Below are positions 1 through 64,000 of a stretch of DNA of 64,000 nucleotides, piece by piece. The number at the start of each line of letters is the position of its first letter. The stretch's first letter is position 1. The position numbers and the translations under genes are program-made. The notes beneath the pieces were generated by a model. It saw only the letters and a program-made list of their open reading frames with translations. It searched no databases and was not told the DNA's origin. Source of the DNA: Elusimicrobiota bacterium (GTDB lineage: Bacteria; Elusimicrobiota; Elusimicrobia; UBA1565; UBA9628); contig JAHFCF010000004.1 in NCBI GenBank assembly GCA_023249645.1, forward strand, positions 64,821 through 128,820. The letters are read 5' to 3'.

Positions 1-989
1 ACCCCCAGATGAGTCTTCAAGCGCACCTCTCCTGCTGGGCTTTCCAGGACCTTCCCGATGATCGCGGCAGCGCATCCTGCCCCTTTCAGCGCGGCTAAAG
101 CCTTCTCTTGATATCCGTTGGCCACAAAGGCGATGAATCGTCCCTCGCAGGCCAAGGAGAGCGGGTCAAGGCCGAACATCTCGCAGGCGCCTTCGACCTC
201 AGGCATGATCGCGATGAGTTCTTCTTCGACTGCGACGGCGCAGCCTGACTTTTCCGCGATCTCGTTCAAGGCGGCGGCCAGTCCTCCTCGGGTCAGATCC
301 CTCAGGCAGTGGATCTCCGACTCTGATTCTAGGAGTGCGCGCACCTGCGGCCAGAGATGCGCCGCGTCGCTGACGAGCTGTGTTTCGAACCGGAGGCCCT
401 CTCTGACCGAGAGGATGGCCGCGCCATGGGCCCCGACGTCGCCGCTGAGAAGGACCGCGTCCCCGGGTCGAACGCGCGAAGGCAGGATGGGATTCTCGGT
501 GATCACCCGGCCCACTCCCGCGGTGTTGATGTAGATCTTGTCTCCCTTGCCGCGCTCGACCACCTTGGTGTCGCCGGTGACGATGCGCAGACCGATCTCG
601 TCGGCGGCGCGGGCCATGGACCTAGCCGCCTTTTCCAGCTCTTCGAGATCCAAGCCTTCTTCCAGGATGAATCCGCAGGAAAGATAGAGAGGCTGGGCTC
701 CGCACATGGCCAGGTCATTGGCCGTGCCGTGCACGGCCAGGGAGCCGATGTCTCCTCCGGGAAAGAAGATCGGCCGGATCACGAAGGAATCCGTGGCAAA
801 GGCCAGTTTGTCCTGGCAGGGCTCCAGGATGGCGCCATCGTGCTCGTCATGCAGGGCCGGATCCGGGAAGGCGGCCAGGAAGATGTCGCGGATGAGCTTC
901 TTCATGAGGAGCCCGCCGCTGCCGTGCCCCAAAGTGACGGTCTTCTGCGGCGCTGCGGGGACAGGACAGGAGAGCTTGAAATCCGTCAT
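1..989 (-). CDS. hypE: Hydrogenase maturation protein HypE, 3' end cut by window
   Basis: HypE dehydrates the carbamoyl group placed on its C-terminal cysteine by HypF and gives the cyanide ligand of the NiFe-hydrogenase centre. The reading frame is open from the ATG at 989 to the left edge. Visible family signatures are the N-terminal GHGSGG (about residue 20), [41 protein letters not shown] and [17 protein letters not shown], in the order expected of PurM-like ATP-binding proteins. The C-terminal PRxC tail lies outside the window. The ATG overlaps the hypD stop (ATGA), so the two are translationally coupled. Identification is firm; only completeness is unknown. Confidence 0.95.
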
Positions 990-2083
990 GCGCGGGTTTG
1001 CTGACGGTGGTATTTGTGATAGGCGGCGCAGGCGCCTTCCGACGATACCATGGGCGCGCCCAGGGGGTTCTGCGGCGTGCACAGCGTGCCGAAGGCCGGG
1101 CATTCATGGGGCTTGCGCAGGCCCTGGAGGACTTCCCCGGCCAGGCAGTCCTTGGCCTCCACCGCGGCGATGTCTCCCACATCGAAGCGCCTCTCAGCGT
1201 CCAGTTCCGTATAGGTTTTTGTCAGGCGCAGCCCGCTCGATTCAATCGGGCCGATGCCGCGCCAGGGGCGGCGGCAGGGTTCGAAGACCTCCTGCACCAG
1301 GGCGATGGCTGTTCGGTTGCCGGCAGCCCTGGCCGAGCGGGCGTATTGGTTTTGAACCTCGCAGCGTCCGGCTTCGAGTTGGCGCACGAGCATGGCCAGG
1401 CCCTGGAGGATGTCGAGAGGCTCGAAGCCTGTCACCACGATGGGCACCTTGTATTTTTGCGCCAGCGGTCCGTAATCCTCAAAGCCTGCCACGGTGCAGA
1501 CATGCCCAGCGGCCAAAAAACCCTGGACCTTGTTCCTCGGCGAGGAGAGGATGGCTTCCATGGCCGGCGGGACGAGCACGTGCGCGACCAAAAGCGAGAA
1601 ATTCTTCAATCCCAGAGCTTTGGCCTGATGCGCGGCCATGGCGGCCATGGGAGCGGTGGTCTCAAAACCCACGGCAAAGAAGACGACTTGGCGCTGCGGC
1701 AGCTGGCGGGCGAGCTCCACCGCGTCGAGAGGGGAGTAGACCACGCGCACATCCGCTCCCTGGGCGCGCGCCTGGCTTAGGCTCCAGCCTGAGCCAGGCA
1801 CGCGGAGCATGTCGCCGAAGGAGCAGAAAACGACCTCGGGCCGGCGGCTGATGGCGATGGCGCGGTCGATGAGCTCCAAGGGGGTGACGCAGACCGGGCA
1901 GCCCGGGCCGTGGACCAAGGAGAGTCTCTCCGGGATCATCCGGTCGATGCCGAAGCGCACGATGGCGTGGGTCTGTCCGCCGCAGACCTCCATGACGGTC
2001 CAGGGGCGCTTGACGAGGGCTTTGAGGAGCTTGGCGTAGCGCTCGGCGGCCCGGGCATCCCTGAACTCGTCGACGTACTTCAT
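986..2083 (-). CDS. hypD: Hydrogenase maturation protein HypD
   Basis: HypD is the iron-sulfur scaffold that, with HypC, carries the Fe(CN)2CO unit for NiFe-hydrogenase assembly. The protein has 365 residues, normal for the family. It shows the conserved [19 protein letters not shown] and [10 protein letters not shown] motifs and the C-terminal cysteine region ([10 protein letters not shown], then SSEGACAAY). The ATG at 2083 is chosen because it overlaps the hypC stop and matches the usual N-terminus (MKYVDEFRD); a longer upstream frame is out-of-frame sequence. It is the middle gene of hypC-hypD-hypE, with 4-base overlaps at both junctions. Confidence 0.97.
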
Positions 2084-2328
2084 GGCGTCTGGCGCGCCAC
2101 GGCGGCGTCGAGTTCTTCGAGGTACTGGAAGACCTGGCGGGCCTCCTCGGCGTCCACGATGCTGATGGCGAAGCCCGCGTGGATGATGACGTAGTCGCCG
2201 ACCTGGGCCTCGGGGACGTAGGCGAGGCAGGCCTCCTTGACGATGCCGTTGAAATCGATCCTGCCGGTGCTCAGGGCGTCCTGTCCGGCGCTGAGGCTGA
2301 TGATCTTGCCGGGGATCCCGAGGCACAT
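2080..2328 (-). CDS. hypC: Hydrogenase maturation chaperone HypC/HybG
   Basis: This small chaperone (82 residues) binds the hydrogenase large-subunit precursor and HypD. Its N-terminus MCLGIPGKI carries the essential Cys2 of the family, followed by the OB-fold residues [17 protein letters not shown] typical of HypC. The stop overlaps the hypD start. Upstream, only 5 bases separate it from the stop of the PAS histidine kinase, so it is almost certainly co-transcribed with the kinase. No hydrogenase structural genes lie in the window; they may be beyond the left edge. Confidence 0.96.
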
Positions 2329-2333
2329 GGCGG

Positions 2334-3773
2334 TCAGGCGATCGGCAGACGAAAGGAGAAGCGCGAGCCGCGCCCGGGCGTGCTTTCGACCTCGAGGTGC
2401 GAGGAGTGCTTCTCGAGGAGCGCTCCCACGAGCGAGAGGCCCACGCCGAAGCCCTTGGCTGTTTTTCTGCCCTCCGGAGTCCGGTAATCGCCGGCGAGGA
2501 CCTTATGGATCTCCTCGGAAGCGATTCCGATGCCTGTGTCCTCGACCGTGAAGAGGACCTCGGCGGGAGGCTGGCCCTGCGCCTGGACGCGCAGGGTGAC
2601 GCGCCCTCCGGAAGGCGTGTATTTGATGGCGTTGCTGATGAGATTGCTGAGGATGAGGGTGAGCGCCGATGGGTCGGCGTTGACCGACGGGGGCGGCTTG
2701 GGGAGATCGGTTTGAAGGCGCAGCTCCATGCCTTTGGCCTTGGCCAGCGGCTGCAGGATGTGGATCTCGTCGAAGAGGGCGGCTTGGATGGGCGTGGGTC
2801 GGATGTCCAGGATGAGAGAGCCGGTTTCCAGGCGGTTGACATTGAGGAAATTGGCCGTGGCGACCTTGAGATTGCCGATCGTTTTCTCCAGGACGGACAG
2901 GGAGAATTCCTTCTGTTCGGCGGAGACGGAGGGTCCGGAGTCCCGCAAGAGGGTGGTGGCCAGCGTCATGCTGGCCAGGGCATTGCCGTATTCGTGGCTG
3001 ATGAAGGCGACCATGTCGCTCTTGAGCTTGGAGACCTTGCGCAGCTGCTCTTCCACGGTCTTGAGCGCCGTGACGTCGCGGATGACATGCACGACCCCGG
3101 TCATGTGCTTATGGGCGTCGAAGATGGGCGTCGTGCTGATGAGAAAATCGCCCTGGAGATGCTCTTCGTGCGATGCGGCCGTGTGCTCCTTGTGGTCATG
3201 GCTGGTCAGCAGATGCGGACAGGCTTGCGGCGGCCGATCGGTGCCGTGGACGAGCTCGTGGCAGTGGCGTCCGACGCACTGCTCCGGGGTCAAGCCCGAG
3301 CGCTGGGCCATCGCCCGATTGACGCGGACGATCTTGTGCTGGCTGTCGATGATGCTGATCATATCCGGGACAGCGTCGAAAGTCCTCTCCCACTCGTCCT
3401 TGGCCTGGCGCAGGGCTTCGAGCGTCTTCAGAAGCTCCTGCGCATGCCGGCGGTGCTCGGTGATGTCCGTGGCGTAGAGAAGGATCTTCTGGGAGGCTTC
3501 GAGGTAATAGAACCTCTGCTCATAGTGTTTGTCGGAGAGAGAGACTTCGCGGACATGCTCCTTGGCCTCGGGGCTTGTTTTTTTTGCGATGGGCTTCCAT
3601 CCTTTCAGAAAGGGGTGTTCCAAGCCCCGCGCCTTGAGGTCCGGGAATAGGAACTGGGCAGCGGGGTTCATAAACGTGACGCGTCCGCCGATGTCTATAT
3701 GGATGATGGGATTTGGGAATGGGAGCGTGGCTGTCCGGGCAAGCTCCTCTGGGGTCAGCTGATTTTCACTCAT
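2334..3773 (-). CDS. PAS-PAS sensor histidine kinase, first gene of the hyp operon
   Basis: This is a soluble two-component sensor kinase of 479 residues from the ATG at 3773. Order: a PAS domain (about 1-100), a second PAS (about 125-235) with a cysteine-bearing loop (RHCHELVHG...ACPHLL), a HisKA dimerisation helix with phospho-acceptor His in [13 protein letters not shown], then a HATPase with N-box [11 protein letters not shown] and G-boxes VEDTGIGI and GFGVGLSLV. No membrane segment is visible, so it senses an internal signal, plausibly redox or a bound cofactor. It ends 5 bases before hypC, suggesting (inference) that it regulates hydrogenase synthesis. No response regulator is adjacent. 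Upstream in-frame codons overlap the divergent proline dehydrogenase gene and were rejected. Confidence 0.9.
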
Positions 3774-3834
3774 GTGTTGAAGGACTCTCGTTCCATATTG
3801 TATATCTTTTAACAGGAGTCGATTCCTAAGAGAT

Positions 3835-4677
3835 ATGCGAGCCCTGACCTTCTTGGCGCGGCGCTTCGTGGCCGGCGACACGCTGGATGATGCCGTCCGG
3901 CAGGTGCGCCGCCTCAACGGCGAGGGCATCAAGGCGACCCTCGACAATCTGGGAGAAGAGTGCCAGACGCGCGCGCAGGCTCTCGCGGCCGTCGATGAGT
4001 ATGTCAAAATGCTCGGACGCATCGCCTTGGAACGGCTGGACTGCAACGTTTCGCTCAAACTGACGCAGTTCGGCCTGGGGCTGGATGTCGACTTCTGCCG
4101 TGTCAACCTGTTCCGGGTCCTCGATGAGGCGGCTCGGTCAGGCAACTTTGTGCGCATCGACATGGAGGGCTCTTCCTATACGCAGAAGACCCTCGATCTT
4201 CTCCGGCAGGCCAAGGCTCATTATCCGCGCGTCGGCATCGTCATTCAGGCCATGCTGCGCCGAAGCGAGAAGGATGTCGCCGGCTTGGTCAGAGACGGGA
4301 TCTGCGTGCGCTTGTGCAAGGGCGCCTACAAGGAGCCGGCGGATCTCGCCTTCCCCGAAAAAAAAGACGTCAACGCCAATTACGATAAGCTGGTCCGCAT
4401 GCTCCTCAAGGGTCCGACCCCGGCCTTCGCGACCCATGACGATGAGCGCATTGCCCATGCGGTCGCCGCGGCCGAGCGGGCCGGCTTGGGCAAGGATCAA
4501 TACGAGATCCAGATGCTCTATGGCTTGCGCACGAAGCGCTGGGGGGAGCTGGTGAGGCAGGGCCATGTGGTGCGCATCTACACGCCCTACGGTTCGCACT
4601 GGTTCCCGTACTTCTATCGCCGCATCCGCGAGCGCAAGGAGAACCTTCTGTTCGTCCTGCGCAACTTCTTTGAGTGA
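3835..4677 (+). CDS. Proline dehydrogenase (monofunctional, FAD TIM barrel)
   Basis: The enzyme oxidises L-proline to pyrroline-5-carboxylate and passes electrons to FAD and then quinones. The 280 residues align along their length with the Bacillus-type monofunctional enzyme: VSLKLTQFGL, FVRIDMEG, VGIVIQAMLRRSEKD, VRLCKGAYKE, FATHDDERIA, EIQMLYGLR and the C-terminal RIYTPYGSHWFPYFYRRIRER, where the paired arginines bind substrate carboxylate. The first ATG gives a protein about 20 residues shorter at the N-terminus than relatives. An AGGAG lies 16 bases upstream, so a non-ATG earlier start is possible. The gene is divergent from the kinase and 7 bases before kbl, suggesting amino-acid catabolism. 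Confidence 0.93.
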   Translation: MRALTFLARRFVAGDTLDDAVRQVRRLNGEGIKATLDNLGEECQTRAQALAAVDEYVKMLGRIALERLDCNVSLKLTQFGLGLDVDFCRVNLFRVLDEAARSGNFVRIDMEGSSYTQKTLDLLRQAKAHYPRVGIVIQAMLRRSEKDVAGLVRDGICVRLCKGAYKEPADLAFPEKKDVNANYDKLVRMLLKGPTPAFATHDDERIAHAVAAAERAGLGKDQYEIQMLYGLRTKRWGELVRQGHVVRIYTPYGSHWFPYFYRRIRERKENLLFVLRNFFE

Positions 4678-4684
4678 GGCTTTG

Positions 4685-5875
4685 ATGCCCGCTGATCCAA
4701 TGGGATTCTTAGATGCGGAGATCGCCCAGCTCAAGGCGCAGGGCCGTTTTCCCCGTCTGCGCATCCTGGAAGGGGCCCAGAAGCCGGTCTCGATCATCGA
4801 CGGCAAGAAGGTCGTCAACCTGACATCCAACAACTATCTCGCTCTGGCCGATCACCCGGCCTTGAAACAGGCGGCCAAGGCGGCCATCGACAAATACGGG
4901 GTGGGCACGGCCGCGGTCCGCCCCATCATCGGGACCATGGACATCCATCAGCAGCTGGAGAAGAAGCTGGCCGAGTTCAAGGGCACGTCCGCGGCCCTGG
5001 TCTTTCAGTCCGGGTTCACGGTCAACGTGGCCTGCTGTCAGAGTCTCATGTCGGATGAGCGCGATCTGTTGATCTCGGATGAGCTCAACCACGCCTCGAT
5101 CATCGACGGCGCGCGCCTGGCCAAGGCCCAGCGCAAGATCTATCCGCATAAGGATATGAAGGCCTTGAAGGTCCTCCTGGAATCTCCGCAGGCGCGTCAA
5201 GCTCGGCGCCAGATGATCGTGACCGACGGCGTCTTCAGCATGGACGGAGACATCGCTCCTCTGCCCGAGATCGTAGACCTGGCCGAGAAATACGGGGCCT
5301 TCGTCATGGTGGACGACGCCCATGCCTCAGGGGTTCTGGGCCGCAATGGTCGGGGAAGCCCTGATCATTTCGGTCTGACCCATCGGGTTCCGATCCAGAT
5401 CGGGACCCTGTCCAAGGCCATCGGAGCCGTGGGCGGCTATGTGGCCGGCTCTCAGTCCTTGCGCGACTACCTCGTCTCCACGGCGCGGCCCTTCATTTTC
5501 TCCAGCTCGCACCCGCCGTCCATCATCGCCACCTGCATCGCGGCCTTGGATATCCTTATGCTCGAGCCCCAGCGCATCGAGAAGCTCTGGTCCAACACCC
5601 GCCATTTCAAGGAAGGCTTGCAGGCGCTGGGCTTTGACACCGGAGCCAGCGAGACGCCGATCACGCCGGTGATGGTGGGCGACACGGTCCAGGCGCGGAA
5701 ATTCAGCGCCCGACTCTTCGAAGAGGGGGTATTCGCCCTCTCCATCTGCTATCCCATCGTGGCCAAGGGCAAGGATCGTCTTCGCACCATCGTTTCGGCC
5801 GGACACACGGCCGAGGATCTCGACTTCGCCCTGGAGAAGTTCGGCAAAGTCGGCAGAGAAATCGGCCTGCTTTAA
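4685..5875 (+). CDS. kbl: Glycine C-acetyltransferase (2-amino-3-ketobutyrate CoA ligase)
   Basis: This PLP enzyme of the alpha-oxoamine synthase family (396 residues from the ATG at 4685) cleaves 2-amino-3-ketobutyrate with CoA to glycine and acetyl-CoA, in threonine degradation. Visible family blocks are LTSNNYLALADHP, SDELNHASIIDG, VTDGVFSMDGDIAPL, VMVDDAHASGVLG and the PLP-lysine region QIGTLSKAIGAVGGYV. Similarity to Bacillus Kbl (IAPLPEIVDLAEKYGAFVMV, STARPFIFSSSHPP) is stronger than to BioF, although BioF-like activity cannot be excluded by eye. No threonine dehydrogenase is adjacent. Its stop overlaps the convergent toxin gene by 4 bases. Confidence 0.9.
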   Translation: MPADPMGFLDAEIAQLKAQGRFPRLRILEGAQKPVSIIDGKKVVNLTSNNYLALADHPALKQAAKAAIDKYGVGTAAVRPIIGTMDIHQQLEKKLAEFKGTSAALVFQSGFTVNVACCQSLMSDERDLLISDELNHASIIDGARLAKAQRKIYPHKDMKALKVLLESPQARQARRQMIVTDGVFSMDGDIAPLPEIVDLAEKYGAFVMVDDAHASGVLGRNGRGSPDHFGLTHRVPIQIGTLSKAIGAVGGYVAGSQSLRDYLVSTARPFIFSSSHPPSIIATCIAALDILMLEPQRIEKLWSNTRHFKEGLQALGFDTGASETPITPVMVGDTVQARKFSARLFEEGVFALSICYPIVAKGKDRLRTIVSAGHTAEDLDFALEKFGKVGREIGLL

Positions 5876-6195
5876 GCGTTTCCCATCAAGCCCAGCCGCA
5901 CGAGCTTCTTGGCCAGTTCGTAGATGTCTCGCCGGTCGCCTTCCTTGCGTATCCCGACCGCTGCCACGATCACGGTGATGATCTGCCTTTCGATGGAATA
6001 GATGACGCGGTAGCGTTGACCGGCGGCTCGCAGGCTGTAGAGCCCCGAGAGCTCTCCCAAGAGGGGTTTTCCTTGCTTTTCCGGGTCTTGGGCGAGTTTG
6101 TCGATACGCTGGGCGATTTTTTCCCTGACGCGTCGGTCTTTGAGATCAGCCAGCATCCTCTGGGCGGTCGGCGTCAGCCGGATAGCGTAGGTCAA
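5872..6195 (-). CDS. RelE/ParE-family toxin (type II TA)
   Basis: This is a small basic protein with the ParE/RelE fold: YAIRLTPTAQRMLADLKDR at the N-terminus, then LRAAGQRYRVIYSIERQIITVIVAAVGIRKEGD, the usual R-x-YRVIY strand followed by the C-terminal beta strand and helix. Such toxins cleave ribosome-bound mRNA or poison gyrase. The start is taken as the TTG at 6195 because it overlaps the antitoxin stop (TTGA). An ATG at 6225 inside the antitoxin gene would add 10 residues that do not resemble the family. It follows its antitoxin in one operon and is convergent with kbl. Confidence 0.85.
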   Translation of the reverse strand: MTYAIRLTPTAQRMLADLKDRRVREKIAQRIDKLAQDPEKQGKPLLGELSGLYSLRAAGQRYRVIYSIERQIITVIVAAVGIRKEGDRRDIYELAKKLVRLGLMGNA

Positions 6196-6464
6196 AGTCC
6201 CAGGCTCCGTTTCGCCGTGTCCCAAGGGATGGTCTTGCCGGCCCGCATCTCCTTCACGCTTTGACGCAAGTGCCGCAGGAGTTCGGGGTCGGAGAGGACC
6301 TCCAAGGTTTCCATGATGCTTTCGTACAGCTCATAGGGCAAGATGGCGAGCACGGTCTTGCCTCGCTGCGTGACCTCAAGGGCGTGGGGGCCTCCGGCAT
6401 TGAGCGCCAGGGGCAGGGAGAGGAGTTTGTTGCGCGCTTGGGTGATGTTGATGGCGGTGTCCAT
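6192..6464 (-). CDS. Phd/YefM-family antitoxin
   Basis: The 90-residue antitoxin starts at the ATG at 6464, preceded by AGGAG at a good distance. It has the Phd/YefM N-terminal DNA-binding pattern (INITQARNKLLSL, then ALEVTQRGKTVLAILPYELYESI) and a charged C-terminal tail that should wrap the toxin. It precedes and overlaps the toxin gene by 4 bases, the standard antitoxin-first order. A perfect 7-4-7 inverted repeat inside its promoter (6498-6515) is the likely autorepression operator. Confidence 0.87.
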   Translation of the reverse strand: MDTAINITQARNKLLSLPLALNAGGPHALEVTQRGKTVLAILPYELYESIMETLEVLSDPELLRHLRQSVKEMRAGKTIPWDTAKRSLGL

Positions 6465-6495
6465 GGGGTCTCCTGATAAGCCGTCTGTCAATATG

Positions 6496-6524
6496 AGTGT
6501 ACATCGAAATGTACATTAAGTCAA
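6496..6524 (-). promoter_or_regulatory. Promoter and operator of the Phd/RelE-type TA operon
   Basis: On the minus strand there is a -35 TTGACT (6519-6524), a 17-base spacer and a -10 TACACT (6496-6501). Within it lies the perfect inverted repeat TGTACAT-CGAA-ATGTACA (6498-6515), covering the spacer and the -10. It is ideally placed for repression by the antitoxin-toxin complex. The predicted transcript start is near 6489, leaving a short leader with the AGGAG site before the ATG at 6464. Confidence 0.75.
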
Positions 6525-6548
6525 GGGCCGAAAGGCCTAGAAACGCCC

Positions 6549-6613
6549 AGGTCCTTTGGCGCGTTTTTTCTGCCCTTTCTGCCCATGTGGATTCTTCTTT
6601 GTGAATGTACACT
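6549..6613 (+). promoter_or_regulatory. GGnCC-box promoter of the CPBP protease gene
   Basis: Box 1 is AGGTCCTTTGGCG (6549-6561). A degenerate box 2 lies around 6571-6584 (CCCTTTCTGCC). The -10 is TACACT (6608-6613), whose first T is 12 bases before the ATG at 6620, implying a leaderless transcript. Box 1 to -10 spacing (55 bases from the first C of CC) matches the four other sites at 12016, 31429, 49166 and 56935. A GGGCC-GAAA-GGCC inverted repeat at 6525-6536 may be an extra half-site. Confidence 0.5.
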
Positions 6614-6619
6614 GGTCCC

Positions 6620-9352
6620 ATGAAGCTGACGGCCTCTTTGCTTTGCCTCGTTTTGGTGCTGCTCAGCCCCGGTCCGGACATTTATGCCGCGATCCCGGAG
6701 ATGGGGAAGTTCAATGCCCCGATCGACGGTGCGTCCGGCAAGTTTTTCGTGCCTCCCTCGAAGGCACCCCAAGAATTCTCTCCTGATGGAACTCGCCCCG
6801 TCGAGCAGCCCAGGGAAGGCGTGCAGGCGCCTGCTGAACTGCCGGTCCCTCGCGCCCTGCCTGCTCTCCCCGCGCCTGTAGCGCCGCCGGCAGTTCAAGT
6901 TCAAGGCGCTCAGACTGCGGTTGGACCAATTCAAACTCCTGTCATCGCAGCCGCGTCGGGGCGTTTTGCGATTTCCGGGCAGCGTATGAATGCTCTGGCC
7001 AGCCGTCTTGTGGATCTTCTCAAATGCGATGTGCCGATGGGGAATCTTCCCGTGCAGGCCTCAGACGCAAGCCAGACATCCTCCTCTCTTCGTGCCGGAG
7101 AGGATCATCAGCCGGTGCTTCTCCCGTCCGCTTCTTCTCCGGTCGCGCGCAAGCGTGAGAAGACGGTCAATGTCGCGACAGCCGCCGGATATCTGATGCT
7201 GGAAGTCGCCGTCATCCTGCTCTTTCCCGGCATGCCGCGGATCGTCATCTCCGGGATCGGCCGGCTCTCCGGGCTTTTGACCTGGGCCGGCATCGCCTTG
7301 GCCGGAGTCGGCAAGTTCCTGGGCCCGAAAGGCAAAGCTCTCGCGGATCTCTCAGAGCCTCCGCAGGCCGGCGCCTGGGTCGCCCTCCATTTGCCCGATA
7401 CCGTTGCCATCGAGCGCAAGGCTTATGCGAGCGCAGCCCTTCATCGCGCCTTGGGTTCCCAGGTCGGAGAAGGTTCTTGGGAGGATTTCAAGGCCTGGGT
7501 CCTGAGCGGTGCCACAAGCGCTCTGTGTTGGATCCCCTTGGTCTTGGGAGGGATGTTGGACGGCAGTCTGTTCGGGAAGAACACCATGTCCTCGATCAAG
7601 GACGTTCCTGCCTCCATACTCGGAATCCCTTTGATCAAGATCTTCAACGGCGTCATCGCCTCGTCGGTCCTAGAGCAGATCGTCTTCTTGGGAGTGGTCT
7701 TCAATGGCGCGCGCCTGCTTTCGAAGAGACTGGGTCGCGGTGAGATCTTCGCGGGCGCTGTCAGCTTGGGCCTCTATGCTGTCTTTCTTTTGGCCACGGG
7801 CTACACCGTCTCCAATCTTGTGCCGGCTTTGGCCATCCAAGCCGTGCTGACCTACCTCTATGTCCGGTCTGAAAGTCTCTTCGCGCCAGCGCTCATCGCA
7901 TTCTCCCTGTCCTGGTTCGGCATAGATTCGCTGCGCCTCTGCGTGGGCTTGTTGAAGGGCGTGCCGGGGACCCTGGCCGGCTTGCCTGCCTGGGCCGGCC
8001 CCGCTGTCGCGGCGGTCGGACTGGCAGTATTCGCGGCTGTGGCAGTCAAGCGCCATTGGACGGAGTTCCGCTGGGGATTCTTCAAGGCGGCTGCGCGCGA
8101 AGAGTTGGCCAAGCTCCAGGCCTTGGGATCGGCGCGGGCCATCGTGCTGGCCTCGCTTTTCTGGGGAGTCGTCGGCTATGTCGCCAATGATTCGTCTTAT
8201 TGGTCCGTGCATCTGATCATTCCCCAGGTCGAGCCGGTGCCGGAGATCCTCAAGCGCATGCTGCTCCTGCCGCCGGACGTGCTGCTTTACTGCTATTACG
8301 CCGTGGTCGGCCCCCTGGAAGAGTGGGTGTTCCGGGGGGTAGTGTTCAAGGCTCTGTCGACGAAGCTCGCAAAATGGGGGTATTCGCCTCAAGCCGTTTT
8401 CTGGAGCGCTGCCGTGATTTCCTCGTTGGCATTCTCGCTGGCCCATTATGTGGATTGGTGCGCGCCTCTCATCAAGATGGGGCTCGTGGATTCTTCCTTC
8501 GGCGGGGCGGCTATGGCCGGGGCCTATGCGTTCACCTGGGCGGGCTTCGCGGCCCGGTTCGTCTCCGGCATGATGATGGCCTTCCTCTACGCCCGCTCGG
8601 GCATGCTCATCGTCCCGATCATCGCCCATGCCACCGAGGACATGCTGGAAAGCATCGGCTTGCGCTGGGGCCTTCCCACATTCTTGACGGCGGTCGCGGT
8701 CGTGATGGCCCTGCAGATCTTCTCGCCCAGGAGTCCTCCGAAAGTCTCATCGGAGAGGGCTTCACCTGTATCTCCAGATCAGGCTGTTGAATCTCGGCCT
8801 GTTAAGGCGCTGCGCCTTGTTGGCTCTTATTTGGCAGCTCTCTATCCTTCAACCAAGGATAAGTGGATCAATCAGCTCTGGTTTGGCGTGCGGATCGCCT
8901 TCATCCACCTCGCGGCGTTTTTGGGAATCACGGCGGCTGCGCTACGGTTGGGCTACCATGCACATCCCAATTACCGACTCAACCTGCCAGCCTCCCCTCA
9001 TTTTTGGGTGGCCTCAGGTTTGTTGTTCGTGCTTTCCGTCATAGGTCCTATTCTCGAGGAGATGTTTTTTCGCGGGATAACCTATGGCTGGTGCCGTGAT
9101 ATGCTTGCGAAACACATCGGCCAAGCCAAAAGCATTCTGATCGTTGGTGCTGCGAATGCGATTCTCTATACAGTGTTCCATGAAACGTCCGATCCAGTTT
9201 GCATGGCGACAAGGATGATCTGGGTCCTCCTGTTGATGTATGCTTTTCAGAAAGGCGGGCTCATTTCCTCGATTGCAGCTCATATAACATCGAATTTCAT
9301 TCTTCTGCTGCCGTATTTCCTTGCCAAAGGAGTCGGGCTCCCGGTGCCGTGA
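6620..9352 (+). CDS. Exported multi-domain CPBP (CAAX/bacteriocin-processing-like) membrane protease
   Basis: The protein has 910 residues from the ATG at 6620. It begins with a signal peptide (MKLTASLLCLVLVLLSPGPDIYA), then a proline/alanine-rich linker to about residue 180, then a long polytopic membrane region with three CPBP-like modules. Module 1 (about 348) has only VLEQIVFLG in place of EExxxR and looks inactive. Module 2 has PLEEWVFRG (about 566), FSLAHYVDW and IIAHATEDML. Module 3 has ILEEMFFRG (about 812), VFHETSDP and AAHITSNF. Modules 2 and 3 therefore keep the glutamates and histidines of the Rce1/CPBP intramembrane metalloprotease site. The substrate is unknown. It is preceded by a GGnCC-box promoter shared with other exported proteins and is convergent with purH. 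Confidence 0.85.
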   Translation: MKLTASLLCLVLVLLSPGPDIYAAIPEMGKFNAPIDGASGKFFVPPSKAPQEFSPDGTRPVEQPREGVQAPAELPVPRALPALPAPVAPPAVQVQGAQTAVGPIQTPVIAAASGRFAISGQRMNALASRLVDLLKCDVPMGNLPVQASDASQTSSSLRAGEDHQPVLLPSASSPVARKREKTVNVATAAGYLMLEVAVILLFPGMPRIVISGIGRLSGLLTWAGIALAGVGKFLGPKGKALADLSEPPQAGAWVALHLPDTVAIERKAYASAALHRALGSQVGEGSWEDFKAWVLSGATSALCWIPLVLGGMLDGSLFGKNTMSSIKDVPASILGIPLIKIFNGVIASSVLEQIVFLGVVFNGARLLSKRLGRGEIFAGAVSLGLYAVFLLATGYTVSNLVPALAIQAVLTYLYVRSESLFAPALIAFSLSWFGIDSLRLCVGLLKGVPGTLAGLPAWAGPAVAAVGLAVFAAVAVKRHWTEFRWGFFKAAAREELAKLQALGSARAIVLASLFWGVVGYVANDSSYWSVHLIIPQVEPVPEILKRMLLLPPDVLLYCYYAVVGPLEEWVFRGVVFKALSTKLAKWGYSPQAVFWSAAVISSLAFSLAHYVDWCAPLIKMGLVDSSFGGAAMAGAYAFTWAGFAARFVSGMMMAFLYARSGMLIVPIIAHATEDMLESIGLRWGLPTFLTAVAVVMALQIFSPRSPPKVSSERASPVSPDQAVESRPVKALRLVGSYLAALYPSTKDKWINQLWFGVRIAFIHLAAFLGITAAALRLGYHAHPNYRLNLPASPHFWVASGLLFVLSVIGPILEEMFFRGITYGWCRDMLAKHIGQAKSILIVGAANAILYTVFHETSDPVCMATRMIWVLLLMYAFQKGGLISSIAAHITSNFILLLPYFLAKGVGLPVP

Positions 9353-9355
9353 CTT

Positions 9356-10864
9356 TCAGTGCTTGAAGTGCCGCACGCCGGTCAAGATCAGGGATGCCTT
9401 GCGCTGATCGCAGAGTGCCGCGGCTTCTTCATCCTCGCCGGCGCCTCCGGTATGGATGACGGCCTTGATTCCGCCTTGGAGGGCCTCTGAGATGTGCTCG
9501 ACGCCGAGAGGCCCATCCGAGGCCAGGACCAAGGGCGGCGCCTCGGCGACGATGGGATGGCGCTCCCGGCTCTTGATCAGGGCCAGGCGCACGGCATCGA
9601 GGCGCGAGGTCTGTCCGCTGGCCACCGCGAGTGTCTGGCCGCCCCGGCAGATGACCGCGGCATAAGTGCGGGCGTGCTTGGCCACGCGCCAGGCCAGGCG
9701 CAGGGAATTCATTTCGACTTCATTGGGCGCGCGACGCGTGGAGGCTTTGAGATTCTCGGGCAGAGCCTGGTGGTCCTTTTCCTGGACCAGGACTCCGCCG
9801 GCGACCGAGCGCAGATCCAGCTCGTGCGCGGTGATGAGGGTCGAGGGCAGCGTTACGAGGCGGATGTCCTTCTTGGCCTTGAGCAGGGTGAGGGCCTTGG
9901 CTGAGAAGCCCGGCGCCGCGATGCAGCCGATGACTTCCTCGGCGAAAAAAGAGGCGGCCTCCTCGTCGACCTCGCGGTTGACCGCGGCCGTGCCCCTTAA
10001 ACATCCGCGGGGATCGCCGCGGTAGGCCAGCCGCGTCGCCTCGGCGAGATTCTCGGACACGGCGACTGCGGCCGGGACTCCGTGCTTGACGATGGCGCAA
10101 GCGGGCTGGGTGAATCCCCCGGCCAGGTCCCAGGCCGCGTCGAGGTCGATGTAGTGGTTGAAGGAGATGGACGGGCCGTAGAGCAGATGCGCCTCATTCA
10201 CGCCCCAGGGACGAGCCCCGCTCAAGGCATAGAGCGCGCCCTGCTGGTGCCTGTTCTCGCCGCTGGCCAGTTCGGAGGACTTCTTGAGGCCGAAGACGAG
10301 CTCGTGGGGGAGCTTGTCCCACCGGCCGCCGAGGTACTGGGCCACGGTCGAGTCATAGTAGGCGCTGTAATGAAAGGCCTTGGCCGCCAGGGCTTGCCGG
10401 CGGGCGGGGCTGGCGTCCGCGTGGCGGCGCAGGGATTCGATGACCGGGCCGTAGTCCTGAGGATCGCAGAGGCAGATGACCTTGCGGAAATTGCGGGCCG
10501 CGGCCCGCAGGAGCGCCGAGGCTTCGATGTTGATCGTGGAGAGGGCCTCTTTGTGCGGGAGTTTCGCGCTGTCGATCTCCGCTAAGGGGTAGAAATTGAC
10601 TGCCACGAGTTCGATGGGGAGGCTTCGCCGCTTTTGGTGCTCCTGGATGCCTGGAGATCTTTGGCCGGCCGAGATGGCGGACAAGATCGTGGGATCGGCC
10701 GGGCTGAGTTCCGTCACCTCGATCTCGGCCTGGCGCAGGGCCGAAGCCGCGGCGCCGTCGGCGAGGAATTTAAATCCAAGTTCTTTGAGCGCCCAGGCCA
10801 GTTCCACGATGCCGGTCTTATCCGCGACGTGCAGCAGGGCGTAACGCTCTATTTTGTGGGTCAA
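9356..10864 (-). CDS. purH: Divergent PurH-like protein with degenerate IMP cyclohydrolase domain
   Basis: PurH normally formylates AICAR (C-terminal domain) and closes the ring to IMP (N-terminal domain). This 502-residue protein keeps the overall two-domain order, beginning RYALLHVADKTGIVELA. The cyclohydrolase domain lacks the block containing RVKTLHP, has NIEASALLRAAARNF instead of NIDIGGP..RAAAKN, and ADG instead of STGGT, so its catalytic lysines and aspartate are gone. The transformylase domain keeps KHG at the Lys-His pair (IVKHGVPAAVA), DLRSVAGGVLVQEKD and SGQTSRLDAVRLAL. The start is a TTG overlapping the HEPN stop (TTGA). It may be a transformylase-only enzyme or repurposed; the symbol reflects family, not proven activity. 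Confidence 0.8.
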   Translation of the reverse strand: MTHKIERYALLHVADKTGIVELAWALKELGFKFLADGAAASALRQAEIEVTELSPADPTILSAISAGQRSPGIQEHQKRRSLPIELVAVNFYPLAEIDSAKLPHKEALSTINIEASALLRAAARNFRKVICLCDPQDYGPVIESLRRHADASPARRQALAAKAFHYSAYYDSTVAQYLGGRWDKLPHELVFGLKKSSELASGENRHQQGALYALSGARPWGVNEAHLLYGPSISFNHYIDLDAAWDLAGGFTQPACAIVKHGVPAAVAVSENLAEATRLAYRGDPRGCLRGTAAVNREVDEEAASFFAEEVIGCIAAPGFSAKALTLLKAKKDIRLVTLPSTLITAHELDLRSVAGGVLVQEKDHQALPENLKASTRRAPNEVEMNSLRLAWRVAKHARTYAAVICRGGQTLAVASGQTSRLDAVRLALIKSRERHPIVAEAPPLVLASDGPLGVEHISEALQGGIKAVIHTGGAGEDEEAAALCDQRKASLILTGVRHFKH

Positions 10865-11295
10865 TGTTCTGTCGGTTTTTTAAGACGGACGGTCACGAAG
10901 CGTAGGATCTTCGCCATGTCAATGAGAGACTCCTGGGCGTCCGATTTATTGGGAAGACCTTCCGGCAGCGAGCCCGGAGCGGATTCGGGATAGCGCGTGG
11001 GAATGTAATAGCGGTCCAATGAGAAAGCGGCCGTCTTGAGTTTTAGAAAAGTCCGATCGATTTCCGCGCAAAGTTCGACGAGCTTTCCCAAGGAATGAAC
11101 TCGCGGCACATCGAGGGTTTTTTCTCGCAGGTAAGCCTTGAGAGTTTTTTCGGAGCCTTGCTGGGCATGGAAGCAGACCAAGTTCCAAGGGCCATCTTTC
11201 ATGAGTTGACGAGCGGCCTTGAGGTCGTCCTGGGCGAAATGCAGCCAGGCTTCAGGCCCGCTGGTAAACGATGCGGCCTTTTTCTTTGATTTCAT
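10861..11295 (-). CDS. HEPN-domain protein of an MNT/HEPN pair
   Basis: This is a 144-residue helical protein of the HEPN family: AWLHFAQDDLKAARQLM, then LVCFHAQQGSEKTLKAYL, VPRVHSLGKLVELC and the terminal YYIPTRYPES signature typical of HEPN proteins paired with minimal nucleotidyltransferases. In such pairs HEPN is usually an RNase toxin that the partner neutralises, in some cases by AMPylation. The ATG at 11295 lies inside the end of the nucleotidyltransferase gene (44-base overlap), and the stop overlaps the TTG start of the divergent purH. The order MNT-HEPN-purH implies one transcript. Confidence 0.88.
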   Translation of the reverse strand: MKSKKKAASFTSGPEAWLHFAQDDLKAARQLMKDGPWNLVCFHAQQGSEKTLKAYLREKTLDVPRVHSLGKLVELCAEIDRTFLKLKTAAFSLDRYYIPTRYPESAPGSLPEGLPNKSDAQESLIDMAKILRFVTVRLKKPTEH

Positions 11296-11575
11296 GGAGC
11301 CAAAAGCGATTTTGGTGGATTTGCATGGATTCGACTTCTTGGGGAGTGTAGACCAGGATATCGAGTGCTTCTTTCGGTTGAGCGGCCAGCAAGGCGTCCT
11401 TGAGGCGGTCGATGAAACGTCGGCGGGTTTTTGTGATGACGGCGAGGTCGATATCGCTCCATCGGCCGGACTTGCCGGACGCCAATGACCCGAAGAGGAT
11501 AATCTGCTCGGGATGATAATAGGCAACAAGGCGTTTGACGACCCGGTTCAAATCGCTTTGGAGGCTTGGCGTCAT
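11252..11575 (-). CDS. Minimal nucleotidyltransferase (MNT), partner of HEPN
   Basis: This 107-residue pol-beta-fold nucleotidyltransferase carries the diagnostic LFGSLASGKSGRWSDIDLAV (GSx10DxD) and a third carboxylate in ALDILVYT. In the MNT/HEPN type of toxin-antitoxin the MNT acts as antitoxin, in characterised cases by transferring AMP to the HEPN tyrosine. It heads the MNT-HEPN-purH cluster on the minus strand. The start is the first ATG after the A/T-rich gap that separates it from the antitoxin-like gene downstream. Confidence 0.9.
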   Translation of the reverse strand: MTPSLQSDLNRVVKRLVAYYHPEQIILFGSLASGKSGRWSDIDLAVITKTRRRFIDRLKDALLAAQPKEALDILVYTPQEVESMQIHQNRFWLHEIKEKGRIVYQRA

Positions 11576-11611
11576 GGGCCTATGTTACTAATTTTTCAGT
11601 CAGCTTGAAAT

Positions 11612-11923
11612 TCAATCATCGAGCTTTATGTCCGCATATTTGGCGAAGCTCGGCATCTTGATGAATTTGCCTTCCCCCAGCTGCTTCAAGCCTCGACGCA
11701 CCGAGTCAAGGGCTTTCTTGTTCTTGAAGAGCCATGCTTCTTGCGCGGGGATCATGACTTGGGGATCGAGCAGGATTTGGCCGGCCGGGTTGCGATAGAT
11801 TCGGTAGAACTCATGGACGGGGTCTTTAAGGACGACGCGGTGTTTGGCATCCGACTTTACCGCGCCGTAGTCCTGGAAGGTTCCTTCCCGGACGACTTCG
11901 GAGTATTTGGGTTTCTTGGCCAT
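11612..11923 (-). CDS. Orphan antitoxin-like protein
   Basis: The protein has 103 residues from the ATG at 11923. The N-terminal part (KYSEVVREGTFQDYGAVKSD, then RVVLKDPVHEFYRIYRNPAG) looks like a small beta-rich regulator. The C-terminal part (SVRRGLKQLGEGKFIKMPSF, then AKYADIKLDD) resembles the toxin-binding tail common in type II antitoxins. No toxin gene is adjacent: the next genes are the MNT/HEPN pair downstream and a calpain-like gene on the other strand. It is driven by a near-consensus promoter whose predicted start coincides with the ATG. The family name is uncertain, so the function is inferred from layout and tail similarity only. Confidence 0.6.
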   Translation of the reverse strand: MAKKPKYSEVVREGTFQDYGAVKSDAKHRVVLKDPVHEFYRIYRNPAGQILLDPQVMIPAQEAWLFKNKKALDSVRRGLKQLGEGKFIKMPSFAKYADIKLDD

Positions 11924-11929
11924 GGTCAT

Positions 11930-11973
11930 AGTATAGCCCATGGTGGGAAATTTGTCAAGTGGGATTATCCCAC
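11930..11973 (-). promoter_or_regulatory. Consensus sigma-70 promoter with palindromic operator, leaderless
   Basis: On the minus strand there is a perfect -35 TTGACA (11953-11958), exactly 17 bases of spacer and a -10 TATACT (11930-11935). The expected transcript start is the A of the ATG at 11923, so the mRNA should be leaderless. Just upstream of the -35 lies a perfect palindrome GTGGGAT-T-ATCCCAC (11959-11973), and a further half-site GTGGGA at 11944-11949 falls in the spacer 15 bases away. This is a typical arrangement for autorepression by the encoded antitoxin-like protein. Confidence 0.8.
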
Positions 11974-12015
11974 AAATCAGGTCGGCTGCCTGGGCCTTTT
12001 GGGGAAGATGGAGGT

Positions 12016-12081
12016 AGGTCCAAAGACCGTTCTGATCTGGGCCATTGGGCCCACGAAGGCTTGAGATAGTCTTGCTAGAAT
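12016..12081 (+). promoter_or_regulatory. GGnCC-box promoter of the calpain-like gene
   Basis: Box 1 is AGGTCCAAAGACC (12016-12028) and box 2 is TGGGCCATTGGGCCC (12038-12052). The -10 is TAGAAT (12076-12081) with an upstream TG (extended form TGCTAGAAT). The first C of the CC pair lies 56 (box 1) and 34 (box 2) bases before the -10. No -35 is evident. The predicted start is near 12088, only 5 bases before the ATG at 12093. Confidence 0.6.
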
Positions 12082-12092
12082 CATCTGAGGAA

Positions 12093-13145
12093 ATGAGAAA
12101 TTATTTTTGGAAAGGCTTTCTCTTGGCGATCCCCCTGGCTGCGGCGAGCCCGGGCTTATGCCTCGGGAATTCCAGGGATGATGCTCAGGTTGCCAAGACC
12201 GAGAGCGCGAAGATTTTCGATTCGGTCTTGCCCAACGCCAAGACCGTGATCTGGACCGCCTTTCCCATTGCGACAGGGCTCCATCTTCTTGCGCCCCAGT
12301 TCCTGCCTTCCCTGGATCGCAACAGGCCGGATTTCAGCGGGTTGCAGTGCCAAACCTGGTTTTTCAACTGCAAAGATATGCCCCAGACCTACTTCGGGAA
12401 GGCAATGGGCCGGCTTTTTGGCCCGGAGATCCGCCCCAGTGACATCCAACAGGGCGAGTTAGGAGATTGCTATTTCATCGCGTCGTTGGGAGCGATCGTC
12501 GAGAGAGATCCGGATTTCATGCGCCGGATGATCCAGGACAACGGGGATGGCACCTACACCGTCACCCTTTATGATCATCAAGGAGAGGTCTTGAAGCCGA
12601 GAAAGATCCGGGTGGACGGCCAGTTCCCCATGCGGGGCTACGCGCCCGTATTCGCTCGCTACGGCCGCAATGAGTTCATCGCCGGCCAGGCGACCGGCAC
12701 GGACAGTCGTTCTTTGATGCTGCACTTCCGCTGGGAAAAAGACATCATCTGGGTCATGGTGGCTGAAAAGGCCTTGGCTGTGATCACCGGCAATGGCTCC
12801 TATAATCGTATAGGGAATGGCGGATTTTCGAATGTGGCCTTGGAACGGATCACCGGCAAGACCAGCATTTATTCCTATCCGATATCATCGTCCACTTTCA
12901 CGGATCTGATGGGTTGGGATAAGAAAGGCTATGCCATCACTCTCTCAACCAGTCGGAATCCTCCTATAGCGGCTTTTGGAAATGGGGCCCTATCTGCCAA
13001 TCATGTCTATTGGGTGAAGAGCGTGGATCCCGAGCACCGGACGCTGACCGTGGTCAATCCCGTGAATGGCGGCTTGCCTTTTATGATCACGGAGCAGGAA
13101 TTCCAGCAGGCGTTTATGACTGTCTCTGCCAATCCCATCCATTAG
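12093..13145 (+). CDS. Exported calpain-like cysteine protease
   Basis: The protein has 350 residues with a signal peptide (MRNYFWKGFLLAIPLAAASP). A C2-type calpain catalytic core follows. DIQQGELGDCYFIASLGAI holds the nucleophile cysteine (about residue 126) in the classic QGxxGDCxF context. ANHVYWVKSVD holds the histidine (about 304), and LTVVNPVNGG holds the asparagine. The interdomain pattern DNGDGTYTVTLYDHQGE is also calpain-like. No calcium-binding or other accessory domains are visible. It is presumably periplasmic or secreted; the substrate is unknown. It is preceded by a GGnCC-box promoter and is convergent with ligA. Confidence 0.88.
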   Translation: MRNYFWKGFLLAIPLAAASPGLCLGNSRDDAQVAKTESAKIFDSVLPNAKTVIWTAFPIATGLHLLAPQFLPSLDRNRPDFSGLQCQTWFFNCKDMPQTYFGKAMGRLFGPEIRPSDIQQGELGDCYFIASLGAIVERDPDFMRRMIQDNGDGTYTVTLYDHQGEVLKPRKIRVDGQFPMRGYAPVFARYGRNEFIAGQATGTDSRSLMLHFRWEKDIIWVMVAEKALAVITGNGSYNRIGNGGFSNVALERITGKTSIYSYPISSSTFTDLMGWDKKGYAITLSTSRNPPIAAFGNGALSANHVYWVKSVDPEHRTLTVVNPVNGGLPFMITEQEFQQAFMTVSANPIH

Positions 13146-13168
13146 ATCCCGAGTCGCGCCGCGGATCC

Positions 13169-15578
<2,410 letters not shown>

Positions 15579-15617
15579 TTAGCTCAGCGCTCCCATGGAG
15601 AGTGTCATGTTAACATT

Positions 15618-16520
15618 TCAGGACAGATAACCGAATTCCTTCAGGGACCGCGGATCCTTCCTCCAGTTCTTGCGCACCTTGACCCAGATCTCCAGCTCGG
15701 CCGGGCGGCCCAGGAAATCCGTGATAGCCTGCAGAGACTGGGCCTGAAGTTTCTGCAAGGTCTGGCCGCCTTTGCCGATGATGATGCCTTTCTGGGTGTC
15801 GCGCTCCACGTAGAGGGTGGCGCTGATCTGGTCGTCCGCCCCCGGGACCTCGAGGAACCGTTCGATGACCACGGCGGTCGCGTGCGGGATCTCCTGATCG
15901 TAGAGGTCGAAGACGGCTTCGCGGATGATCTCGGTCACGAAGAACCGCTCAAAGCGGTCCGAGAGCTGCCCCGGCTCGTAGAAGGGCGGCGAGGGGGGGA
16001 TGTGCTTGAGGATCTCCTGGAGGAGTTCCTGGACGCCGATTTTTTTGAGCGCCGAGATCTTGAGACAAGCCGTGGGCTTGAGGGCGTTGGAATAAGCCTG
16101 GAGGATCTGGTCGTTGAGGCCTTCCTTGGCCGGCAGGTCGGTCTTGTTGAGAGCCACGATCAGGACGGAGCCCGGGCGGTGCAATGCGGAGAGTTCCTGG
16201 AGCTCGGCCTCGTCTGGCAGTCGGTGCTCCGCGAGGAGGACTAGGACGTCAGGGTCCTCGTGGGCCGCGCCGAAGGCCTGGCGGCGCAGGCAGTTCTGCA
16301 GGGGATCTTTGGGGTTCGCGATCAATCCCGGCGTGTCGACGAAGCAGACCTGGAAGCCGTCGCCGTCCAAGATGCCGAGGATGCGGTGGCGCGTGGTTTG
16401 CGGCTTGGGCGAGACGATGGAGAGCTTGGATTTCAAGAGCGCGTTCAAGAGCGTGGACTTGCCCGCGTTGGGCCGGCCCAGGATGACGACGAAGCCGGCT
16501 TTGAATTCCTTTTCTTCCAC
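15618..16520 (-). CDS. era: GTPase Era
   Basis: Era is a ribosome-assembly GTPase that binds the 3' end of 16S rRNA. The protein has 300 residues and begins at GTG (16520). G1 is GRPNAGKST, G3 is DTPGL and G4 is NKTD. A C-terminal KH domain follows, including VERDTQKGIIIGKGGQTLQKL. Length and order match the family. It heads the era-nusB-ligA operon and is divergent from the HD-domain gene. Confidence 0.97.
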   Translation of the reverse strand: MEEKEFKAGFVVILGRPNAGKSTLLNALLKSKLSIVSPKPQTTRHRILGILDGDGFQVCFVDTPGLIANPKDPLQNCLRRQAFGAAHEDPDVLVLLAEHRLPDEAELQELSALHRPGSVLIVALNKTDLPAKEGLNDQILQAYSNALKPTACLKISALKKIGVQELLQEILKHIPPSPPFYEPGQLSDRFERFFVTEIIREAVFDLYDQEIPHATAVVIERFLEVPGADDQISATLYVERDTQKGIIIGKGGQTLQKLQAQSLQAITDFLGRPAELEIWVKVRKNWRKDPRSLKEFGYLS

Positions 16521-16582
16521 GAGGGAATGATACCATTTGCCGATTGAAGATAAAAAATTTCGTAGAATCAGGCGGCGAGAAG

Positions 16583-17191
16583 ATGATGCCCCAGAATAAG
16601 GAAGAAAAGGTCCTGCAGTGGGCCGTTGAGGCCGGGCTCTTGAAGCGCCTCAAGCGCACGGGCTGGTGGTGCTCGGGGATCAAGGACCCGGAGAGCGTGG
16701 CGGACCACTCCCACCGCATGTCGCTTCTGGCCTTTTCCATCGCGGCTGAGGAAGGGGCGGACCCTTTCCGCGCCGCGGCCCTGGGCGTGTTCCACGATCT
16801 GCCCGAGACTCGCATCGGCGACGCCCACGCCGTGGTCAAGCGCTATTGGAAGGACCTCGCGGCTGACGAGGATCGGGCCAGGGTCGAGCAGAACGCCACG
16901 CTGCCAGAAGGCCGCGGCCGACGGCTCATCGAGGCATTGGGTCGCGAATGGGCTGCCGGAAAAAGCCCCGAGGCCCGGTCTGCCCGCGACGCCGACTATC
17001 TGGAGTGCGCCGTCCAGTCGTTGGAGTATCTCTGGCAGGAAAAGACCGTGGCGCGGGAGTGGATGGATTCGAACATCAAACGGCTCAGGACCAAGACCGG
17101 CAAGCGTTTGGGTGAGGCCTTGAGGCGTCTTTTTGAGACAGGTCGGTGGGAAGACTTTCGCACCTGGTGGAAGGCGATCTACAAACGGTAA
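16583..17191 (+). CDS. HD-domain hydrolase (HDDC2/YfbR-like)
   Basis: The protein has 202 residues from the ATG at 16583. A metal-dependent HD phosphohydrolase fold is shown by ESVADHSHRMSLLAF (first His), GVFHDLPETRIGD (HD pair) and the later ARDADYLECAVQSLEY (Asp). Relatives hydrolyse 5'-deoxynucleotides, so a nucleotide-pool role is likely but unproven. The preceding TTG at 16544 lies in the era promoter gap and was not used. A degenerate copy of codons about 8-47 of this gene occurs at 20161-20279. Confidence 0.85.
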   Translation: MMPQNKEEKVLQWAVEAGLLKRLKRTGWWCSGIKDPESVADHSHRMSLLAFSIAAEEGADPFRAAALGVFHDLPETRIGDAHAVVKRYWKDLAADEDRARVEQNATLPEGRGRRLIEALGREWAAGKSPEARSARDADYLECAVQSLEYLWQEKTVAREWMDSNIKRLRTKTGKRLGEALRRLFETGRWEDFRTWWKAIYKR

Positions 17192-17204
17192 AAAGGAGAC
17201 TGAT

Positions 17205-17810
17205 ATGAAAGGAACTTTGGTGGCGGCGTTGCTTCTGACGGCTTCGGTGGCCGGCGCGGCGGAGATCTATGACATCGATCCCGCGCATTCCACGGTCGGC
17301 TTCAAGATCAAGCACATGGGGATCAGCACGGTTCTGGGGCGCTTTGCCAAGTTCACGGGCACGGTCAGCCTGGACAAGAACGCGCCCAAGGCGGCCCGCG
17401 CGGAGGCTGTCATCGAGGCGGCCAGCATCGACACGGGTATCGAGAAGAGGGACACCCACCTCAAGAGCCCGGACTTCTTCGATGTCGCCAAGTATCAGGA
17501 GCTCGCGTTCAAGAGCACGAAGATCTCGCCCATGAAGGGCGATCAGTTCGTCATGGAAGGCGAACTGACCATGCACGGGGTGACCAAGCCGATCAGGCTC
17601 GACGTCGTTTCCAACGGCTCGGCCAAGGATCCGTGGGGCGGCACGCGCGCGTCTTACTCCGCGACGGCTGTCTTGAATCGCAAGGATTTCGGCCTGGTCT
17701 GGAACCAGGTCCTGGATGCCGGGGGGCTCTTGATCGGCGAGGAAGTCCACATCGTCATCGAGGTCGAAGGCGTTCTGCGCGTCGAGAAGCCGAAAACAAG
17801 CTCTCGCTAG
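17205..17810 (+). CDS. YceI-family periplasmic lipocalin-like protein
   Basis: The protein has 201 residues. It starts at the ATG at 17205, preceded by AAGGAG. A signal peptide (MKGTLVAALLLTASVAGAAE) is followed by the full YceI barrel: YDIDPAHSTVGFKIKHMGIS, FTGTVSLD, ASIDTGIEKRDTHLKSPDFF, GELTMHGVTKPIRLD, ATAVLNRKDFGLVWN, and the final GEEVHIVIEVEG. Such proteins bind polyisoprenoids or fatty acid amides in the periplasm; the ligand here is unknown. It follows the HD gene closely (13 bases). Confidence 0.95.
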   Translation: MKGTLVAALLLTASVAGAAEIYDIDPAHSTVGFKIKHMGISTVLGRFAKFTGTVSLDKNAPKAARAEAVIEAASIDTGIEKRDTHLKSPDFFDVAKYQELAFKSTKISPMKGDQFVMEGELTMHGVTKPIRLDVVSNGSAKDPWGGTRASYSATAVLNRKDFGLVWNQVLDAGGLLIGEEVHIVIEVEGVLRVEKPKTSSR

Positions 17811-17815
17811 AAAAT

Positions 17816-19558
17816 TTGAGCCAGCGTTTCGGAGATGCGCCGGTTTCCTCGCCTTCGCTATGGCTCCCGGTCCTGATCTTCTTGGGGACCATTGCCGCCT
17901 TCCTGCTTTGTCTCAGCAACGGCTGGGTGTGGGATGACAGCGTCCTCCTCCTCCAGAATCCGCATTACCGTGGTCTCGATGGGAACCGATTGCGCTGGAT
18001 GTTCACCTCCGCCTTGGCGGGCCCCTATGAGCCCGTGAGTTGGCTCAGCTACGCCTGTGATTATCTCCTTTGGGGTATGTCCCCTTATGGCTATCATCTG
18101 ACGAATCTCCTCTGGCACGCAGCCAACGCGGTGCTCTTCTTTTGGCTTTCTGCGCTCTTGCTGGAGCTCTGCGTTCCTATCAAAGAAGGCAACGGCGCCT
18201 TGGCTGGCGCCGCGCTCTGCTCTGCCATGCTTTTCGCGGTCCATCCGCTGCGTGTCGAGTCCGTAGCCTGGATCGCCGAGCGGCGCGATGTGCTCTCGGG
18301 ATTCTTCTATCTTTCAGCCGTGATTGGCTATTTGCGCGCCCAGACCGGTCCGCCGGAATCAAGAAACCGTTGGCTGGCCGCCTCATGGGGTTCGTTTGCG
18401 CTCTCGCTGGGAGCGAAGGTGACGGGAATCAGCCTTCCCTTGGTTTTTCTTGTCCTGGACTGGTATCCGCTGATGCGCTGGCGCGGTCCGTGGACAGCCA
18501 CGCGTCGCCTCCTGCTGGAAAAGGTTCCCTTTCTTGCGTTATCCCTGGCTTTCGGTGTGGTCGCGATCCTTGCCCAGTCGCATGCTCGTGCGGTCTGGAC
18601 CTGGCAACAGCATGGCCTTTCCCAGCGTCTGGCCCAGGCAGGATTCGGGATCACTTTCTATATCGGTAAGAGTCTGATCCCGATGGGACTTTCGCCGCTC
18701 TACCAAATGCCCGCCGAGCTGCGCCCCCTGACCCTGCCCTTCCTGGGTTCGGCTGCGTTGGTTTTTCTTATGAGCGTCCTGGTCTACCGGCTGCGCCGCA
18801 GCTGCCCGGCAGCACTTGCCATCTGGTTGTCTTACGTGTTGACCCTGTTTCCTGTTCTCGGCCTACTCCAGTCCGGGCCCCAGCTTGTTGCGGACCGATA
18901 TTCCTATTTATCCTGCCTGAGCCTTGTTCTGCTGCCTGCGGCCGGCTTGCGTTGGATCTGGAAGGAAGGCTCACGGACCATCCCATGGGTTGCCGCGCTC
19001 TTGTCCATGGGTGTCGTCGGGGCCTTGGGGGCAGCGACATGGCGTCAGACCGGCTTCTGGCATGATCCCATACGGTTATGGTCCCGTGCCGTCGCCATCG
19101 ATCCTGGATCGGACTACGGCCACCTCAGTTTGGGAGAGGCCTTGGCCGCGGCGGGGCGTCTGCCGGAAGCTGCCCGTGAATTCGGAGCCGCGCTCAGCCT
19201 CAACTCCGGCTGCGTGGCGGCCCAGGACCGTCTGGTCCGCATCGTTTCCTCCGGGAAGGGTTGGGAAGAGGCGCCGCGGCTGCAGTGGCTCATTTCGACC
19301 AATCCCGTATGCCGGATGGCGCGCAATGACTGGGTCACCGCGCGCGCGGCCTTAGGAGACTCAGCAGCCGCCGTAGCTTACTACCAGGACCTTCTGGTCC
19401 TGGAGCCAGACAACGCTGCAGCCCATAACAACCTGGGGCGGGCCTTGGTTGCCCTGGGCCGGAGCGAGGAAGCCTCCCGACACTTCCGACAGAGCCTTCA
19501 GTTGGATCCGGACAACAGACAAGCGCAGGAGAACCTGCTCCGCCTTCACGGCCTCTGA
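17816..19558 (+). CDS. TMTC-like polytopic membrane protein with C-terminal TPR repeats
   Basis: The frame opens 5 bases after the yceI-family stop. The best start is the TTG at 17816 (LSQRFGDAP), because no in-frame ATG exists before the first membrane helix. The protein has about 580 residues. It has 9-11 hydrophobic helices with the motif NGWVWDDSVLLLQNPHY in the first loop, resembling the acidic active-site loop of GT-C/O-mannosyltransferase (TMTC/PMT) enzymes, and AVHPLRVESVAWIAERRDVL, a hallmark of bacterial TMTC-like proteins. About two to three TPR units follow at the C-terminus (HNNLGRALVALGRSEEASRH). It is probably a protein or glycan glycosyltransferase; donor and acceptor are unknown. 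Confidence 0.8.
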   Translation: MSQRFGDAPVSSPSLWLPVLIFLGTIAAFLLCLSNGWVWDDSVLLLQNPHYRGLDGNRLRWMFTSALAGPYEPVSWLSYACDYLLWGMSPYGYHLTNLLWHAANAVLFFWLSALLLELCVPIKEGNGALAGAALCSAMLFAVHPLRVESVAWIAERRDVLSGFFYLSAVIGYLRAQTGPPESRNRWLAASWGSFALSLGAKVTGISLPLVFLVLDWYPLMRWRGPWTATRRLLLEKVPFLALSLAFGVVAILAQSHARAVWTWQQHGLSQRLAQAGFGITFYIGKSLIPMGLSPLYQMPAELRPLTLPFLGSAALVFLMSVLVYRLRRSCPAALAIWLSYVLTLFPVLGLLQSGPQLVADRYSYLSCLSLVLLPAAGLRWIWKEGSRTIPWVAALLSMGVVGALGAATWRQTGFWHDPIRLWSRAVAIDPGSDYGHLSLGEALAAAGRLPEAAREFGAALSLNSGCVAAQDRLVRIVSSGKGWEEAPRLQWLISTNPVCRMARNDWVTARAALGDSAAAVAYYQDLLVLEPDNAAAHNNLGRALVALGRSEEASRHFRQSLQLDPDNRQAQENLLRLHGL

Positions 19559-19586
19559 GTATCCGTGGGGAGAGCAATTTTTAGGC

Positions 19587-19615
19587 TTGCTTTAATTTGG
19601 TATAACTGTTATACT
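19587..19615 (+). promoter_or_regulatory. Promoter and operator of brnTA
   Basis: The -35 is TTGCTT (19587-19592), the spacer is 17 bases and the -10 is TATACT (19610-19615). A perfect palindrome GTATAAC-T-GTTATAC (19600-19614) covers the -10 and is the probable BrnA operator. The transcript start is expected at about 19622, at the ATG/GTG pair (19620/19623), so the mRNA should be leaderless. The 7-1-7 palindrome geometry is the same as at the orphan antitoxin promoter (11959-11973). Confidence 0.75.
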
Positions 19616-19619
19616 ATCC

Positions 19620-19907
19620 ATGGTGGCTCATTTCGAATACGACTCAAAGAAGAGCGAGGCCAATTTTGAGCGCCATGGGATTGACTTTATTGACGCGCAG
19701 GAGTTGTGGGCGACGACGCATGTCGTCATTCCTGCTAAAGATGTGGCGGGAGAAAGCCGCTACGCCATCTTAGGGAAGATGATGGGAAAAGTCTATGTGG
19801 CTATTTTTACGAAAAGGAGAGAGGCAATCCGTTTGATCAGTTGTCATCGGGCAGACGGAAGATGGGAGAAAATCCATGAGCGACATGTCACGCAAAAAGA
19901 CGCATAA
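19620..19907 (+). CDS. brnT: BrnT-family toxin
   Basis: This 95-residue toxin has the RelE-like fold. FEYDSKKSEANFERHGIDFIDA is the BrnT signature N-terminus, followed by DVAGESRYAILGKMMGKVYVAIFTKR and the C-terminal RLISCHRADGRWEKIH (usually RxISxRxA). BrnT is a ribosome-dependent endoribonuclease, neutralised by BrnA. Start is the ATG at 19620, or the GTG at 19623 if the message is leaderless from the predicted start. It overlaps brnA by 32 bases. Confidence 0.92.
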   Translation: MVAHFEYDSKKSEANFERHGIDFIDAQELWATTHVVIPAKDVAGESRYAILGKMMGKVYVAIFTKRREAIRLISCHRADGRWEKIHERHVTQKDA

Positions 19908-20160
19908 GAAGATCACTGCGGCTCAATTTGACGCGAAGTTCGAGGGGGGGGAGGATATCTCTCCCTATCTTGACTTCACGAAGGCAACGGTGGTCAAAAG
20001 GGTCAATGTGGATTTTCCAGCCTGGATGATCGATCGATTGGACAGAGAGGCGTTGAAATTGAACATTTCCAGGCAGGCTGTGATCAAGATGTGGATTCAT
20101 GATCATCTGAATCCTTATCATACGGGTACGGGCTTATTCAGAGATGATGCCGAAAAATAA
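19876..20160 (+). CDS. brnA: BrnA-family antitoxin
   Basis: The 94-residue antitoxin has an N-terminal toxin-binding segment (KKITAAQFDAKFEGGEDISP) and a C-terminal ribbon-helix-helix DNA-binding domain (RVNVDFPAWMIDRLDREALK, LNISRQAVIKMWIHDHL). This order, antitoxin after the toxin and RHH at the C-terminus, is typical of BrnTA. The remnant of an HD-domain gene begins directly after the stop codon. Confidence 0.92.
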   Translation: MSDMSRKKTHKKITAAQFDAKFEGGEDISPYLDFTKATVVKRVNVDFPAWMIDRLDREALKLNISRQAVIKMWIHDHLNPYHTGTGLFRDDAEK

Positions 20161-20279
20161 AAGAAAAAGTCCTGTAGTGGGCCGTGAGGCCTGCTCTTGA
20201 AGCGTCTCAAGCGTACGGGCTGGAGGTGCGCGGGGGGCAAGGACCCCGAGAGCGTGGCAGACCACTCGCTTCGCATGCT
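20161..20279 (+). pseudogene. Remnant of an HD-domain hydrolase gene
   Basis: About 119 bases align closely with 16602-16722 inside the HD gene, covering the stretch that encodes LQWAVEAGLLKRLKRTGWWC and ESVADHSHRM. By eye most positions match. The copy has two single-base deletions (in the GGCCGTTGAGG and GGCCGGGCTC segments) plus substitutions, so no frame is kept. Identity ends abruptly after the copy of the HSHRM codons. It is a truncated, frameshifted duplicate, or the scar of a second HD gene displaced by the brnTA insertion. Confidence 0.8.
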
Positions 20280-20341
20280 TGCGCGCGAGTTGTATATTTA
20301 GGACAATCACGGCAGCGCTTGTTATCTAGGAGGTATCTTTC

Positions 20342-21082
20342 ATGATGGGAATGTCCATGCCGCTCATTATCCTTGTCGTCGTCGCTCTGATGTCGATCAA
20401 GATCATCACCGAATACGACCGCATGGTGGTCTTCGTCCTCGGCCGCCTCTGGAAGGTCAGCGGCCCCGGCCCCATCATCGTGGTCCCGGGCGTCATGAGC
20501 GCCCAGCGCGTGAGCCTGCGCACGGTCACCTTGGACGTTCCTCCGCAGGACGTCATCACCAAGGACAACATCTCCATGAAGGTCAACGCCGTGGTCTATT
20601 TCCGCGTCATCGACCCGGAGAAGGCCGTCATCCAGGTCGAAAATTACATGTACGCGACTTCCCAGATCGCACAGACGACGCTGCGCAGCGTGCTGGGAAA
20701 ATTGGATATGGAAGCCCTGCTCTCTCAACGCGAAAAGATCAATATGGAGCTTCAGCAGATCCTCGATGCCCACACCGAGCCGTGGGGCGTCAAGGTGAGC
20801 ACCGTCGAGGTCAAGAACGTGGACCTGCCGCCGGAGATGCTGCGCGCCATGGCCAAGCAGGCCGAGGCGGAGCGCGAGCGCCGCGCCAAGATCATCCACG
20901 CGGAAGGCGAACTGCAGGCTTCCGAGAAGCTCGGCCAGGCCGCCAAGGTCCTTTCCGAGAACCCGGCTTCGATCCAGCTGCGCTATCTGCAGACCTTGGC
21001 CGAGATCGCGGTGGACAAGAACTCGACCACCATCTTTCCGGTGCCGATCGACATGATCTCGATGTTCATGAAGAAGAACTGA
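20342..21082 (+). CDS. Slipin (SPFH/stomatin-family membrane protein)
   Basis: The protein has 246 residues. A strong AGGAGG precedes the ATG at 20342. A single N-terminal membrane helix ([20 protein letters not shown]) is followed by the SPFH domain ([81 protein letters not shown]) and a coiled coil rich in alanine and glutamate. Slipins form membrane microdomains and are often linked to an NfeD protease; none is adjacent here, and hemW follows after 11 bases. Confidence 0.95.
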
Positions 21083-21093
21083 AGGGGGCAAGG

Positions 21094-22224
21094 TTGGCCG
21101 ACGCGGAGGGATCGTTAGGAGTCTATGTCCACATCCCCTTTTGTTCAGGCAAGTGCGCCTATTGTGATTTCGTCTCTTTCCCTGGGCAGAAGGGGTTCAT
21201 CGACCGTTATCTGAAGGCCGTGGAAGCCGAGGCGCGCCTGACGGCGCCGGACTTCAAGCCCGCGACTCTCTACATCGGCGGGGGAACGCCGTCAGAACTC
21301 TCGGCCGAAGAGATCGCGGAGCTTTTTGAGCGCCTGCATCGTGCTTTTTCGGGTGCTGATTTCTCGGAGATCACCTTCGAGGCGAATCCCGAGAGCCTCG
21401 ATGAGGCCAAGCTGGCGGCGCTGCGGCAAGCCGGGGTCACGCGTTTAAGCCTCGGACTTCAGACGCCCGAGGACCCCCTGCTGGCCGGCATCGGCCGGCG
21501 GCACACGTTGGCGGATTTTTTGCGGGTCTATCACTCGGCCCGTGCTATGGGGACTTTCTCCATTTCCGTGGACCTCATCTTCGGCTTGCCAGGACAGACC
21601 TTGGAGGGGTTTCTGAAGGGACTGGACCAAGTCCTGGCGCTTGAGCCCGATCATCTGTCTCTCTACGGCCTGGATCTCCACGAGGGCACTCCCCTGGCCC
21701 GGAGAGGATTCATCCCCGACGAAGATCTGGGGCGCGAGATGTTCGAGTCCGCGATCCCGCGCCTCACTTGGGCCGGTTTTTTCCACTATGAGATATCCAA
21801 TTTCGCCAAGCCGGGCCATGAGTCCAAACATAATTTCAATTATTGGCGAGGAGGTTCCTATGCGGGCCTCGGCTGCGCGGCTTCGTCTCATCTGAGGGGA
21901 GTCCGTTCGCGCAACAGCTCCGACTTGGGGGCCTATCTGAAGGTCGTTGAACAGGGCCTGCGGCCCATGGCTGAGAGCGAGCTCCTGCAGGACAAGGATA
22001 AACTGGGAGAGCGCATCATGCTGGGCTTGCGCTGCATCGACGGGCTGGAATTGGACCAGGCCATGGAAGAGGGATTCAAGTCCGAGTGGAAGGACTTGGA
22101 GCGCCGGGGTCTGATCGAACGCCAAGGCCGTTGGGCGCGGTTGACCCGGGATGGGCTTTTTCTCGCCAACGAGGCTTTCTCTGAATTCGTCGCGCCTTTC
22201 AAAAGTCTGGAGGTGAACGCATGA
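21094..22224 (+). CDS. hemW: HemW-family radical SAM heme chaperone (CPO-like)
   Basis: The protein has 376 residues. The radical-SAM cluster motif is CSGKCAYCDF, in the context GVYVHIPF typical of HemN/HemW. Further blocks are TLYIGGGTPSELS, ITFEANPESLD, VTRLSLGLQT, ISVDLIFGLPGQT and the C-terminal EISNFAKPGHESKHNFNYW. The single CxxxCxxC plus this N-terminus fits HemW (heme chaperone) rather than oxygen-independent coproporphyrinogen oxidase. The start is the TTG at 21094, after a purine-rich GAAGGGGG; no ATG fits before the cluster. It overlaps phoH by 4 bases. Confidence 0.9.
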   Translation: MADAEGSLGVYVHIPFCSGKCAYCDFVSFPGQKGFIDRYLKAVEAEARLTAPDFKPATLYIGGGTPSELSAEEIAELFERLHRAFSGADFSEITFEANPESLDEAKLAALRQAGVTRLSLGLQTPEDPLLAGIGRRHTLADFLRVYHSARAMGTFSISVDLIFGLPGQTLEGFLKGLDQVLALEPDHLSLYGLDLHEGTPLARRGFIPDEDLGREMFESAIPRLTWAGFFHYEISNFAKPGHESKHNFNYWRGGSYAGLGCAASSHLRGVRSRNSSDLGAYLKVVEQGLRPMAESELLQDKDKLGERIMLGLRCIDGLELDQAMEEGFKSEWKDLERRGLIERQGRWARLTRDGLFLANEAFSEFVAPFKSLEVNA

Positions 22225-23522
22225 AGACCTTCGTCCTCGACACCAACGTCATCCTGCACGACCCCATGGCCATGTTCGCCTTCCAGGGCTCGCGCGTGGT
22301 CATTCCGCTCCCGGTCATCGAGGAGCTCGACAGCTTCAAACGCTCCAACGACGAGCGCGGCCGTTCGGCCCGCCTCGTCGCCCGCGAACTCGACGCCTTG
22401 CGCAGCAAGGGCAAGCTCTCCGATTGGGTGGCCCTCGAGCACGGCGGCAAGCTCAAGGTGGAGGTGCAGGTCTCCGACGGCCTGCCGCGGTCGTTTGCCC
22501 CGCACAACAAGGACAACGACATCCTCTCTACCGCCCAGTATCTCAAGAAGCAGGGCGAGAACGTCGTCTTCATCTCCAAGGACATCAACCTGCGCATCAA
22601 GGCCGAGGCCCTGGGCCTCGAGGCCCAGGACTACGAAAAGTCCAAGGTCGACGTGGATGTGCTGTACGCGGGCTGGCGCGAGATCGCGGTGGACGCCGCC
22701 GTCATCGACCGGTTCTACAAGGAGAGGAAGGCCGTGCTCGCCGGCACGGAGTTCATGCCCAATGAATTCGCCATCCTGAAGGCCCCGGGCGGTTCCCAGA
22801 GCGCCTTGGCGCGCTATGATGCCAAGGCGGCGGCCTTGGTGCCGTTGGCCAAGGTCGACGCAGCGCCTTGGGGCATCAAGCCTTTGAACACGGAGCAGCG
22901 CTTCGCCCTCGAGCTGCTCTTGAACCACGACGTCCAGCTGGTCAGCCTCATCGGAGTTCCCGGCTCGGGCAAGACCCTTCTCTCCTTGGCGGCGGGTCTC
23001 CACCAGACCTTGGAGGAAAAGACTTACCGTCGCATCCTCGTGGGACGCCCCGTCGTGGCCGTGGGCCACGACATCGGGTTCCTGCCGGGCAGCAAGCAGG
23101 AGAAGCTCACCCACTGGATGGGCGCCATCTACGACAACCTGAGCTTCCTCTTGGAGCGTCCCAAGGGCTCCCTGGAGACTTCCGACATGGACATCCAGAT
23201 GCTTCTGGAGGACGGCTCGCTCGAGATCGAGGCCGTGACCTATCTGCGCGGCCGCAGCCTCCCCAACCTCTTCATCATCATCGACGATGCCCAGAACCTC
23301 ACGCCCCACGAGGTCAAGACCATCATCTCGCGCGCGGGCAAGGGCGCCAAGGTCATCCTGACCGGCGATCCCTACCAGATCGACAACTACTACCTCGACG
23401 CCTCCTCCAATGGCCTGACCTATCTCGTGGAGAGGTTCAAGGGACAGTCGCTCTTCGGGCACGTGACCTTCACCAAGAGCGAGCGCGGTCCCCTGGCCGC
23501 CATGGCCGCGGACCTGCTATAA
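22221..23522 (+). CDS. phoH: PhoH2-type protein: PIN domain fused to PhoH ATPase
   Basis: The protein has 433 residues. The N-terminal PIN nuclease (FVLDTNVILHDP, then IEELDSFKR, NDILSTAQYLK and VVFISKDINLRIKA) has the expected acidic residues. The C-terminal PhoH/RNA helicase-like ATPase has Walker A GVPGSGKT (about residue 245) and Walker B FIIIDDAQN, then ILTGDPYQID. Such proteins act as RNA helicase-nucleases. It overlaps hemW (ATGA) and ends 14 bases before valS. Confidence 0.96.
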   Translation: MKTFVLDTNVILHDPMAMFAFQGSRVVIPLPVIEELDSFKRSNDERGRSARLVARELDALRSKGKLSDWVALEHGGKLKVEVQVSDGLPRSFAPHNKDNDILSTAQYLKKQGENVVFISKDINLRIKAEALGLEAQDYEKSKVDVDVLYAGWREIAVDAAVIDRFYKERKAVLAGTEFMPNEFAILKAPGGSQSALARYDAKAAALVPLAKVDAAPWGIKPLNTEQRFALELLLNHDVQLVSLIGVPGSGKTLLSLAAGLHQTLEEKTYRRILVGRPVVAVGHDIGFLPGSKQEKLTHWMGAIYDNLSFLLERPKGSLETSDMDIQMLLEDGSLEIEAVTYLRGRSLPNLFIIIDDAQNLTPHEVKTIISRAGKGAKVILTGDPYQIDNYYLDASSNGLTYLVERFKGQSLFGHVTFTKSERGPLAAMAADLL

Positions 23523-23536
23523 CCGGAGAGATCTAG

Positions 23537-26233
23537 ATGCTCGAGAAAGCCTACGCCCATCAGTCGGTGGAGGAGAAGTGGACCTCTTTCTGGCGCGCCT
23601 CGGGCCTGTTCCATGCCGAGCCCGGCGTCGGCGAGAAGCCTTTCGTCGTCGTCATCCCGCCGCCCAACGTGACCGGCGCTCTGCACGTGGGCCACGGCTT
23701 GGACAATACCCTGCAGGACGTCTTCGTGCGCTACCAGCGCCTTTCGGGCCGTCCCGTCTGCTGGGTACCGGGCACGGATCACGGCGGCATCGCCACGCAG
23801 AGCGTGATGGAGCGCCAGCTCAAGGCGGAGAAGCTCAACCGCCACCTCTTGGGCCGCGAGAAATTCCTGAGCCGCATGCAGGCGTGGACCAAGCAGTGCA
23901 AGAGCACGATCCTGGGCCAGCTCGAACGCCTGGGCTGCGGCCTGGACTGGTCTCGCGAATCCTTCACCATGGACGAGGATCGGGCTGAGTCGGTCCATGA
24001 GGCCTTCAAGATCCTCTGGGAGAAGGGACTGGTCTACCGCGGCGAACGCATGGTCAATTGGTGCGTGCATTGCGGGACAGCCCTCTCCGACATCGAGGTG
24101 GAGTTCGAGGAGAGGAAAGGCCATCTCTGGCACATCCATTATCCGTCCGCCGACGGCAGCCGCGGCGCGGTGGTGGCCACGACCAGGCCCGAGACCATGC
24201 TGGGCGATACGGCCGTGGCGGTCAATCCCAAGGATGCGCGCTACAAGGGCCTCGCCGGCAAGACTTTGCGTCTGCCTCTGGCCGGCCGTGAGATCAAGGT
24301 CGTGGGCGACGAGTATGTGGATTCGGATTTTGGCACGGGGGCCCTCAAGGTGACGCCGGCCCACGATCCCAATGACTTCGAGATCGCTAAGCGCCATGGA
24401 CTCTCCTTGGTCACGGTCATCTCTCCGGACGGCCGCATGACCGCGGCGGCCGGAGCTGCCTACGAAGGCCTCTCCCGCGAGGCGGCGCGCGACAAGGTCG
24501 TTGAAGACCTCAAGTCCGCGGGATTCCTCGAAGGGGTCAAGGACTACCCCCACAGCGTGGGGGTGTGCTACCGCTGCGGCCAGGCCATCGAGCCCTTGGT
24601 CTCCTGGCAATGGTTCGTACGCATGGAGGAGCTGGCCAAGCCCGCGATCCTCGCCGTGGACTCCGGCCGATTCCGTCTGCATCCCGAGTCCTGGACCAAG
24701 CCCTATCGCGAATGGCTCTCCGGCATCCGGGATTGGTGCATCTCTCGCCAGATCTGGTGGGGCCATCGCATTCCGGTCTGGTACTGCGTGAAATGCCACG
24801 GGGAGCGCATCAAGACGGATTTTCATCAGGTGGCGGACGCGCGAGGCGTGCTGAGCGTGGAAGGGCCCTCCTCCTGCGGCGTGTGCGGAGGTTCCGAGTT
24901 CGTCCAGGACCCGGATGTGCTCGACACGTGGTTCTCCTCGGCCTTATGGCCCTTCTCGGTCTTCCGCTGGCCCGGCCGCACGCCGGAGCTCAAGTTCTTC
25001 TATCCGACGTCGCTCCTGGTCACGGGCTACGAGATCCTCCATCTCTGGGTGGCGCGCATGCAGATGATGGGACTGTGCCTCACGGGCCAGGTCCCCTTCC
25101 CCGACTGCGTCATCCACGGCATCGTACGCGACAGGCACGGCAAGAAGATGTCCAAGTCCTTGGGCAACGTGGTGGATCCTCTGGTCATGATGGACAAGTA
25201 CGGCACCGACGCCTTGCGCTTCTCGCTTCTCATCCAGGCCCATCCCGGCCGGGACATCCCCTTTGACGAGGCTTCGATCACGGGTTCGCGCAATTTCGCA
25301 AACAAGCTGTGGAACTCGACGCGCTTCGTGCTCATGAACCTCCCGGAAGCCAAGGCCTATGGCGTCGCAAGCCTCGATCGGGGGCGCTTGGAGCTCTGCG
25401 ACCGCTGGATCCTGGACGAATACCGCGAAACGATCGCCCGGGCGCGAAAAAGTCTCGACGCCTACGAGCCAGCGGCCGCGGCCGACGCTCTCTACGGCTT
25501 CTTGTGGGACAAGTTCTGCGACTGGTATCTGGAACTGGCCAAGATCCGCCTGCAGGGCGCTGACGAGCCGGCCAAGGATGTCGTGCGCGGGGTCATGGTC
25601 GAGGTCTTGGGAGGCACGCTGCGCCTCTTGCATCCCTTCATGCCCTTCATCACCGAGGAGCTCTACGCCGCCTTGAAGCCCTTCGCCGGCAGGCAGGAAG
25701 CCTCTGTGGTCGAAGCGGGACTGCCGGAGCTGGGATCTTCGTGGGCCGACGAGAACGCGAGACGGGATATGGCCGTGGTCATGGAGACGGTCTCGGCTTT
25801 GCGCTCCTTAAGGGCCCAGCTCAATGTCCCTCCGGGCTTGAAGATCCGCGCGGTCAGCGCCGGGGGCGCCGCGGCCACGCGGGAGCTCTTGTCCCGGCGC
25901 GCCGATTACCTCCAAACCTTGGCGCGCCTCTCCGAGATCTCGCATTCGGAGGAAGGGATCCGGCCGCCGCAGAGCGCCACGGCGGTCGCCGCCGGGATGA
26001 GCTTCTTTGTCCCCTTGCAGGGGGTCATCGACTTCGACCAAGAGCGCGTCCGTCTTAAAAAAGAGATCGCCAAGGCCGAGTCGGATGTCTCCAAACTCTC
26101 GGCCAAGATCGAGAATAAGGATTTCCTGGCCCGGGCCCCGCAGTCGGAGGTGGAGTCGGCCCGCAGTCAATACGATGCGGCTCGAGAACGGCAGGGTCGT
26201 CTGAAGGAGACGCTCCTGCTCCTCGGCTCATGA
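23537..26233 (+). CDS. valS: Valyl-tRNA synthetase
   Basis: This is a class I aminoacyl-tRNA synthetase of 898 residues. The HIGH-type motif is in PPPNVTGALHVGHGLDN and the KMSKS in GKKMSKSLGN (about residue 537). The CP1 editing domain (ATTRPETMLGDTAVAVNP, then GTGALKVTPAHDPND) is complete. The anticodon-binding region and a C-terminal coiled coil (DFDQERVRLKKEIAKAESDV) match ValS. An RBS-like GGAG lies before the ATG. It overlaps the next gene by 4 bases. Confidence 0.98.
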   Translation: MLEKAYAHQSVEEKWTSFWRASGLFHAEPGVGEKPFVVVIPPPNVTGALHVGHGLDNTLQDVFVRYQRLSGRPVCWVPGTDHGGIATQSVMERQLKAEKLNRHLLGREKFLSRMQAWTKQCKSTILGQLERLGCGLDWSRESFTMDEDRAESVHEAFKILWEKGLVYRGERMVNWCVHCGTALSDIEVEFEERKGHLWHIHYPSADGSRGAVVATTRPETMLGDTAVAVNPKDARYKGLAGKTLRLPLAGREIKVVGDEYVDSDFGTGALKVTPAHDPNDFEIAKRHGLSLVTVISPDGRMTAAAGAAYEGLSREAARDKVVEDLKSAGFLEGVKDYPHSVGVCYRCGQAIEPLVSWQWFVRMEELAKPAILAVDSGRFRLHPESWTKPYREWLSGIRDWCISRQIWWGHRIPVWYCVKCHGERIKTDFHQVADARGVLSVEGPSSCGVCGGSEFVQDPDVLDTWFSSALWPFSVFRWPGRTPELKFFYPTSLLVTGYEILHLWVARMQMMGLCLTGQVPFPDCVIHGIVRDRHGKKMSKSLGNVVDPLVMMDKYGTDALRFSLLIQAHPGRDIPFDEASITGSRNFANKLWNSTRFVLMNLPEAKAYGVASLDRGRLELCDRWILDEYRETIARARKSLDAYEPAAAADALYGFLWDKFCDWYLELAKIRLQGADEPAKDVVRGVMVEVLGGTLRLLHPFMPFITEELYAALKPFAGRQEASVVEAGLPELGSSWADENARRDMAVVMETVSALRSLRAQLNVPPGLKIRAVSAGGAAATRELLSRRADYLQTLARLSEISHSEEGIRPPQSATAVAAGMSFFVPLQGVIDFDQERVRLKKEIAKAESDVSKLSAKIENKDFLARAPQSEVESARSQYDAARERQGRLKETLLLLGS

Positions 26234-26883
26234 ACTCTTTTTTCTTTTCGATCCTGGCCGCCAGCGCTTGGGCTGAGCCATCCTCGACGGCCACGGTCGC
26301 GGCGCCTGTCGTGGCCAAGGCGGCGATGTCTTCTTCCAGGGTCCATGTACGCGTGGGACTGGATGCGGAGGACTGGAAGCCGGTCTCCGTGCGCCGGGTC
26401 TCCGGCGGCGCCGGCCGGACCGGCTTTGAGCGTCAGATCAAGAGGGGCCGCGGCCAGAAATCAACGGCCAGGGCCTCGGCGCGCAGCTATGTCGTCAAGG
26501 GCGGCAAGCAAGTCATCATCAGCGTCTATCCCTCCTCCTTGCGCCTGGCGCGTACGCATCTGGAGGCGCGCTTTCTGGTCGATAGAGGAGAACTCGAGTC
26601 AGCTTCCGTGGTTGCCGTGACCATGGTGGGGGGGATCGCTTCTCCTGAGGACGAGAAGGAGGATTCCGTCACCCTTCGGGCCAAGGGCGTTGACTTCTTG
26701 GAGGAGTCTCCTGCCAGCGGCACGATCCTGCTTTCAGCCTTGGCATCAGGGCCGGGGCGGGCCGCCAATGCGGGGCGCGTGCAGGACGCCGCGTTCGGCA
26801 GCTCGAGCCTGGGTGTCGTGGATTTCTCGTGGACTCTTTCTCAGGTCGGTGATCGGTCTTTTCAGAGACCTAAGAAGCGGTAG
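26230..26883 (+). CDS. Exported protein of unknown function
   Basis: The protein has 217 residues with a short signal peptide (MNSFFFSILAASAWAEP). A basic, glycine-rich stretch follows (GGAGRTGFERQIKRGRGQKS), then a beta-rich part (YVVKGGKQVIISVYPSSL, LEARFLVDRGELESASVVAV) that could be an immunoglobulin-like fold. No catalytic motif was recognised. Its ATG overlaps the valS stop (ATGA), so it depends on that transcript, and its end overlaps the convergent mutY by 14 bases. Function unknown. Confidence 0.6.
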   Translation: MNSFFFSILAASAWAEPSSTATVAAPVVAKAAMSSSRVHVRVGLDAEDWKPVSVRRVSGGAGRTGFERQIKRGRGQKSTARASARSYVVKGGKQVIISVYPSSLRLARTHLEARFLVDRGELESASVVAVTMVGGIASPEDEKEDSVTLRAKGVDFLEESPASGTILLSALASGPGRAANAGRVQDAAFGSSSLGVVDFSWTLSQVGDRSFQRPKKR

Positions 26884-27865
26884 GTCTGGCGCCTGTCAGG
26901 GCTTTCAGCCAGAGTGACGACACTAAAAAGTCCTTAAGGTTTTTGCGTGCCACCCAGCGTGTCTGCGTCGGCTTGCGTCCTGCCAGCTGGCCGCGATGAA
27001 GAACGAGGGTGATTCGATAGCGTGTGATGGCGTGGCGTACGGTCTTCATCAGCGCGCCTTTCTGGGACTTGAGCTGGTGCTCCTCGGGCAGGCCCCAGAG
27101 ATTTTTGAGGATCAGTTCCTTCGGCCCACGTTTAAAAAGGAGAACGGAGCCGTTCTTCTCGATCCAAAGGCAGTGTAAGCGCAGATCGGTCGTTTTTGGC
27201 CGCGGCCCCAGGACGGGCAGGCGGTCTTGCCAATCCTTGGCCTTGGCGATGCAGTATCTGTTCCACGGGCACTCGCCGCAGTGCGGATTCTCAGGTAGGC
27301 AGATCGTCTCGCCGAGCTCCATGACGGCCTGGTTCCAGTCTCCGGGATGGCGGCGGTCGAGGAGGTCTTGGGCCTTCTGGCCCAGCAGACGCTGGGTCGA
27401 GCTTGTGCGCGCGTCGGATCGTATCCCGAAAATCCGGCACAACACTCGGATGACATTTCCGTCCACGACCGCGAAGGGTTGGTTGAACGCGATGGAAAGC
27501 ACGGCCGCGGCGGTGTATGCGCCCACGCCGGGCAATCGGCGCAAGGCGGACTCATCGGCCGGCAGCTTGCCCTTGTGCTCGGCCATGACGAGCCGGGCTG
27601 ACGTGTGAAGATTCCTCGCCCGCGCGTAGTAGCCGAGCCCGGCCCATTCCCTGAGGACTGCTTCGCAGCGCGCGTCGGCGAGGCTTTTTAAGTCCGGGAA
27701 CCGGCGCAGGAATCTTCCGTAGCGCGGCAGGACCGCCGCGATCGTCGTCTGCTGCAGCATGGTCTCCGCCACCCAGACGCGATAAGGATCAGCCTTTAGA
27801 CGCCAAGGCAGGGGCCTGCGCATGCGGCCGTACCATTTCAGGAGCGACGGTCCGAGGGGATTCAC
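26870..27865 (-). CDS. mutY: A/G-specific adenine glycosylase MutY
   Basis: MutY removes adenine mispaired with 8-oxoguanine. The protein has 331 residues. Catalytic glutamate in VAETMLQQTTIAAV, helix-hairpin-helix LRRLPGVGAYTAAAVLSI, catalytic aspartate in FAVVDGNVIRVL, and the iron-sulfur loop CLPENPHCGECPWNRYC (C-x6-C-x2-C-x5-C) are all present. A NUDIX-like C-terminal domain follows (LFKRGPKELILKNLWGLPEE). The start is GTG at 27865, overlapping the stop of the BON lipoprotein gene (GTGA). Confidence 0.96.
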   Translation of the reverse strand: MNPLGPSLLKWYGRMRRPLPWRLKADPYRVWVAETMLQQTTIAAVLPRYGRFLRRFPDLKSLADARCEAVLREWAGLGYYARARNLHTSARLVMAEHKGKLPADESALRRLPGVGAYTAAAVLSIAFNQPFAVVDGNVIRVLCRIFGIRSDARTSSTQRLLGQKAQDLLDRRHPGDWNQAVMELGETICLPENPHCGECPWNRYCIAKAKDWQDRLPVLGPRPKTTDLRLHCLWIEKNGSVLLFKRGPKELILKNLWGLPEEHQLKSQKGALMKTVRHAITRYRITLVLHRGQLAGRKPTQTRWVARKNLKDFLVSSLWLKALTGARPTAS

Positions 27866-28149
27866 TCGGAGACGATGAGGTTGACGATGACCTGGTCCAC
27901 GCCCTTGGTCTGGCGCGCGGCGCGGTCGATGAGGTTCTTTTCTCTCAGGCTGCTGACCATGCCGGAGAGCGTGACCACGCTGTCGGTGACGTCGATGGTC
28001 ACGTAGCGCAGGTTGACGCCGGATTGGCTCTTGAGAGAGCTTAACACGCGCGCCTTGACCGCCGCGTCGCTGGAGTCCATGGGCTGGGCCGTGCGCAGAC
28101 AGGCTCCGAGGCTCAAGACCAGGAGCAAGGCCGTGAAAAAGCGCGCCAT
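27862..28149 (-). CDS. BON-domain lipoprotein (OsmY-like)
   Basis: The protein has 95 residues. A lipoprotein signal peptide ends in a lipobox (LVLSLGAC), followed by one BON domain (VKARVLSSLKSQSGVNLRYV, TIDVTDSVVTLSGMVSSL, then GVDQVIVNLIVSE). BON domains bind phospholipid and are found in envelope stress proteins. It overlaps mutY downstream by 4 bases and is divergent from the rdgB fusion gene, 40 bases away. Confidence 0.9.
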   Translation of the reverse strand: MARFFTALLLVLSLGACLRTAQPMDSSDAAVKARVLSSLKSQSGVNLRYVTIDVTDSVVTLSGMVSSLREKNLIDRAARQTKGVDQVIVNLIVSE

Positions 28150-28189
28150 GTCAAATAAAGTACAATTTTAGAAGCACCCCATCAACGAC

Positions 28190-30454
28190 ATGGACCTCCT
28201 TTTGGCGACGCGCAACAGGCACAAGATCCTCGAGCTCTCCAGCCTTTTGGCTGATGGGTGCAGGCTCCTTTCCTTGGACGATCAGAGGGATGCTCCCGCG
28301 GTGGTGGAAGATGCCGCCACGCTGGAGGGCAATGCGCAGAAGAAGGCCGTTCAAACGGCCCTGGCGACGGGGCTTTGGTGCTTGGCGGATGACACGGGCC
28401 TCGAAGTGGATGCGCTGGGCAAGGCCCCGGGCGTTCTCTCCGCGCGCTTTGCCGGACCGCAGGCGGATTATGAGGCCAACAACCGAAAACTTTTGGAATC
28501 CTTGAAAGGCATGCCTGCCGGCCGTCGTCAAGCCGCCTTCCGAACGATCATGGCTCTCTCCAGCCCCGATGGCCGCTGCGTGTGCGAAGAGGGACGTCTC
28601 GAGGGCGTGATCGCTGAGAAACCGGTCGGTGCGAACGGTTTCGGCTATGATCCGCTCTTTTTCATCCCATCCTTGGGAAAGACTTTGGCCCAGCTGTCTT
28701 TGCCTGAGAAGAATTCCATCAGCCATCGTGCCGCAGCTTTGCGCAAGATCCTGCCTCACATCCGCAGGCTCATGATCGCAGCGCTCCTGGGTCTTTGCGC
28801 GACTGAGGCCTTTGCCGGACGCACGGAGCCGGGCGGCCAGACCGTCTGGGACCAGATCATGGCTGCCCAGGCGAACCGGAGCCTGCAGCAGGGTGCGCGT
28901 TATCTTGATTCCAAGCAGTATGAAACGGCCCTGCATGAATTCTCGCGGGCCGTTCAAGCCAATCCCAATGACCCAGCCACGCACCTGATGCTCGGCGTGG
29001 CGTATTACTGGAACGGTCAGGTGGATCTCTCTTTGGAGGAATACCGCAAAGCCATTGCTCTCGACGCGCGCAACGCTCAGGCCTGGCTGCTCACCGGCAT
29101 CTCCCTGGCCTGGAAGGGGGAGGTTTCGGGCGCCCATGAGGCCTTCAAAAAGGCCGCCGAGCTCGACCCTTCTCGTCCGGACGCTCAGATGAACCTGGGT
29201 TCCATCGAGGAATCCCTGAACATGATGAGCGAGGCTCTCGATCATGTTCGCAGGGCGGTCTCTCTCGACGACAAGAATCCCCTCTATCATTTCCAGCTCG
29301 CCATGCTCTACCGCAAGCTCGGCCGCGACACGGATTCGATCGATTCCCTCAATGGCGCCATCCATCTCTTCCCGGATTTTGAGGATGCGCTTTTGGAGCT
29401 CGGCGCGGCCCAGGAGCGCCTGGGCGAGCGCGCAGGCGCCTTGAAGAATTTCCGTCAGGCGGTGGATTTGAAGCCCCGCGATGCCGCGGCGCGCTTCCGA
29501 CTGGGCCGTTTGTATCTGATCGATGGCAACGCCAGCCGTGCCCGCGCGGTCCTTGCCGAGGCTTTTCATCTGACGCCGGAGGGGGAAGGCGGCGGGCTTC
29601 GCCTTTCGGTCTCCTATGCGGGCGGCAAAAAGCCGTCTTCAGGTGGAGCTCCTGACAAGAGCGAAAATCCATCGGCGCCTGCGGAGAACCCCAACGATCC
29701 TCTCTCGGTCTTCTCCCGTAATCTGGAGCGCATCCCCTTGGATCAAAGCGCTCTCATGGAAGTGGACGTCGTCTTCGTGCCCAAGCCGACCTTGGTCCAG
29801 GCCTCTGCGGAGAGCGCCTCGTCCTTGAAACGGGCGCTGTCCAAGCGTCTGGCCGATTCCGAGGGGACTGCGCGCGCCGTGCGAAGGCAGTTCGAGCTGC
29901 GCGCGGCGCCTGGGCCTGAGCGTGCGGCGCAGATCAAAAAGGTTCTCGATGAGCTGCGTTCGATCATGCAGGAGGCGCCCGAGGGGTCGGACACGCGCTT
30001 GGGCATGAACCTCACCTTCACGCATCTGACAGCGGCCAATGCGCGCGCCAATGCTGAGACGCCCCCCAAGGTCTCCTATGAGCCGCGCCAAGTGGGCAAT
30101 GACCTGGGGCTGTGGGTCGTCGGGACGGGCTGGATGGCTTTGGTCGAGGAGGTCCTGCCGGAATCCGAGGAGGCATCCTTAAAGGACCAGAGCGATTGGT
30201 GGTCAACCACCGGCCTGGGCTATGCCGTGATCGGCGACGGCCAAAAGGCGCGCGCCGCCTTCGATCGGGCCGTCGAGCTTGACTCCAGCAGCCTGCCGGC
30301 GCTGCTGGGCCGCTCCGTGTCCGCGGTCATGACCGGGGATGAGGCATCCGCCGTGGCCTCCCTGCGCGCCGCATTGAAGATCGCTCCCAAGAATCGCACG
30401 GCGGCCGAGGGCTTGAAATGGCTCCTGCGGCCGTCCACGGCTCCGAAAAAATGA
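28190..30454 (+). CDS. rdgB: RdgB (ITP/XTP pyrophosphatase) fused in frame to an exported TPR protein
   Basis: The frame has 754 codons. Residues 1-193 are a complete HAM1/RdgB nucleotide pyrophosphatase: LLATRNRHKILELSSLL, LADDTGLEVDALGKAPGV, SARFAG, GANGFGYDPLFFIP, EKNSISHRAAALRKILP. Where the gene should stop, an in-frame ATG at 28772 begins what looks like a signal peptide (MIAALLGLCATEAFAGR). This is followed by at least six TPR repeats (THLMLGVAYYWNGQVDLSLE and so on) and a long C-terminal region with another TPR. No stop separates them. Either this is a true fusion with an internal hydrophobic anchor, or the TPR protein is also translated separately from 28772 (weak GCAGG before it) and exported. 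Confidence 0.85.
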   Translation: MDLLLATRNRHKILELSSLLADGCRLLSLDDQRDAPAVVEDAATLEGNAQKKAVQTALATGLWCLADDTGLEVDALGKAPGVLSARFAGPQADYEANNRKLLESLKGMPAGRRQAAFRTIMALSSPDGRCVCEEGRLEGVIAEKPVGANGFGYDPLFFIPSLGKTLAQLSLPEKNSISHRAAALRKILPHIRRLMIAALLGLCATEAFAGRTEPGGQTVWDQIMAAQANRSLQQGARYLDSKQYETALHEFSRAVQANPNDPATHLMLGVAYYWNGQVDLSLEEYRKAIALDARNAQAWLLTGISLAWKGEVSGAHEAFKKAAELDPSRPDAQMNLGSIEESLNMMSEALDHVRRAVSLDDKNPLYHFQLAMLYRKLGRDTDSIDSLNGAIHLFPDFEDALLELGAAQERLGERAGALKNFRQAVDLKPRDAAARFRLGRLYLIDGNASRARAVLAEAFHLTPEGEGGGLRLSVSYAGGKKPSSGGAPDKSENPSAPAENPNDPLSVFSRNLERIPLDQSALMEVDVVFVPKPTLVQASAESASSLKRALSKRLADSEGTARAVRRQFELRAAPGPERAAQIKKVLDELRSIMQEAPEGSDTRLGMNLTFTHLTAANARANAETPPKVSYEPRQVGNDLGLWVVGTGWMALVEEVLPESEEASLKDQSDWWSTTGLGYAVIGDGQKARAAFDRAVELDSSSLPALLGRSVSAVMTGDEASAVASLRAALKIAPKNRTAAEGLKWLLRPSTAPKK

Positions 30455-30488
30455 TCGCATTTTCAGATCTTTCGTTGGGAGCTTTTGG

Positions 30489-30622
30489 AAATTATGGCGA
30501 CCTTGATTGTAAAAAGTGCTTATTTTATAATGCTTTTTATAATTTTACTTTCCCCGGGGAAAGTAAAGATGAAAAATGTTAATGATTTACAGAGAAATTC
30601 CATCTCAAGGTCGCCATTATTT
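30489..30622. repeat. Near-palindromic intergenic element, copy A
   Basis: This 134-bp element is symmetrical about 30555/30556. Outer arms AAATTATGGCGACCTTGA (30489-30506) and its inverse (30605-30622) differ at one base. The centre is a perfect 24-bp palindrome with half TTTACTTTCCCC (30544-30567). The regions between arms and centre are A/T-rich and only partly symmetrical. Copy B at 60183-60303 has the same frame (TATTTTATAAT, then a T-rich run) but a different, also perfect, central palindrome. It has no coding capacity. It may be a MITE-like element or a bidirectional RNA hairpin. Confidence 0.75.
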
Positions 30623-30652
30623 TTACGATACTGATTTAACGGGTCCTGTCTG

Positions 30653-31426
30653 ATGGGCGCGCGTCTCGATCAGCATTTTCTCGTCGATCAGCATATCCGC
30701 GACTCCATCATCGATGTCGCGGACATCGGTCCCCAGGATCGTGTCCTGGAGATCGGTCCTGGCCGGGGTTTCTTGACCGAGGCGCTCTTGAAGCGCGCTC
30801 GGGAAGTCATGGCTGTGGAAATGGATGAGCGTCTCATCGCGCGCTTGGATGAGGCGGTGGGAAAGCCGCCTCATCTGCGCGTGATCTGCGCGGATTTTCT
30901 GCAGCTCAAGCTCGAATCCCTGGAGCCTGGGCCGTGGAAGGTGGTGGCCAATCTGCCTTACGCGGTGGCCACGCCCATCCTCCAGCGTCTTCTGACTTGG
31001 CCGCATTGGCAGGTCGCGGTGCTGATGTTCCAAAAAGAGGTGGCTGAGAGGATCACGGCCGCGCCTGGCTGCGGCGATTATGGGCTCTTGACGCTTTCCG
31101 CGCAGGTGCATGCGTCGAGCGAGATCGTCCTGGAGGTTCCTCGGGAGAGTTTCGCGCCGAGGCCCCAGGTGGCCTCTGCTGTAGTACGCTTGATGCGGCG
31201 TCCGGAGCCCCTGGTATCTGACAGAGAACAGAAAGTTTTTTTTCGTGTGATCCATGCGGCCTTCTCCCAGCGGCGCAAGATGGCTTTGGGGCTTCTTGCG
31301 AGGAGCCTGAATTTGCCGAGAGAGCGCGTCGCCGAGGCATTTGTTACAGAGAAGATCGCTCTGGCCGCGCGTGCCGAGGAAATCTCCTTGGAACAATTCC
31401 AGGGCCTGGCTCTGAGGCTCTTTTAG
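30653..31426 (+). CDS. rsmA: 16S rRNA dimethyladenosine transferase RsmA (KsgA)
   Basis: RsmA dimethylates the two adjacent adenines near the 3' end of 16S rRNA. The protein has 257 residues. It starts with LDQHFLVDQHIRDSI (family QxFL) and has the SAM site VLEIGPGRGFLTEALL, the acidic VEMDERLIARL, ICADFLQLKL, the catalytic NLPYAVATPIL and the F-x-P motif SFAPRPQVASAVVRL. The gene lies after repeat element A, so it probably has its own promoter. Confidence 0.97.
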   Translation: MGARLDQHFLVDQHIRDSIIDVADIGPQDRVLEIGPGRGFLTEALLKRAREVMAVEMDERLIARLDEAVGKPPHLRVICADFLQLKLESLEPGPWKVVANLPYAVATPILQRLLTWPHWQVAVLMFQKEVAERITAAPGCGDYGLLTLSAQVHASSEIVLEVPRESFAPRPQVASAVVRLMRRPEPLVSDREQKVFFRVIHAAFSQRRKMALGLLARSLNLPRERVAEAFVTEKIALAARAEEISLEQFQGLALRLF

Positions 31427-31428
31427 AA

Positions 31429-31496
31429 GGGACCAAAAGACCTACGAGTCCCTGGGCCCAAAGACCCTCGCACGATAAGGAGCTGGCAGCTATGCT
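31429..31496 (+). promoter_or_regulatory. GGnCC-box promoter of the SGHY-motif exported protein
   Basis: Box 1 is GGGACCAAAAGACC (31429-31442), beginning 2 bases after the rsmA stop. Box 2 is TGGGCCCAAAGACC (31453-31466). The -10 is TATGCT (31491-31496), 58 and 34 bases after the first C of each CC pair. The predicted start coincides with the GTG at 31503. Confidence 0.5.
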
Positions 31497-31502
31497 TTTG
31501 TT

Positions 31503-32186
31503 GTGGAGCACAAAGGTCGCGGTGATTCCTTGAAGCGAATGGCTTGCGTGTTATGGCTTTCTCTGGCTTTGGCCGGACCCGCCTTTGCGGTCGATGTCCG
31601 AGTCGCGAGGTTGCCGGCGGTCAACTTCCAGTTCGGCATGGCAAAGGTGCCGACGCGAGTCACTGTCTCTGTCGCCAGTCTGCTGCCCACGGAAGCTTTT
31701 CCGCCCTTGCCGATGCTTCAGAAGGATGAGTTTGTGGGCGAGAGCAAGCGGTCGGACCCTGTAGCGTATCTGAAGACCCTCGAGCAGCGCAAGAAGTATG
31801 AAGTCTTTGTGCGCGACGGATTGTTTTATGATTCATCCGGCAAGCTCTTCGCCAAGGGGAAGTGGGTCAATGCCATCTTCGTTGTGGACACGCACGGCCG
31901 AATCTACGCGAGCACGGATTACGAGAAGGGGAAGTTCCATCATTCGAGTTTCTTGGCCGGACGTCCGATCATGGCGGCGGGGCTTATGGATATGATCCAG
32001 GGAGGGATCCGGACTCTGACCGACTACAGCGGTCATTATGAGCCGCCTCGGCAATACACGCGTCGGTTCACCGCATACCTGCGCAGCCACGGCATGGATA
32101 TCGATGATTCCTCGACTTTCTTCTACTCCCCGCCGGAGAATGCCGACGATCATGAGCCTCAGGAAGTTCTGCGCTCTGGCGGATAG
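31503..32186 (+). CDS. Exported protein of unknown function with SGHY motif
   Basis: The protein has 227 residues. The start is taken as GTG at 31503 because it coincides with the transcript start predicted from the -10 TATGCT; TTG 31530 or ATG 31539 are alternatives. A signal peptide (MACVLWLSLALAGPAFA) is followed by a folded region of about 190 residues. Notable blocks are KYEVFVRDGLFYDSSGKLFA, AIFVVDTHGRIYASTDYEKG, FLAGRPIMAAGLMDMIQGGI and TDYSGHYEPPRQY. The D-x-SGHY-x-P motif recurs in uncharacterised and toxin-associated proteins, but I do not assign a function. It is preceded by a GGnCC-box promoter. Confidence 0.65.
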   Translation: MEHKGRGDSLKRMACVLWLSLALAGPAFAVDVRVARLPAVNFQFGMAKVPTRVTVSVASLLPTEAFPPLPMLQKDEFVGESKRSDPVAYLKTLEQRKKYEVFVRDGLFYDSSGKLFAKGKWVNAIFVVDTHGRIYASTDYEKGKFHHSSFLAGRPIMAAGLMDMIQGGIRTLTDYSGHYEPPRQYTRRFTAYLRSHGMDIDDSSTFFYSPPENADDHEPQEVLRSGG

Positions 32187-32222
32187 GAACGACGGGAATT
32201 GTGAGCAGTCTTTGGTTTTCAG

Positions 32223-32272
32223 TTTGACTTAGTCAAAAGTCAAGGCCTGACCCCAATATGGTGCCTGACCCC
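32223..32272. repeat. GGGGTCAGG repeat, copy 1 plus partial tandem copy
   Basis: On the minus strand it reads GGGGTCAGGCCTTGACTTTT then GACT (32231-32254). A shorter copy GGGGTCAGGC lies at 32263-32272, inside the 3' end of mnmA. The repeat encodes the last residues of MnmA and its stop codon. Related copies occur at 48030-48040, 53820-53843 and 58543-58566. An imperfect TTGACT-T-AGTCAA inverted repeat (32224-32236) extends it. Confidence 0.75.
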
Positions 32273-33333
32273 GCTACTGAATCATCTTGATAGAAGACCG
32301 CGGTCTGGCCGGGCGTGACAGCCAGTTGGGGTTCGTCGCAGAGAGCGGAGATCGTTTTTCCATCTTCGGATGCTGAGATCGTCGCTGCGGCCGGCTTGTG
32401 CTGCTGGCGGACCTGGACTTGGACGCGCAAGGATTGGTTGGGCGCTTTCGCGAGGGCGATCCAGTTGAGACCGCCGACCGTGAATCGCTGGGAGTAGAGA
32501 CACTCCTTGGGCCCGACGATCACGGTGTTGGCCGTCGCGTCGATGCGGGCCACATAGAGCGGTCGGCCCTTGCCGCTCAAGCCCACACCCTTGCGCTGGC
32601 CCACGGTGTAATGCACGATGCCCTTGTGTTTCCCGACCTGGCGGCCGGAGAGGTCCACGATCGGTCCTGGCTTGGCATCCTGGGCATTGAAGAGCACATC
32701 GTAATTCTTGGCCTCGATGAAGTCCTGGCTTTCCGGCTTATCTGCCAGATTTTTGAAGCCTGATTTCGCGGCCAGGGCTTTCACCTCTGATTTCTCCATG
32801 TCGCCGAGGGGAAGAAGAAGCCTCCCCAGCTGTTCTTGGGAAAGCCTGGAGAGAAAATAGGATTGGTCCTTGCGGCGATCGAGAGCTCGGCGCAGAACGA
32901 TGCGGTCCTCGCGGCGTTCTAGACGGGCGTAATGCCCCGTGGCAAAGAGATCGAAATGGAGGCCTTGCTCTTTGGCCTTATCCCACAGGAGGCCGAATTT
33001 CATGCTCTGGTTGCAGCGCACGCAGGGGTTCGGCGTGCGGCCGCCTCGGTATTCCTCGCGGAAATAATCCAGGACGCAGGAGGAAAATTCCTTGGCCAGG
33101 GACACGGCATGGTGCTCGATGCCGAGGGACCTGCAAACCTCTTGCGCGGCTTGAAGGTCCCTCGCCTCGCCCGGCCCAAAACAGCCGGAGCGTCCCTCGT
33201 CGGCGATGGGCAGGCTGGCGTCCCAGGTCAGCATGGTCAGACCGACGACCGCATAGCCTTGCTTCTGGAGAAGATAGGCGGTGATGGCCGAGTCCACGCC
33301 GCCGCTCAAGCCGACTGCTACCGTTTGATTCAC
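32233..33333 (-). CDS. mnmA: tRNA 2-thiouridylase MnmA (CxxC type)
   Basis: MnmA adds sulfur at U34 of Lys, Glu and Gln tRNAs. The protein has 366 residues starting at GTG 33333, which overlaps the upstream stop (GTGA). PP-loop VAVGLSGGVDSAITAYLL; GRTPNPCVRCNQSMKFG has a CxxC where E. coli has DxxC; FATGHYARLE and DQSYFLSRL are standard. The second catalytic cysteine of E. coli (STGICFI) is replaced by ESQDFIEAKNY, so chemistry may rely on an iron-sulfur cluster held partly by the CxxC (inference). The C-terminal residues AGSGTILGSGLDF are encoded by the GGGGTCAGG repeat and are not family sequence. Confidence 0.94.
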   Translation of the reverse strand: MNQTVAVGLSGGVDSAITAYLLQKQGYAVVGLTMLTWDASLPIADEGRSGCFGPGEARDLQAAQEVCRSLGIEHHAVSLAKEFSSCVLDYFREEYRGGRTPNPCVRCNQSMKFGLLWDKAKEQGLHFDLFATGHYARLERREDRIVLRRALDRRKDQSYFLSRLSQEQLGRLLLPLGDMEKSEVKALAAKSGFKNLADKPESQDFIEAKNYDVLFNAQDAKPGPIVDLSGRQVGKHKGIVHYTVGQRKGVGLSGKGRPLYVARIDATANTVIVGPKECLYSQRFTVGGLNWIALAKAPNQSLRVQVQVRQQHKPAAATISASEDGKTISALCDEPQLAVTPGQTAVFYQDDSVAGSGTILGSGLDF

Positions 33334-34313
33334 GGCTTTTTCAGGAAGGCCAGGAGTTCTTGGAAGGCTTTCTCCACGCTGATGCCGCGGCAGGACTGCC
33401 ACGAGTCGGACATGACGCCGCCGTGGCGCGGGTCGCGCGGGCGCCAGACCGCGTGGGTGTAGCCGGCATAGAGCCCGAAGGTGGGCGTGCCCACGGCCGC
33501 GGACAGATGCGTGGTGCCGGTGATGTTGCAGACGAAATGATCCAGGCGCTTGAGCAGCGCTGCCGTGATGCCTACCGGCAACGGGCCCAAGACTCGGAGA
33601 GGACGCTGGGCGCGCGCGGCGATCGCCTCGACCTGACTGCGCTCGCCGGGGCCGGCCAGATAGACGATCTCGCCGACCTGGGCATCGAGAAGACGGCCGG
33701 TGAGTTCGACGAACTTGTCCTCAGGCCAGCGGTTGTCGAATTTCCTGAAATTGCCAGGATGGATGCCGATCTTGCTGCCTTTGCCGGCAAAGGTCGTCTG
33801 GATGATGCTGTCCGCGATTTTCTCATCTGCCGCGGAAAGCCTCAATTCCAAGCGCGGTTCGTAAGGCATGCCCAGAAGCGCTGCCAGCCGGCCGTAGCGG
33901 TCGAGCATGTGCTCCTTCTCGCCGGGAGCGTCCGCGCGCAGGGTGTAGAGAGAATCCAGGCGGCCTTTGGCGAACGCGGCCTTGACCGGCGCGCGCGAGA
34001 GCCAGGCCAGTGTGGACGAAGTCCTTGAGAAGGACGGGTTGAGGTCGACGAGAAGATCGCAGGGACCAAGCATGGCGGCCGCGGTCTGAAGATTGTCCCA
34101 GGGCTTCCAGGAGGGGTAGGCGCACGAGATGTCATCGACCCAGGGGAGAAGGAGAGCGGCTTCTTTGATGGCTGAGGAGGTCACGAGGCGGAGGCGCGCC
34201 TTCGGGAAGCGCTCTTTGAGGCCGCGCACGAACGGCGCGGCCACGATGAGGTCGCCCAGACGACCGATCAAGAGCGCTGTGACCCGGTTGATCTTGGCGG
34301 AATCCAAATCCAT
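33330..34313 (-). CDS. Glycosyltransferase family 9 (heptosyltransferase-like)
   Basis: The protein has 327 residues with the GT9 pattern: ALLIGRLGDLIVAAPFVRGL at the N-terminus, RLRLVTSS, CDLLVDLNPS, then KIGIHPGNFRKFDNRWPEDK (donor-binding) and HFVCNITGTTHLSAAVGTPTFGLYAG at the C-terminus. Such enzymes add heptose or related sugars to lipopolysaccharide core, implying an outer membrane. Donor and acceptor are unknown. It overlaps mnmA by 4 bases. Confidence 0.92.
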   Translation of the reverse strand: MDLDSAKINRVTALLIGRLGDLIVAAPFVRGLKERFPKARLRLVTSSAIKEAALLLPWVDDISCAYPSWKPWDNLQTAAAMLGPCDLLVDLNPSFSRTSSTLAWLSRAPVKAAFAKGRLDSLYTLRADAPGEKEHMLDRYGRLAALLGMPYEPRLELRLSAADEKIADSIIQTTFAGKGSKIGIHPGNFRKFDNRWPEDKFVELTGRLLDAQVGEIVYLAGPGERSQVEAIAARAQRPLRVLGPLPVGITAALLKRLDHFVCNITGTTHLSAAVGTPTFGLYAGYTHAVWRPRDPRHGGVMSDSWQSCRGISVEKAFQELLAFLKKP

Positions 34314-34364
34314 AGGAGAAATATTGTAACATTATCGGGCGAGAACCAAGAAAAAGGAGAACAC

Positions 34365-34928
34365 ATGATCAGCACTTCCGATTTTCACAACGGCCTCGTT
34401 TTCGAGGACGAGGGACAGATCTGGGAGATCCTCGCCTACCAGCATCACCGCAAATCCCAGTCAGCGGCCGTCTACCGCACCACCCTGCGCTCCCTGGCGA
34501 GCGGCGCTGTCTGCGAACGGTCCTACTCCTCGGGCGCGAAATTCAGGGAAGTGCCGGTGACCAAACGCGAGAAGCAGTACAGCTACGACGAGGGAGACAA
34601 CGCCGTGTTCATCGACCTGGAGACCTACGACCAGGTCTCCTTCCCCAAGTCCCGGCTCGGGCTCCAGGCCAGGTTCCTGCGGGAGAATATGGAGGTCCTG
34701 GGAGTCTATGTCGATGGGAAATTGACGAACATGGAGTTCCCGGCCAATGTGGTCCTGACCGTCACCTCCACGGTCCCGGGGATCAAGGGCGACTCGGTCT
34801 CCAACATGATGAAGCCGGCGACTCTCGACACGGGCTTGGAGGTGAACGTCCCTCTCTTCATCAAGGAAGGCGACAAGATCCGGGTGGACACCCGCACGGG
34901 CCAGTACGTGGAGCGCTTCAAGGAATGA
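34365..34928 (+). CDS. efp: Elongation factor P with glutamine at the loop tip
   Basis: EF-P rescues ribosomes stalled at polyproline. The protein has 187 residues with the three beta domains and typical C-terminal blocks VTSTVPGIKGDSVSNMMKPA, TLDTGLEVNVPLFIKEGDKI and RVDTRTGQYVERF. An ungapped alignment by eye with E. coli EF-P over domain I puts Gln32 (in HHRKSQSAAV) at the position of the modified Lys34, and the PGKG loop is missing. It is preceded by AAAAAGGAG. Its stop overlaps the protease gene start (ATGA), an unusual coupling. Confidence 0.93.
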   Translation: MISTSDFHNGLVFEDEGQIWEILAYQHHRKSQSAAVYRTTLRSLASGAVCERSYSSGAKFREVPVTKREKQYSYDEGDNAVFIDLETYDQVSFPKSRLGLQARFLRENMEVLGVYVDGKLTNMEFPANVVLTVTSTVPGIKGDSVSNMMKPATLDTGLEVNVPLFIKEGDKIRVDTRTGQYVERFKE

Positions 34929-36544
34929 AGCGGCTGGCCCTCGGGATCATCCTTCTCTGCGCCGCTGGCCCCTCCTGGGCCATCCGGGTGGAGAAGCTCG
35001 AGGGGGCCATGGTGGCTGGGGTGCGTCCCGTGGAGGTCGTGGCCGAGCAGCTTCTGGTGCGTTTTTCCAGCCAAACGACACTGGCTCAGCGGGAAGCGGC
35101 GCTTTCCTCTCTGGGCGGCCGTCTGGTGCAGGAGCATGCTTCTATCGGCTGGTCTTTGGCGAGTCTGCCCTCCGGTATGAAGGTCTCGTCGGGGGCGAAT
35201 CTCGTGCGCGGCTTGCCCGGCGTCGAGGCGGTGGAGCCGAACCAGGTGCATCGGCCCAATCTGGTCCCGAACGACCCTTTGGTCTCATCGCAATGGGCCT
35301 TGAGCCAGATCAACGCCTTCGGCGCCTGGGAATATGAGGTGGGGACCTCGTGCCGGACCACCATCGCCATCATCGATGCGGGCATCGATTCGACGCAGAA
35401 CGAGCTTTCAGGCAAGATGACGGGCTTGAGCCATCAGACCTGCCCTCCCGGCAGCCTGGTGCCCGACTGCTCATCGGACACGGCGTCGCCGACCGTGGCC
35501 TGCAACCATGCCACCCACGTGGCCGGCGTGGCCGCGGCTGCCGGCAACAACGGCATGCAGATCGCCGGCGTGGCGTGGGGCAGCGAAGCGAAGATCCTCT
35601 CCCTGCGGGTCTACACGCCTACGGATTGCAGCGCCAATTGCGCAGACAACGGCTCCAACGTCTGCGCGACCGATGACAACGCCATGATCTCGGCCTTGGA
35701 GTTCCTCATCCCCCTGGAAAACACGGCGACCTATGGCAAGATCGTCGCCAATATCAGTTCCGGCGGAGCCGGGGCCTGCTCGCAATCCATGGCCGACGCC
35801 CTGACGGCCGCCCTGACGGCCGGCATCCCCGTGTCCATTTCGGCCGGCAACGACGGCGGCCTGGTCAACTCTCCGGCCAACTGCGCGGCCATCCCCGAGG
35901 TCTCGGCGATCGGGGGCGTATTCCCTACGGCGGCGACGGATTCCACCAATCACATCGCCAGCTTTTCCTCCAACGGCTCCACCATGGCCGCCTATGGGGT
36001 GGCGGCGCCCGGCGTGGCGGTCTTGACCACGGACCTCAGCAACGGCACGGTCAACGCCTCGGGCACTTCCTTTTCCGCGCCCCATGTGGCGGGACTGGCG
36101 GCCTTGATCATCGCCGCCAGGCCGGACTGCCGGGGGCTCAACTGCGCGACCTTCGCCTACAACACGATCCGGGGGGGCGCGGAGTCGATCGGCGCGTCCA
36201 GCTCCCTTCAAGGCGCCGGACGCATCAATGCCTTGCGTTCTTTGCGTCTGGCGGTCAACGGCACCTTGGCCGGGTTTGAAGGCGAGCAGAAGGCTGCGGC
36301 ATTCCCCAATCCCTTTCGGACCTCGCAGTCAGGTTCGGTGTCCTTCTCTATCCCGCCCAGCCTGCAGGGGGGCAATGCCACGATCAAGATCTATACCGTC
36401 GCCGGCGAGCTCGTCCAGAAGCTGACGGGGCTGACTTGGGACGGCAAGAATACCGCGGGTCGGTTCGTGGCGACGGGGACTTATATTTTTGTCGTGTCTA
36501 CGGACAAAGGGACGACCCGCGGACGGGTGGCGGTGATCCGATGA
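34925..36544 (+). CDS. Secreted subtilisin-family serine protease (S8)
   Basis: The protein has 539 residues. Signal peptide (MKRLALGIILLCAAGPSWA), an I9-like propeptide (about 40-110: AEQLLVRFSSQTTLAQREAA, GVEAVEPNQVH), then the S8 catalytic domain with Asp in IAIIDAGIDSTQNE, His in CNHATHVAGVAAA and Ser in ASGTSFSAPHVAGLA. Several extra cysteines suggest disulfides and an extracellular location. The C-terminal 90 residues (AFPNPFRTSQSG, IKIYTVAGELVQKLTGLTWD, GTYIFVVST) form a FlgD-like/T9SS-type-A-like beta domain. It sits in an efp-protease-DUF192 chain with 4-base overlaps. Confidence 0.95.
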   Translation: MKRLALGIILLCAAGPSWAIRVEKLEGAMVAGVRPVEVVAEQLLVRFSSQTTLAQREAALSSLGGRLVQEHASIGWSLASLPSGMKVSSGANLVRGLPGVEAVEPNQVHRPNLVPNDPLVSSQWALSQINAFGAWEYEVGTSCRTTIAIIDAGIDSTQNELSGKMTGLSHQTCPPGSLVPDCSSDTASPTVACNHATHVAGVAAAAGNNGMQIAGVAWGSEAKILSLRVYTPTDCSANCADNGSNVCATDDNAMISALEFLIPLENTATYGKIVANISSGGAGACSQSMADALTAALTAGIPVSISAGNDGGLVNSPANCAAIPEVSAIGGVFPTAATDSTNHIASFSSNGSTMAAYGVAAPGVAVLTTDLSNGTVNASGTSFSAPHVAGLAALIIAARPDCRGLNCATFAYNTIRGGAESIGASSSLQGAGRINALRSLRLAVNGTLAGFEGEQKAAAFPNPFRTSQSGSVSFSIPPSLQGGNATIKIYTVAGELVQKLTGLTWDGKNTAGRFVATGTYIFVVSTDKGTTRGRVAVIR

Positions 36545-36882
36545 TGGCGTTCAACCGCACGCGCGGCCGTGAGATCGCTTCGAGCGTTTTAAAAGCAGAG
36601 GATTACGCCTCACGCTCTCGCGGGCTTCTGGGCCGGACGGCGATGGGCCCGGGCGAGGGCCTCTGGATCGTGCCCTGCCCGATGATCCATACTTTCTTCA
36701 TGAGATTTCCCATCGACGTCCTGTTCCTGGACCGCGGTCTTAAGGTCGTGCGCGTGCTGGAGGGTCTCAAGCCCTGGAGGCTCTCTGCGTGGGTGTGGAG
36801 GGCGCACAGCGTCCTGGAGCTTGGAGCCGGCGAGCTTCAAGGCGGCGTCGATGTCGGCGACGAACTCGAGATGAGGAGCTGA
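36541..36882 (+). CDS. DUF192 family protein
   Basis: This 113-residue protein of the small beta-barrel DUF192 family has SRSRGLLGRTAM, GEGLWIVPCPMIHTFFMRFP, IDVLFLDRGLKVVRVLEGLK and VLELGAGELQGGVDVGDEL, which match the conserved blocks. The function of the family is unknown. Most relatives have a signal peptide, but none is seen here. The start is ATG 36541, overlapping the protease stop; pilB follows after 3 bases. Confidence 0.9.
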   Translation: MMAFNRTRGREIASSVLKAEDYASRSRGLLGRTAMGPGEGLWIVPCPMIHTFFMRFPIDVLFLDRGLKVVRVLEGLKPWRLSAWVWRAHSVLELGAGELQGGVDVGDELEMRS

Positions 36883-36885
36883 ATC

Positions 36886-38664
36886 ATGCCTCTTAAAGGT
36901 CTTTCCAGGCGCAAGACGGCGGCCGAGATCCTTCTCGAGCGCGGGATATTGGACCAGCAGAAGCTGCAGGCCGGCGTCGAGGAATCCAAGAAGAGCGGCA
37001 AGCCCATGGCGCAGGCCCTCATCGACCTCGGTCTGGTCGATAAGGCGCAGATCCTGAAAGGCTTCTCCGAGGAATGGCAGACCCAGGCCGTGGACTTGGC
37101 CGGCGTCGAGCTGGACGCCGAGTGCATCCGCATCATCCCCGAGGCCGTGGCCCGGAGATACCGGGCCGTTCCCTTCGGCAAGGAGGCGAGCGTGCTCTCC
37201 GTGGCCATGGCGGATCCTCGGGATTTCTTCGCCTGCGAGGACATCCAGCTGCGCACGGGCCTGGAGGTCAAGCCTTTTATCGCGCTTCCCCAGGACATCC
37301 TGGCGGCCTTGGACGGCGTCTATGGGAAGAGCGAGGGCGCGACCATGAATCGCCTCATCGCGGACGTCGGGGAAGCCCCGGGCATGGAGATCCTCAAAGA
37401 GGAGCCACGGACGGACATCACCGAGGTGGACGCCTCGGCGCCCGAGGTCGAAAAGCTCGTCAACGCGATCATCCTCGGCGCGCTCAGCCTCAAGGCCTCG
37501 GACATCCACATCGAGCCTTTTGAGGACGCCTCGGGCAAGGACTCCAAGATCCTGCTGCGCTACCGCGTGGACGGCCGTCTGGTGGCGGGGCCTTTCACCG
37601 TGCCCTGGAGCTATCGCCATGCGATCGCCGCCAAGGTCAAGATCATGACCAACTCCATGAACATCACGGAGAGGCGCATCCCTCAGTCGGGCCGCATCCA
37701 GATCCTGGCCCAGGGCAATCCCATCGAGTTCCGAGTCGAGATCGTCCCCACGGCCTGCGGCGAGAGCTGTGTGATGCGCGTGTTGGACCGCAAGTCCGTC
37801 CAGGTCGACATCCTGAAGATGGGCTTCCTGCCGGACACCCAGGAAAAGTTCTTGGGGCTTTTGAAGGGCATCGGCGGCAAGAAGAACTTCGGGATGGTCC
37901 TGGTTTGCGGGCCTACCGGGTCTGGGAAATCAACCACCCTCTATGGGGCCTTGAACCATGTCAACCGTCCGGACATCAAGATCCTGACCGCGGAGAATCC
38001 CGTGGAGTATCATCTCGACGGCATCGTCCAGGTCCCGGTCAACCCGGATCTCAAGCTCGGCGAGAACAAGATGTTCGATTTCGCCATGGCCTTGCGTTCG
38101 TTCCTGCGCCTTGACCCGGACGTCATCATGGTCGGCGAGATCCGCGACGAGGAAACCGCGCGCGTCGCCATGGAAGCCGCCATGACGGGGCACCTGGTGC
38201 TTTCCACCATCCACACCAATGACGCGCCCTCGGCTGTTTCCCGATTGACGGAGATGGGCCTGCCCGCCTTCATGGTCGCCAGCACGCTCAAGGCCGTCGT
38301 GGCCCAGCGGCTTTCCCGGCGCCTGTGCCCGGAGTGCCGCGTCCCCCATGCTCCCACCCCGGAAGAGATCCAGATCTTCAAGGAGAACGAGGTGGATCTC
38401 CCCGCGCAGACCCAGCTCTATGCGCCTCCACCCGCCGGGGGCTGCGGCGCCTGCCGCAATTTGGGATTCAAAGGGCGTCTGGGGCTGCATGAACTTTTGA
38501 TCATGTCCGAGAGCTTGCGCGTGCTGTGCCTCAAGGACGTGTCCGCTGAGAACCTGCGCCGCCAGGCCCGCCAGGAGGGCATGCGCCTGATCGTCCAGGA
38601 CGGCTTGGAGAAGGCCAAGCTGGGCCTGACCACGGTGCGCGAAGTGTTGGGCGGGATGGAGTGA
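36886..38664 (+). CDS. pilB: Type IV pilus assembly ATPase PilB (GspE family)
   Basis: PilB powers pilus extension. The protein has 592 residues. An N-terminal MshEN domain (SRRKTAAEILLERGILDQQK, PMAQALIDLGLVDKAQILKG) is a candidate c-di-GMP sensor. The ATPase has Walker A GPTGSGKSTT (about residue 345), the Asp-box, Walker B-like VIMVGEIRDEETA, the His-box HLVLSTIHTNDAP, and the tetracysteine zinc site (CPECR and CGACRN). It is followed after 3 bases by a GAF/HD-GYP protein. The pilins and peptidase are 3 kb downstream. Confidence 0.97.
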   Translation: MPLKGLSRRKTAAEILLERGILDQQKLQAGVEESKKSGKPMAQALIDLGLVDKAQILKGFSEEWQTQAVDLAGVELDAECIRIIPEAVARRYRAVPFGKEASVLSVAMADPRDFFACEDIQLRTGLEVKPFIALPQDILAALDGVYGKSEGATMNRLIADVGEAPGMEILKEEPRTDITEVDASAPEVEKLVNAIILGALSLKASDIHIEPFEDASGKDSKILLRYRVDGRLVAGPFTVPWSYRHAIAAKVKIMTNSMNITERRIPQSGRIQILAQGNPIEFRVEIVPTACGESCVMRVLDRKSVQVDILKMGFLPDTQEKFLGLLKGIGGKKNFGMVLVCGPTGSGKSTTLYGALNHVNRPDIKILTAENPVEYHLDGIVQVPVNPDLKLGENKMFDFAMALRSFLRLDPDVIMVGEIRDEETARVAMEAAMTGHLVLSTIHTNDAPSAVSRLTEMGLPAFMVASTLKAVVAQRLSRRLCPECRVPHAPTPEEIQIFKENEVDLPAQTQLYAPPPAGGCGACRNLGFKGRLGLHELLIMSESLRVLCLKDVSAENLRRQARQEGMRLIVQDGLEKAKLGLTTVREVLGGME

Positions 38665-38667
38665 GCC

Positions 38668-39741
38668 ATGGCCACGAATGATCCTCGCGCCGCAGCCGAG
38701 ATGCTGACGATCGCCCGCAGCCTCAACGCGACCACGGACTTAGACGATCTGCTGGAGAAGATCGGCGCCGCGGCCCAGAGGCTTCTGGACTGCGAGGCCA
38801 GCGCCATCATGCTGGTCACCGACGACAAGAAGCAGCTCTATTTTAGAGCGGCCTCGGGCGAGAAGGCCCGCGCCTTGAAGACCATGACGCTCCCCATCGG
38901 GCACGGCATCGCGGGTTTCGTCGCCCAGAACCGCAAGTCCGAGGTGGTCAACGACTGCCGCCAGGATCCCCGCTTCGCCGGGAAATTCGACCAGACCTCA
39001 GGCTTCGTGACCCGGTCTCTGGTGTGCGTGCCCATGGAGTTCCGGGGCGAGCTCGTCGGCGTCGTCGAGGTCTTGAACAAGCGCCGCGGGGCCTTCGTTC
39101 CGGAGGACGTCGAGCTCCTCTTAAGCCTGGCGAGCCTGGCCTCGATCGCCGTCTCCAACGCCAAGATCATCTCGGATCAAAAGAATTTCTTCTCCCATGT
39201 CCTCGAACTCCTGGCGGCGGCCATCGAGTCTTCCCGGCCACGCATGGTCGACCATCCGGCGCGCGCGGCGAGGCTGGCCTGCACCATCGGGCGGGTCCTG
39301 GGAGTCGATGATTACGAGTACCGGATGCTCTACTACGCGGGACTCCTGCACGATGTGGGCTATATCGCCCTGCAGAACCGGCGCCTCTTGGCTGAGCTGG
39401 GTATGAGGCCGACGAGCGAAGAAGTGCACGCCGCTCTGGCGGTGAAGATGCTCGGCGGCATCAAGATGCTGGAGGGGGCTTTGCCCGTCATCAAGCACCA
39501 CCATGAATGCTACGACGGCACGGGTGGCCCGGGCAAGCTCAAGGGCGAGGCCATCCCCCGGGGCGCGCGCATCCTGGCCTTGGTGGAGGCCATGGAAGAG
39601 CTGCGTCTCGTCGGTCTGCCGGAAGGCCAGCTGGAGAAGAGATCGACCCAGGAGGCCGAGACCGGGCGCGGCACGCGCTTTGACCCGCGGGTGGTGGACG
39701 CTTTTCTGGAGGTCCTCGCCGCGCAGGGCGGGACTTGGTGA
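38668..39741 (+). CDS. GAF domain plus HD-GYP-like domain signalling protein
   Basis: The protein has 357 residues. The GAF domain (about 20-165) has LLDCEASAIMLVTDD, PIGHGIAGFVAQNRKSEVVN and SLVCVPMEFRGELVGVVEVL. The HD-GYP-like domain (about 185-355) has the first His in RMVDHPARAARLA, LLHDVGYI (HD), IKHHHECYDGTGGPGKLKGE and ARILALVEAME. The GYP triplet reads GGP, so c-di-GMP hydrolysis is uncertain, although the metal-binding HD and HH residues remain. The position directly after pilB suggests control of pilus activity through a nucleotide signal (inference). Confidence 0.9.
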   Translation: MATNDPRAAAEMLTIARSLNATTDLDDLLEKIGAAAQRLLDCEASAIMLVTDDKKQLYFRAASGEKARALKTMTLPIGHGIAGFVAQNRKSEVVNDCRQDPRFAGKFDQTSGFVTRSLVCVPMEFRGELVGVVEVLNKRRGAFVPEDVELLLSLASLASIAVSNAKIISDQKNFFSHVLELLAAAIESSRPRMVDHPARAARLACTIGRVLGVDDYEYRMLYYAGLLHDVGYIALQNRRLLAELGMRPTSEEVHAALAVKMLGGIKMLEGALPVIKHHHECYDGTGGPGKLKGEAIPRGARILALVEAMEELRLVGLPEGQLEKRSTQEAETGRGTRFDPRVVDAFLEVLAAQGGTW

Positions 39742-39758
39742 ATCGGAGGGGTGAGACA

Positions 39759-40484
39759 ATGAAGAGGATCTTCCTATGCGGGGCCGTGCTGCTCGCGGCT
39801 TTCCCGGTGAGCGCCGGGACGTTCGACGGCTTCGAGAATTTCGCTGATGCGGGGTCGCTCAAACCCTTTGCCCGTGATCTGGGCTCTCTGTTGGGCTCCG
39901 CCACGGCGCACAACGCCCGCCCTCTGGGATTCTCCGGCTTCGACGTGGGAGCGCACACCGGCCTGCAATTCTACCCGGACAAGAACGACCGCATCCTGCG
40001 CAACAACGGCGTGCGGGCCTTCGGTCTTCCCTTCATCCAAGCTGAGATCGGCCTGCCGTACCGTTTCGACGGCTTTGTGAGAGGTGTGAACTATGAAGGC
40101 CTCGCCATCGCCGGAGGCGGCGTGCGCTACAGCGTTCTGAAGGGTTCGGATGAGGCCTGGTCGCCGCAGCTCATCGTCTTGGGCGTGGCGAATTCCGTGG
40201 TCCACCAGTATTTCGCGGCCACGCATGCGGGGGGAGACATCGTCTGTTCCATCGGAACCTCCCGATTCAATCCCTATGTGGGAGCGGGCATAGATCATGT
40301 CCGTCTTTATGTGCGTTCTTCCAAACTGGATCCGAATTTGAACGGGACCTCGGTCTCGACTCTGGAGAGCCGGTTCACCGCGGGTCTGCGCCTGCGCCTG
40401 TGGACCTTTGGCTACATCCACGCGGCTTATCTCTTGACTCATGGCCGTGGCGGCGCGGAAGGCGGCGTCGGCGTCCGGTTCTAG
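39759..40484 (+). CDS. Probable outer-membrane beta-barrel protein
   Basis: The protein has 241 residues with a signal peptide (MKRIFLCGAVLLAAFPVSAG). The start at 39759 has GAGGGG upstream. Alternating hydrophobic strands and a terminal phenylalanine (GGVGVRF) after VGAGIDHVRLYVRSSK and LRLRLWTFGYIHAAYLLTHG fit a small outer-membrane barrel. It begins 17 bases after the GAF/HD-GYP gene in the pilB cluster and overlaps the convergent smpB end by 4 bases. The ligand or role is unknown. Confidence 0.7.
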   Translation: MKRIFLCGAVLLAAFPVSAGTFDGFENFADAGSLKPFARDLGSLLGSATAHNARPLGFSGFDVGAHTGLQFYPDKNDRILRNNGVRAFGLPFIQAEIGLPYRFDGFVRGVNYEGLAIAGGGVRYSVLKGSDEAWSPQLIVLGVANSVVHQYFAATHAGGDIVCSIGTSRFNPYVGAGIDHVRLYVRSSKLDPNLNGTSVSTLESRFTAGLRLRLWTFGYIHAAYLLTHGRGGAEGGVGVRF

Positions 40485-40972
40485 CCGCGGTACCTGCCCT
40501 TGAAGCTTTTCTCCGCTTCGCGGGCCACGGCTTTCTTCTTAAGATCGTCGCGCCTATCCGGACCGCGTTTGCCGTGGGCCAAGGCGAGCGCGACTTTGGC
40601 CCAGCCTCGCCGGAAGTAGACCTCGAGCGGGATCAGGGTGAGCCCCTTGGTCTGAAGGCTCCGGCCGATGCGGTCGATGTCCGCTCGCTTCATGAGGAGT
40701 TTGCGGGTGCGTCGCGAATCCAGGGGATTGGCGGCGTCCGTGCAGAAGCGGTAGGGGGGGATGTAGAAGTTGAAGAGGAAGAGCTCGCCGCCTTCGTGGC
40801 GGCCGAAGCATCCGTCGAGAGACGCCCGCCCTTCGCGCAGGGACTTGACCTCAGGGCCGAGCAGCTGCAGGCCGGCTTCGAAGACTTCCAGGATCTCGTA
40901 GAACCGTCGGGCCTTGCGATGAGAAGCGACGAGCTGCTTCTCATCATCTTCTTTTTTCTTCTTCTTGTCCAT
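40481..40972 (-). CDS. smpB: SsrA-binding protein SmpB
   Basis: SmpB delivers tmRNA to stalled ribosomes. The protein has 163 residues: ARRFYEILEVFEAGLQLLGP, EVKSLREGRASLDGCFG, ELFLFNFYIPPY, SRRTRKLLMKRADIDRIG, LTLIPLEVYFRRGWAKVALA, LAHGKRGPDRRDDLKKKA, all matching the family. The N-terminus is extended by a lysine-rich stretch. It is monocistronic on the minus strand. The ssrA gene was not found in the window. Confidence 0.97.
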   Translation of the reverse strand: MDKKKKKEDDEKQLVASHRKARRFYEILEVFEAGLQLLGPEVKSLREGRASLDGCFGRHEGGELFLFNFYIPPYRFCTDAANPLDSRRTRKLLMKRADIDRIGRSLQTKGLTLIPLEVYFRRGWAKVALALAHGKRGPDRRDDLKKKAVAREAEKSFKGRYRG

Positions 40973-41010
40973 GTCTTTATTTTTGCTAGAATGCTGATTG
41001 TATCACAACT

Positions 41011-41057
41011 GGTACCATGCGTAAAACGCATGGTACCGAAGGTCTGCACGGTAGACC
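41011..41057. promoter_or_regulatory. Two hairpins between smpB and tRNA-Leu
   Basis: A perfect 11-bp inverted repeat GGTACCATGCG-TAAAA-CGCATGGTACC (41011-41037) is followed by GGTCT-GCACGGT-AGACC (41041-41057), 10 bases before the tRNA-Leu 5' end. The perfect arms would form a strong hairpin in either RNA. There is no T-run, so it is not a standard terminator. It could mark tRNA processing, a protein-binding site or a mobile-element scar. Confidence 0.5.
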
Positions 41058-41067
41058 TTGGAGTCTC

Positions 41068-41154
41068 GGGCAGGTGGCGGAACTGGCAGACGCGTACGGC
41101 TCAGGACCGTATGGTCGCAAGGCCTTGGGGGTTCAAGTCCCCCCCTGCCCACCA
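41068..41154 (+). tRNA. tRNA-Leu (anticodon CAG)
   Basis: This 87-base class II tRNA has acceptor arms GGGCAGG/CCTGCCC (41068-41074, 41144-41150) and an encoded CCA to 41154. The anticodon stem TACGG/CCGTA closes the loop CTCAGGA with anticodon CAG at 41102-41104. There is a long variable arm, and the T-loop is GGTTCAAGTCC. It reads CUG. Confidence 0.97.
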
Positions 41155-41155
41155 T

Positions 41156-41184
41156 TTGACAGGAGTTGTGATAATTATTACGCT
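41156..41184 (+). promoter_or_regulatory. Promoter of pilA1
   Basis: A perfect -35 TTGACA (41156-41161) starts 2 bases after the tRNA-Leu CCA. It is followed by a 17-base spacer and a -10 TACGCT (41179-41184). The expected start is near 41191, giving a leader of about 25 bases with GGGGAGG before the ATG at 41216. Confidence 0.65.
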
Positions 41185-41215
41185 TGTCTCAATCCAAAGG
41201 GGAGGTATAGCAAAC

Positions 41216-41641
41216 ATGACAAAGGGAAGAAAGGGCTTCACGCTCATCGAACTGATGATCGTCGTGGCCATCATCGGCATCCTGGCGGCCATTGCCATTC
41301 CGAAGTTCGCTCAATTGGTCCGCAAGTCCAATGAGGGCGCTTCGAAGGGAAACCTGGGAGCCTTGCGCTCCGCGTTGAGCATCTATTATGGTGACAACGA
41401 GGGAGTATATCCGACGGACTCCCTGGCCTCTCTCACCACGAACGGCAAGTATCTGACCGCGATCCCGACCGCGAAGACGCCGACCTATCATCCGGATGCG
41501 GCGACCGTGGTCACGCAGACCAGCTCGAACGACGCCGGCGGCTGGACCTACAACAACACGACAACGGACGCCAACTTCGGCACCGTGTGGGTGAACTGCA
41601 CTCATACGGACACGAAGGGTAACGTCTGGACGAGTTATTAA
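41216..41641 (+). CDS. pilA: Type IV major pilin-like protein (copy 1)
   Basis: The pilin has 141 residues. A short leader MTKGRKG is cleaved before Phe8, followed by [20 protein letters not shown] with Glu at mature position 5. The globular part is small ([20 protein letters not shown], then a C-terminal domain ending [15 protein letters not shown]), like GspG/oligomeric pilins of deep-branching bacteria. It differs from copy 2 (42597) at only 7 of 141 residues. It lies immediately before the prepilin peptidase gene. Confidence 0.95.
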   Translation: MTKGRKGFTLIELMIVVAIIGILAAIAIPKFAQLVRKSNEGASKGNLGALRSALSIYYGDNEGVYPTDSLASLTTNGKYLTAIPTAKTPTYHPDAATVVTQTSSNDAGGWTYNNTTTDANFGTVWVNCTHTDTKGNVWTSY

Positions 41642-41662
41642 GTAGGTCGCCGGACTGACGCG

Positions 41663-41704
41663 CGAAAGGGGAGGACGTCCCACCCGGGATGTCTTCCCCT
41701 TTCG
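41663..41704 (+). terminator. Strong hairpin between pilA1 and pilD
   Basis: A 19-base arm CGAAAGGGGAGGACGTCCC (41663-41681) pairs with GGGATGTCTTCCCCTTTCG (41686-41704) over nearly its whole length. There is no T-run, so it may protect or attenuate the pilin message rather than terminate it fully. pilD would then be expressed at a lower level by read-through. It covers the upstream start candidates of pilD, which favours ATG 41722. Confidence 0.65.
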
Positions 41705-41721
41705 TCGTGGAGGGTCTTTTT

Positions 41722-42495
41722 ATGGGGAATGTGCTGTCATTCTGGCTGGGCGCCTGCCTGGGCAGCTTCGTCAATGTCCTGGCCTTCCGTCTGCCGCGGG
41801 ATGAGTCCGTCGTTTTCCCGGGCTCGCGCTGTCCCCATTGCGGCGCGGTCATCGCTTTTTACGACAACCTCCCGATTCTGAGCTGGCTGTGGCTGCGGGG
41901 CCGCGGACGCTGCTGCCGCCGTCAGATCAGCCCGCGCTATCTGTTGGTAGAGGTTTGCGCGGCTGCTCTGAGCCTGGGGATCTGGCAGCGCTGGCAGCTC
42001 GTCCCCTTGTGGGGAGCCCTGGTCATTGTGGCTGCCATGGATCTGCTGGCCATCGCCTTGATCGATTGGGACACGGGCTTCATCCCGGATGTCCTCTCCT
42101 TCAGTCTGATCATCGGCGGCCTGGCGGCGGCTCCGTTCAATCCTCTCTGGGGGGGGAGTCGATGGCATGGGACTCTGTCGAGCCTAGGCGGCGCGGGGAT
42201 AGGTTTCTTGATGTGTTGGGTCGTTGCGCAGACAGGCCGTCTGATCTTCAAGAAGGAAGCCATGGGAGGAGGCGACATCATCCTTCTGGCGGGCGTGGGA
42301 GCCTGGCTGGGGGGGACCGGGGCTTTTGACGCCTTGATCCTGGGTTCCCTGCTGGGTGCTGTCTATGGGGTGGGGCGCGTAGTCCGAGGGAGTTTGCGCA
42401 TGGCGGATCCCGTGCCTTTCGGGCCGTTCTTGGCCGCGGGAGCGATCTTCGGTTTCTTCATCCTTCTGCCTTTGGGGTTCCCTTTCATCCGCTGA
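41722..42495 (+). CDS. pilD: Prepilin leader peptidase/N-methyltransferase PilD
   Basis: The protein has 257 residues from the ATG at 41722 (GGAGGGT upstream). N-terminal methyltransferase part with GACLGSFVNVLAFRLPRDES and the zinc cysteines CPHC and CC (RGRGRCCRRQIS). Aspartyl peptidase sites are in IALIDWDTGFIPD and MGGGDIILLAG (family GxGD, here GGGD). About eight membrane helices. It cleaves and methylates the flanking pilins. Confidence 0.95.
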   Translation: MGNVLSFWLGACLGSFVNVLAFRLPRDESVVFPGSRCPHCGAVIAFYDNLPILSWLWLRGRGRCCRRQISPRYLLVEVCAAALSLGIWQRWQLVPLWGALVIVAAMDLLAIALIDWDTGFIPDVLSFSLIIGGLAAAPFNPLWGGSRWHGTLSSLGGAGIGFLMCWVVAQTGRLIFKKEAMGGGDIILLAGVGAWLGGTGAFDALILGSLLGAVYGVGRVVRGSLRMADPVPFGPFLAAGAIFGFFILLPLGFPFIR

Positions 42496-42502
42496 CTTGC
42501 AT

Positions 42503-42534
42503 TTGATTGTATTTTGATTGTTAAATGTTATACT
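42503..42534 (+). promoter_or_regulatory. Extended -10 promoter of pilA2
   Basis: The -10 is TATACT (42529-42534) with an upstream TGT (extended -10). TTGATT lies 20 bases upstream (42503-42508). The same layout, TTGAYT-N20-TATAYT with TGT, precedes pilA3 (43113-43144), which supports both. Confidence 0.55.
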
Positions 42535-42596
42535 TGCCGTAAGAAAACCGGTGGACAGAGTACAGGTCCTGGCCGGGAAACGGGGGAGAGATAACA

Positions 42597-43022
42597 ATGA
42601 CGAAGGGAAGAAAGGGATTCACGCTCATCGAACTGATGATCGTCGTGGCCATCATCGGCATCTTGGCTGCCATCGCCATACCGAAGTTCGCTCAATTGGT
42701 CCGCAAGTCCAATGAAGGCGCTTCGAAGGGAAACCTGGGAGCCGTGCGCTCCGCGTTGAGCATCTATTACGGCGACAACGAGGGTCTATATCCCACGGAT
42801 GACATGACGTCTCTCACGACCAACGGCAAGTATCTGACCGCGATCCCGATGGCGAAGACGCCGACCTACCATCCGGATTCGGCGACCGTGGTCACGCAGA
42901 CCAGCTCGAACGACGCCGGCGGTTGGACCTACAACAACACGACGACGGACGCCAACTTCGGCACCGTGTGGGTGAACTGCACTCATACGGACACGAAGGG
43001 CAACGTCTGGACGAGCTATTAA
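42597..43022 (+). CDS. pilA: Type IV major pilin-like protein (copy 2)
   Basis: This 141-residue pilin is nearly identical to copy 1: the leader MTKGRKG and the whole N-terminal helix are the same. The changes are at seven positions, mostly around [10 protein letters not shown] and the loop [11 protein letters not shown]. The DNA of the first and last thirds is almost the same in both copies, suggesting recent duplication or gene conversion. It has its own extended -10 promoter and GGGGGAGAG ribosome site. Confidence 0.95.
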
Positions 43023-43044
43023 TTAGGCCCCCGGCCCGGCGGAT

Positions 43045-43110
43045 CACGGGGGAACTCCTCGAAAGGGGGGTTTCCCCGTGGGTCCGTTCCCCAGCGCCTT
43101 GAGGCGCTGG
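43045..43110 (+). terminator. Two hairpins after pilA2, second terminator-like
   Basis: Hairpin 1: CACGGGGGAACTCC, loop TCGAAA, GGGGGGTTTCCCCGTG (43045-43080). Hairpin 2: perfect CCAGCGCC-TTGA-GGCGCTGG (43091-43110), followed by a T-rich tract ATTTGACTTTTTT. Hairpin 2 fits a Rho-independent terminator; its T-tract overlaps the -35 of pilA3. Confidence 0.7.
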
Positions 43111-43112
43111 AT

Positions 43113-43144
43113 TTGACTTTTTTCTGAGCATCCAATGTTATATT
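43113..43144 (+). promoter_or_regulatory. Extended -10 promoter of pilA3
   Basis: TTGACT (43113-43118), a 20-base gap, then TGT-TATATT with -10 at 43139-43144. The geometry is identical to the pilA2 promoter. The predicted start is near 43151, leaving a leader of about 20 bases before the ATG at 43173. Confidence 0.55.
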
Positions 43145-43172
43145 GGCAGTGGATGCGAAGAACAGGCCAACC

Positions 43173-43598
43173 ATGATGAAAAGAAGGGTGGGATTCACGC
43201 TCATCGAGTTGATGATCGTGGTGGCGATCATCGGCATCTTGGCGGCCGTCGCCGTTCCAAAGTTCGCCATCCTGACCCGCCGCTCCAGCGAGGGCACCAC
43301 GAAAGGGAACTTGGGGGCTCTGCGTTCCGCCGTGAGCATCTATTACGGCGACAACGAGGGCCAATATCCCACGGACGACCTGGCATCCTTGATCGCCAAC
43401 TATAAGTATTTGGCGTCCATCCCGGTGTCCAAGACCCCGGCCTATCATCCGGACTCGACGGTCGTGGTCACGCAGACCTCTCCCAACGATATAGGCGGCT
43501 GGAGCTATGACAACGTCATGGGCGACACGAATTTCGGCTCGGTCTGGGTGAATTGCACGCACACGGACACGAAAGGCGTTGTCTGGACTTCCTACTGA
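43173..43598 (+). CDS. pilA: Type IV pilin-like protein (copy 3, diverged)
   Basis: This pilin also has 141 residues, with leader MMKRRVG and the conserved helix [20 protein letters not shown]. The globular half is clearly related to copies 1 and 2 ([37 protein letters not shown]) but differs at many positions. The unchanged length and C-terminus argue for a functional minor or alternative pilin. The start is ATG 43173 (or 43176). Confidence 0.93.
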   Translation: MMKRRVGFTLIELMIVVAIIGILAAVAVPKFAILTRRSSEGTTKGNLGALRSAVSIYYGDNEGQYPTDDLASLIANYKYLASIPVSKTPAYHPDSTVVVTQTSPNDIGGWSYDNVMGDTNFGSVWVNCTHTDTKGVVWTSY

Positions 43599-43613
43599 AG
43601 GCGTTCTGAAAAC

Positions 43614-43703
43614 TGGCGGAAAGGGGGGGATTCGAACCCCCGAGGGCTTTTACACCCTACACGATTTCCAGTCGTGCGGTTTCAACCGCTCACCCACCTT
43701 TCC
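43614..43703 (-). tRNA. tRNA-Ser (anticodon GGA)
   Basis: This 90-base class II tRNA on the minus strand has acceptor GGAAAGG/CCTTTCC, discriminator G and encoded CCA (43614-43616). The anticodon stem CACGA/TCGTG closes loop CTGGAAA (anticodon GGA). The long variable arm is present, and the T-loop is GGTTCGAATCC. It reads UCC and UCU. It is convergent with pilA3. Confidence 0.97.
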
Positions 43704-43729
43704 AAGTCCACGATTATACAGAATTTGAG

Positions 43730-45943
43730 TCAGCCTGCGCTGATCGGGCTGATCTGGAAGATCTTCGAGAAGAGGTCGTCCGTCTCATGGGGACGGCCGG
43801 CTTGGGCGTCATCGAGTATGCTGTAGACGATGACCCCATAGCCGTTGGCGCCGCGATCCTGCGCCTCGAAGACTTTCTGCGTGTACCGGAGCCAGAACCC
43901 GTCGTAGTTCTTCTTGCCTTGGGCCGAGAGGAACATGGAGGGGTTGACGCGGATGGCCTCGGCCACATTGACGAGGAAATAGGAAATGCCGTTGGCGCAG
44001 AGCCATCGGCGCAGCGCCTCGGGGCTCTCCTGTGAATTGAAGAGGTTCTCCAGGGTCTGCGCGGCGAACTGCGAGCTGGCGAGGTAGCGCCGCTGGAGGT
44101 AGAGTCCGCGTGAATCCCCGATGAAGATGACCTTCGCGTCCGGAGGAGCCTGGGCGTTGAGGAATTCGATGCCGGCGTAAGGGGGCACGGGATAGCCGAC
44201 AGTGGTGTGACGCAGGAAGTCGGCTTCCGATTGCTGGCCGGAGACGACGGCACGCAGATGATCCGCCGGCGGCGAGACGGCCATGGCCAGCACATCGCCG
44301 CACAGGATCACGGCTGAGGCCGCGCAGGCGCAAAAACGCAGGCCGGGCGTGGGGATGGCAACGACGAGGTCGGCCAAGAGGAAGGAGAAGGGCGCCAGAG
44401 CCGGCAGGAAGAAGCGCGGCATCTCGCTGACTAGGCTCAAGGGCAGCCACAATCCCAGACATAGGATCCCCAGGATGGCGGGTTTCTTGTCGCTTCTTTT
44501 GAAAAGGAGGAGCAGCGGCAGCAGGGAGAGGAACAGCGGTCCCATGAAATCCATCTCATAGCCGTGGACGGTCGTGGAGAAGGTCCATGGATGGAGGATG
44601 TATCTTTGGAATCCCTCCCTCGTGGTGAGGGCGGCTTTGACGTCTCTGGCCCTCGCGTCGGTGTTCAGGGCGGTCCAGTCAGCCTCTCGCTGCGATGTGT
44701 ATTTGAACCGTTGCTGGAGCCATAGCGTCTCTGCGGAAGACTGCAGGTATGGGAAGACGGGGTTTTTGTAGAAGACCAGGTTCTTGGCAGGCCAAGGGCC
44801 GAGAGTCAGTAGGGCGGTCCCCAGGGCCAGCGCCAGCTCGCGCCAGCGCAGGGAGAACTTGGTCCGGGCATAGGCGAAAGCCGCGGCCAGCGCTGCGGGC
44901 AATCCCCAGGCCGGGTATTTCACGCCCATGGCCATGCCGGTGAAGAGGCCGCAGAGTATCCACCAGGATCTCCTTGCGGGGGAATCGGCGGCTTCCTGCA
45001 CGGCGGCCAGGAAGGCATAGACCGAGGCCATCTGATAGAAACTCCAGCACAGGCCCACGGAGGTGCGGTAGCATTCATAGAGCGCCAGCGGCGTCAGTAG
45101 GAAAAAAGCAGCGGCCAAAAGGCCCGCTCCCGGTCGTTTCCATCGCGCGGCCAGGCCACCGTAGAAGAGGGCCACGGCGCAGCCCCAGAAGCAGTTGACG
45201 AGCTTGGCCGTCACCGGCCCTCCGATGGACATGGCCGCGATGTAGGCCATCTGAGCGTTGGAGGGGATGCCCGAATAGATGTTCTCCGGCGTGGGCTGGA
45301 TGCGGTGGTTGAGCAGATAGAGATGCGGCAGATTGAGGTGATAGACCATCGCGTCCCAGAAAGTTTCAGGCGCCAGCAGGAACGGAGCGATGGCCAAGAG
45401 ACCAGCCGCCAAGAGGGCCGTGAAGATGAGCGTGAAGGCGAGGCTGCGCCGGGGCTTTGCTCCTTTCATGGCAAGCCTCTGCCAATGCTGCGCCGAGGCA
45501 GCGATGTCTGGGATGGAGACGAGGGCGAAGCCTGCCACGAGGGATACGATCACAGGGCGATAAAGTCCTCCGGCCAAGCCCAACAAGAGGATTCCTAGGG
45601 AGAGAACGGAAAATCCCAGGGCCAGCTTGATGCCTGCTTCCTCGAACGGGTTGTCCCATGCAGGGGCCCATTTCCATGAGGCGGCGCGGCCCGCTCCCCA
45701 GGCGCCGAGGATCACCAGAAGGAGGCTGGCGATGCGCGCGGCATGGCGAGCAAGGGCCTCGGCATTCTGGGGATAGGGAAAGCGCAGGATCTTCAGGAAG
45801 GCTTCATAATAGGAGGGGATATGCGTGTGGCCGGTCAGGGTGCTGAACACGAACCAAGCCCACACGAGAAAGATCGGCGCGACGACGTAGCCGGGCAGTA
45901 TCTGGCGGGAGGGCTCTGGGATGTCGCGTTTGGGCTTGGCCAT
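43730..45943 (-). CDS. Large polytopic membrane protein, GT-C glycosyltransferase-like
   Basis: The protein has 737 residues from ATG 45943 (TTG 45946 is also possible). About 12-14 membrane helices, with conserved-looking loops APETFWDAMVYHLNLPHLYL (acidic residue after the first helices, as in GT-C/ArnT-like enzymes) and GVKYPAWGLPAALA. The soluble C-terminal domain (FLNAQAPPDAKVIFIGDSRG, then YFLVNVAE) resembles the end domains of bacterial DUF-type membrane glycosyltransferases. The substrate is not predictable. It is in tandem with a PEBP-like gene and a second membrane protein. Confidence 0.7.
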   Translation of the reverse strand: MAKPKRDIPEPSRQILPGYVVAPIFLVWAWFVFSTLTGHTHIPSYYEAFLKILRFPYPQNAEALARHAARIASLLLVILGAWGAGRAASWKWAPAWDNPFEEAGIKLALGFSVLSLGILLLGLAGGLYRPVIVSLVAGFALVSIPDIAASAQHWQRLAMKGAKPRRSLAFTLIFTALLAAGLLAIAPFLLAPETFWDAMVYHLNLPHLYLLNHRIQPTPENIYSGIPSNAQMAYIAAMSIGGPVTAKLVNCFWGCAVALFYGGLAARWKRPGAGLLAAAFFLLTPLALYECYRTSVGLCWSFYQMASVYAFLAAVQEAADSPARRSWWILCGLFTGMAMGVKYPAWGLPAALAAAFAYARTKFSLRWRELALALGTALLTLGPWPAKNLVFYKNPVFPYLQSSAETLWLQQRFKYTSQREADWTALNTDARARDVKAALTTREGFQRYILHPWTFSTTVHGYEMDFMGPLFLSLLPLLLLFKRSDKKPAILGILCLGLWLPLSLVSEMPRFFLPALAPFSFLLADLVVAIPTPGLRFCACAASAVILCGDVLAMAVSPPADHLRAVVSGQQSEADFLRHTTVGYPVPPYAGIEFLNAQAPPDAKVIFIGDSRGLYLQRRYLASSQFAAQTLENLFNSQESPEALRRWLCANGISYFLVNVAEAIRVNPSMFLSAQGKKNYDGFWLRYTQKVFEAQDRGANGYGVIVYSILDDAQAGRPHETDDLFSKIFQISPISAG

Positions 45944-45949
45944 CAAAGC

Positions 45950-46396
45950 TTATCTCTGGAACAGGCCGACGAGCTCTGCCTGGGCGAGGATGTGGCCTTT
46001 CATGGCCTTCAGGAGTTCGGGCTTGGTGGACTGGGGAGGCAGGCCCAGGACTTGGTCCAGGGCGTAGAGCCGGAAGAAATAGCGATGGGCGGGGCCGGGG
46101 GGCGGGCATGGGCCGCCGTAGCCGAGGCGCTCGAACGCATCCACTCCGCCGGAGCGTCCCTGCTTGGTCTCCGGAAAGCCTTCCGGCAGGGCTGCGAGCG
46201 TCGCCGGAAGGTCGTAGACGACCCAGTGGACCCAGACTCCCACCGGCGCATCCGGGTCGTCCATGATCAAAGCGAAGCTCTTCGTGTTCTGGGGCGCCAG
46301 CGACCAGGTCAGGGCTGGCGAGATGTTTTCTCCCTGACAGGAATATTTCTTGGGGATGAAATCATGGGTTTTGAACGCCGGGCTTGTGAGTTCCAT
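45950..46396 (-). CDS. YbhB/PEBP family protein
   Basis: The protein has 148 residues. The phosphatidylethanolamine-binding/Raf-kinase-inhibitor-like bacterial family is shown by MELTSPAFKTHDFIPKKYSC, QGENISPALTW, FALIMDDPDAPVGVWVHWVV, then GYGGPCPPPGPAHRYFFRLY (the ligand-site GPCPPxGxHRY). The function is unclear in bacteria. Start ATG 46396. It lies between two membrane-protein genes, 6 bases before the downstream one. Confidence 0.95.
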   Translation of the reverse strand: MELTSPAFKTHDFIPKKYSCQGENISPALTWSLAPQNTKSFALIMDDPDAPVGVWVHWVVYDLPATLAALPEGFPETKQGRSGGVDAFERLGYGGPCPPPGPAHRYFFRLYALDQVLGLPPQSTKPELLKAMKGHILAQAELVGLFQR

Positions 46397-46423
46397 TTTC
46401 AAGGACCTTCCTTGTCCTTGAGT

Positions 46424-47968
46424 TTATAATTTTGCGCCTGCGAAATCAGCGAGTTCCTGGGAGTGGCGTTGCGCTTCCATGCCGACCGCATCAACGGGAA
46501 TCTCACGCAGACGCAAGGCTTCTTGGAAGGCCGCGTCATCCTTCGGGTGGACGTATCGGTATTCATGCTCGGACAGCCACGGGGCCGGCACGCGGCTTCT
46601 ATCGACGAAGAGCAGGGCTTTTTCGTCCCAATAGACCAGGGCCCATCGGTCCTTGGGCATATAGAAGACGTACCAGGGTCTGGGGAAATCCTTCAACGAA
46701 CCGTCGGGATAGCGTTTGCGGGCCGGGATCTGCCGGTCGAGGTTGAGCATGAGAGCGCCGGAGAGCCCCTGCTGATCCGTGAACTTCTGCCACAGTGCAG
46801 GGTTTTCGACAGCGAGTCCTGTCTCGGCGAGCTGGCTGTGGAAGATGTATCGGCCGTCGCAGAAGACCCGGTACCACGGAGCCAGCTTCCAGCCGAGGTA
46901 GCCGCCCCATTCCCATTGATTGTAGAGCCGCAGGGGTTCCAGGACGGTTCTTTCCTTGGCCAGGAACGCTGTCGCGGCGCGAGGGACGTGCTTGTCGTTG
47001 AAGATGTGGGACCAGGAGGTGCGCGGGAAAAGCCAGAGGAGGAACACGGCATAGACAGTCAGGCTCGCCGCCAGGGTCCGGCGCAGAGACTCTTTCCGAA
47101 TGGATAGTCCGGCCAAGGTTGCGGCGAGCACGGCGAAAAACAGGGAGTTGCGTTCGTGCATGATCGAGCTGGCGGCCAGAAGGAGTGTCGCCGTGGTCAA
47201 AGTCCGTATCTGGCGGCTGCGGATGGCCAGGATGAAGACGACTAAAATCATGGGCCAGAACGGCCAATTGAGCGGATTGCCGAAAGACAGGGGCTCCCAT
47301 TCCTTGATCAGGTGGGCGAGATCGGCGCGCTGGGCAAAATGCTGCCAGAGTACCTGATAGGGACGGAAGAAATAGGGATTGACGAGGGTGCCCGCGACAG
47401 CGAGGGCCGCTGTCCACGCGCGTCTATAAAGAAGGATGAGGGCCAGGCCCATGATGAAGCCGGCGTGCAGGTTCGCCCACAGGGCGAAGAGAGCGAAGAC
47501 CTTGACGAGAGGAAGGGGTTGTGGATCTTCCAGCCAGGTGACGAGCAGCGAGAAGAAAAGGATAGAGAAAAGCTCGGGCCGGATGTCGGAATGCGCCAGC
47601 ATCCCCACGGACCAGAGGGCCAGGGCCAGGATGCGGGCTTCGACAATGACCTGTCGCCGGGTCAGAAACCTGTCGACGATCAGCCATGAGGCGAGCAGGA
47701 GCGAGATTTTAAGGAGCCACAGGGCCGTCATGCCGCCGATCTGGTAGAGAAGTTGGAATAGGAGCTGGGAGAGCCATTCGAAATCGACCCAGTCAGTGCC
47801 GGGCATGCTGAAGGAGAGGAAATCGGTCCGAGGTACGGCGTGATGCTCGATGATCCAGCGGCCGGCGCTCAGGTGCCAGAAGATGTCCGGATTGGAGAGG
47901 GGGAAGAGAAAAGCGGGCAAGGCGAGGATGAGGGCAACGGCCCAGAGGAGGGTTGCTTTGGAGGTCAT
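46424..47968 (-). CDS. Polytopic membrane protein of unknown function, GT-C-like
   Basis: The protein has 514 residues from ATG 47968 (GGAGG upstream on the minus strand). It has 10-12 helices. The first periplasmic loop NPDIFWHLSAGRWIIEHHAV contains an acidic residue and histidines, and NQWEWGGYLGWKLAPWYRVF, then CDGRYIFH lies in the soluble tail. This pattern is seen in a family of uncharacterised bacterial membrane proteins related to GT-C glycosyltransferases. Function unknown. It heads a minus-strand set with PEBP and the larger membrane protein. Confidence 0.65.
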   Translation of the reverse strand: MTSKATLLWAVALILALPAFLFPLSNPDIFWHLSAGRWIIEHHAVPRTDFLSFSMPGTDWVDFEWLSQLLFQLLYQIGGMTALWLLKISLLLASWLIVDRFLTRRQVIVEARILALALWSVGMLAHSDIRPELFSILFFSLLVTWLEDPQPLPLVKVFALFALWANLHAGFIMGLALILLYRRAWTAALAVAGTLVNPYFFRPYQVLWQHFAQRADLAHLIKEWEPLSFGNPLNWPFWPMILVVFILAIRSRQIRTLTTATLLLAASSIMHERNSLFFAVLAATLAGLSIRKESLRRTLAASLTVYAVFLLWLFPRTSWSHIFNDKHVPRAATAFLAKERTVLEPLRLYNQWEWGGYLGWKLAPWYRVFCDGRYIFHSQLAETGLAVENPALWQKFTDQQGLSGALMLNLDRQIPARKRYPDGSLKDFPRPWYVFYMPKDRWALVYWDEKALLFVDRSRVPAPWLSEHEYRYVHPKDDAAFQEALRLREIPVDAVGMEAQRHSQELADFAGAKL

Positions 47969-48029
47969 GTGCGTGGAGAACTTTACCAAAAAACATGTAT
48001 AAATTCATAAAATACGGAAAATACGGAAA

Positions 48030-48040
48030 GGTCTGACCCC
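48030..48040. repeat. GGGGTCAGG repeat, partial copy
   Basis: GGTCTGACCCC directly abuts the ATG at 48041. It is the reverse complement of the first 11 bases of the repeat seen at 32231, 53820 and 58543. Just upstream is a small direct repeat (AATACGGAAA twice, 48011-48029). Confidence 0.55.
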
Positions 48041-49150
48041 ATGAAACGAAAGCTGATCATCGCGGTAGGCGTTCTGGTCTCTCTGGGCCTTCTGGCCTAT
48101 CTCATCATGGGCCGCCTGGACGCTCTGGCGCGCGTCTCAAGCCACATGCGCTGGTCGTATGTGTGGCTGGCCGCAGTCAGCGCTCTGGCCAGCTATGGAA
48201 TGGTCGGCTTGGCCTTGCGGGAGGTGCTTGGCCTTCTGGGACATTCCCTGCCCTTGCCCGTTGTCTTGGGCATCGCCATGGTCTCCAATACGGTCAACTA
48301 TCTCATCTCGACGGCCGGGATCAGCGGCTTCGCCTTGAAGGCGCATCTTCTGCGCAAGCGCCAGGTCTCCTATGCCACGACCCTGATGGCCTCTGTGGTG
48401 AGTTCCGCGGTCCTTTATTTCGTCCTAGCTTTGATCCTGGGGCAGGGGCTCATCTACCTCATCATGCACTTGGAGGGTGCGCGTTGGGAGATCATGGAGG
48501 GGATTTTTGGGCTGCTGCTTCTGTTGGGGACCTCGAGCGCTTTGATGGTCTTCATCTTCAACCATAAATTACGCGGTCGCGTGACACGGGCGGTGTTTCA
48601 TCGGGTGAACCGCCTGGTCTACTCCTTCTCCAAGGGAGAGATCCCGCCGGAGAACTTCGCCCAATTCGAGCATCAATTGGCCGCGGGCTTGAGCACCATC
48701 CACCATCACCATGGCCGCATCACCCGCACCGTGGTCTTCACGGCCTTGGACTGGGGCCTGACCATGCTCACGCTTTATTTCTGCCTCAGGGCCGTCGGCG
48801 TGCGCGTGCCGGTCGGCCATCTCAGCGCGGGATTTGCCGTGGGCCAGGCGGCGCTGCTCATCCCGGCTTTGCCCGGCGGTCTGGGCGCCATGGAGGGTTC
48901 CATGGCCGCGGTCTACAGCAGCCTCGGCATGGACTGGGACGCGGCGCTCATGGCCGCTCTGCTTTACCGCCTCATCTACTATGTGGCGCCCGGGGTCTTG
49001 AGCGTGCTCGTCTTGTGGGGTCTGAAGATGTCCGAGCCGGACATCATCGAGGAAAGCTCTCTGGAAGGCCTGACCGGGGACCGCAAGCTTGAGGCGAGCC
49101 AGGTCGAGCACGACCGTCCCCACCCACACGTCCACCACCCTGGGTCTTAA
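48041..49150 (+). CDS. Lysylphosphatidylglycerol synthase TM-region family (UPF0104) protein
   Basis: The protein has 369 residues and 7-8 helices. The family pattern of MprF/AglD-type flippase domains is visible: LAAVSALASYGMVGLALREV, SNTVNYLISTAGISGFALKA, and GFAVGQAALLIPALPGGLGAMEGSMAAVYSSLGM. It probably moves or binds a lipid across the inner membrane. The C-terminal tail is histidine-rich (HDRPHPHVHHPG). No synthase domain is fused. The start codon follows the GGGGTCAGG repeat fragment directly, so the ribosome site is weak. Confidence 0.85.
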   Translation: MKRKLIIAVGVLVSLGLLAYLIMGRLDALARVSSHMRWSYVWLAAVSALASYGMVGLALREVLGLLGHSLPLPVVLGIAMVSNTVNYLISTAGISGFALKAHLLRKRQVSYATTLMASVVSSAVLYFVLALILGQGLIYLIMHLEGARWEIMEGIFGLLLLLGTSSALMVFIFNHKLRGRVTRAVFHRVNRLVYSFSKGEIPPENFAQFEHQLAAGLSTIHHHHGRITRTVVFTALDWGLTMLTLYFCLRAVGVRVPVGHLSAGFAVGQAALLIPALPGGLGAMEGSMAAVYSSLGMDWDAALMAALLYRLIYYVAPGVLSVLVLWGLKMSEPDIIEESSLEGLTGDRKLEASQVEHDRPHPHVHHPGS

Positions 49151-49165
49151 GACCTATTTTTATCT

Positions 49166-49231
49166 AGGTCCTTTGACTGCCCCGCATCTAGGACCATTGG
49201 TCTGCATTTGGCCGCTTTCCATGGATATAAT
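49166..49231 (+). promoter_or_regulatory. GGnCC-box promoter of the exported protein before cdaA
   Basis: Box 1 AGGTCCTTTGACTG (49166-49179), box 2 AGGACCATTGGTCTG (49190-49204), perfect -10 TATAAT (49226-49231), no -35. The predicted start is at the ATG (49237). The preceding CCTATTTTTATCT (49153-49165) is almost identical to 56922-56934, making this site and the one at 56935 the closest pair. Confidence 0.65.
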
Positions 49232-49236
49232 ATCGC

Positions 49237-50013
49237 ATGTTTTTGTGGGCCATGATTTTGGCCGCGCAGTCGGCGGCAGCCGATATGCCTGCCTCCTGGC
49301 CGCCCCCCTCTCTGCTGGATACGGGCAAGGTGAGTCTTCAAGGTGCGCCAGGCGGCGCGTCGAGCGCGTTGCCTTCTGCGTCGCAGGAGGCGGGGATCAT
49401 CAGTCTGGATCTCCAGCCCCTTTTCAACGCGCATCTCTGCGCAGAAAAAGTCGTGTGGGGCCAAACGCAGGTCTGCCTGAGCATCCAGGAAGATTCCAAG
49501 AAAAAGAGATATTTGAGCGTGCAGGCTCAAGATTGGCCTGAGCCGAAGTTCTTGGAATTCGCGCATTCCATGAAAACCCTCATAGTGGAAGGCTCTCTCT
49601 ACAAGCTCGTCGTAGAGCGCCGCGGTTTCTGGAACGGGAGCTACTGGCTCGTCGTCAAGAGCGCTTCGTCTGAAACGGCTGTCTATGAAAAAGACTTGAT
49701 GGACCTAATCGGCGTCGTCTATGCTGCTAGTCGCAAAGAGGTGGATATCGCGGGCAACAAGTATCGGCTTTTCTATTCTTACGATGTGGACAGATCCACG
49801 TCTCCCGCGGTTTTTCAGAAAAGCGCTTCTTGTCTGGGCCTTCTCTATGACCCGGGAGGGGGAAAGGTCCTTGAGGACTATGTGATCGCTCTCAATGACA
49901 TCTCCGGTCAGGGGCCTTTCCGGTTCGATCTGTACAAGAAACAGAAAGTTTATTTCCAGCTGCTGCCTGACGGCCATACCCTCACCATCAGAGCGACCCC
50001 CGAGATAAGGTAA
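49237..50013 (+). CDS. Exported protein of unknown function upstream of cdaA
   Basis: The protein has 258 residues with a short signal peptide (MFLWAMILAAQSAAAD). It is beta-rich with pairs of cysteines (AHLCAEKVVWGQTQVCLSIQ). Blocks YKLVVERRGFWNGSYWLVVK and NKYRLFYSYDVDR have no motif I recognise. It ends 8 bases before cdaA, so it may be part of the c-di-AMP operon. It is preceded by a GGnCC-box promoter with a perfect TATAAT, and the mRNA is predicted to be leaderless. Confidence 0.65.
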   Translation: MFLWAMILAAQSAAADMPASWPPPSLLDTGKVSLQGAPGGASSALPSASQEAGIISLDLQPLFNAHLCAEKVVWGQTQVCLSIQEDSKKKRYLSVQAQDWPEPKFLEFAHSMKTLIVEGSLYKLVVERRGFWNGSYWLVVKSASSETAVYEKDLMDLIGVVYAASRKEVDIAGNKYRLFYSYDVDRSTSPAVFQKSASCLGLLYDPGGGKVLEDYVIALNDISGQGPFRFDLYKKQKVYFQLLPDGHTLTIRATPEIR

Positions 50014-50021
50014 AATAAGTC

Positions 50022-50900
50022 ATGTTCGGACTTTCCGTCAAGAGTGTCACCCTGACCGACACGCTGGACATGGGGGTCGTCGCCCTGCTGGTCTACGCGT
50101 TCCTGGTCTGGTTCAAGAGGACCAAGGCCGCTTTCGTGGTCATCGGCCTGATGGTCCTCGTCGGCGTGTACCTGTTGGCCCGAGTCACAGGCATGGTCAT
50201 GACCACGCATATCTTCCAGGGCTTCTTCGCCATCTTCATCATCGCCGTGGTCGTCCTCTTCCAGGAGGAGCTGCGCCGGGCCTTCGAGAGGATCGCCGTC
50301 TGGAGCGTCGCCCGCGGGGCGCGCCAGCCGCAGGCGCCGCGGGAGGCCGACATCCTGGTGCGGGCCCTCTCGGACCTCGCCCGGGACAAGGTCGGGGCCC
50401 TGATCGTGCTGCGCGGACGCGACCCCTTGGACCGTCACCTCGAGGACGGCTGGGACCTCCATGGCGAGCTCTCCGAGGCCCTCATCGAGAGCATCTTCGA
50501 CTCCCATTCGCTGGGCCACGACGGGGCTATGGTCATCGAGGCGGGCCGCGTCACCTTCTTCGGTGTGCACCTGCCCTTGTCCAAGAGCTTCGCCAAGATC
50601 ACTCACATGGGCCTGCGCCACACAGCGGCCCTGGGACTGGCCGAGCGCACCGACGCGCTCGTGCTGGTGGTCAGCGAGGAGCGCGGCGACATCTCGGTCG
50701 CCCGGCGCGCTGAGCTTTCCGTGATCGCCAACCTGGAGGACCTCCACCGCATACTCGAGTCTTTCCTGCGGGAGATCGCGCCGCAGCCCGCTCAGGAGAC
50801 ATTCCTGGGATTTTTGCGGCACAACACGCGCGAGAAGATCCTGGCTATGGCCGCGGCGATCGTTCTGTGGCTGCTCTTCATCGGCGTGCGGCAGCTGTAG
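50022..50900 (+). CDS. cdaA: Membrane diadenylate cyclase CdaA
   Basis: The enzyme makes c-di-AMP from two ATP. The protein has 292 residues: three N-terminal membrane helices, then VVLFQEELRRAFERIA linking to the DAC domain with FDSHSLGHDGAMVIEAGRVT (DGA motif) and GLRHTAALGLAERTDALVLV (RHT in place of the usual RHR). A C-terminal extension NTREKILAMAAAIVLWLLFI forms a further membrane helix, resembling the N-terminal anchor of YbbR/CdaR proteins that normally follow cdaA. It is followed after 4 bases by a DHH phosphoesterase. Confidence 0.95.
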   Translation: MFGLSVKSVTLTDTLDMGVVALLVYAFLVWFKRTKAAFVVIGLMVLVGVYLLARVTGMVMTTHIFQGFFAIFIIAVVVLFQEELRRAFERIAVWSVARGARQPQAPREADILVRALSDLARDKVGALIVLRGRDPLDRHLEDGWDLHGELSEALIESIFDSHSLGHDGAMVIEAGRVTFFGVHLPLSKSFAKITHMGLRHTAALGLAERTDALVLVVSEERGDISVARRAELSVIANLEDLHRILESFLREIAPQPAQETFLGFLRHNTREKILAMAAAIVLWLLFIGVRQL

Positions 50901-50904
50901 GGCC

Positions 50905-51948
50905 ATGACAGAGAGTTTTCACGCCAAGAAGCTGTTGCGCGAGCTGGCGCAGCTGGGCAAGCGTATCAGCCCGCTCTTGATCCTGACCCACGATTACCCG
51001 GACCCGGATTCTCTGGCCAGCGCTTGGATACTTGCCTTCTTAGCCCAGGGCGTGGCCAAGATCCGCTGCCGCATCGCGTATGGGGGCGTCATCAGTCGCA
51101 AGGAGAACCGCCTCATGGCCGAACGGCTCAACCTCCCCGCACGGCCTTTGCGCCCCGGCGAGATCGCCGCGGCCGAGCACGTGGCTCTGGTGGACACCCA
51201 GCCGCACTTCCGCAACAACCGCTTCCCTCCTCGGCGCCGCCCTCAGATCATCATCGACCACCATCCCCGGCATGCGGAGACAGCCGCCGACCTGGTCCTC
51301 ATCGATGAGACCGCCGGGGCGACGACGACCATACTGGCGGAGGCCCTGCTCTTGTCCGGTCTGAAGGCTTCCCGCCGCCTGGCTACGGCGATCGTCTACG
51401 GCATCGGCTCGGAGACACAGAACCTGGGCCGCGAGGCCACCATCCGGGACCTCTCCGTGTACCAGGCCTTCTGGCCCCGTGCCAATGTGAAGACCCTCTG
51501 GCGCATCGCCTACCCGCGCCGTCCGACCAACTATTTCGCGGACCTGGCCCGCGGCCTGCGCCGGGCTTTCGAGTGCCGGGGCGTCGTGGTCTCCCATCTA
51601 GGCCCGTTGGCCGGGCCCGAGCATGTGGCCCAGATCGCGGATTTTCTCCTGACCTGCGAGAAGTCCCGCTGGGTCCTGGTGACCGGCAGGCATCAGGGGC
51701 GTCTCTACATTTCCCTGCGTACGGATGACCCTGTCGGAGAGGCCGGCCGTCTCTTGAAGAGGATCCTCGGCCCCAACGGCCGCGGCGGCGGCCACTCCAT
51801 GATCGCCGGCGGCACTGTGGCTGTCGGAGAAGACGCCCACGAGCTGCAGTGGCGCGAGGCGGAGGAACGCCTAGCCGCCGCCTTCTTGGAGAGCCAGGGC
51901 TTAAAGGACGCGCCGCTGGCCCATTCCTTTCTGGACGACGCTCGTTAA
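50905..51948 (+). CDS. DHH/DHHA1 phosphoesterase, probable c-di-AMP or pApA hydrolase
   Basis: The protein has 347 residues. DHH domain: LILTHDYPDPDSLASAW (metal-binding Asp/His), VALVDTQPHFRN, QIIIDHHPRHAET (DHH). C-terminal DHHA1: LGPNGRGGGHSMIAGGTV (GGGH). The lack of membrane and PAS/GGDEF domains makes it like stand-alone DhhP/Pde2 nano-RNases or c-di-AMP phosphodiesterases. Its position after cdaA supports c-di-AMP or pApA as substrate (inference). The tail overlaps the convergent etfA. Confidence 0.93.
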   Translation: MTESFHAKKLLRELAQLGKRISPLLILTHDYPDPDSLASAWILAFLAQGVAKIRCRIAYGGVISRKENRLMAERLNLPARPLRPGEIAAAEHVALVDTQPHFRNNRFPPRRRPQIIIDHHPRHAETAADLVLIDETAGATTTILAEALLLSGLKASRRLATAIVYGIGSETQNLGREATIRDLSVYQAFWPRANVKTLWRIAYPRRPTNYFADLARGLRRAFECRGVVVSHLGPLAGPEHVAQIADFLLTCEKSRWVLVTGRHQGRLYISLRTDDPVGEAGRLLKRILGPNGRGGGHSMIAGGTVAVGEDAHELQWREAEERLAAAFLESQGLKDAPLAHSFLDDAR

Positions 51949-52910
51949 AGAGCGCCTTTGCGCTTCTTGATCTCGGTGATGATGGACGGGATGAGTTGGA
52001 AGAGATCGCCGACGACGGCGATCGTGGCCTGTTGCATCATGGGACATCCGGCGTCCGTGTTGATGGCGACGATGTTGGCGGAGCCGGACATGCCGGCCAT
52101 ATGCTGGATCTGGCCTGAGGCGCCGCAGGCGATGTAGAGTTTGGGACTCACGGTCCGTCCGGTCAGACCCACCTGGTGGCGATAGGGGATCCAGCCTGAA
52201 TCCACGGCCGCGCGGGTGGCTCCGAGGGCGGCTCCCAAGGTGTGCGCGAACTCGCGCAGAAGCTTGAAGCCATCCGCCCCTCCCACGCCCCGTCCTCCGG
52301 TGACGATGCCTTCGGCCGCTCCCAGGTCGATCTCGCCCGCCTCCTCGGCCTGGAAGGAGACGAACTCGGCGCGGGTCGAGGCCGGAGAGAACGAGAGCTC
52401 CTCGATCTTCCCGGATCGTCCGCTGTGGCGCAGAGCCGGCGCGAAGGCCATGGGCTGCAGCGTGAGGACGCGGATGGGGGAGGAAAACTCCACGGCGGCC
52501 TTCAGATTCCCGTTGTAATGGTTCCGTTCCGCATGGCCGCCATCGAGTCTGGAGACGTCGGTGGCCAGGCCCGCCTCGAGCTTGACGGCTAATCGGCCGG
52601 CCAGGGACCGGCCCATGACATTGGAAGGCAGCAGGATGTGCGACGGCTTCTCCTTCTGCGCTGTCTCCAGGACGATCTGGGCGTAAAGTTCATTGACGAA
52701 GTTCTGGAGCGTCGGATGGCCGGTCCAGAGGACGCGGTCGGCTCCGCGCTCGACGAGCTCCTGGGCTTGCTGGGCCGTTGCTCCGATCAGAACGGCGAGC
52801 AAAGGCTGCTTCGAGGCGTCGGCCAAGGCGCGGCCGGCGCCGAGAAGCTCCCAAGTCTGAGGATTGCTCTGCCCTCGCTGATTCAGGGCGACGACGAGGA
52901 TGGAACTCAT
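51945..52910 (-). CDS. etfA: Electron transfer flavoprotein subunit alpha
   Basis: The protein has 321 residues. N-terminal alpha/beta domain (SSILVVALNQRG...). The C-terminal FAD domain is typical: IVTGGRGVGGADGFKLLREF, ALGATRAAVDSGWIPYRHQV, GLTGRTVSPKLYIACGASGQ, HMAGM and IVAINTDAGCPMMQQA. It pairs with EtfB to carry electrons between dehydrogenases and quinone or other acceptors. Coupled to etfB by a 4-base overlap. Confidence 0.97.
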   Translation of the reverse strand: MSSILVVALNQRGQSNPQTWELLGAGRALADASKQPLLAVLIGATAQQAQELVERGADRVLWTGHPTLQNFVNELYAQIVLETAQKEKPSHILLPSNVMGRSLAGRLAVKLEAGLATDVSRLDGGHAERNHYNGNLKAAVEFSSPIRVLTLQPMAFAPALRHSGRSGKIEELSFSPASTRAEFVSFQAEEAGEIDLGAAEGIVTGGRGVGGADGFKLLREFAHTLGAALGATRAAVDSGWIPYRHQVGLTGRTVSPKLYIACGASGQIQHMAGMSGSANIVAINTDAGCPMMQQATIAVVGDLFQLIPSIITEIKKRKGAL

Positions 52911-53698
52911 GAGAGCAGCTTGCGTTCGAGCAGGGCATCCACCAGTCGGCGCGCGAGTTCCTCCGGAGTCCCGCCCTCCAGACGCTGGCCGGCCGGCCGA
53001 TGGGGGGGCGGCGAGGAGCGTGCGATGCGGGCTTTGGACTCGGGCTTAAAGCCCAGGTCCGCGGCGGTCCATTTGGTGATGGCGGCTTTCTTGGCCGCCA
53101 TCTTGCCGCGCAAGGAGGGCAGGCGCGGTTCGTTGATCTCCTTGATCGTGCCGATGGCCGCGGGCAGCTGGAGCTTGATCTTGTCTATTCCGTCCTCCAT
53201 CATGCGCCAGACGAGGGCGGCACTCTCGTCGATGGACTCGATCTTCTTGACCGAGATCACGCAGGGCCAATCGAGCCAGGCTGCGGTCTGGCCGGCCACC
53301 ACGCCGGAGTTGCCGTCATTGGTGTTCTTACCGAAGAGGGCCAGATGCACGGGTTTCTGCCCCGAGAGTTTGCGGATGGCGGCCGCCAGGGCTTGGCTGG
53401 TCGCGTAGGTGTCGCCGCCGAGAAGCTCAGGTCCGGTGAGAAGGACGGCCGAATCGCAACCGCGCGAGAGCGCCTCGCGCAAGACCGCCTGGTCGGCTTC
53501 CGATCCCAAAGTCAGGACAGTGACCGTGGAGCCGGGCACGCGCTCCTTGATGCGCACGGCTTCCTCGACCGCGTACTCGTCCAAGGGATTGATGGCGAAG
53601 AGGAGCCCCTCGGTCTTCACTTGGCCCGTGGAAGAGTCCACCTCCACGGAGAGCGTGGAGGGAGTGTTCTTGACGCAGACGACGATGTTCAGTCCCAT
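52907..53698 (-). CDS. etfB: Electron transfer flavoprotein subunit beta
   Basis: The protein has 263 residues from ATG 53698. NIVVCVKNTPSTLSVEVDSS, FAINPLDEYAVEEAVRIKER, VTVLTLGSEADQAVLREALS, RGCDSAVLLTG, then HLALFGKNTNDGNSGVVAGQ and GWP-region equivalents (AAWLDWPCVISVK). It is the first gene of etfBA. A tRNA-Tyr gene ends 14 bases upstream on the same strand, so both may share a promoter. Confidence 0.97.
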   Translation of the reverse strand: MGLNIVVCVKNTPSTLSVEVDSSTGQVKTEGLLFAINPLDEYAVEEAVRIKERVPGSTVTVLTLGSEADQAVLREALSRGCDSAVLLTGPELLGGDTYATSQALAAAIRKLSGQKPVHLALFGKNTNDGNSGVVAGQTAAWLDWPCVISVKKIESIDESAALVWRMMEDGIDKIKLQLPAAIGTIKEINEPRLPSLRGKMAAKKAAITKWTAADLGFKPESKARIARSSPPPHRPAGQRLEGGTPEELARRLVDALLERKLLS

Positions 53699-53712
53699 GG
53701 CGATCAAAAGAT

Positions 53713-53796
53713 TGGTTGGGACAGGATTCGAACCTGTGTAGGGCGTAGCCCGACGGTTTTACAGACCGTTGCTTTTGACCGCTCAGCCACCCAACC
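53713..53796 (-). tRNA. tRNA-Tyr (anticodon GTA)
   Basis: An 84-base class II tRNA on the minus strand. Acceptor GGTTGGG/CCCAACC, discriminator A, no encoded CCA. Anticodon stem ACGGT/ACCGT with loop CTGTAAA (anticodon GTA). T-loop GGTTCGAATCC. It is followed by etfB. A TAAAAT element 8 bases upstream may be its -10. Confidence 0.96.
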
Positions 53797-53819
53797 GTAG
53801 CGAGGATTTTATCATAAAT

Positions 53820-53843
53820 GGGGTCAGGTCTTGATTTTTGACT
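53820..53843. repeat. GGGGTCAGG repeat, copy 3
   Basis: It reads GGGGTCAGGTCTTGATTTTT then GACT on the plus strand. It lies 6 bases beyond the stop of the minus-strand histidine kinase and just upstream of tRNA-Tyr. The sequence matches copies at 32231-32254 and 58543-58566 with few changes. Confidence 0.75.
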
Positions 53844-53849
53844 GAGCCA

Positions 53850-55448
53850 TCAGGCGGACGTCAGCGGCAGCGTGAAATGGAAGGTCGTTCCCTCGCCGAA
53901 TCTCGATTCGGCCCAGAGCTTGCCGCCATGGCCTTCGATCAGCATCTTGGAGATGGCCAAGCCCAGGCCCGTGCCGCCGGCTTTCTTCTCCAGCTGCGTG
54001 AATTGCCTGAAGAGCTTGGGCGTGTCCTCGGGCTTGATCCCCCGGCCCGTGTCCTTGACCGAGATCTGGAGCGTGTCGCTGGTCCGGTTCGCGCTGATGG
54101 TGATGGCGCCGGCGGATGTGGCTTCGATGGCGTTGCTGAGGAGGTTCATCAGGACCTCCACGATCTTGTCTCCATCGAATCGGACTTTGGGCAGAGCGTC
54201 CTCCAACTGGAGGAGGATATTCAGGCCCTTGTCCTGGGCTAAGGTCCGCATGGTCTGCCGGACCTCCGCGATGACGGCCGAGATGTCGCCTTCCTTCATA
54301 TCGAAGGCCATCTGTCCGGACTCCAGTCTGTGGACATTCAGGACCGCGTCGATCAGCCTCGACTGCCGGTCGACGTTCCGGGCAATGGTCTCCAGGATCT
54401 TCTGCTGTTCTTCATTCACGCTGCCCGTCATGCCCTCCCGGATGATGGAGGTGCTGGCCTTGATGACCGTCAGCGGCACCTTCAATTCATGGGCGACCAT
54501 GTTGGTGAAATCCGATTTCACCTGCAAAGCCTTCGTCAATTGGGCGGTGCGCTCCCTGATCTGCTCTTCCAGGTGGTCGCGGTGCGCCGCTTCGGAGCTC
54601 CTCAGGGTTTCATCGAGGCGGGAGAGAGACCGTCCGCTCAGCCAGATCAAGGTGGTGAAGAAGAGGGTGTTCGCCAGGGTGACGAACGCGGATCCCGACG
54701 CATTGCTCAGCATTCCCTGCCGCTCCACATGGACCTTGAGATAGCCTATGACCATGGGGACGGTGATGGCGAAGGGAAGAAGCTGGCGGGTGAGGGTCCC
54801 TCCGAGGTTCTTGCTCAGAAGAAGGGAGATGAAGCCTGTGTCCGTGCGCAGGAGGAGCGCCGAGGCGGCGATCAGAAGGAAGACGAGCGCCGTGTTGGGA
54901 GCCATCCTCGTATAGGCGGCCATGCCAGTCAGGGAGGTGACTCCGTAGAGGTATCCGGAGGCCGCGAGCAAGGCGATGGAGAGGGCCGTCGCTGAGAGGG
55001 CCTGGGAGAGCCGTCCCAGCTGTTTCTGGGTCAGCAGGGCGAGGCCGAGCAGCAGAAAATACAAGGCGGTGTTGGGCGCCATGCGGCCCGGGATCACGGT
55101 GCCCACGGCATGGGCCGGTTCCTTGACAAGGAATTGGTCGATGCCCAGGTTTTTTACAAAGACATACTCGCTCAGGGTCAGAGCGGCGATCAGAGAGACC
55201 AGCCCTGACAGGATGAGCGCGATCCGGCGCCGCTTTTCGGATGGATGGGCGCCCTGCAGCAGGCACAACGCCATGCCGCCGAGCAGGATGGCCAGGGCTG
55301 TGTTCGCCTTCATGGCGATGAGATGGGGGCTCAGTGATTTCAGCGCGGGGAGGTCGAAAAGCCAGCCGATGAGTACCAGGGCGCCGACCGTGGCGGCCGC
55401 GAGCGCCAGCCACCAGGCCAGGCGCCGGATCTTGTCAGATTCATCCAT
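53850..55448 (-). CDS. Membrane histidine kinase with integral-membrane sensor domain
   Basis: The protein has 532 residues from ATG 55448 (ATG 55466 would add six). The N-terminal part is about eight helices (MASE-like: LAWWLALAAATVGALVLIGW, MKANTALAILLGGMALCLLQ; the motif GRMAPNTALYF recurs as TRMAPNTALVF). A coiled linker follows, then HisKA with His in FTNMVAHELKVPLTVI, N-box NLLSNAIEATS, and G-boxes VKDTGRGI and GGTGLGLAISKM. It senses a membrane or periplasmic signal. No response regulator is adjacent. It follows the IPT-like gene after 29 bases. Confidence 0.9.
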   Translation of the reverse strand: MDESDKIRRLAWWLALAAATVGALVLIGWLFDLPALKSLSPHLIAMKANTALAILLGGMALCLLQGAHPSEKRRRIALILSGLVSLIAALTLSEYVFVKNLGIDQFLVKEPAHAVGTVIPGRMAPNTALYFLLLGLALLTQKQLGRLSQALSATALSIALLAASGYLYGVTSLTGMAAYTRMAPNTALVFLLIAASALLLRTDTGFISLLLSKNLGGTLTRQLLPFAITVPMVIGYLKVHVERQGMLSNASGSAFVTLANTLFFTTLIWLSGRSLSRLDETLRSSEAAHRDHLEEQIRERTAQLTKALQVKSDFTNMVAHELKVPLTVIKASTSIIREGMTGSVNEEQQKILETIARNVDRQSRLIDAVLNVHRLESGQMAFDMKEGDISAVIAEVRQTMRTLAQDKGLNILLQLEDALPKVRFDGDKIVEVLMNLLSNAIEATSAGAITISANRTSDTLQISVKDTGRGIKPEDTPKLFRQFTQLEKKAGGTGLGLAISKMLIEGHGGKLWAESRFGEGTTFHFTLPLTSA

Positions 55449-55477
55449 CGGATTGCCTTGTCCCATGATAGCCGAAA

Positions 55478-56884
55478 TCAAAGAGGTTTTTCCACCTTGA
55501 TGATGCCGCTGTGGGGCAACACGATGGCGCGGCCGCGAGCGCTTAGGCGCAGCCAATAATCTCCGGGGGCAATGGACGCGTCAGCCGCGATGTCGGCCGC
55601 GAGCGTGTCGGCGTCCAGGCGGCGAGGTCGAGAGATCAAAAGGCCCGGCTCATCGACGCTGACGCGCAGGGCCCGCGCGAAATCGGGCGAGAAATCCCTT
55701 CCGAGGATGCGCACAACGGCTTTTTGGCCAGGCCGCAGGGGAGTCGCGAGCTCGACGCCCTCCACCCAGTCCGGTCCCACGACAGAGAAGACGTCTTTCT
55801 TCGCGACCAACGTCTTGCCGTCGTTGCTCAAGATCGTGGCCCCGTAGGATCCCAGAGGGGCGTTGGCCGGGCAATGAAACGAGATCGCCATGCGCACGGG
55901 CGAAACATAGGCGAAGGTCCCCGGGCCCATGTCAAAGCCATCGACATGCGCCTTGAGCGCCGAGAGATCCTTGGCGTCAAAGCCGCTGCCGTCCAAAAAG
56001 AGTTTGACCGCGTCTCCCGGCCGGCGGTGCGGCTCCTCAGCAGTCAGACCCAAGACCAGGCCGTCGGCGCCCACGTTGGGGCGCACGACCTGGATGAGGC
56101 CATCTTTCCGATAGACCTGCCTGGAACCGATGAGGACGGAGAGGTCGTAGCCACCGGTGGGCACCTCCGGCCCCACGCGCAGGGTTCCCTCGACGGCGAA
56201 GGGCAGACGCGGCGCGATGTCCGAAAGCCGCAGTCCCGGCGTGCTGGGCTGGATGCTGAACTGCTTGAAGAGGCCCTCGTCGAGATTGGTGATGATCTGG
56301 AACACTCCGCCTCGCCCGTCTTCGAAGAGGCTTAAAAAGCGGATCAAGAGGACCTCTCCGGGCCGCACGACGCCGAAGGGGTCGGCAGCGGTGAAGACCG
56401 GCAGGTCCTTGATGAGGACTTTTGGATAGACGAGGGCGGTCGCAGCGTCCGGGCCCACCTCCATCTCGCCGTGGATCTGATCCGCGGTCACCAGCCGCAG
56501 GTTCTTGACGCGCACGCCGGGCGTTGCCGCGTCCACACGGATCATCTTCTCGAATTCGGCGGTGAAGCCCGAGCCGTCTATGTCGAAGCCGAAGCTTGCT
56601 TGCGGAGGGACGATGACCTGCTCGTAGTAGCAGCGGACGATCTCGATATCCTTGGGGATGAGCTCCTTGTGCAGGATGACGGCCGGCGGGGCTGGGAGCT
56701 GTGCCTTGGCGGAAGTCTTGGCCGGTTTCGCCAATGGAGGTTTTGCGATTTTCTGTGGGATTTTCACGGCGGCAGCCGGGGGTGCAGCGTGTGAAGGACG
56801 GCGGCCGCACGACCTCGGCAGGAAAATAGCTCCCAAGACGGCCAGGGGCAGGACTGCCCAAACGGCCAGGCGGCGGTCTCTCAT
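55478..56884 (-). CDS. Membrane-anchored multi-beta-domain protein (IPT/TIG-like), unknown function
   Basis: The protein has 468 residues with one N-terminal membrane helix (RRLAVWAVLPLAVLGAIFLP) and a proline/alanine/lysine linker. Then there are about four repeating beta domains of IPT/TIG type, each with a bulge such as FGFDIDGSGFTAEFE, RPGDAVKLFLDGSGFDA and RPGQKAVVRILGRDFSPDF (GxxF around a beta turn). Similar domains occur in surface and extracellular proteins. The -10-like TAATAT (56891-56896) is 12 bases before its ATG, again implying a leaderless message. It is divergent from the papain-like gene across 122 bases and upstream of the kinase. Confidence 0.65.
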   Translation of the reverse strand: MRDRRLAVWAVLPLAVLGAIFLPRSCGRRPSHAAPPAAAVKIPQKIAKPPLAKPAKTSAKAQLPAPPAVILHKELIPKDIEIVRCYYEQVIVPPQASFGFDIDGSGFTAEFEKMIRVDAATPGVRVKNLRLVTADQIHGEMEVGPDAATALVYPKVLIKDLPVFTAADPFGVVRPGEVLLIRFLSLFEDGRGGVFQIITNLDEGLFKQFSIQPSTPGLRLSDIAPRLPFAVEGTLRVGPEVPTGGYDLSVLIGSRQVYRKDGLIQVVRPNVGADGLVLGLTAEEPHRRPGDAVKLFLDGSGFDAKDLSALKAHVDGFDMGPGTFAYVSPVRMAISFHCPANAPLGSYGATILSNDGKTLVAKKDVFSVVGPDWVEGVELATPLRPGQKAVVRILGRDFSPDFARALRVSVDEPGLLISRPRRLDADTLAADIAADASIAPGDYWLRLSARGRAIVLPHSGIIKVEKPL

Positions 56885-56934
56885 CTATATATATTAAAAA
56901 ATAATCGAGCGGGACTTTCGTCCTATTTTTGTCT

Positions 56935-57000
56935 AGGTCCTTTGCCTGCCGGCGCCTGGGTCCAATGGCACGCGCCAAAAAGAGGCTCAAATCCTACACT
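56935..57000 (+). promoter_or_regulatory. GGnCC-box promoter of the papain-like protein
   Basis: Box 1 AGGTCCTTTGCCTG (56935-56948), box 2 GGGTCCAATGGC (56958-56969), -10 TACACT (56995-57000). The first C of the CC pair lies 56 and 33 bases before the -10. The predicted start is the A of ATG 57007. The preceding CCTATTTTTGTCT (56922-56934) nearly equals the sequence before box 1 at 49166. The site lies in the intergenic region shared with the divergent IPT-like gene. Confidence 0.65.
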
Positions 57001-57006
57001 ATAAGG

Positions 57007-58557
57007 ATGGGGTCGAAGACCATGCATACAGAGAGGCTGGCTGTAGTTTTCTTGCTTGCGGTAATCTCCATGCTTTTCCCCGTCCGGGCCGGCTGCGAGG
57101 TGGGGACGCTGCTGGTCCAAGACGAGGATAGGCTCCACTGGAGCTCTCCCTGCCGGATCACCCACAAAGACGGCAGTCCTTATTGTCATACGGAGATCGC
57201 CGGTCAGAAATTATGCCAGGTGGAGCAATCCGAATGCGACTACATGCGCGCTTCCATCGAAGCGGACCAGGGCGTCGCCCGCTATTTCAATCGCCTGCCG
57301 ACGCTTGCGGCGCAGAAGGATTTTTTTCACGATGCTCTTGCGAGGGCGGATTTGGCCTGCCTGGAGTACTCGTCCGATAGGGATAAGTTGCTCGAGGATT
57401 CGGACCCGGCGTCACTGCCGACAAATCTGGGTCCCCGCGAACGATTGAGAAAGCTCATGAAGATGCTCGACGACTTGAAGGAGAAAAGCTTGGAAGTTTC
57501 CCAGCCCTTTCTCTGGGCGGAGCAGGAGCCAGCGTCCTATTTGAAGAAGGATTCAGGCAAGCAGCCCGCGAGTTGGAGGCCCTATCTGCAGCCATTCGAC
57601 CAGAGAGAGCACGAGCTTTCGAGGCTGATCCAGCAAGCGCATAGCCGCGTCATCCACACAGCCAAGGATAATATCGAGCAATCCCTGGCTTTCCTTCAGA
57701 GTTTGGGACTGGAGGACGCCCAGCAGGCGGCTCCCCAGGTACGGGAAGGGACGTTGCGCCGCCTTTTTGACCATAGCGACAGTAGCGATAACACCTTTAT
57801 CGTTCGCATCAGCAAGAAGGACTCTGCAGCGCGGGTCATCGTAGCTCCGTGGCTGCTCCGGCCCCTATTGGGCGGTGTTCCCAGCCCCCAGGCTTCGCCG
57901 GCAATCCCCGTGACCGTCCAAGAGGGTCGGCAGCGCAACTATTTCGCCCGGGGTTTTGATGCCGGGCTTGACCGCCTGAGGAATGATGCGGCCATCGCGT
58001 TGGGGCATTTCCTTGGACAGAGTCGGACCATCGGGGATCCCTATGGAAAGGCTTCATTAGTTGTGCAGCAGAAAAGTTGCAGTTGCGCCATTGTGTCCAG
58101 CTATCAAGCGCTGCGCGCCAGGCATCGCCAGGTGAAGGTGGAGGATGTGGTCCGACGGGCGTTCAAGCAGGGGAATTATGCTGAATATAACCTGGAGGGC
58201 AGCGAGTGTGCCGGCGGAGCTTGGCTCGAGCAAGCCAGCGCCCTTCTGGGGAGCTACGGCGTGCCTGCCCACGTTCTTCAGGGTTCTGCCACCGCCCAGC
58301 TGGATCTGACGATCAGGACCAGCGCTCGCCACGACGCGCTCGTCACCGTCACCAACAAAATCTATTCGGGTGACTCGGATATCCCGACACATGCTGTTTA
58401 TGTCACGGGCGAAGAGGTCAGTGCTGATGGGCGGGCACTAGGCTACTACATCAACGATACCAACTATGCAGAGGGCGCCCGCTTCATTCCCGTGGAGCTG
58501 TGCGCCCAGGCCTGCAAAAAGGTCGTGGCGTTGGATAAGCTTGGGGTCAGGCCTTGA
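57007..58557 (+). CDS. Exported papain-like (C39-like) cysteine peptidase
   Basis: The protein has 516 residues from ATG 57007 (ATG 57022 alternative). Signal peptide (LAVVFLLAVISMLFPVRAG). A helical middle region of unknown role is followed by a C-terminal papain-like domain of about 180 residues: VVQQKSCSCAIVSSYQALRA holds the Gln and nucleophile Cys, DIPTHAVYVTGEEVSADGRA the His, and GYYINDTNYAEGARFIPVEL the Asn/Asp. The pattern resembles C39-like/BtrH peptidase folds. The last residues (LGVRP) and stop codon come from the GGGGTCAGG repeat, so the original C-terminus was replaced or extended. Preceded by a GGnCC-box promoter. Confidence 0.8.
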   Translation: MGSKTMHTERLAVVFLLAVISMLFPVRAGCEVGTLLVQDEDRLHWSSPCRITHKDGSPYCHTEIAGQKLCQVEQSECDYMRASIEADQGVARYFNRLPTLAAQKDFFHDALARADLACLEYSSDRDKLLEDSDPASLPTNLGPRERLRKLMKMLDDLKEKSLEVSQPFLWAEQEPASYLKKDSGKQPASWRPYLQPFDQREHELSRLIQQAHSRVIHTAKDNIEQSLAFLQSLGLEDAQQAAPQVREGTLRRLFDHSDSSDNTFIVRISKKDSAARVIVAPWLLRPLLGGVPSPQASPAIPVTVQEGRQRNYFARGFDAGLDRLRNDAAIALGHFLGQSRTIGDPYGKASLVVQQKSCSCAIVSSYQALRARHRQVKVEDVVRRAFKQGNYAEYNLEGSECAGGAWLEQASALLGSYGVPAHVLQGSATAQLDLTIRTSARHDALVTVTNKIYSGDSDIPTHAVYVTGEEVSADGRALGYYINDTNYAEGARFIPVELCAQACKKVVALDKLGVRP

Positions 58558-58566
58558 GTTTTGAGT
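58543..58566. repeat. GGGGTCAGG repeat, copy 4
   Basis: It reads GGGGTCAGGCCTTGAGTTTT then GAGT on the plus strand. It supplies codons for G-V-R-P and the TGA stop of the papain-like gene. Close match to copies 1 and 3. Confidence 0.75.
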
Positions 58567-58636
58567 GAAGCCGCGTTTTCCTTGCGCATTTAGTAAAATG
58601 AATCCAGCACGTCCGCGCTGACATGCGGAAAGATTC

Positions 58637-58708
58637 GCGCCCGTAGTGAAATGGATATCACGACAGCCTCCGAAGCTGTAAGTGCAGGTTCGATTCCTGC
58701 CGGGCGCA
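58637..58708 (+). tRNA. tRNA-Arg (anticodon CCG)
   Basis: A 72-base tRNA. Acceptor GCGCCCG/CGGGCGC, discriminator A (58708), no encoded CCA. Anticodon arm ACAGC/GCTGT with loop CTCCGAA, anticodon CCG. T-loop GGTTCGATTCC. It reads CGG. A TAAAAT sequence at 58594-58599 upstream could be its -10. Confidence 0.96.
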
Positions 58709-58742
58709 AGTTATTTTCGTTGACGGCCCTGTACCTGCCGAT

Positions 58743-59342
58743 ATGAAAGAAGAAATGGGTCTCTTCTCCTGCGTGGTCATCCTGTTCCTGGTGATGGACC
58801 CGCTGGGCAACATCCCGTTCTTCATCAGCCTGCTCCGGGGTATCCCGCATGCAAAGGCGCGGCGCATCATCGTGCGCGAACATGTCTTTGCGCTGCTCTT
58901 GTTCTTCTTCTTCATCTTCTTCGGCCGCTTCTTCCTCGATATGATGGGCATCCAGGACCCCGCGCTTTCGATCGCGGGCGGCATCGTGCTCTTCCTCATC
59001 GCCATCAAGCTGATCTTCCCCATCAAGGAAGGCATATTCGGCGACATGCCCAGCGGCGAGCCCTTCATCGTGCCCCTGGCCACCCCGCTCATCTGCGGAC
59101 CCTCGGCCATGACCACGGTGCTCATCCTCTCCTCCAAGAGCGACGTGAGCTTCTGGAAGCTGTCCGTCTCTGTGGTCCTGGCCTGGGCCGCGTCCTTGGT
59201 CCTCCTCTTTTATGCCGCGGCCATCGAGCGCTTGTTGGGCGAGAGGGGGGTCATGGCCATCCAGCGCCTGATGGGCATGGTCCTGACCGCGATCGCGGTG
59301 CAGATGTTCCTGACCGGGCTGGCGCAGTTCTTCGGTCGTTAA
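58743..59342 (+). CDS. MarC/UPF0056-family membrane protein
   Basis: The protein has 199 residues and six membrane helices. LFLVMDPLGNIPFFISLL (the DPLGNIP hallmark of the family), LSIAGGIVLFLIAIKLIF, PSGEPFIVPLATPLICGPSA and a second GMVLTAIAVQMFLTGL helix are all present. The transported substrate is unknown; a role in multiple antibiotic resistance was not upheld for E. coli MarC. It stands alone between tRNA-Arg and a methyltransferase gene. Confidence 0.95.
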   Translation: MKEEMGLFSCVVILFLVMDPLGNIPFFISLLRGIPHAKARRIIVREHVFALLLFFFFIFFGRFFLDMMGIQDPALSIAGGIVLFLIAIKLIFPIKEGIFGDMPSGEPFIVPLATPLICGPSAMTTVLILSSKSDVSFWKLSVSVVLAWAASLVLLFYAAAIERLLGERGVMAIQRLMGMVLTAIAVQMFLTGLAQFFGR

Positions 59343-59360
59343 GGTACCAGGTAGTCACTA

Positions 59361-60155
59361 ATGATACTTATGGATCCCAAGACTCTGGAGCGGTTCGCCT
59401 GTCCGCTCTGTCATGCCGCTCTGGAAGCGGAAAATGAGGGGCTCCGGTGCACTCAATGCCGTGCCGGATTCCCGGTCCATAACGGTTTCTTGGATTTTTC
59501 TCCGGAGATCAAGAACCAGCCGGGCCTGGCGCAGAAATTCATGGAATCTGCGATCATCGTCAGCTTGTATGAGCGCTGGTTTCGGCCGTTGTTCACGCGT
59601 CTGGGTTCGTCTATCCGCTATGTGGACGAGATGGCGTATCTTGTGAAGTATTTTCAGCCCGTGGATGGGCCGATATTGGACCTGGCCTGCGGGACCGGGT
59701 TCTATTCCAGGTTTTTGGCAGGGAGAGTCGGGGCGGATCGGCTGGTTGGTCTGGACCTGAGCTTCGCCATGATCCAGCGCGCCCGCCAAGAAGCGGATGC
59801 TGTGGGAAAGGAAAATCTGCGATTCGTCCGCGGCAGCGCCATGGCTCTGCCATTTGCCGATGCCAGCCTGGGCGCTGTCAATTGTTTCGGAGCGTTGCAC
59901 CTTTTTCCCGATCCTGCCCAGGCGATCGGCGAGATCGGGAGGGTTCTGCAATCCGGCGGGACCTTTACAGGCTTGACTGCACGGTGGAGGGAGTCTGCTC
60001 GTGCGAGAAAGCGCCAAGAGGTATTTGCGAGATTCTCTGGATTCAAATTCTTCGACGATGGGATGATCCGCCGATCGGTCGAGCAGAATGGGATGCGGCT
60101 TGTCGATATTCAGAGCTCGGGGATGCTGATGTTGTTTGCCGCGCGCAAGATGTGA
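59361..60155 (+). CDS. SAM-dependent methyltransferase with N-terminal zinc ribbon
   Basis: The protein has 264 residues. Trm112-like zinc ribbon (FACPLCHAALEAE, then LRCTQCRAGFPVHNGFLDF) before a class I methyltransferase: ILDLACGTGFYSRFLAGRVG (motif I), VGLDLSFAMIQRAR, FVRGSAMALPFADASLGAVN and FGALHLFPDPAQAIGEIGRVL. This is the RlmA/UbiE-like layout; the substrate cannot be named. It is followed by repeat element B. Confidence 0.9.
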   Translation: MILMDPKTLERFACPLCHAALEAENEGLRCTQCRAGFPVHNGFLDFSPEIKNQPGLAQKFMESAIIVSLYERWFRPLFTRLGSSIRYVDEMAYLVKYFQPVDGPILDLACGTGFYSRFLAGRVGADRLVGLDLSFAMIQRARQEADAVGKENLRFVRGSAMALPFADASLGAVNCFGALHLFPDPAQAIGEIGRVLQSGGTFTGLTARWRESARARKRQEVFARFSGFKFFDDGMIRRSVEQNGMRLVDIQSSGMLMLFAARKM

Positions 60156-60182
60156 ACGTTGCGGTTGAAGGAAAGTTCCCGA

Positions 60183-60303
60183 TGACCACCCTGATATTGA
60201 AAAGAGCATATTTTATAATCACTTTTTTGTTTTTACCGCCAGCGCTGGCGGTAAAAGATAAAAACTGATTGTAAAATAAGAACTTTTACATATCACCCCG
60301 TCA
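60183..60303. repeat. Near-palindromic intergenic element, copy B
   Basis: This 121-bp element is symmetrical about 60243/60244. The centre is a perfect 26-bp palindrome TTTTACCGCCAGC / GCTGGCGGTAAAA (60231-60256). Flanks TATTTTATAAT and ATTGTAAAATA (60210-60220, 60269-60279) are inverted with one mismatch, and the ends are TGAC/GTCA. Compared with copy A (30489), the A/T-rich frame is kept while the central half changes from ACTTTCCCC to ACCGCCAGC on both sides. It lies between convergent genes, so it could act as a bidirectional terminator. Confidence 0.75.
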
Positions 60304-60354
60304 ACTGGGGAACTTTTTTTCAGGTGTAGTGACTCTTTTTTGGAAGGATTGAAG

Positions 60355-62976
<2,622 letters not shown>

Positions 62977-63020
62977 GGAAGAAGCAGGATTATACAACAT
63001 TGCCCGAGCCGGCCTTTGTC

Positions 63021-64000
63021 TCAGCGCGGCCAGTCAGAATCGAAAGTGCTTTTCAGGCTTGAGAGGATGTTCGGATCATCCACGAGGATGCCGAGCTCCC
63101 TGTTCTCGTTGAGGGAAGTGTAGGAGAAATTCTCGGAGCCGAGAAAGGCTCGTCGATCGTCGGCGAGGATCATCTTCGCGTGGATGTAGGGCGATTTCAA
63201 GCCCTCGGCTTGCACATGATGGGCGTTGAGATACTCACGCTCCTTGGCATTCTTGTCCTCACCGTTGGCGGTATCATCCAAGACGGCGGTGATGAAGCGC
63301 ACTACGACGCCGCGCTGGGCCGCATCGATCAAGGCCTGCATGCACTCCTTATCCTCGGCTTCCTGGCCATAGACTTCGAGGGTTTTGGACGCGCTGTTGA
63401 TAAGTGTGAGGAGCTTGGCGCGGGAATTGTCCGGGCTCCAAACTAGGTTCGGATTCGACGGCGAAAGGGTCGTATCGTTCCAGTCCGCTTCGAAGACCTG
63501 GAAGATCTCGGCGACTTCGGCCGGGTCCGCGGTCACGACGCCGAAATCGCGGGTGCCCGTGAAATAGTTGGGCGCCAGGTTGAAGGTCATGATGACAGCT
63601 GTGCTGTCGTCAAAGGTGAAAGTTTTCTGGTGCGTGATGCGGAACCGGCTGCTGGCAGGTTTCGTTTTCACGCCGGCGGCATTGAGTTTGGCGACGGCTT
63701 CGGCATTGGGGTCTTTCGGCCTGTGCAAAAAGGAGTTGTGGTTGTAGATGACTCGCACGTTGACGCCGCGGCCGGCTGCCGCAGTCAGGGCCTCGATGAT
63801 CTGGTTGTCCTCGAGCTCGTAGATCGTCAGGTTGATGGAACTCTGGGCATGGTTTATGAGGTCTAAGATAAGGGTGCGGCCGTCAGTGGGCTGGGTGAGT
63901 AGGACGGGAGCGTTGCTATTTTTGGCCGCGGGAGCTGTTCCGAAATCCGCCGGTAGCGTGAGGACTGGGACCTTCGGGAGCCATGGATCATCGGTCGCGT
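63021..64000 (-). CDS. Phospholipase D-like protein, 5' end outside the window
   Basis: The frame is open from the right edge to the stop at 63021 (about 326 residues visible). Two HKD motifs: HQKTFTFDDSTAVIMTFNLA (first) and YIHAKMILADDRRAFLGSEN (second, ending SENFSYTSL). The upstream part INLTIYELEDNQIIEALTAA matches the PLD-like fold core. Such proteins are nucleases, phospholipases or cardiolipin synthases; the small size and single pair suggest a secreted PLD-type nuclease or hydrolase (inference). The N-terminus, which would show any signal peptide, is missing. Confidence 0.88.
   Translation of the reverse strand, partial: ATDDPWLPKVPVLTLPADFGTAPAAKNSNAPVLLTQPTDGRTLILDLINHAQSSINLTIYELEDNQIIEALTAAAGRGVNVRVIYNHNSFLHRPKDPNAEAVAKLNAAGVKTKPASSRFRITHQKTFTFDDSTAVIMTFNLAPNYFTGTRDFGVVTADPAEVAEIFQVFEADWNDTTLSPSNPNLVWSPDNSRAKLLTLINSASKTLEVYGQEAEDKECMQALIDAAQRGVVVRFITAVLDDTANGEDKNAKEREYLNAHHVQAEGLKSPYIHAKMILADDRRAFLGSENFSYTSLNENRELGILVDDPNILSSLKSTFDSDWPR

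Follow-up and report, generated by a model that had tools for sequence, protein, structure and literature searches.

RdgB, of the Ham1 family, is an enzyme of the cell interior that destroys damaged DNA building blocks, and it normally occurs as a free cytoplasmic protein. Bacterial genes whose single chain yields two proteins destined for different compartments are, to our knowledge, few, and the one bacterial precedent we know of in which an internal signal peptide yields two proteins from a single chain is FbcH of Bradyrhizobium japonicum. In that case, one gene encodes the precursor of cytochromes b and c1, which carries an internal signal peptide and gives rise to two mature proteins. The gene described here lies in a window of 64,000 nucleotides (the whole stretch of DNA analysed, to which all positions refer) from the genome of an Elusimicrobiota bacterium, assembled as 2.27 Mb in 38 contigs. 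It resembles the RdgB/Ham1 family (PF01725, with Escherichia coli RdgB as the reference) in having a full-length domain with the family motifs, but differs from E. coli RdgB in that this domain runs in frame into a predicted signal peptide and a TPR protein. We consider it likely that the gene is a natural two-product polyprotein, with RdgB retained inside the cell and the TPR part exported after a cut by signal peptidase I behind A209.

A single open frame of 754 codons occupies positions 28190–30454 of the forward strand and ends in TGA, with no stop between its parts, as the earlier note had read it. In order, the frame encodes the RdgB/Ham1 domain (XTP/dITP diphosphatase; residues 1–193, 28190–28768), a signal-peptide-like segment (about residues 185–209) and the TPR protein (from residue 210); named homologues matching the product are nearly all from Elusimicrobiota. 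The junction reads RKILPHIRR-LMIAALLGLCATEAFA-GRTEPGGQTVWDQIM before the TPR repeats follow, and the peptide across it is HIRRLMIAALL. The last RdgB helix, RKILPHIRR (residues 185–193, 28742–28768), appears from its charge pattern to double as the n-region of the signal, whilst the hydrophobic core and c-region, LMIAALLGLCATEAFA (residues 194–209, 28769–28816), can be aligned with the signal peptides at the N-termini of free-standing relatives. The hydrophobic stretch after Met195, whose ATG lies at 28772–28774, is short and ends in A-F-A (LMIAALLGLCATEAFA, then GRTEP). The predicted signal peptidase I site, AFA followed by G (residues 207–210, 28808–28819), would be cut between 28816 and 28817, and the predicted mature exported protein (residues 210–754, 28817–30451), delimited by comparison with free-standing Elusimicrobiaceae orthologues that have their own ATG and signal peptide, would begin GRTEPGGQTVWDQ....

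The earlier claim that RdgB is present at full length is borne out. PF01725 matches residues 3–188 with 194–197 bits (curated score 22.5; E 3e-57 to 2.8e-58) and the solved E. coli RdgB, 2pyu, aligns over residues 3–192, and the enzyme domain is therefore complete. The motifs T-x-N-x-x-K, DDTG, FGYDP and SHR are all found in the window protein (P0001) and are kept in 28 of 30 untruncated fused copies from relatives, the exceptions being G261, whose sequence was cut by trimming, and G279, which reads EDTG. Judged by its sequence, the RdgB part is a clear homologue slightly below the naming cut-off of the NCBIfam equivalog TIGR00042 (136.3 bits against 145.35). Within the GTDB family of the window genome (f1), 40 of 44 genomes have a PF01725 match, exactly one in each, as does the window genome itself; the fused copy is therefore the cell's only RdgB of the Ham1 family, and the same search found no second, free RdgB in f1 genomes that would make it dispensable.

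In the TPR part, Pfam TPR families cover about residues 231–465 plus the C-terminal end. The structure model, made with AlphaFold for the whole chain and used solely for the TPR layout, since the alignment covered only the TPR half and the RdgB part is accordingly poor, places a solenoid with confident helices at about residues 219–456 (28844–29557). A four-strand region without a Pfam match follows (predicted strands, about residues 457–647, 29558–30130), and the chain ends in terminal TPR helices (about residues 648–746, 30131–30427). As an aside, TPR proteins are greatly expanded in one genome of the window's genus (G006, 2.9 Mb), which gives 142 matches to the TPR query, many of them in very long open frames.

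The fusion is widely conserved. It occurs in frame in 31 of the 38 assessable f1 genomes; these 31 represent several genera, were assembled separately and include 5 of the 7 genomes of the window's own genus. With a further case in a sister family (G285), this makes 32 fusions, and in a minority of the relatives the two parts are split. Across these 32, the junction, measured from RdgB residue 165 to TPR residue 222, is 168, 171, 174, 177, 180, 183 or 186 bases long, always a multiple of three. Pooled over 11 pairs of fused relatives, pN/pS comes to 0.46 for the linker, compared with 0.23 for RdgB and 0.21 for the TPR part, and each pair taken singly gives a linker value below 1 (0.19 to 0.89). 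Together, the multiples of three and the linker ratios indicate that the linker is translated and under purifying selection. The same one-frame layout in 31 f1 genomes and in a sister family rules out chance and assembly error, so that an error which removed a stop or start, conceivable in that relatives have overlapping ATGA or GTGA pairs whose frames a one-base mistake could join, is given practically no credence. A recent stop loss does not describe this family either, nor do the outcomes that the earlier note had named as refuting, a sequencing error or consistently separate genes in relatives. At the same time, seven f1 genomes have rdgB and tpr re-split, which shows that the fusion is not essential.

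The joint had been described as resembling a signal peptide, and the comparison with relatives supports this. The ten residues before the hydrophobic core carry a net charge of +1 to +4 in all 32 fusions, with basic residues supplied by the last RdgB helix (RR, KK or R-L-R), and 16–22 residues separate the last charge from the predicted cut. A small-x-Ala/Ser site follows the core in every fusion, against a mean of 11.5 and a maximum of 21 after shuffling residues; position -1 is Ala in 31 and Ser in one genome, position -3 is Ala, Val, Ser, Gly or Cys, and position -2 is varied. The cut-site rule of signal peptidase I is this small-x-Ala pattern (PMC9360617), and all 32 sequences thus present the features of its substrates: basic n-region, hydrophobic core and cut site (with Ser in one). 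A gene for signal peptidase I (PF10502) is found in the window genome. The cut site may be partly inherited from the free-standing state, though the surrounding sequence has widely diverged.

The conserved cut site suggests that one chain is cleaved by signal peptidase, and the kept frame, cut site and charges, together with the loss of start codons described below, make a polyprotein the simplest model; the signal peptide has probably been kept for cutting one chain into an inside and an outside protein. We infer the topology, the cleavage, the fate of the tail and the benefit of such an arrangement from sequence. A single ribosome would synthesise RdgB, the internal Sec signal and the TPR protein in that order. 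RdgB, lying ahead of the signal, would fold and remain in the cytoplasm, with its last helix, basic at its end, serving as the n-region; the hydrophobic core would enter the translocon, the TPR part would be exported, and signal peptidase I would cut after A209 (AFA-209). Cleavage would release a free TPR protein into the periplasm and leave RdgB with a C-terminal tail of about 16 mostly hydrophobic residues. This tail could hold RdgB at the membrane, or an intramembrane protease could trim it, RseP being one that acts on membrane-spanning signal peptides (PMC9360617). On balance, we also favour, somewhat less firmly, the extension of this model to the family as a whole, in which a soluble housekeeping enzyme would act as the N-terminal extension of a Sec signal, signal peptidase I would free tail-anchored RdgB inside and the TPR protein outside at a fixed 1:1 ratio, and lineages would alternate between overlapping and fused genes.

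Two other readings have to be weighed against cleavage, both of them possible in single genomes. An uncleaved, signal-anchored fusion would keep RdgB in the cytoplasm, cross the membrane once and tether the TPR part outside for good. The single frame with its hydrophobic stretch agrees with such an anchor, and 16–22 residues could span a membrane; Ala at -1 in 31 of 32 fusions with a free -2 is, however, the pattern of a cleaved signal, and the free-standing relatives have the same cut site. The anchored RdgB proposed in the earlier note thus stands as a possibility that fits the position -1 residues less well than a cleaved signal does, and we regard permanent anchoring as unlikely.

Still less probable, in our estimation, is dual or internal initiation, in which most of the exported protein would come from an internal start, with the long fusion as a by-product. 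The window gene does have an ATG at 28772, and in seven relatives the last RdgB helix contains one from which a good signal peptide would result (for example MLPHLRR... in G002). A product begun at 28772, however, would read MIAALLGLC, without a basic n-region, and a counterpart of Met195 is absent in most relatives, being found in the window genome and a few others. Moreover, nine of the 32 fusions lack any ATG, GTG or TTG 12 or more residues before the cut site, in 16 no such start would preserve a basic residue in the n-region, and the TTG share of Leu codons there is only mildly raised (0.169 vs 0.117). Independent starts would not require the frame to be kept, yet it is kept through seven junction lengths. 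A conserved internal start before the signal peptide is thereby ruled out, although weak CTG or other starts might operate in some fusions, and stop loss with dual translation from the ATG at 28772, as first suggested, is not supported in general, nor does that ATG belong to the conserved design.

The relatives in which the two genes are separate suggest how the fusion arose. The TPR orthologue of Elusimicrobiaceae (L009–L017, L019) is free-standing; it resembles the window protein in its mature part (34–37% identity), its signal peptide and a TVWDQIM motif, but has its own ATG and does not have rdgB alongside, no rdgB match having been found near it in those loci. In families f2 and f3, as well as in two more distant ones (G277, G224), rdgB lies directly upstream of tpr. 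These adjacent pairs have the same two genes in the same order as the fusion, but as separate and often overlapping frames (GTGA or ATGA), several of them at GTGA-type joints (G276, cggTGAgcgcc; G306, tcgTGAtgacc), which is the usual layout for translational coupling; in G305 the genes are likewise split, with frames that differ across the junction. The adjacent pair is probably the ancestral arrangement, from which the fusion would have come. As a separate observation, RdgB of family f3 (L149 in G305, L150 in G306, L163 in G273) ends in a Cys-rich tail resembling a zinc ribbon; in G306 this tail is CPLCGLEMDAWHCRELCPGCGYQIDC.

On a maximum-likelihood tree of both proteins, with the junction columns left out, the fused or split state needs 8 changes, and equal-cost parsimony favours a split root (8 vs 10 changes); G165 (long-branch misplacement) and G294 (later TPR part frameshifted) were dropped for a second tree. 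The count of 8 is accounted for if the genes fused once at the base of f1, were split again in some lineages and fused independently in G285; were no splits allowed, 20 separate fusions would be needed. Splits nested among fused relatives are seen in G304, in G217, in G154 and G168, in G191 and in G001/G005. The base of f1 is thus the probable point of origin of the fusion, with at least five re-splits after it, one of them through a palindromic repeat. G001 (L024) and G005 (L023) have in common an insert of about 60 bases with which a stop was brought in, whilst their close relatives G002 (L020) and G003 (L025) are fused and lack it, a pattern that could be explained by two losses or, alternatively, by a deletion that re-fused the genes. 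In G191 (L065), the split lies at an inserted stretch near the rdgB stop, flanked by inverted copies of AACCACAAAGACACAAAG, of which this genome has 10 exact copies, some as inverted pairs about 100 bases apart. The fused G130 (L056) has its sole exact copy in the junction (contig C50, 66204–66221), where it encodes part of the hydrophobic core (CVFVSLWF). From their distribution, the AACCACAAAGACACAAAG arms are a dispersed palindromic repeat, the G130 copy being a putative remnant arm.

Other pairs of genes in the window deserve mention. Divergently beside rdgB, on the reverse strand (26870–28149), lie a MutY-like glycosylase gene and a gene for a small BON-like exported protein, both names being assigned by eye from the sequence; like RdgB, MutY protects against damaged bases. 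At 34365–36544, an EF-P-like gene shares an overlapping ATGA (34925–34928) with the start of the gene for an exported subtilase (PF00082), a further cytoplasmic and exported pair in a layout from which fusions can arise. A scan of the long open frames of the window for internal signal-like segments returned one candidate besides rdgB-tpr, namely the frame reaching back from this subtilase at 34925, which is not a fusion.

Family-wide conservation, with split relatives available for comparison, makes this gene a natural experiment on how overlapping genes fuse. It also bears on whether a Sec signal can still work behind a folded cytoplasmic enzyme, and on whether it matters that RdgB is made in fixed stoichiometry or tethered to the membrane. 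On the practical side, annotation pipelines may label the whole gene as RdgB and overlook the exported protein, or do the opposite.

No earlier description of an RdgB-TPR fusion was found in the literature searched, whose coverage left out most subscription journals, and no prior case was found in viral contigs. Like FbcH, the window gene is a single gene for one precursor with an internal signal peptide; here its continuous frame over both products is conserved, and the two mature products are predicted. In contrast, both FbcH products are membrane-associated parts of one complex, whereas the N-terminal partner in the window gene is a soluble cytoplasmic nucleotide-pool enzyme without known link to its exported partner. 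A soluble nucleotide-pool enzyme fused with an exported protein, in an arrangement that a whole family conserves but has repeatedly split, thus looks new.
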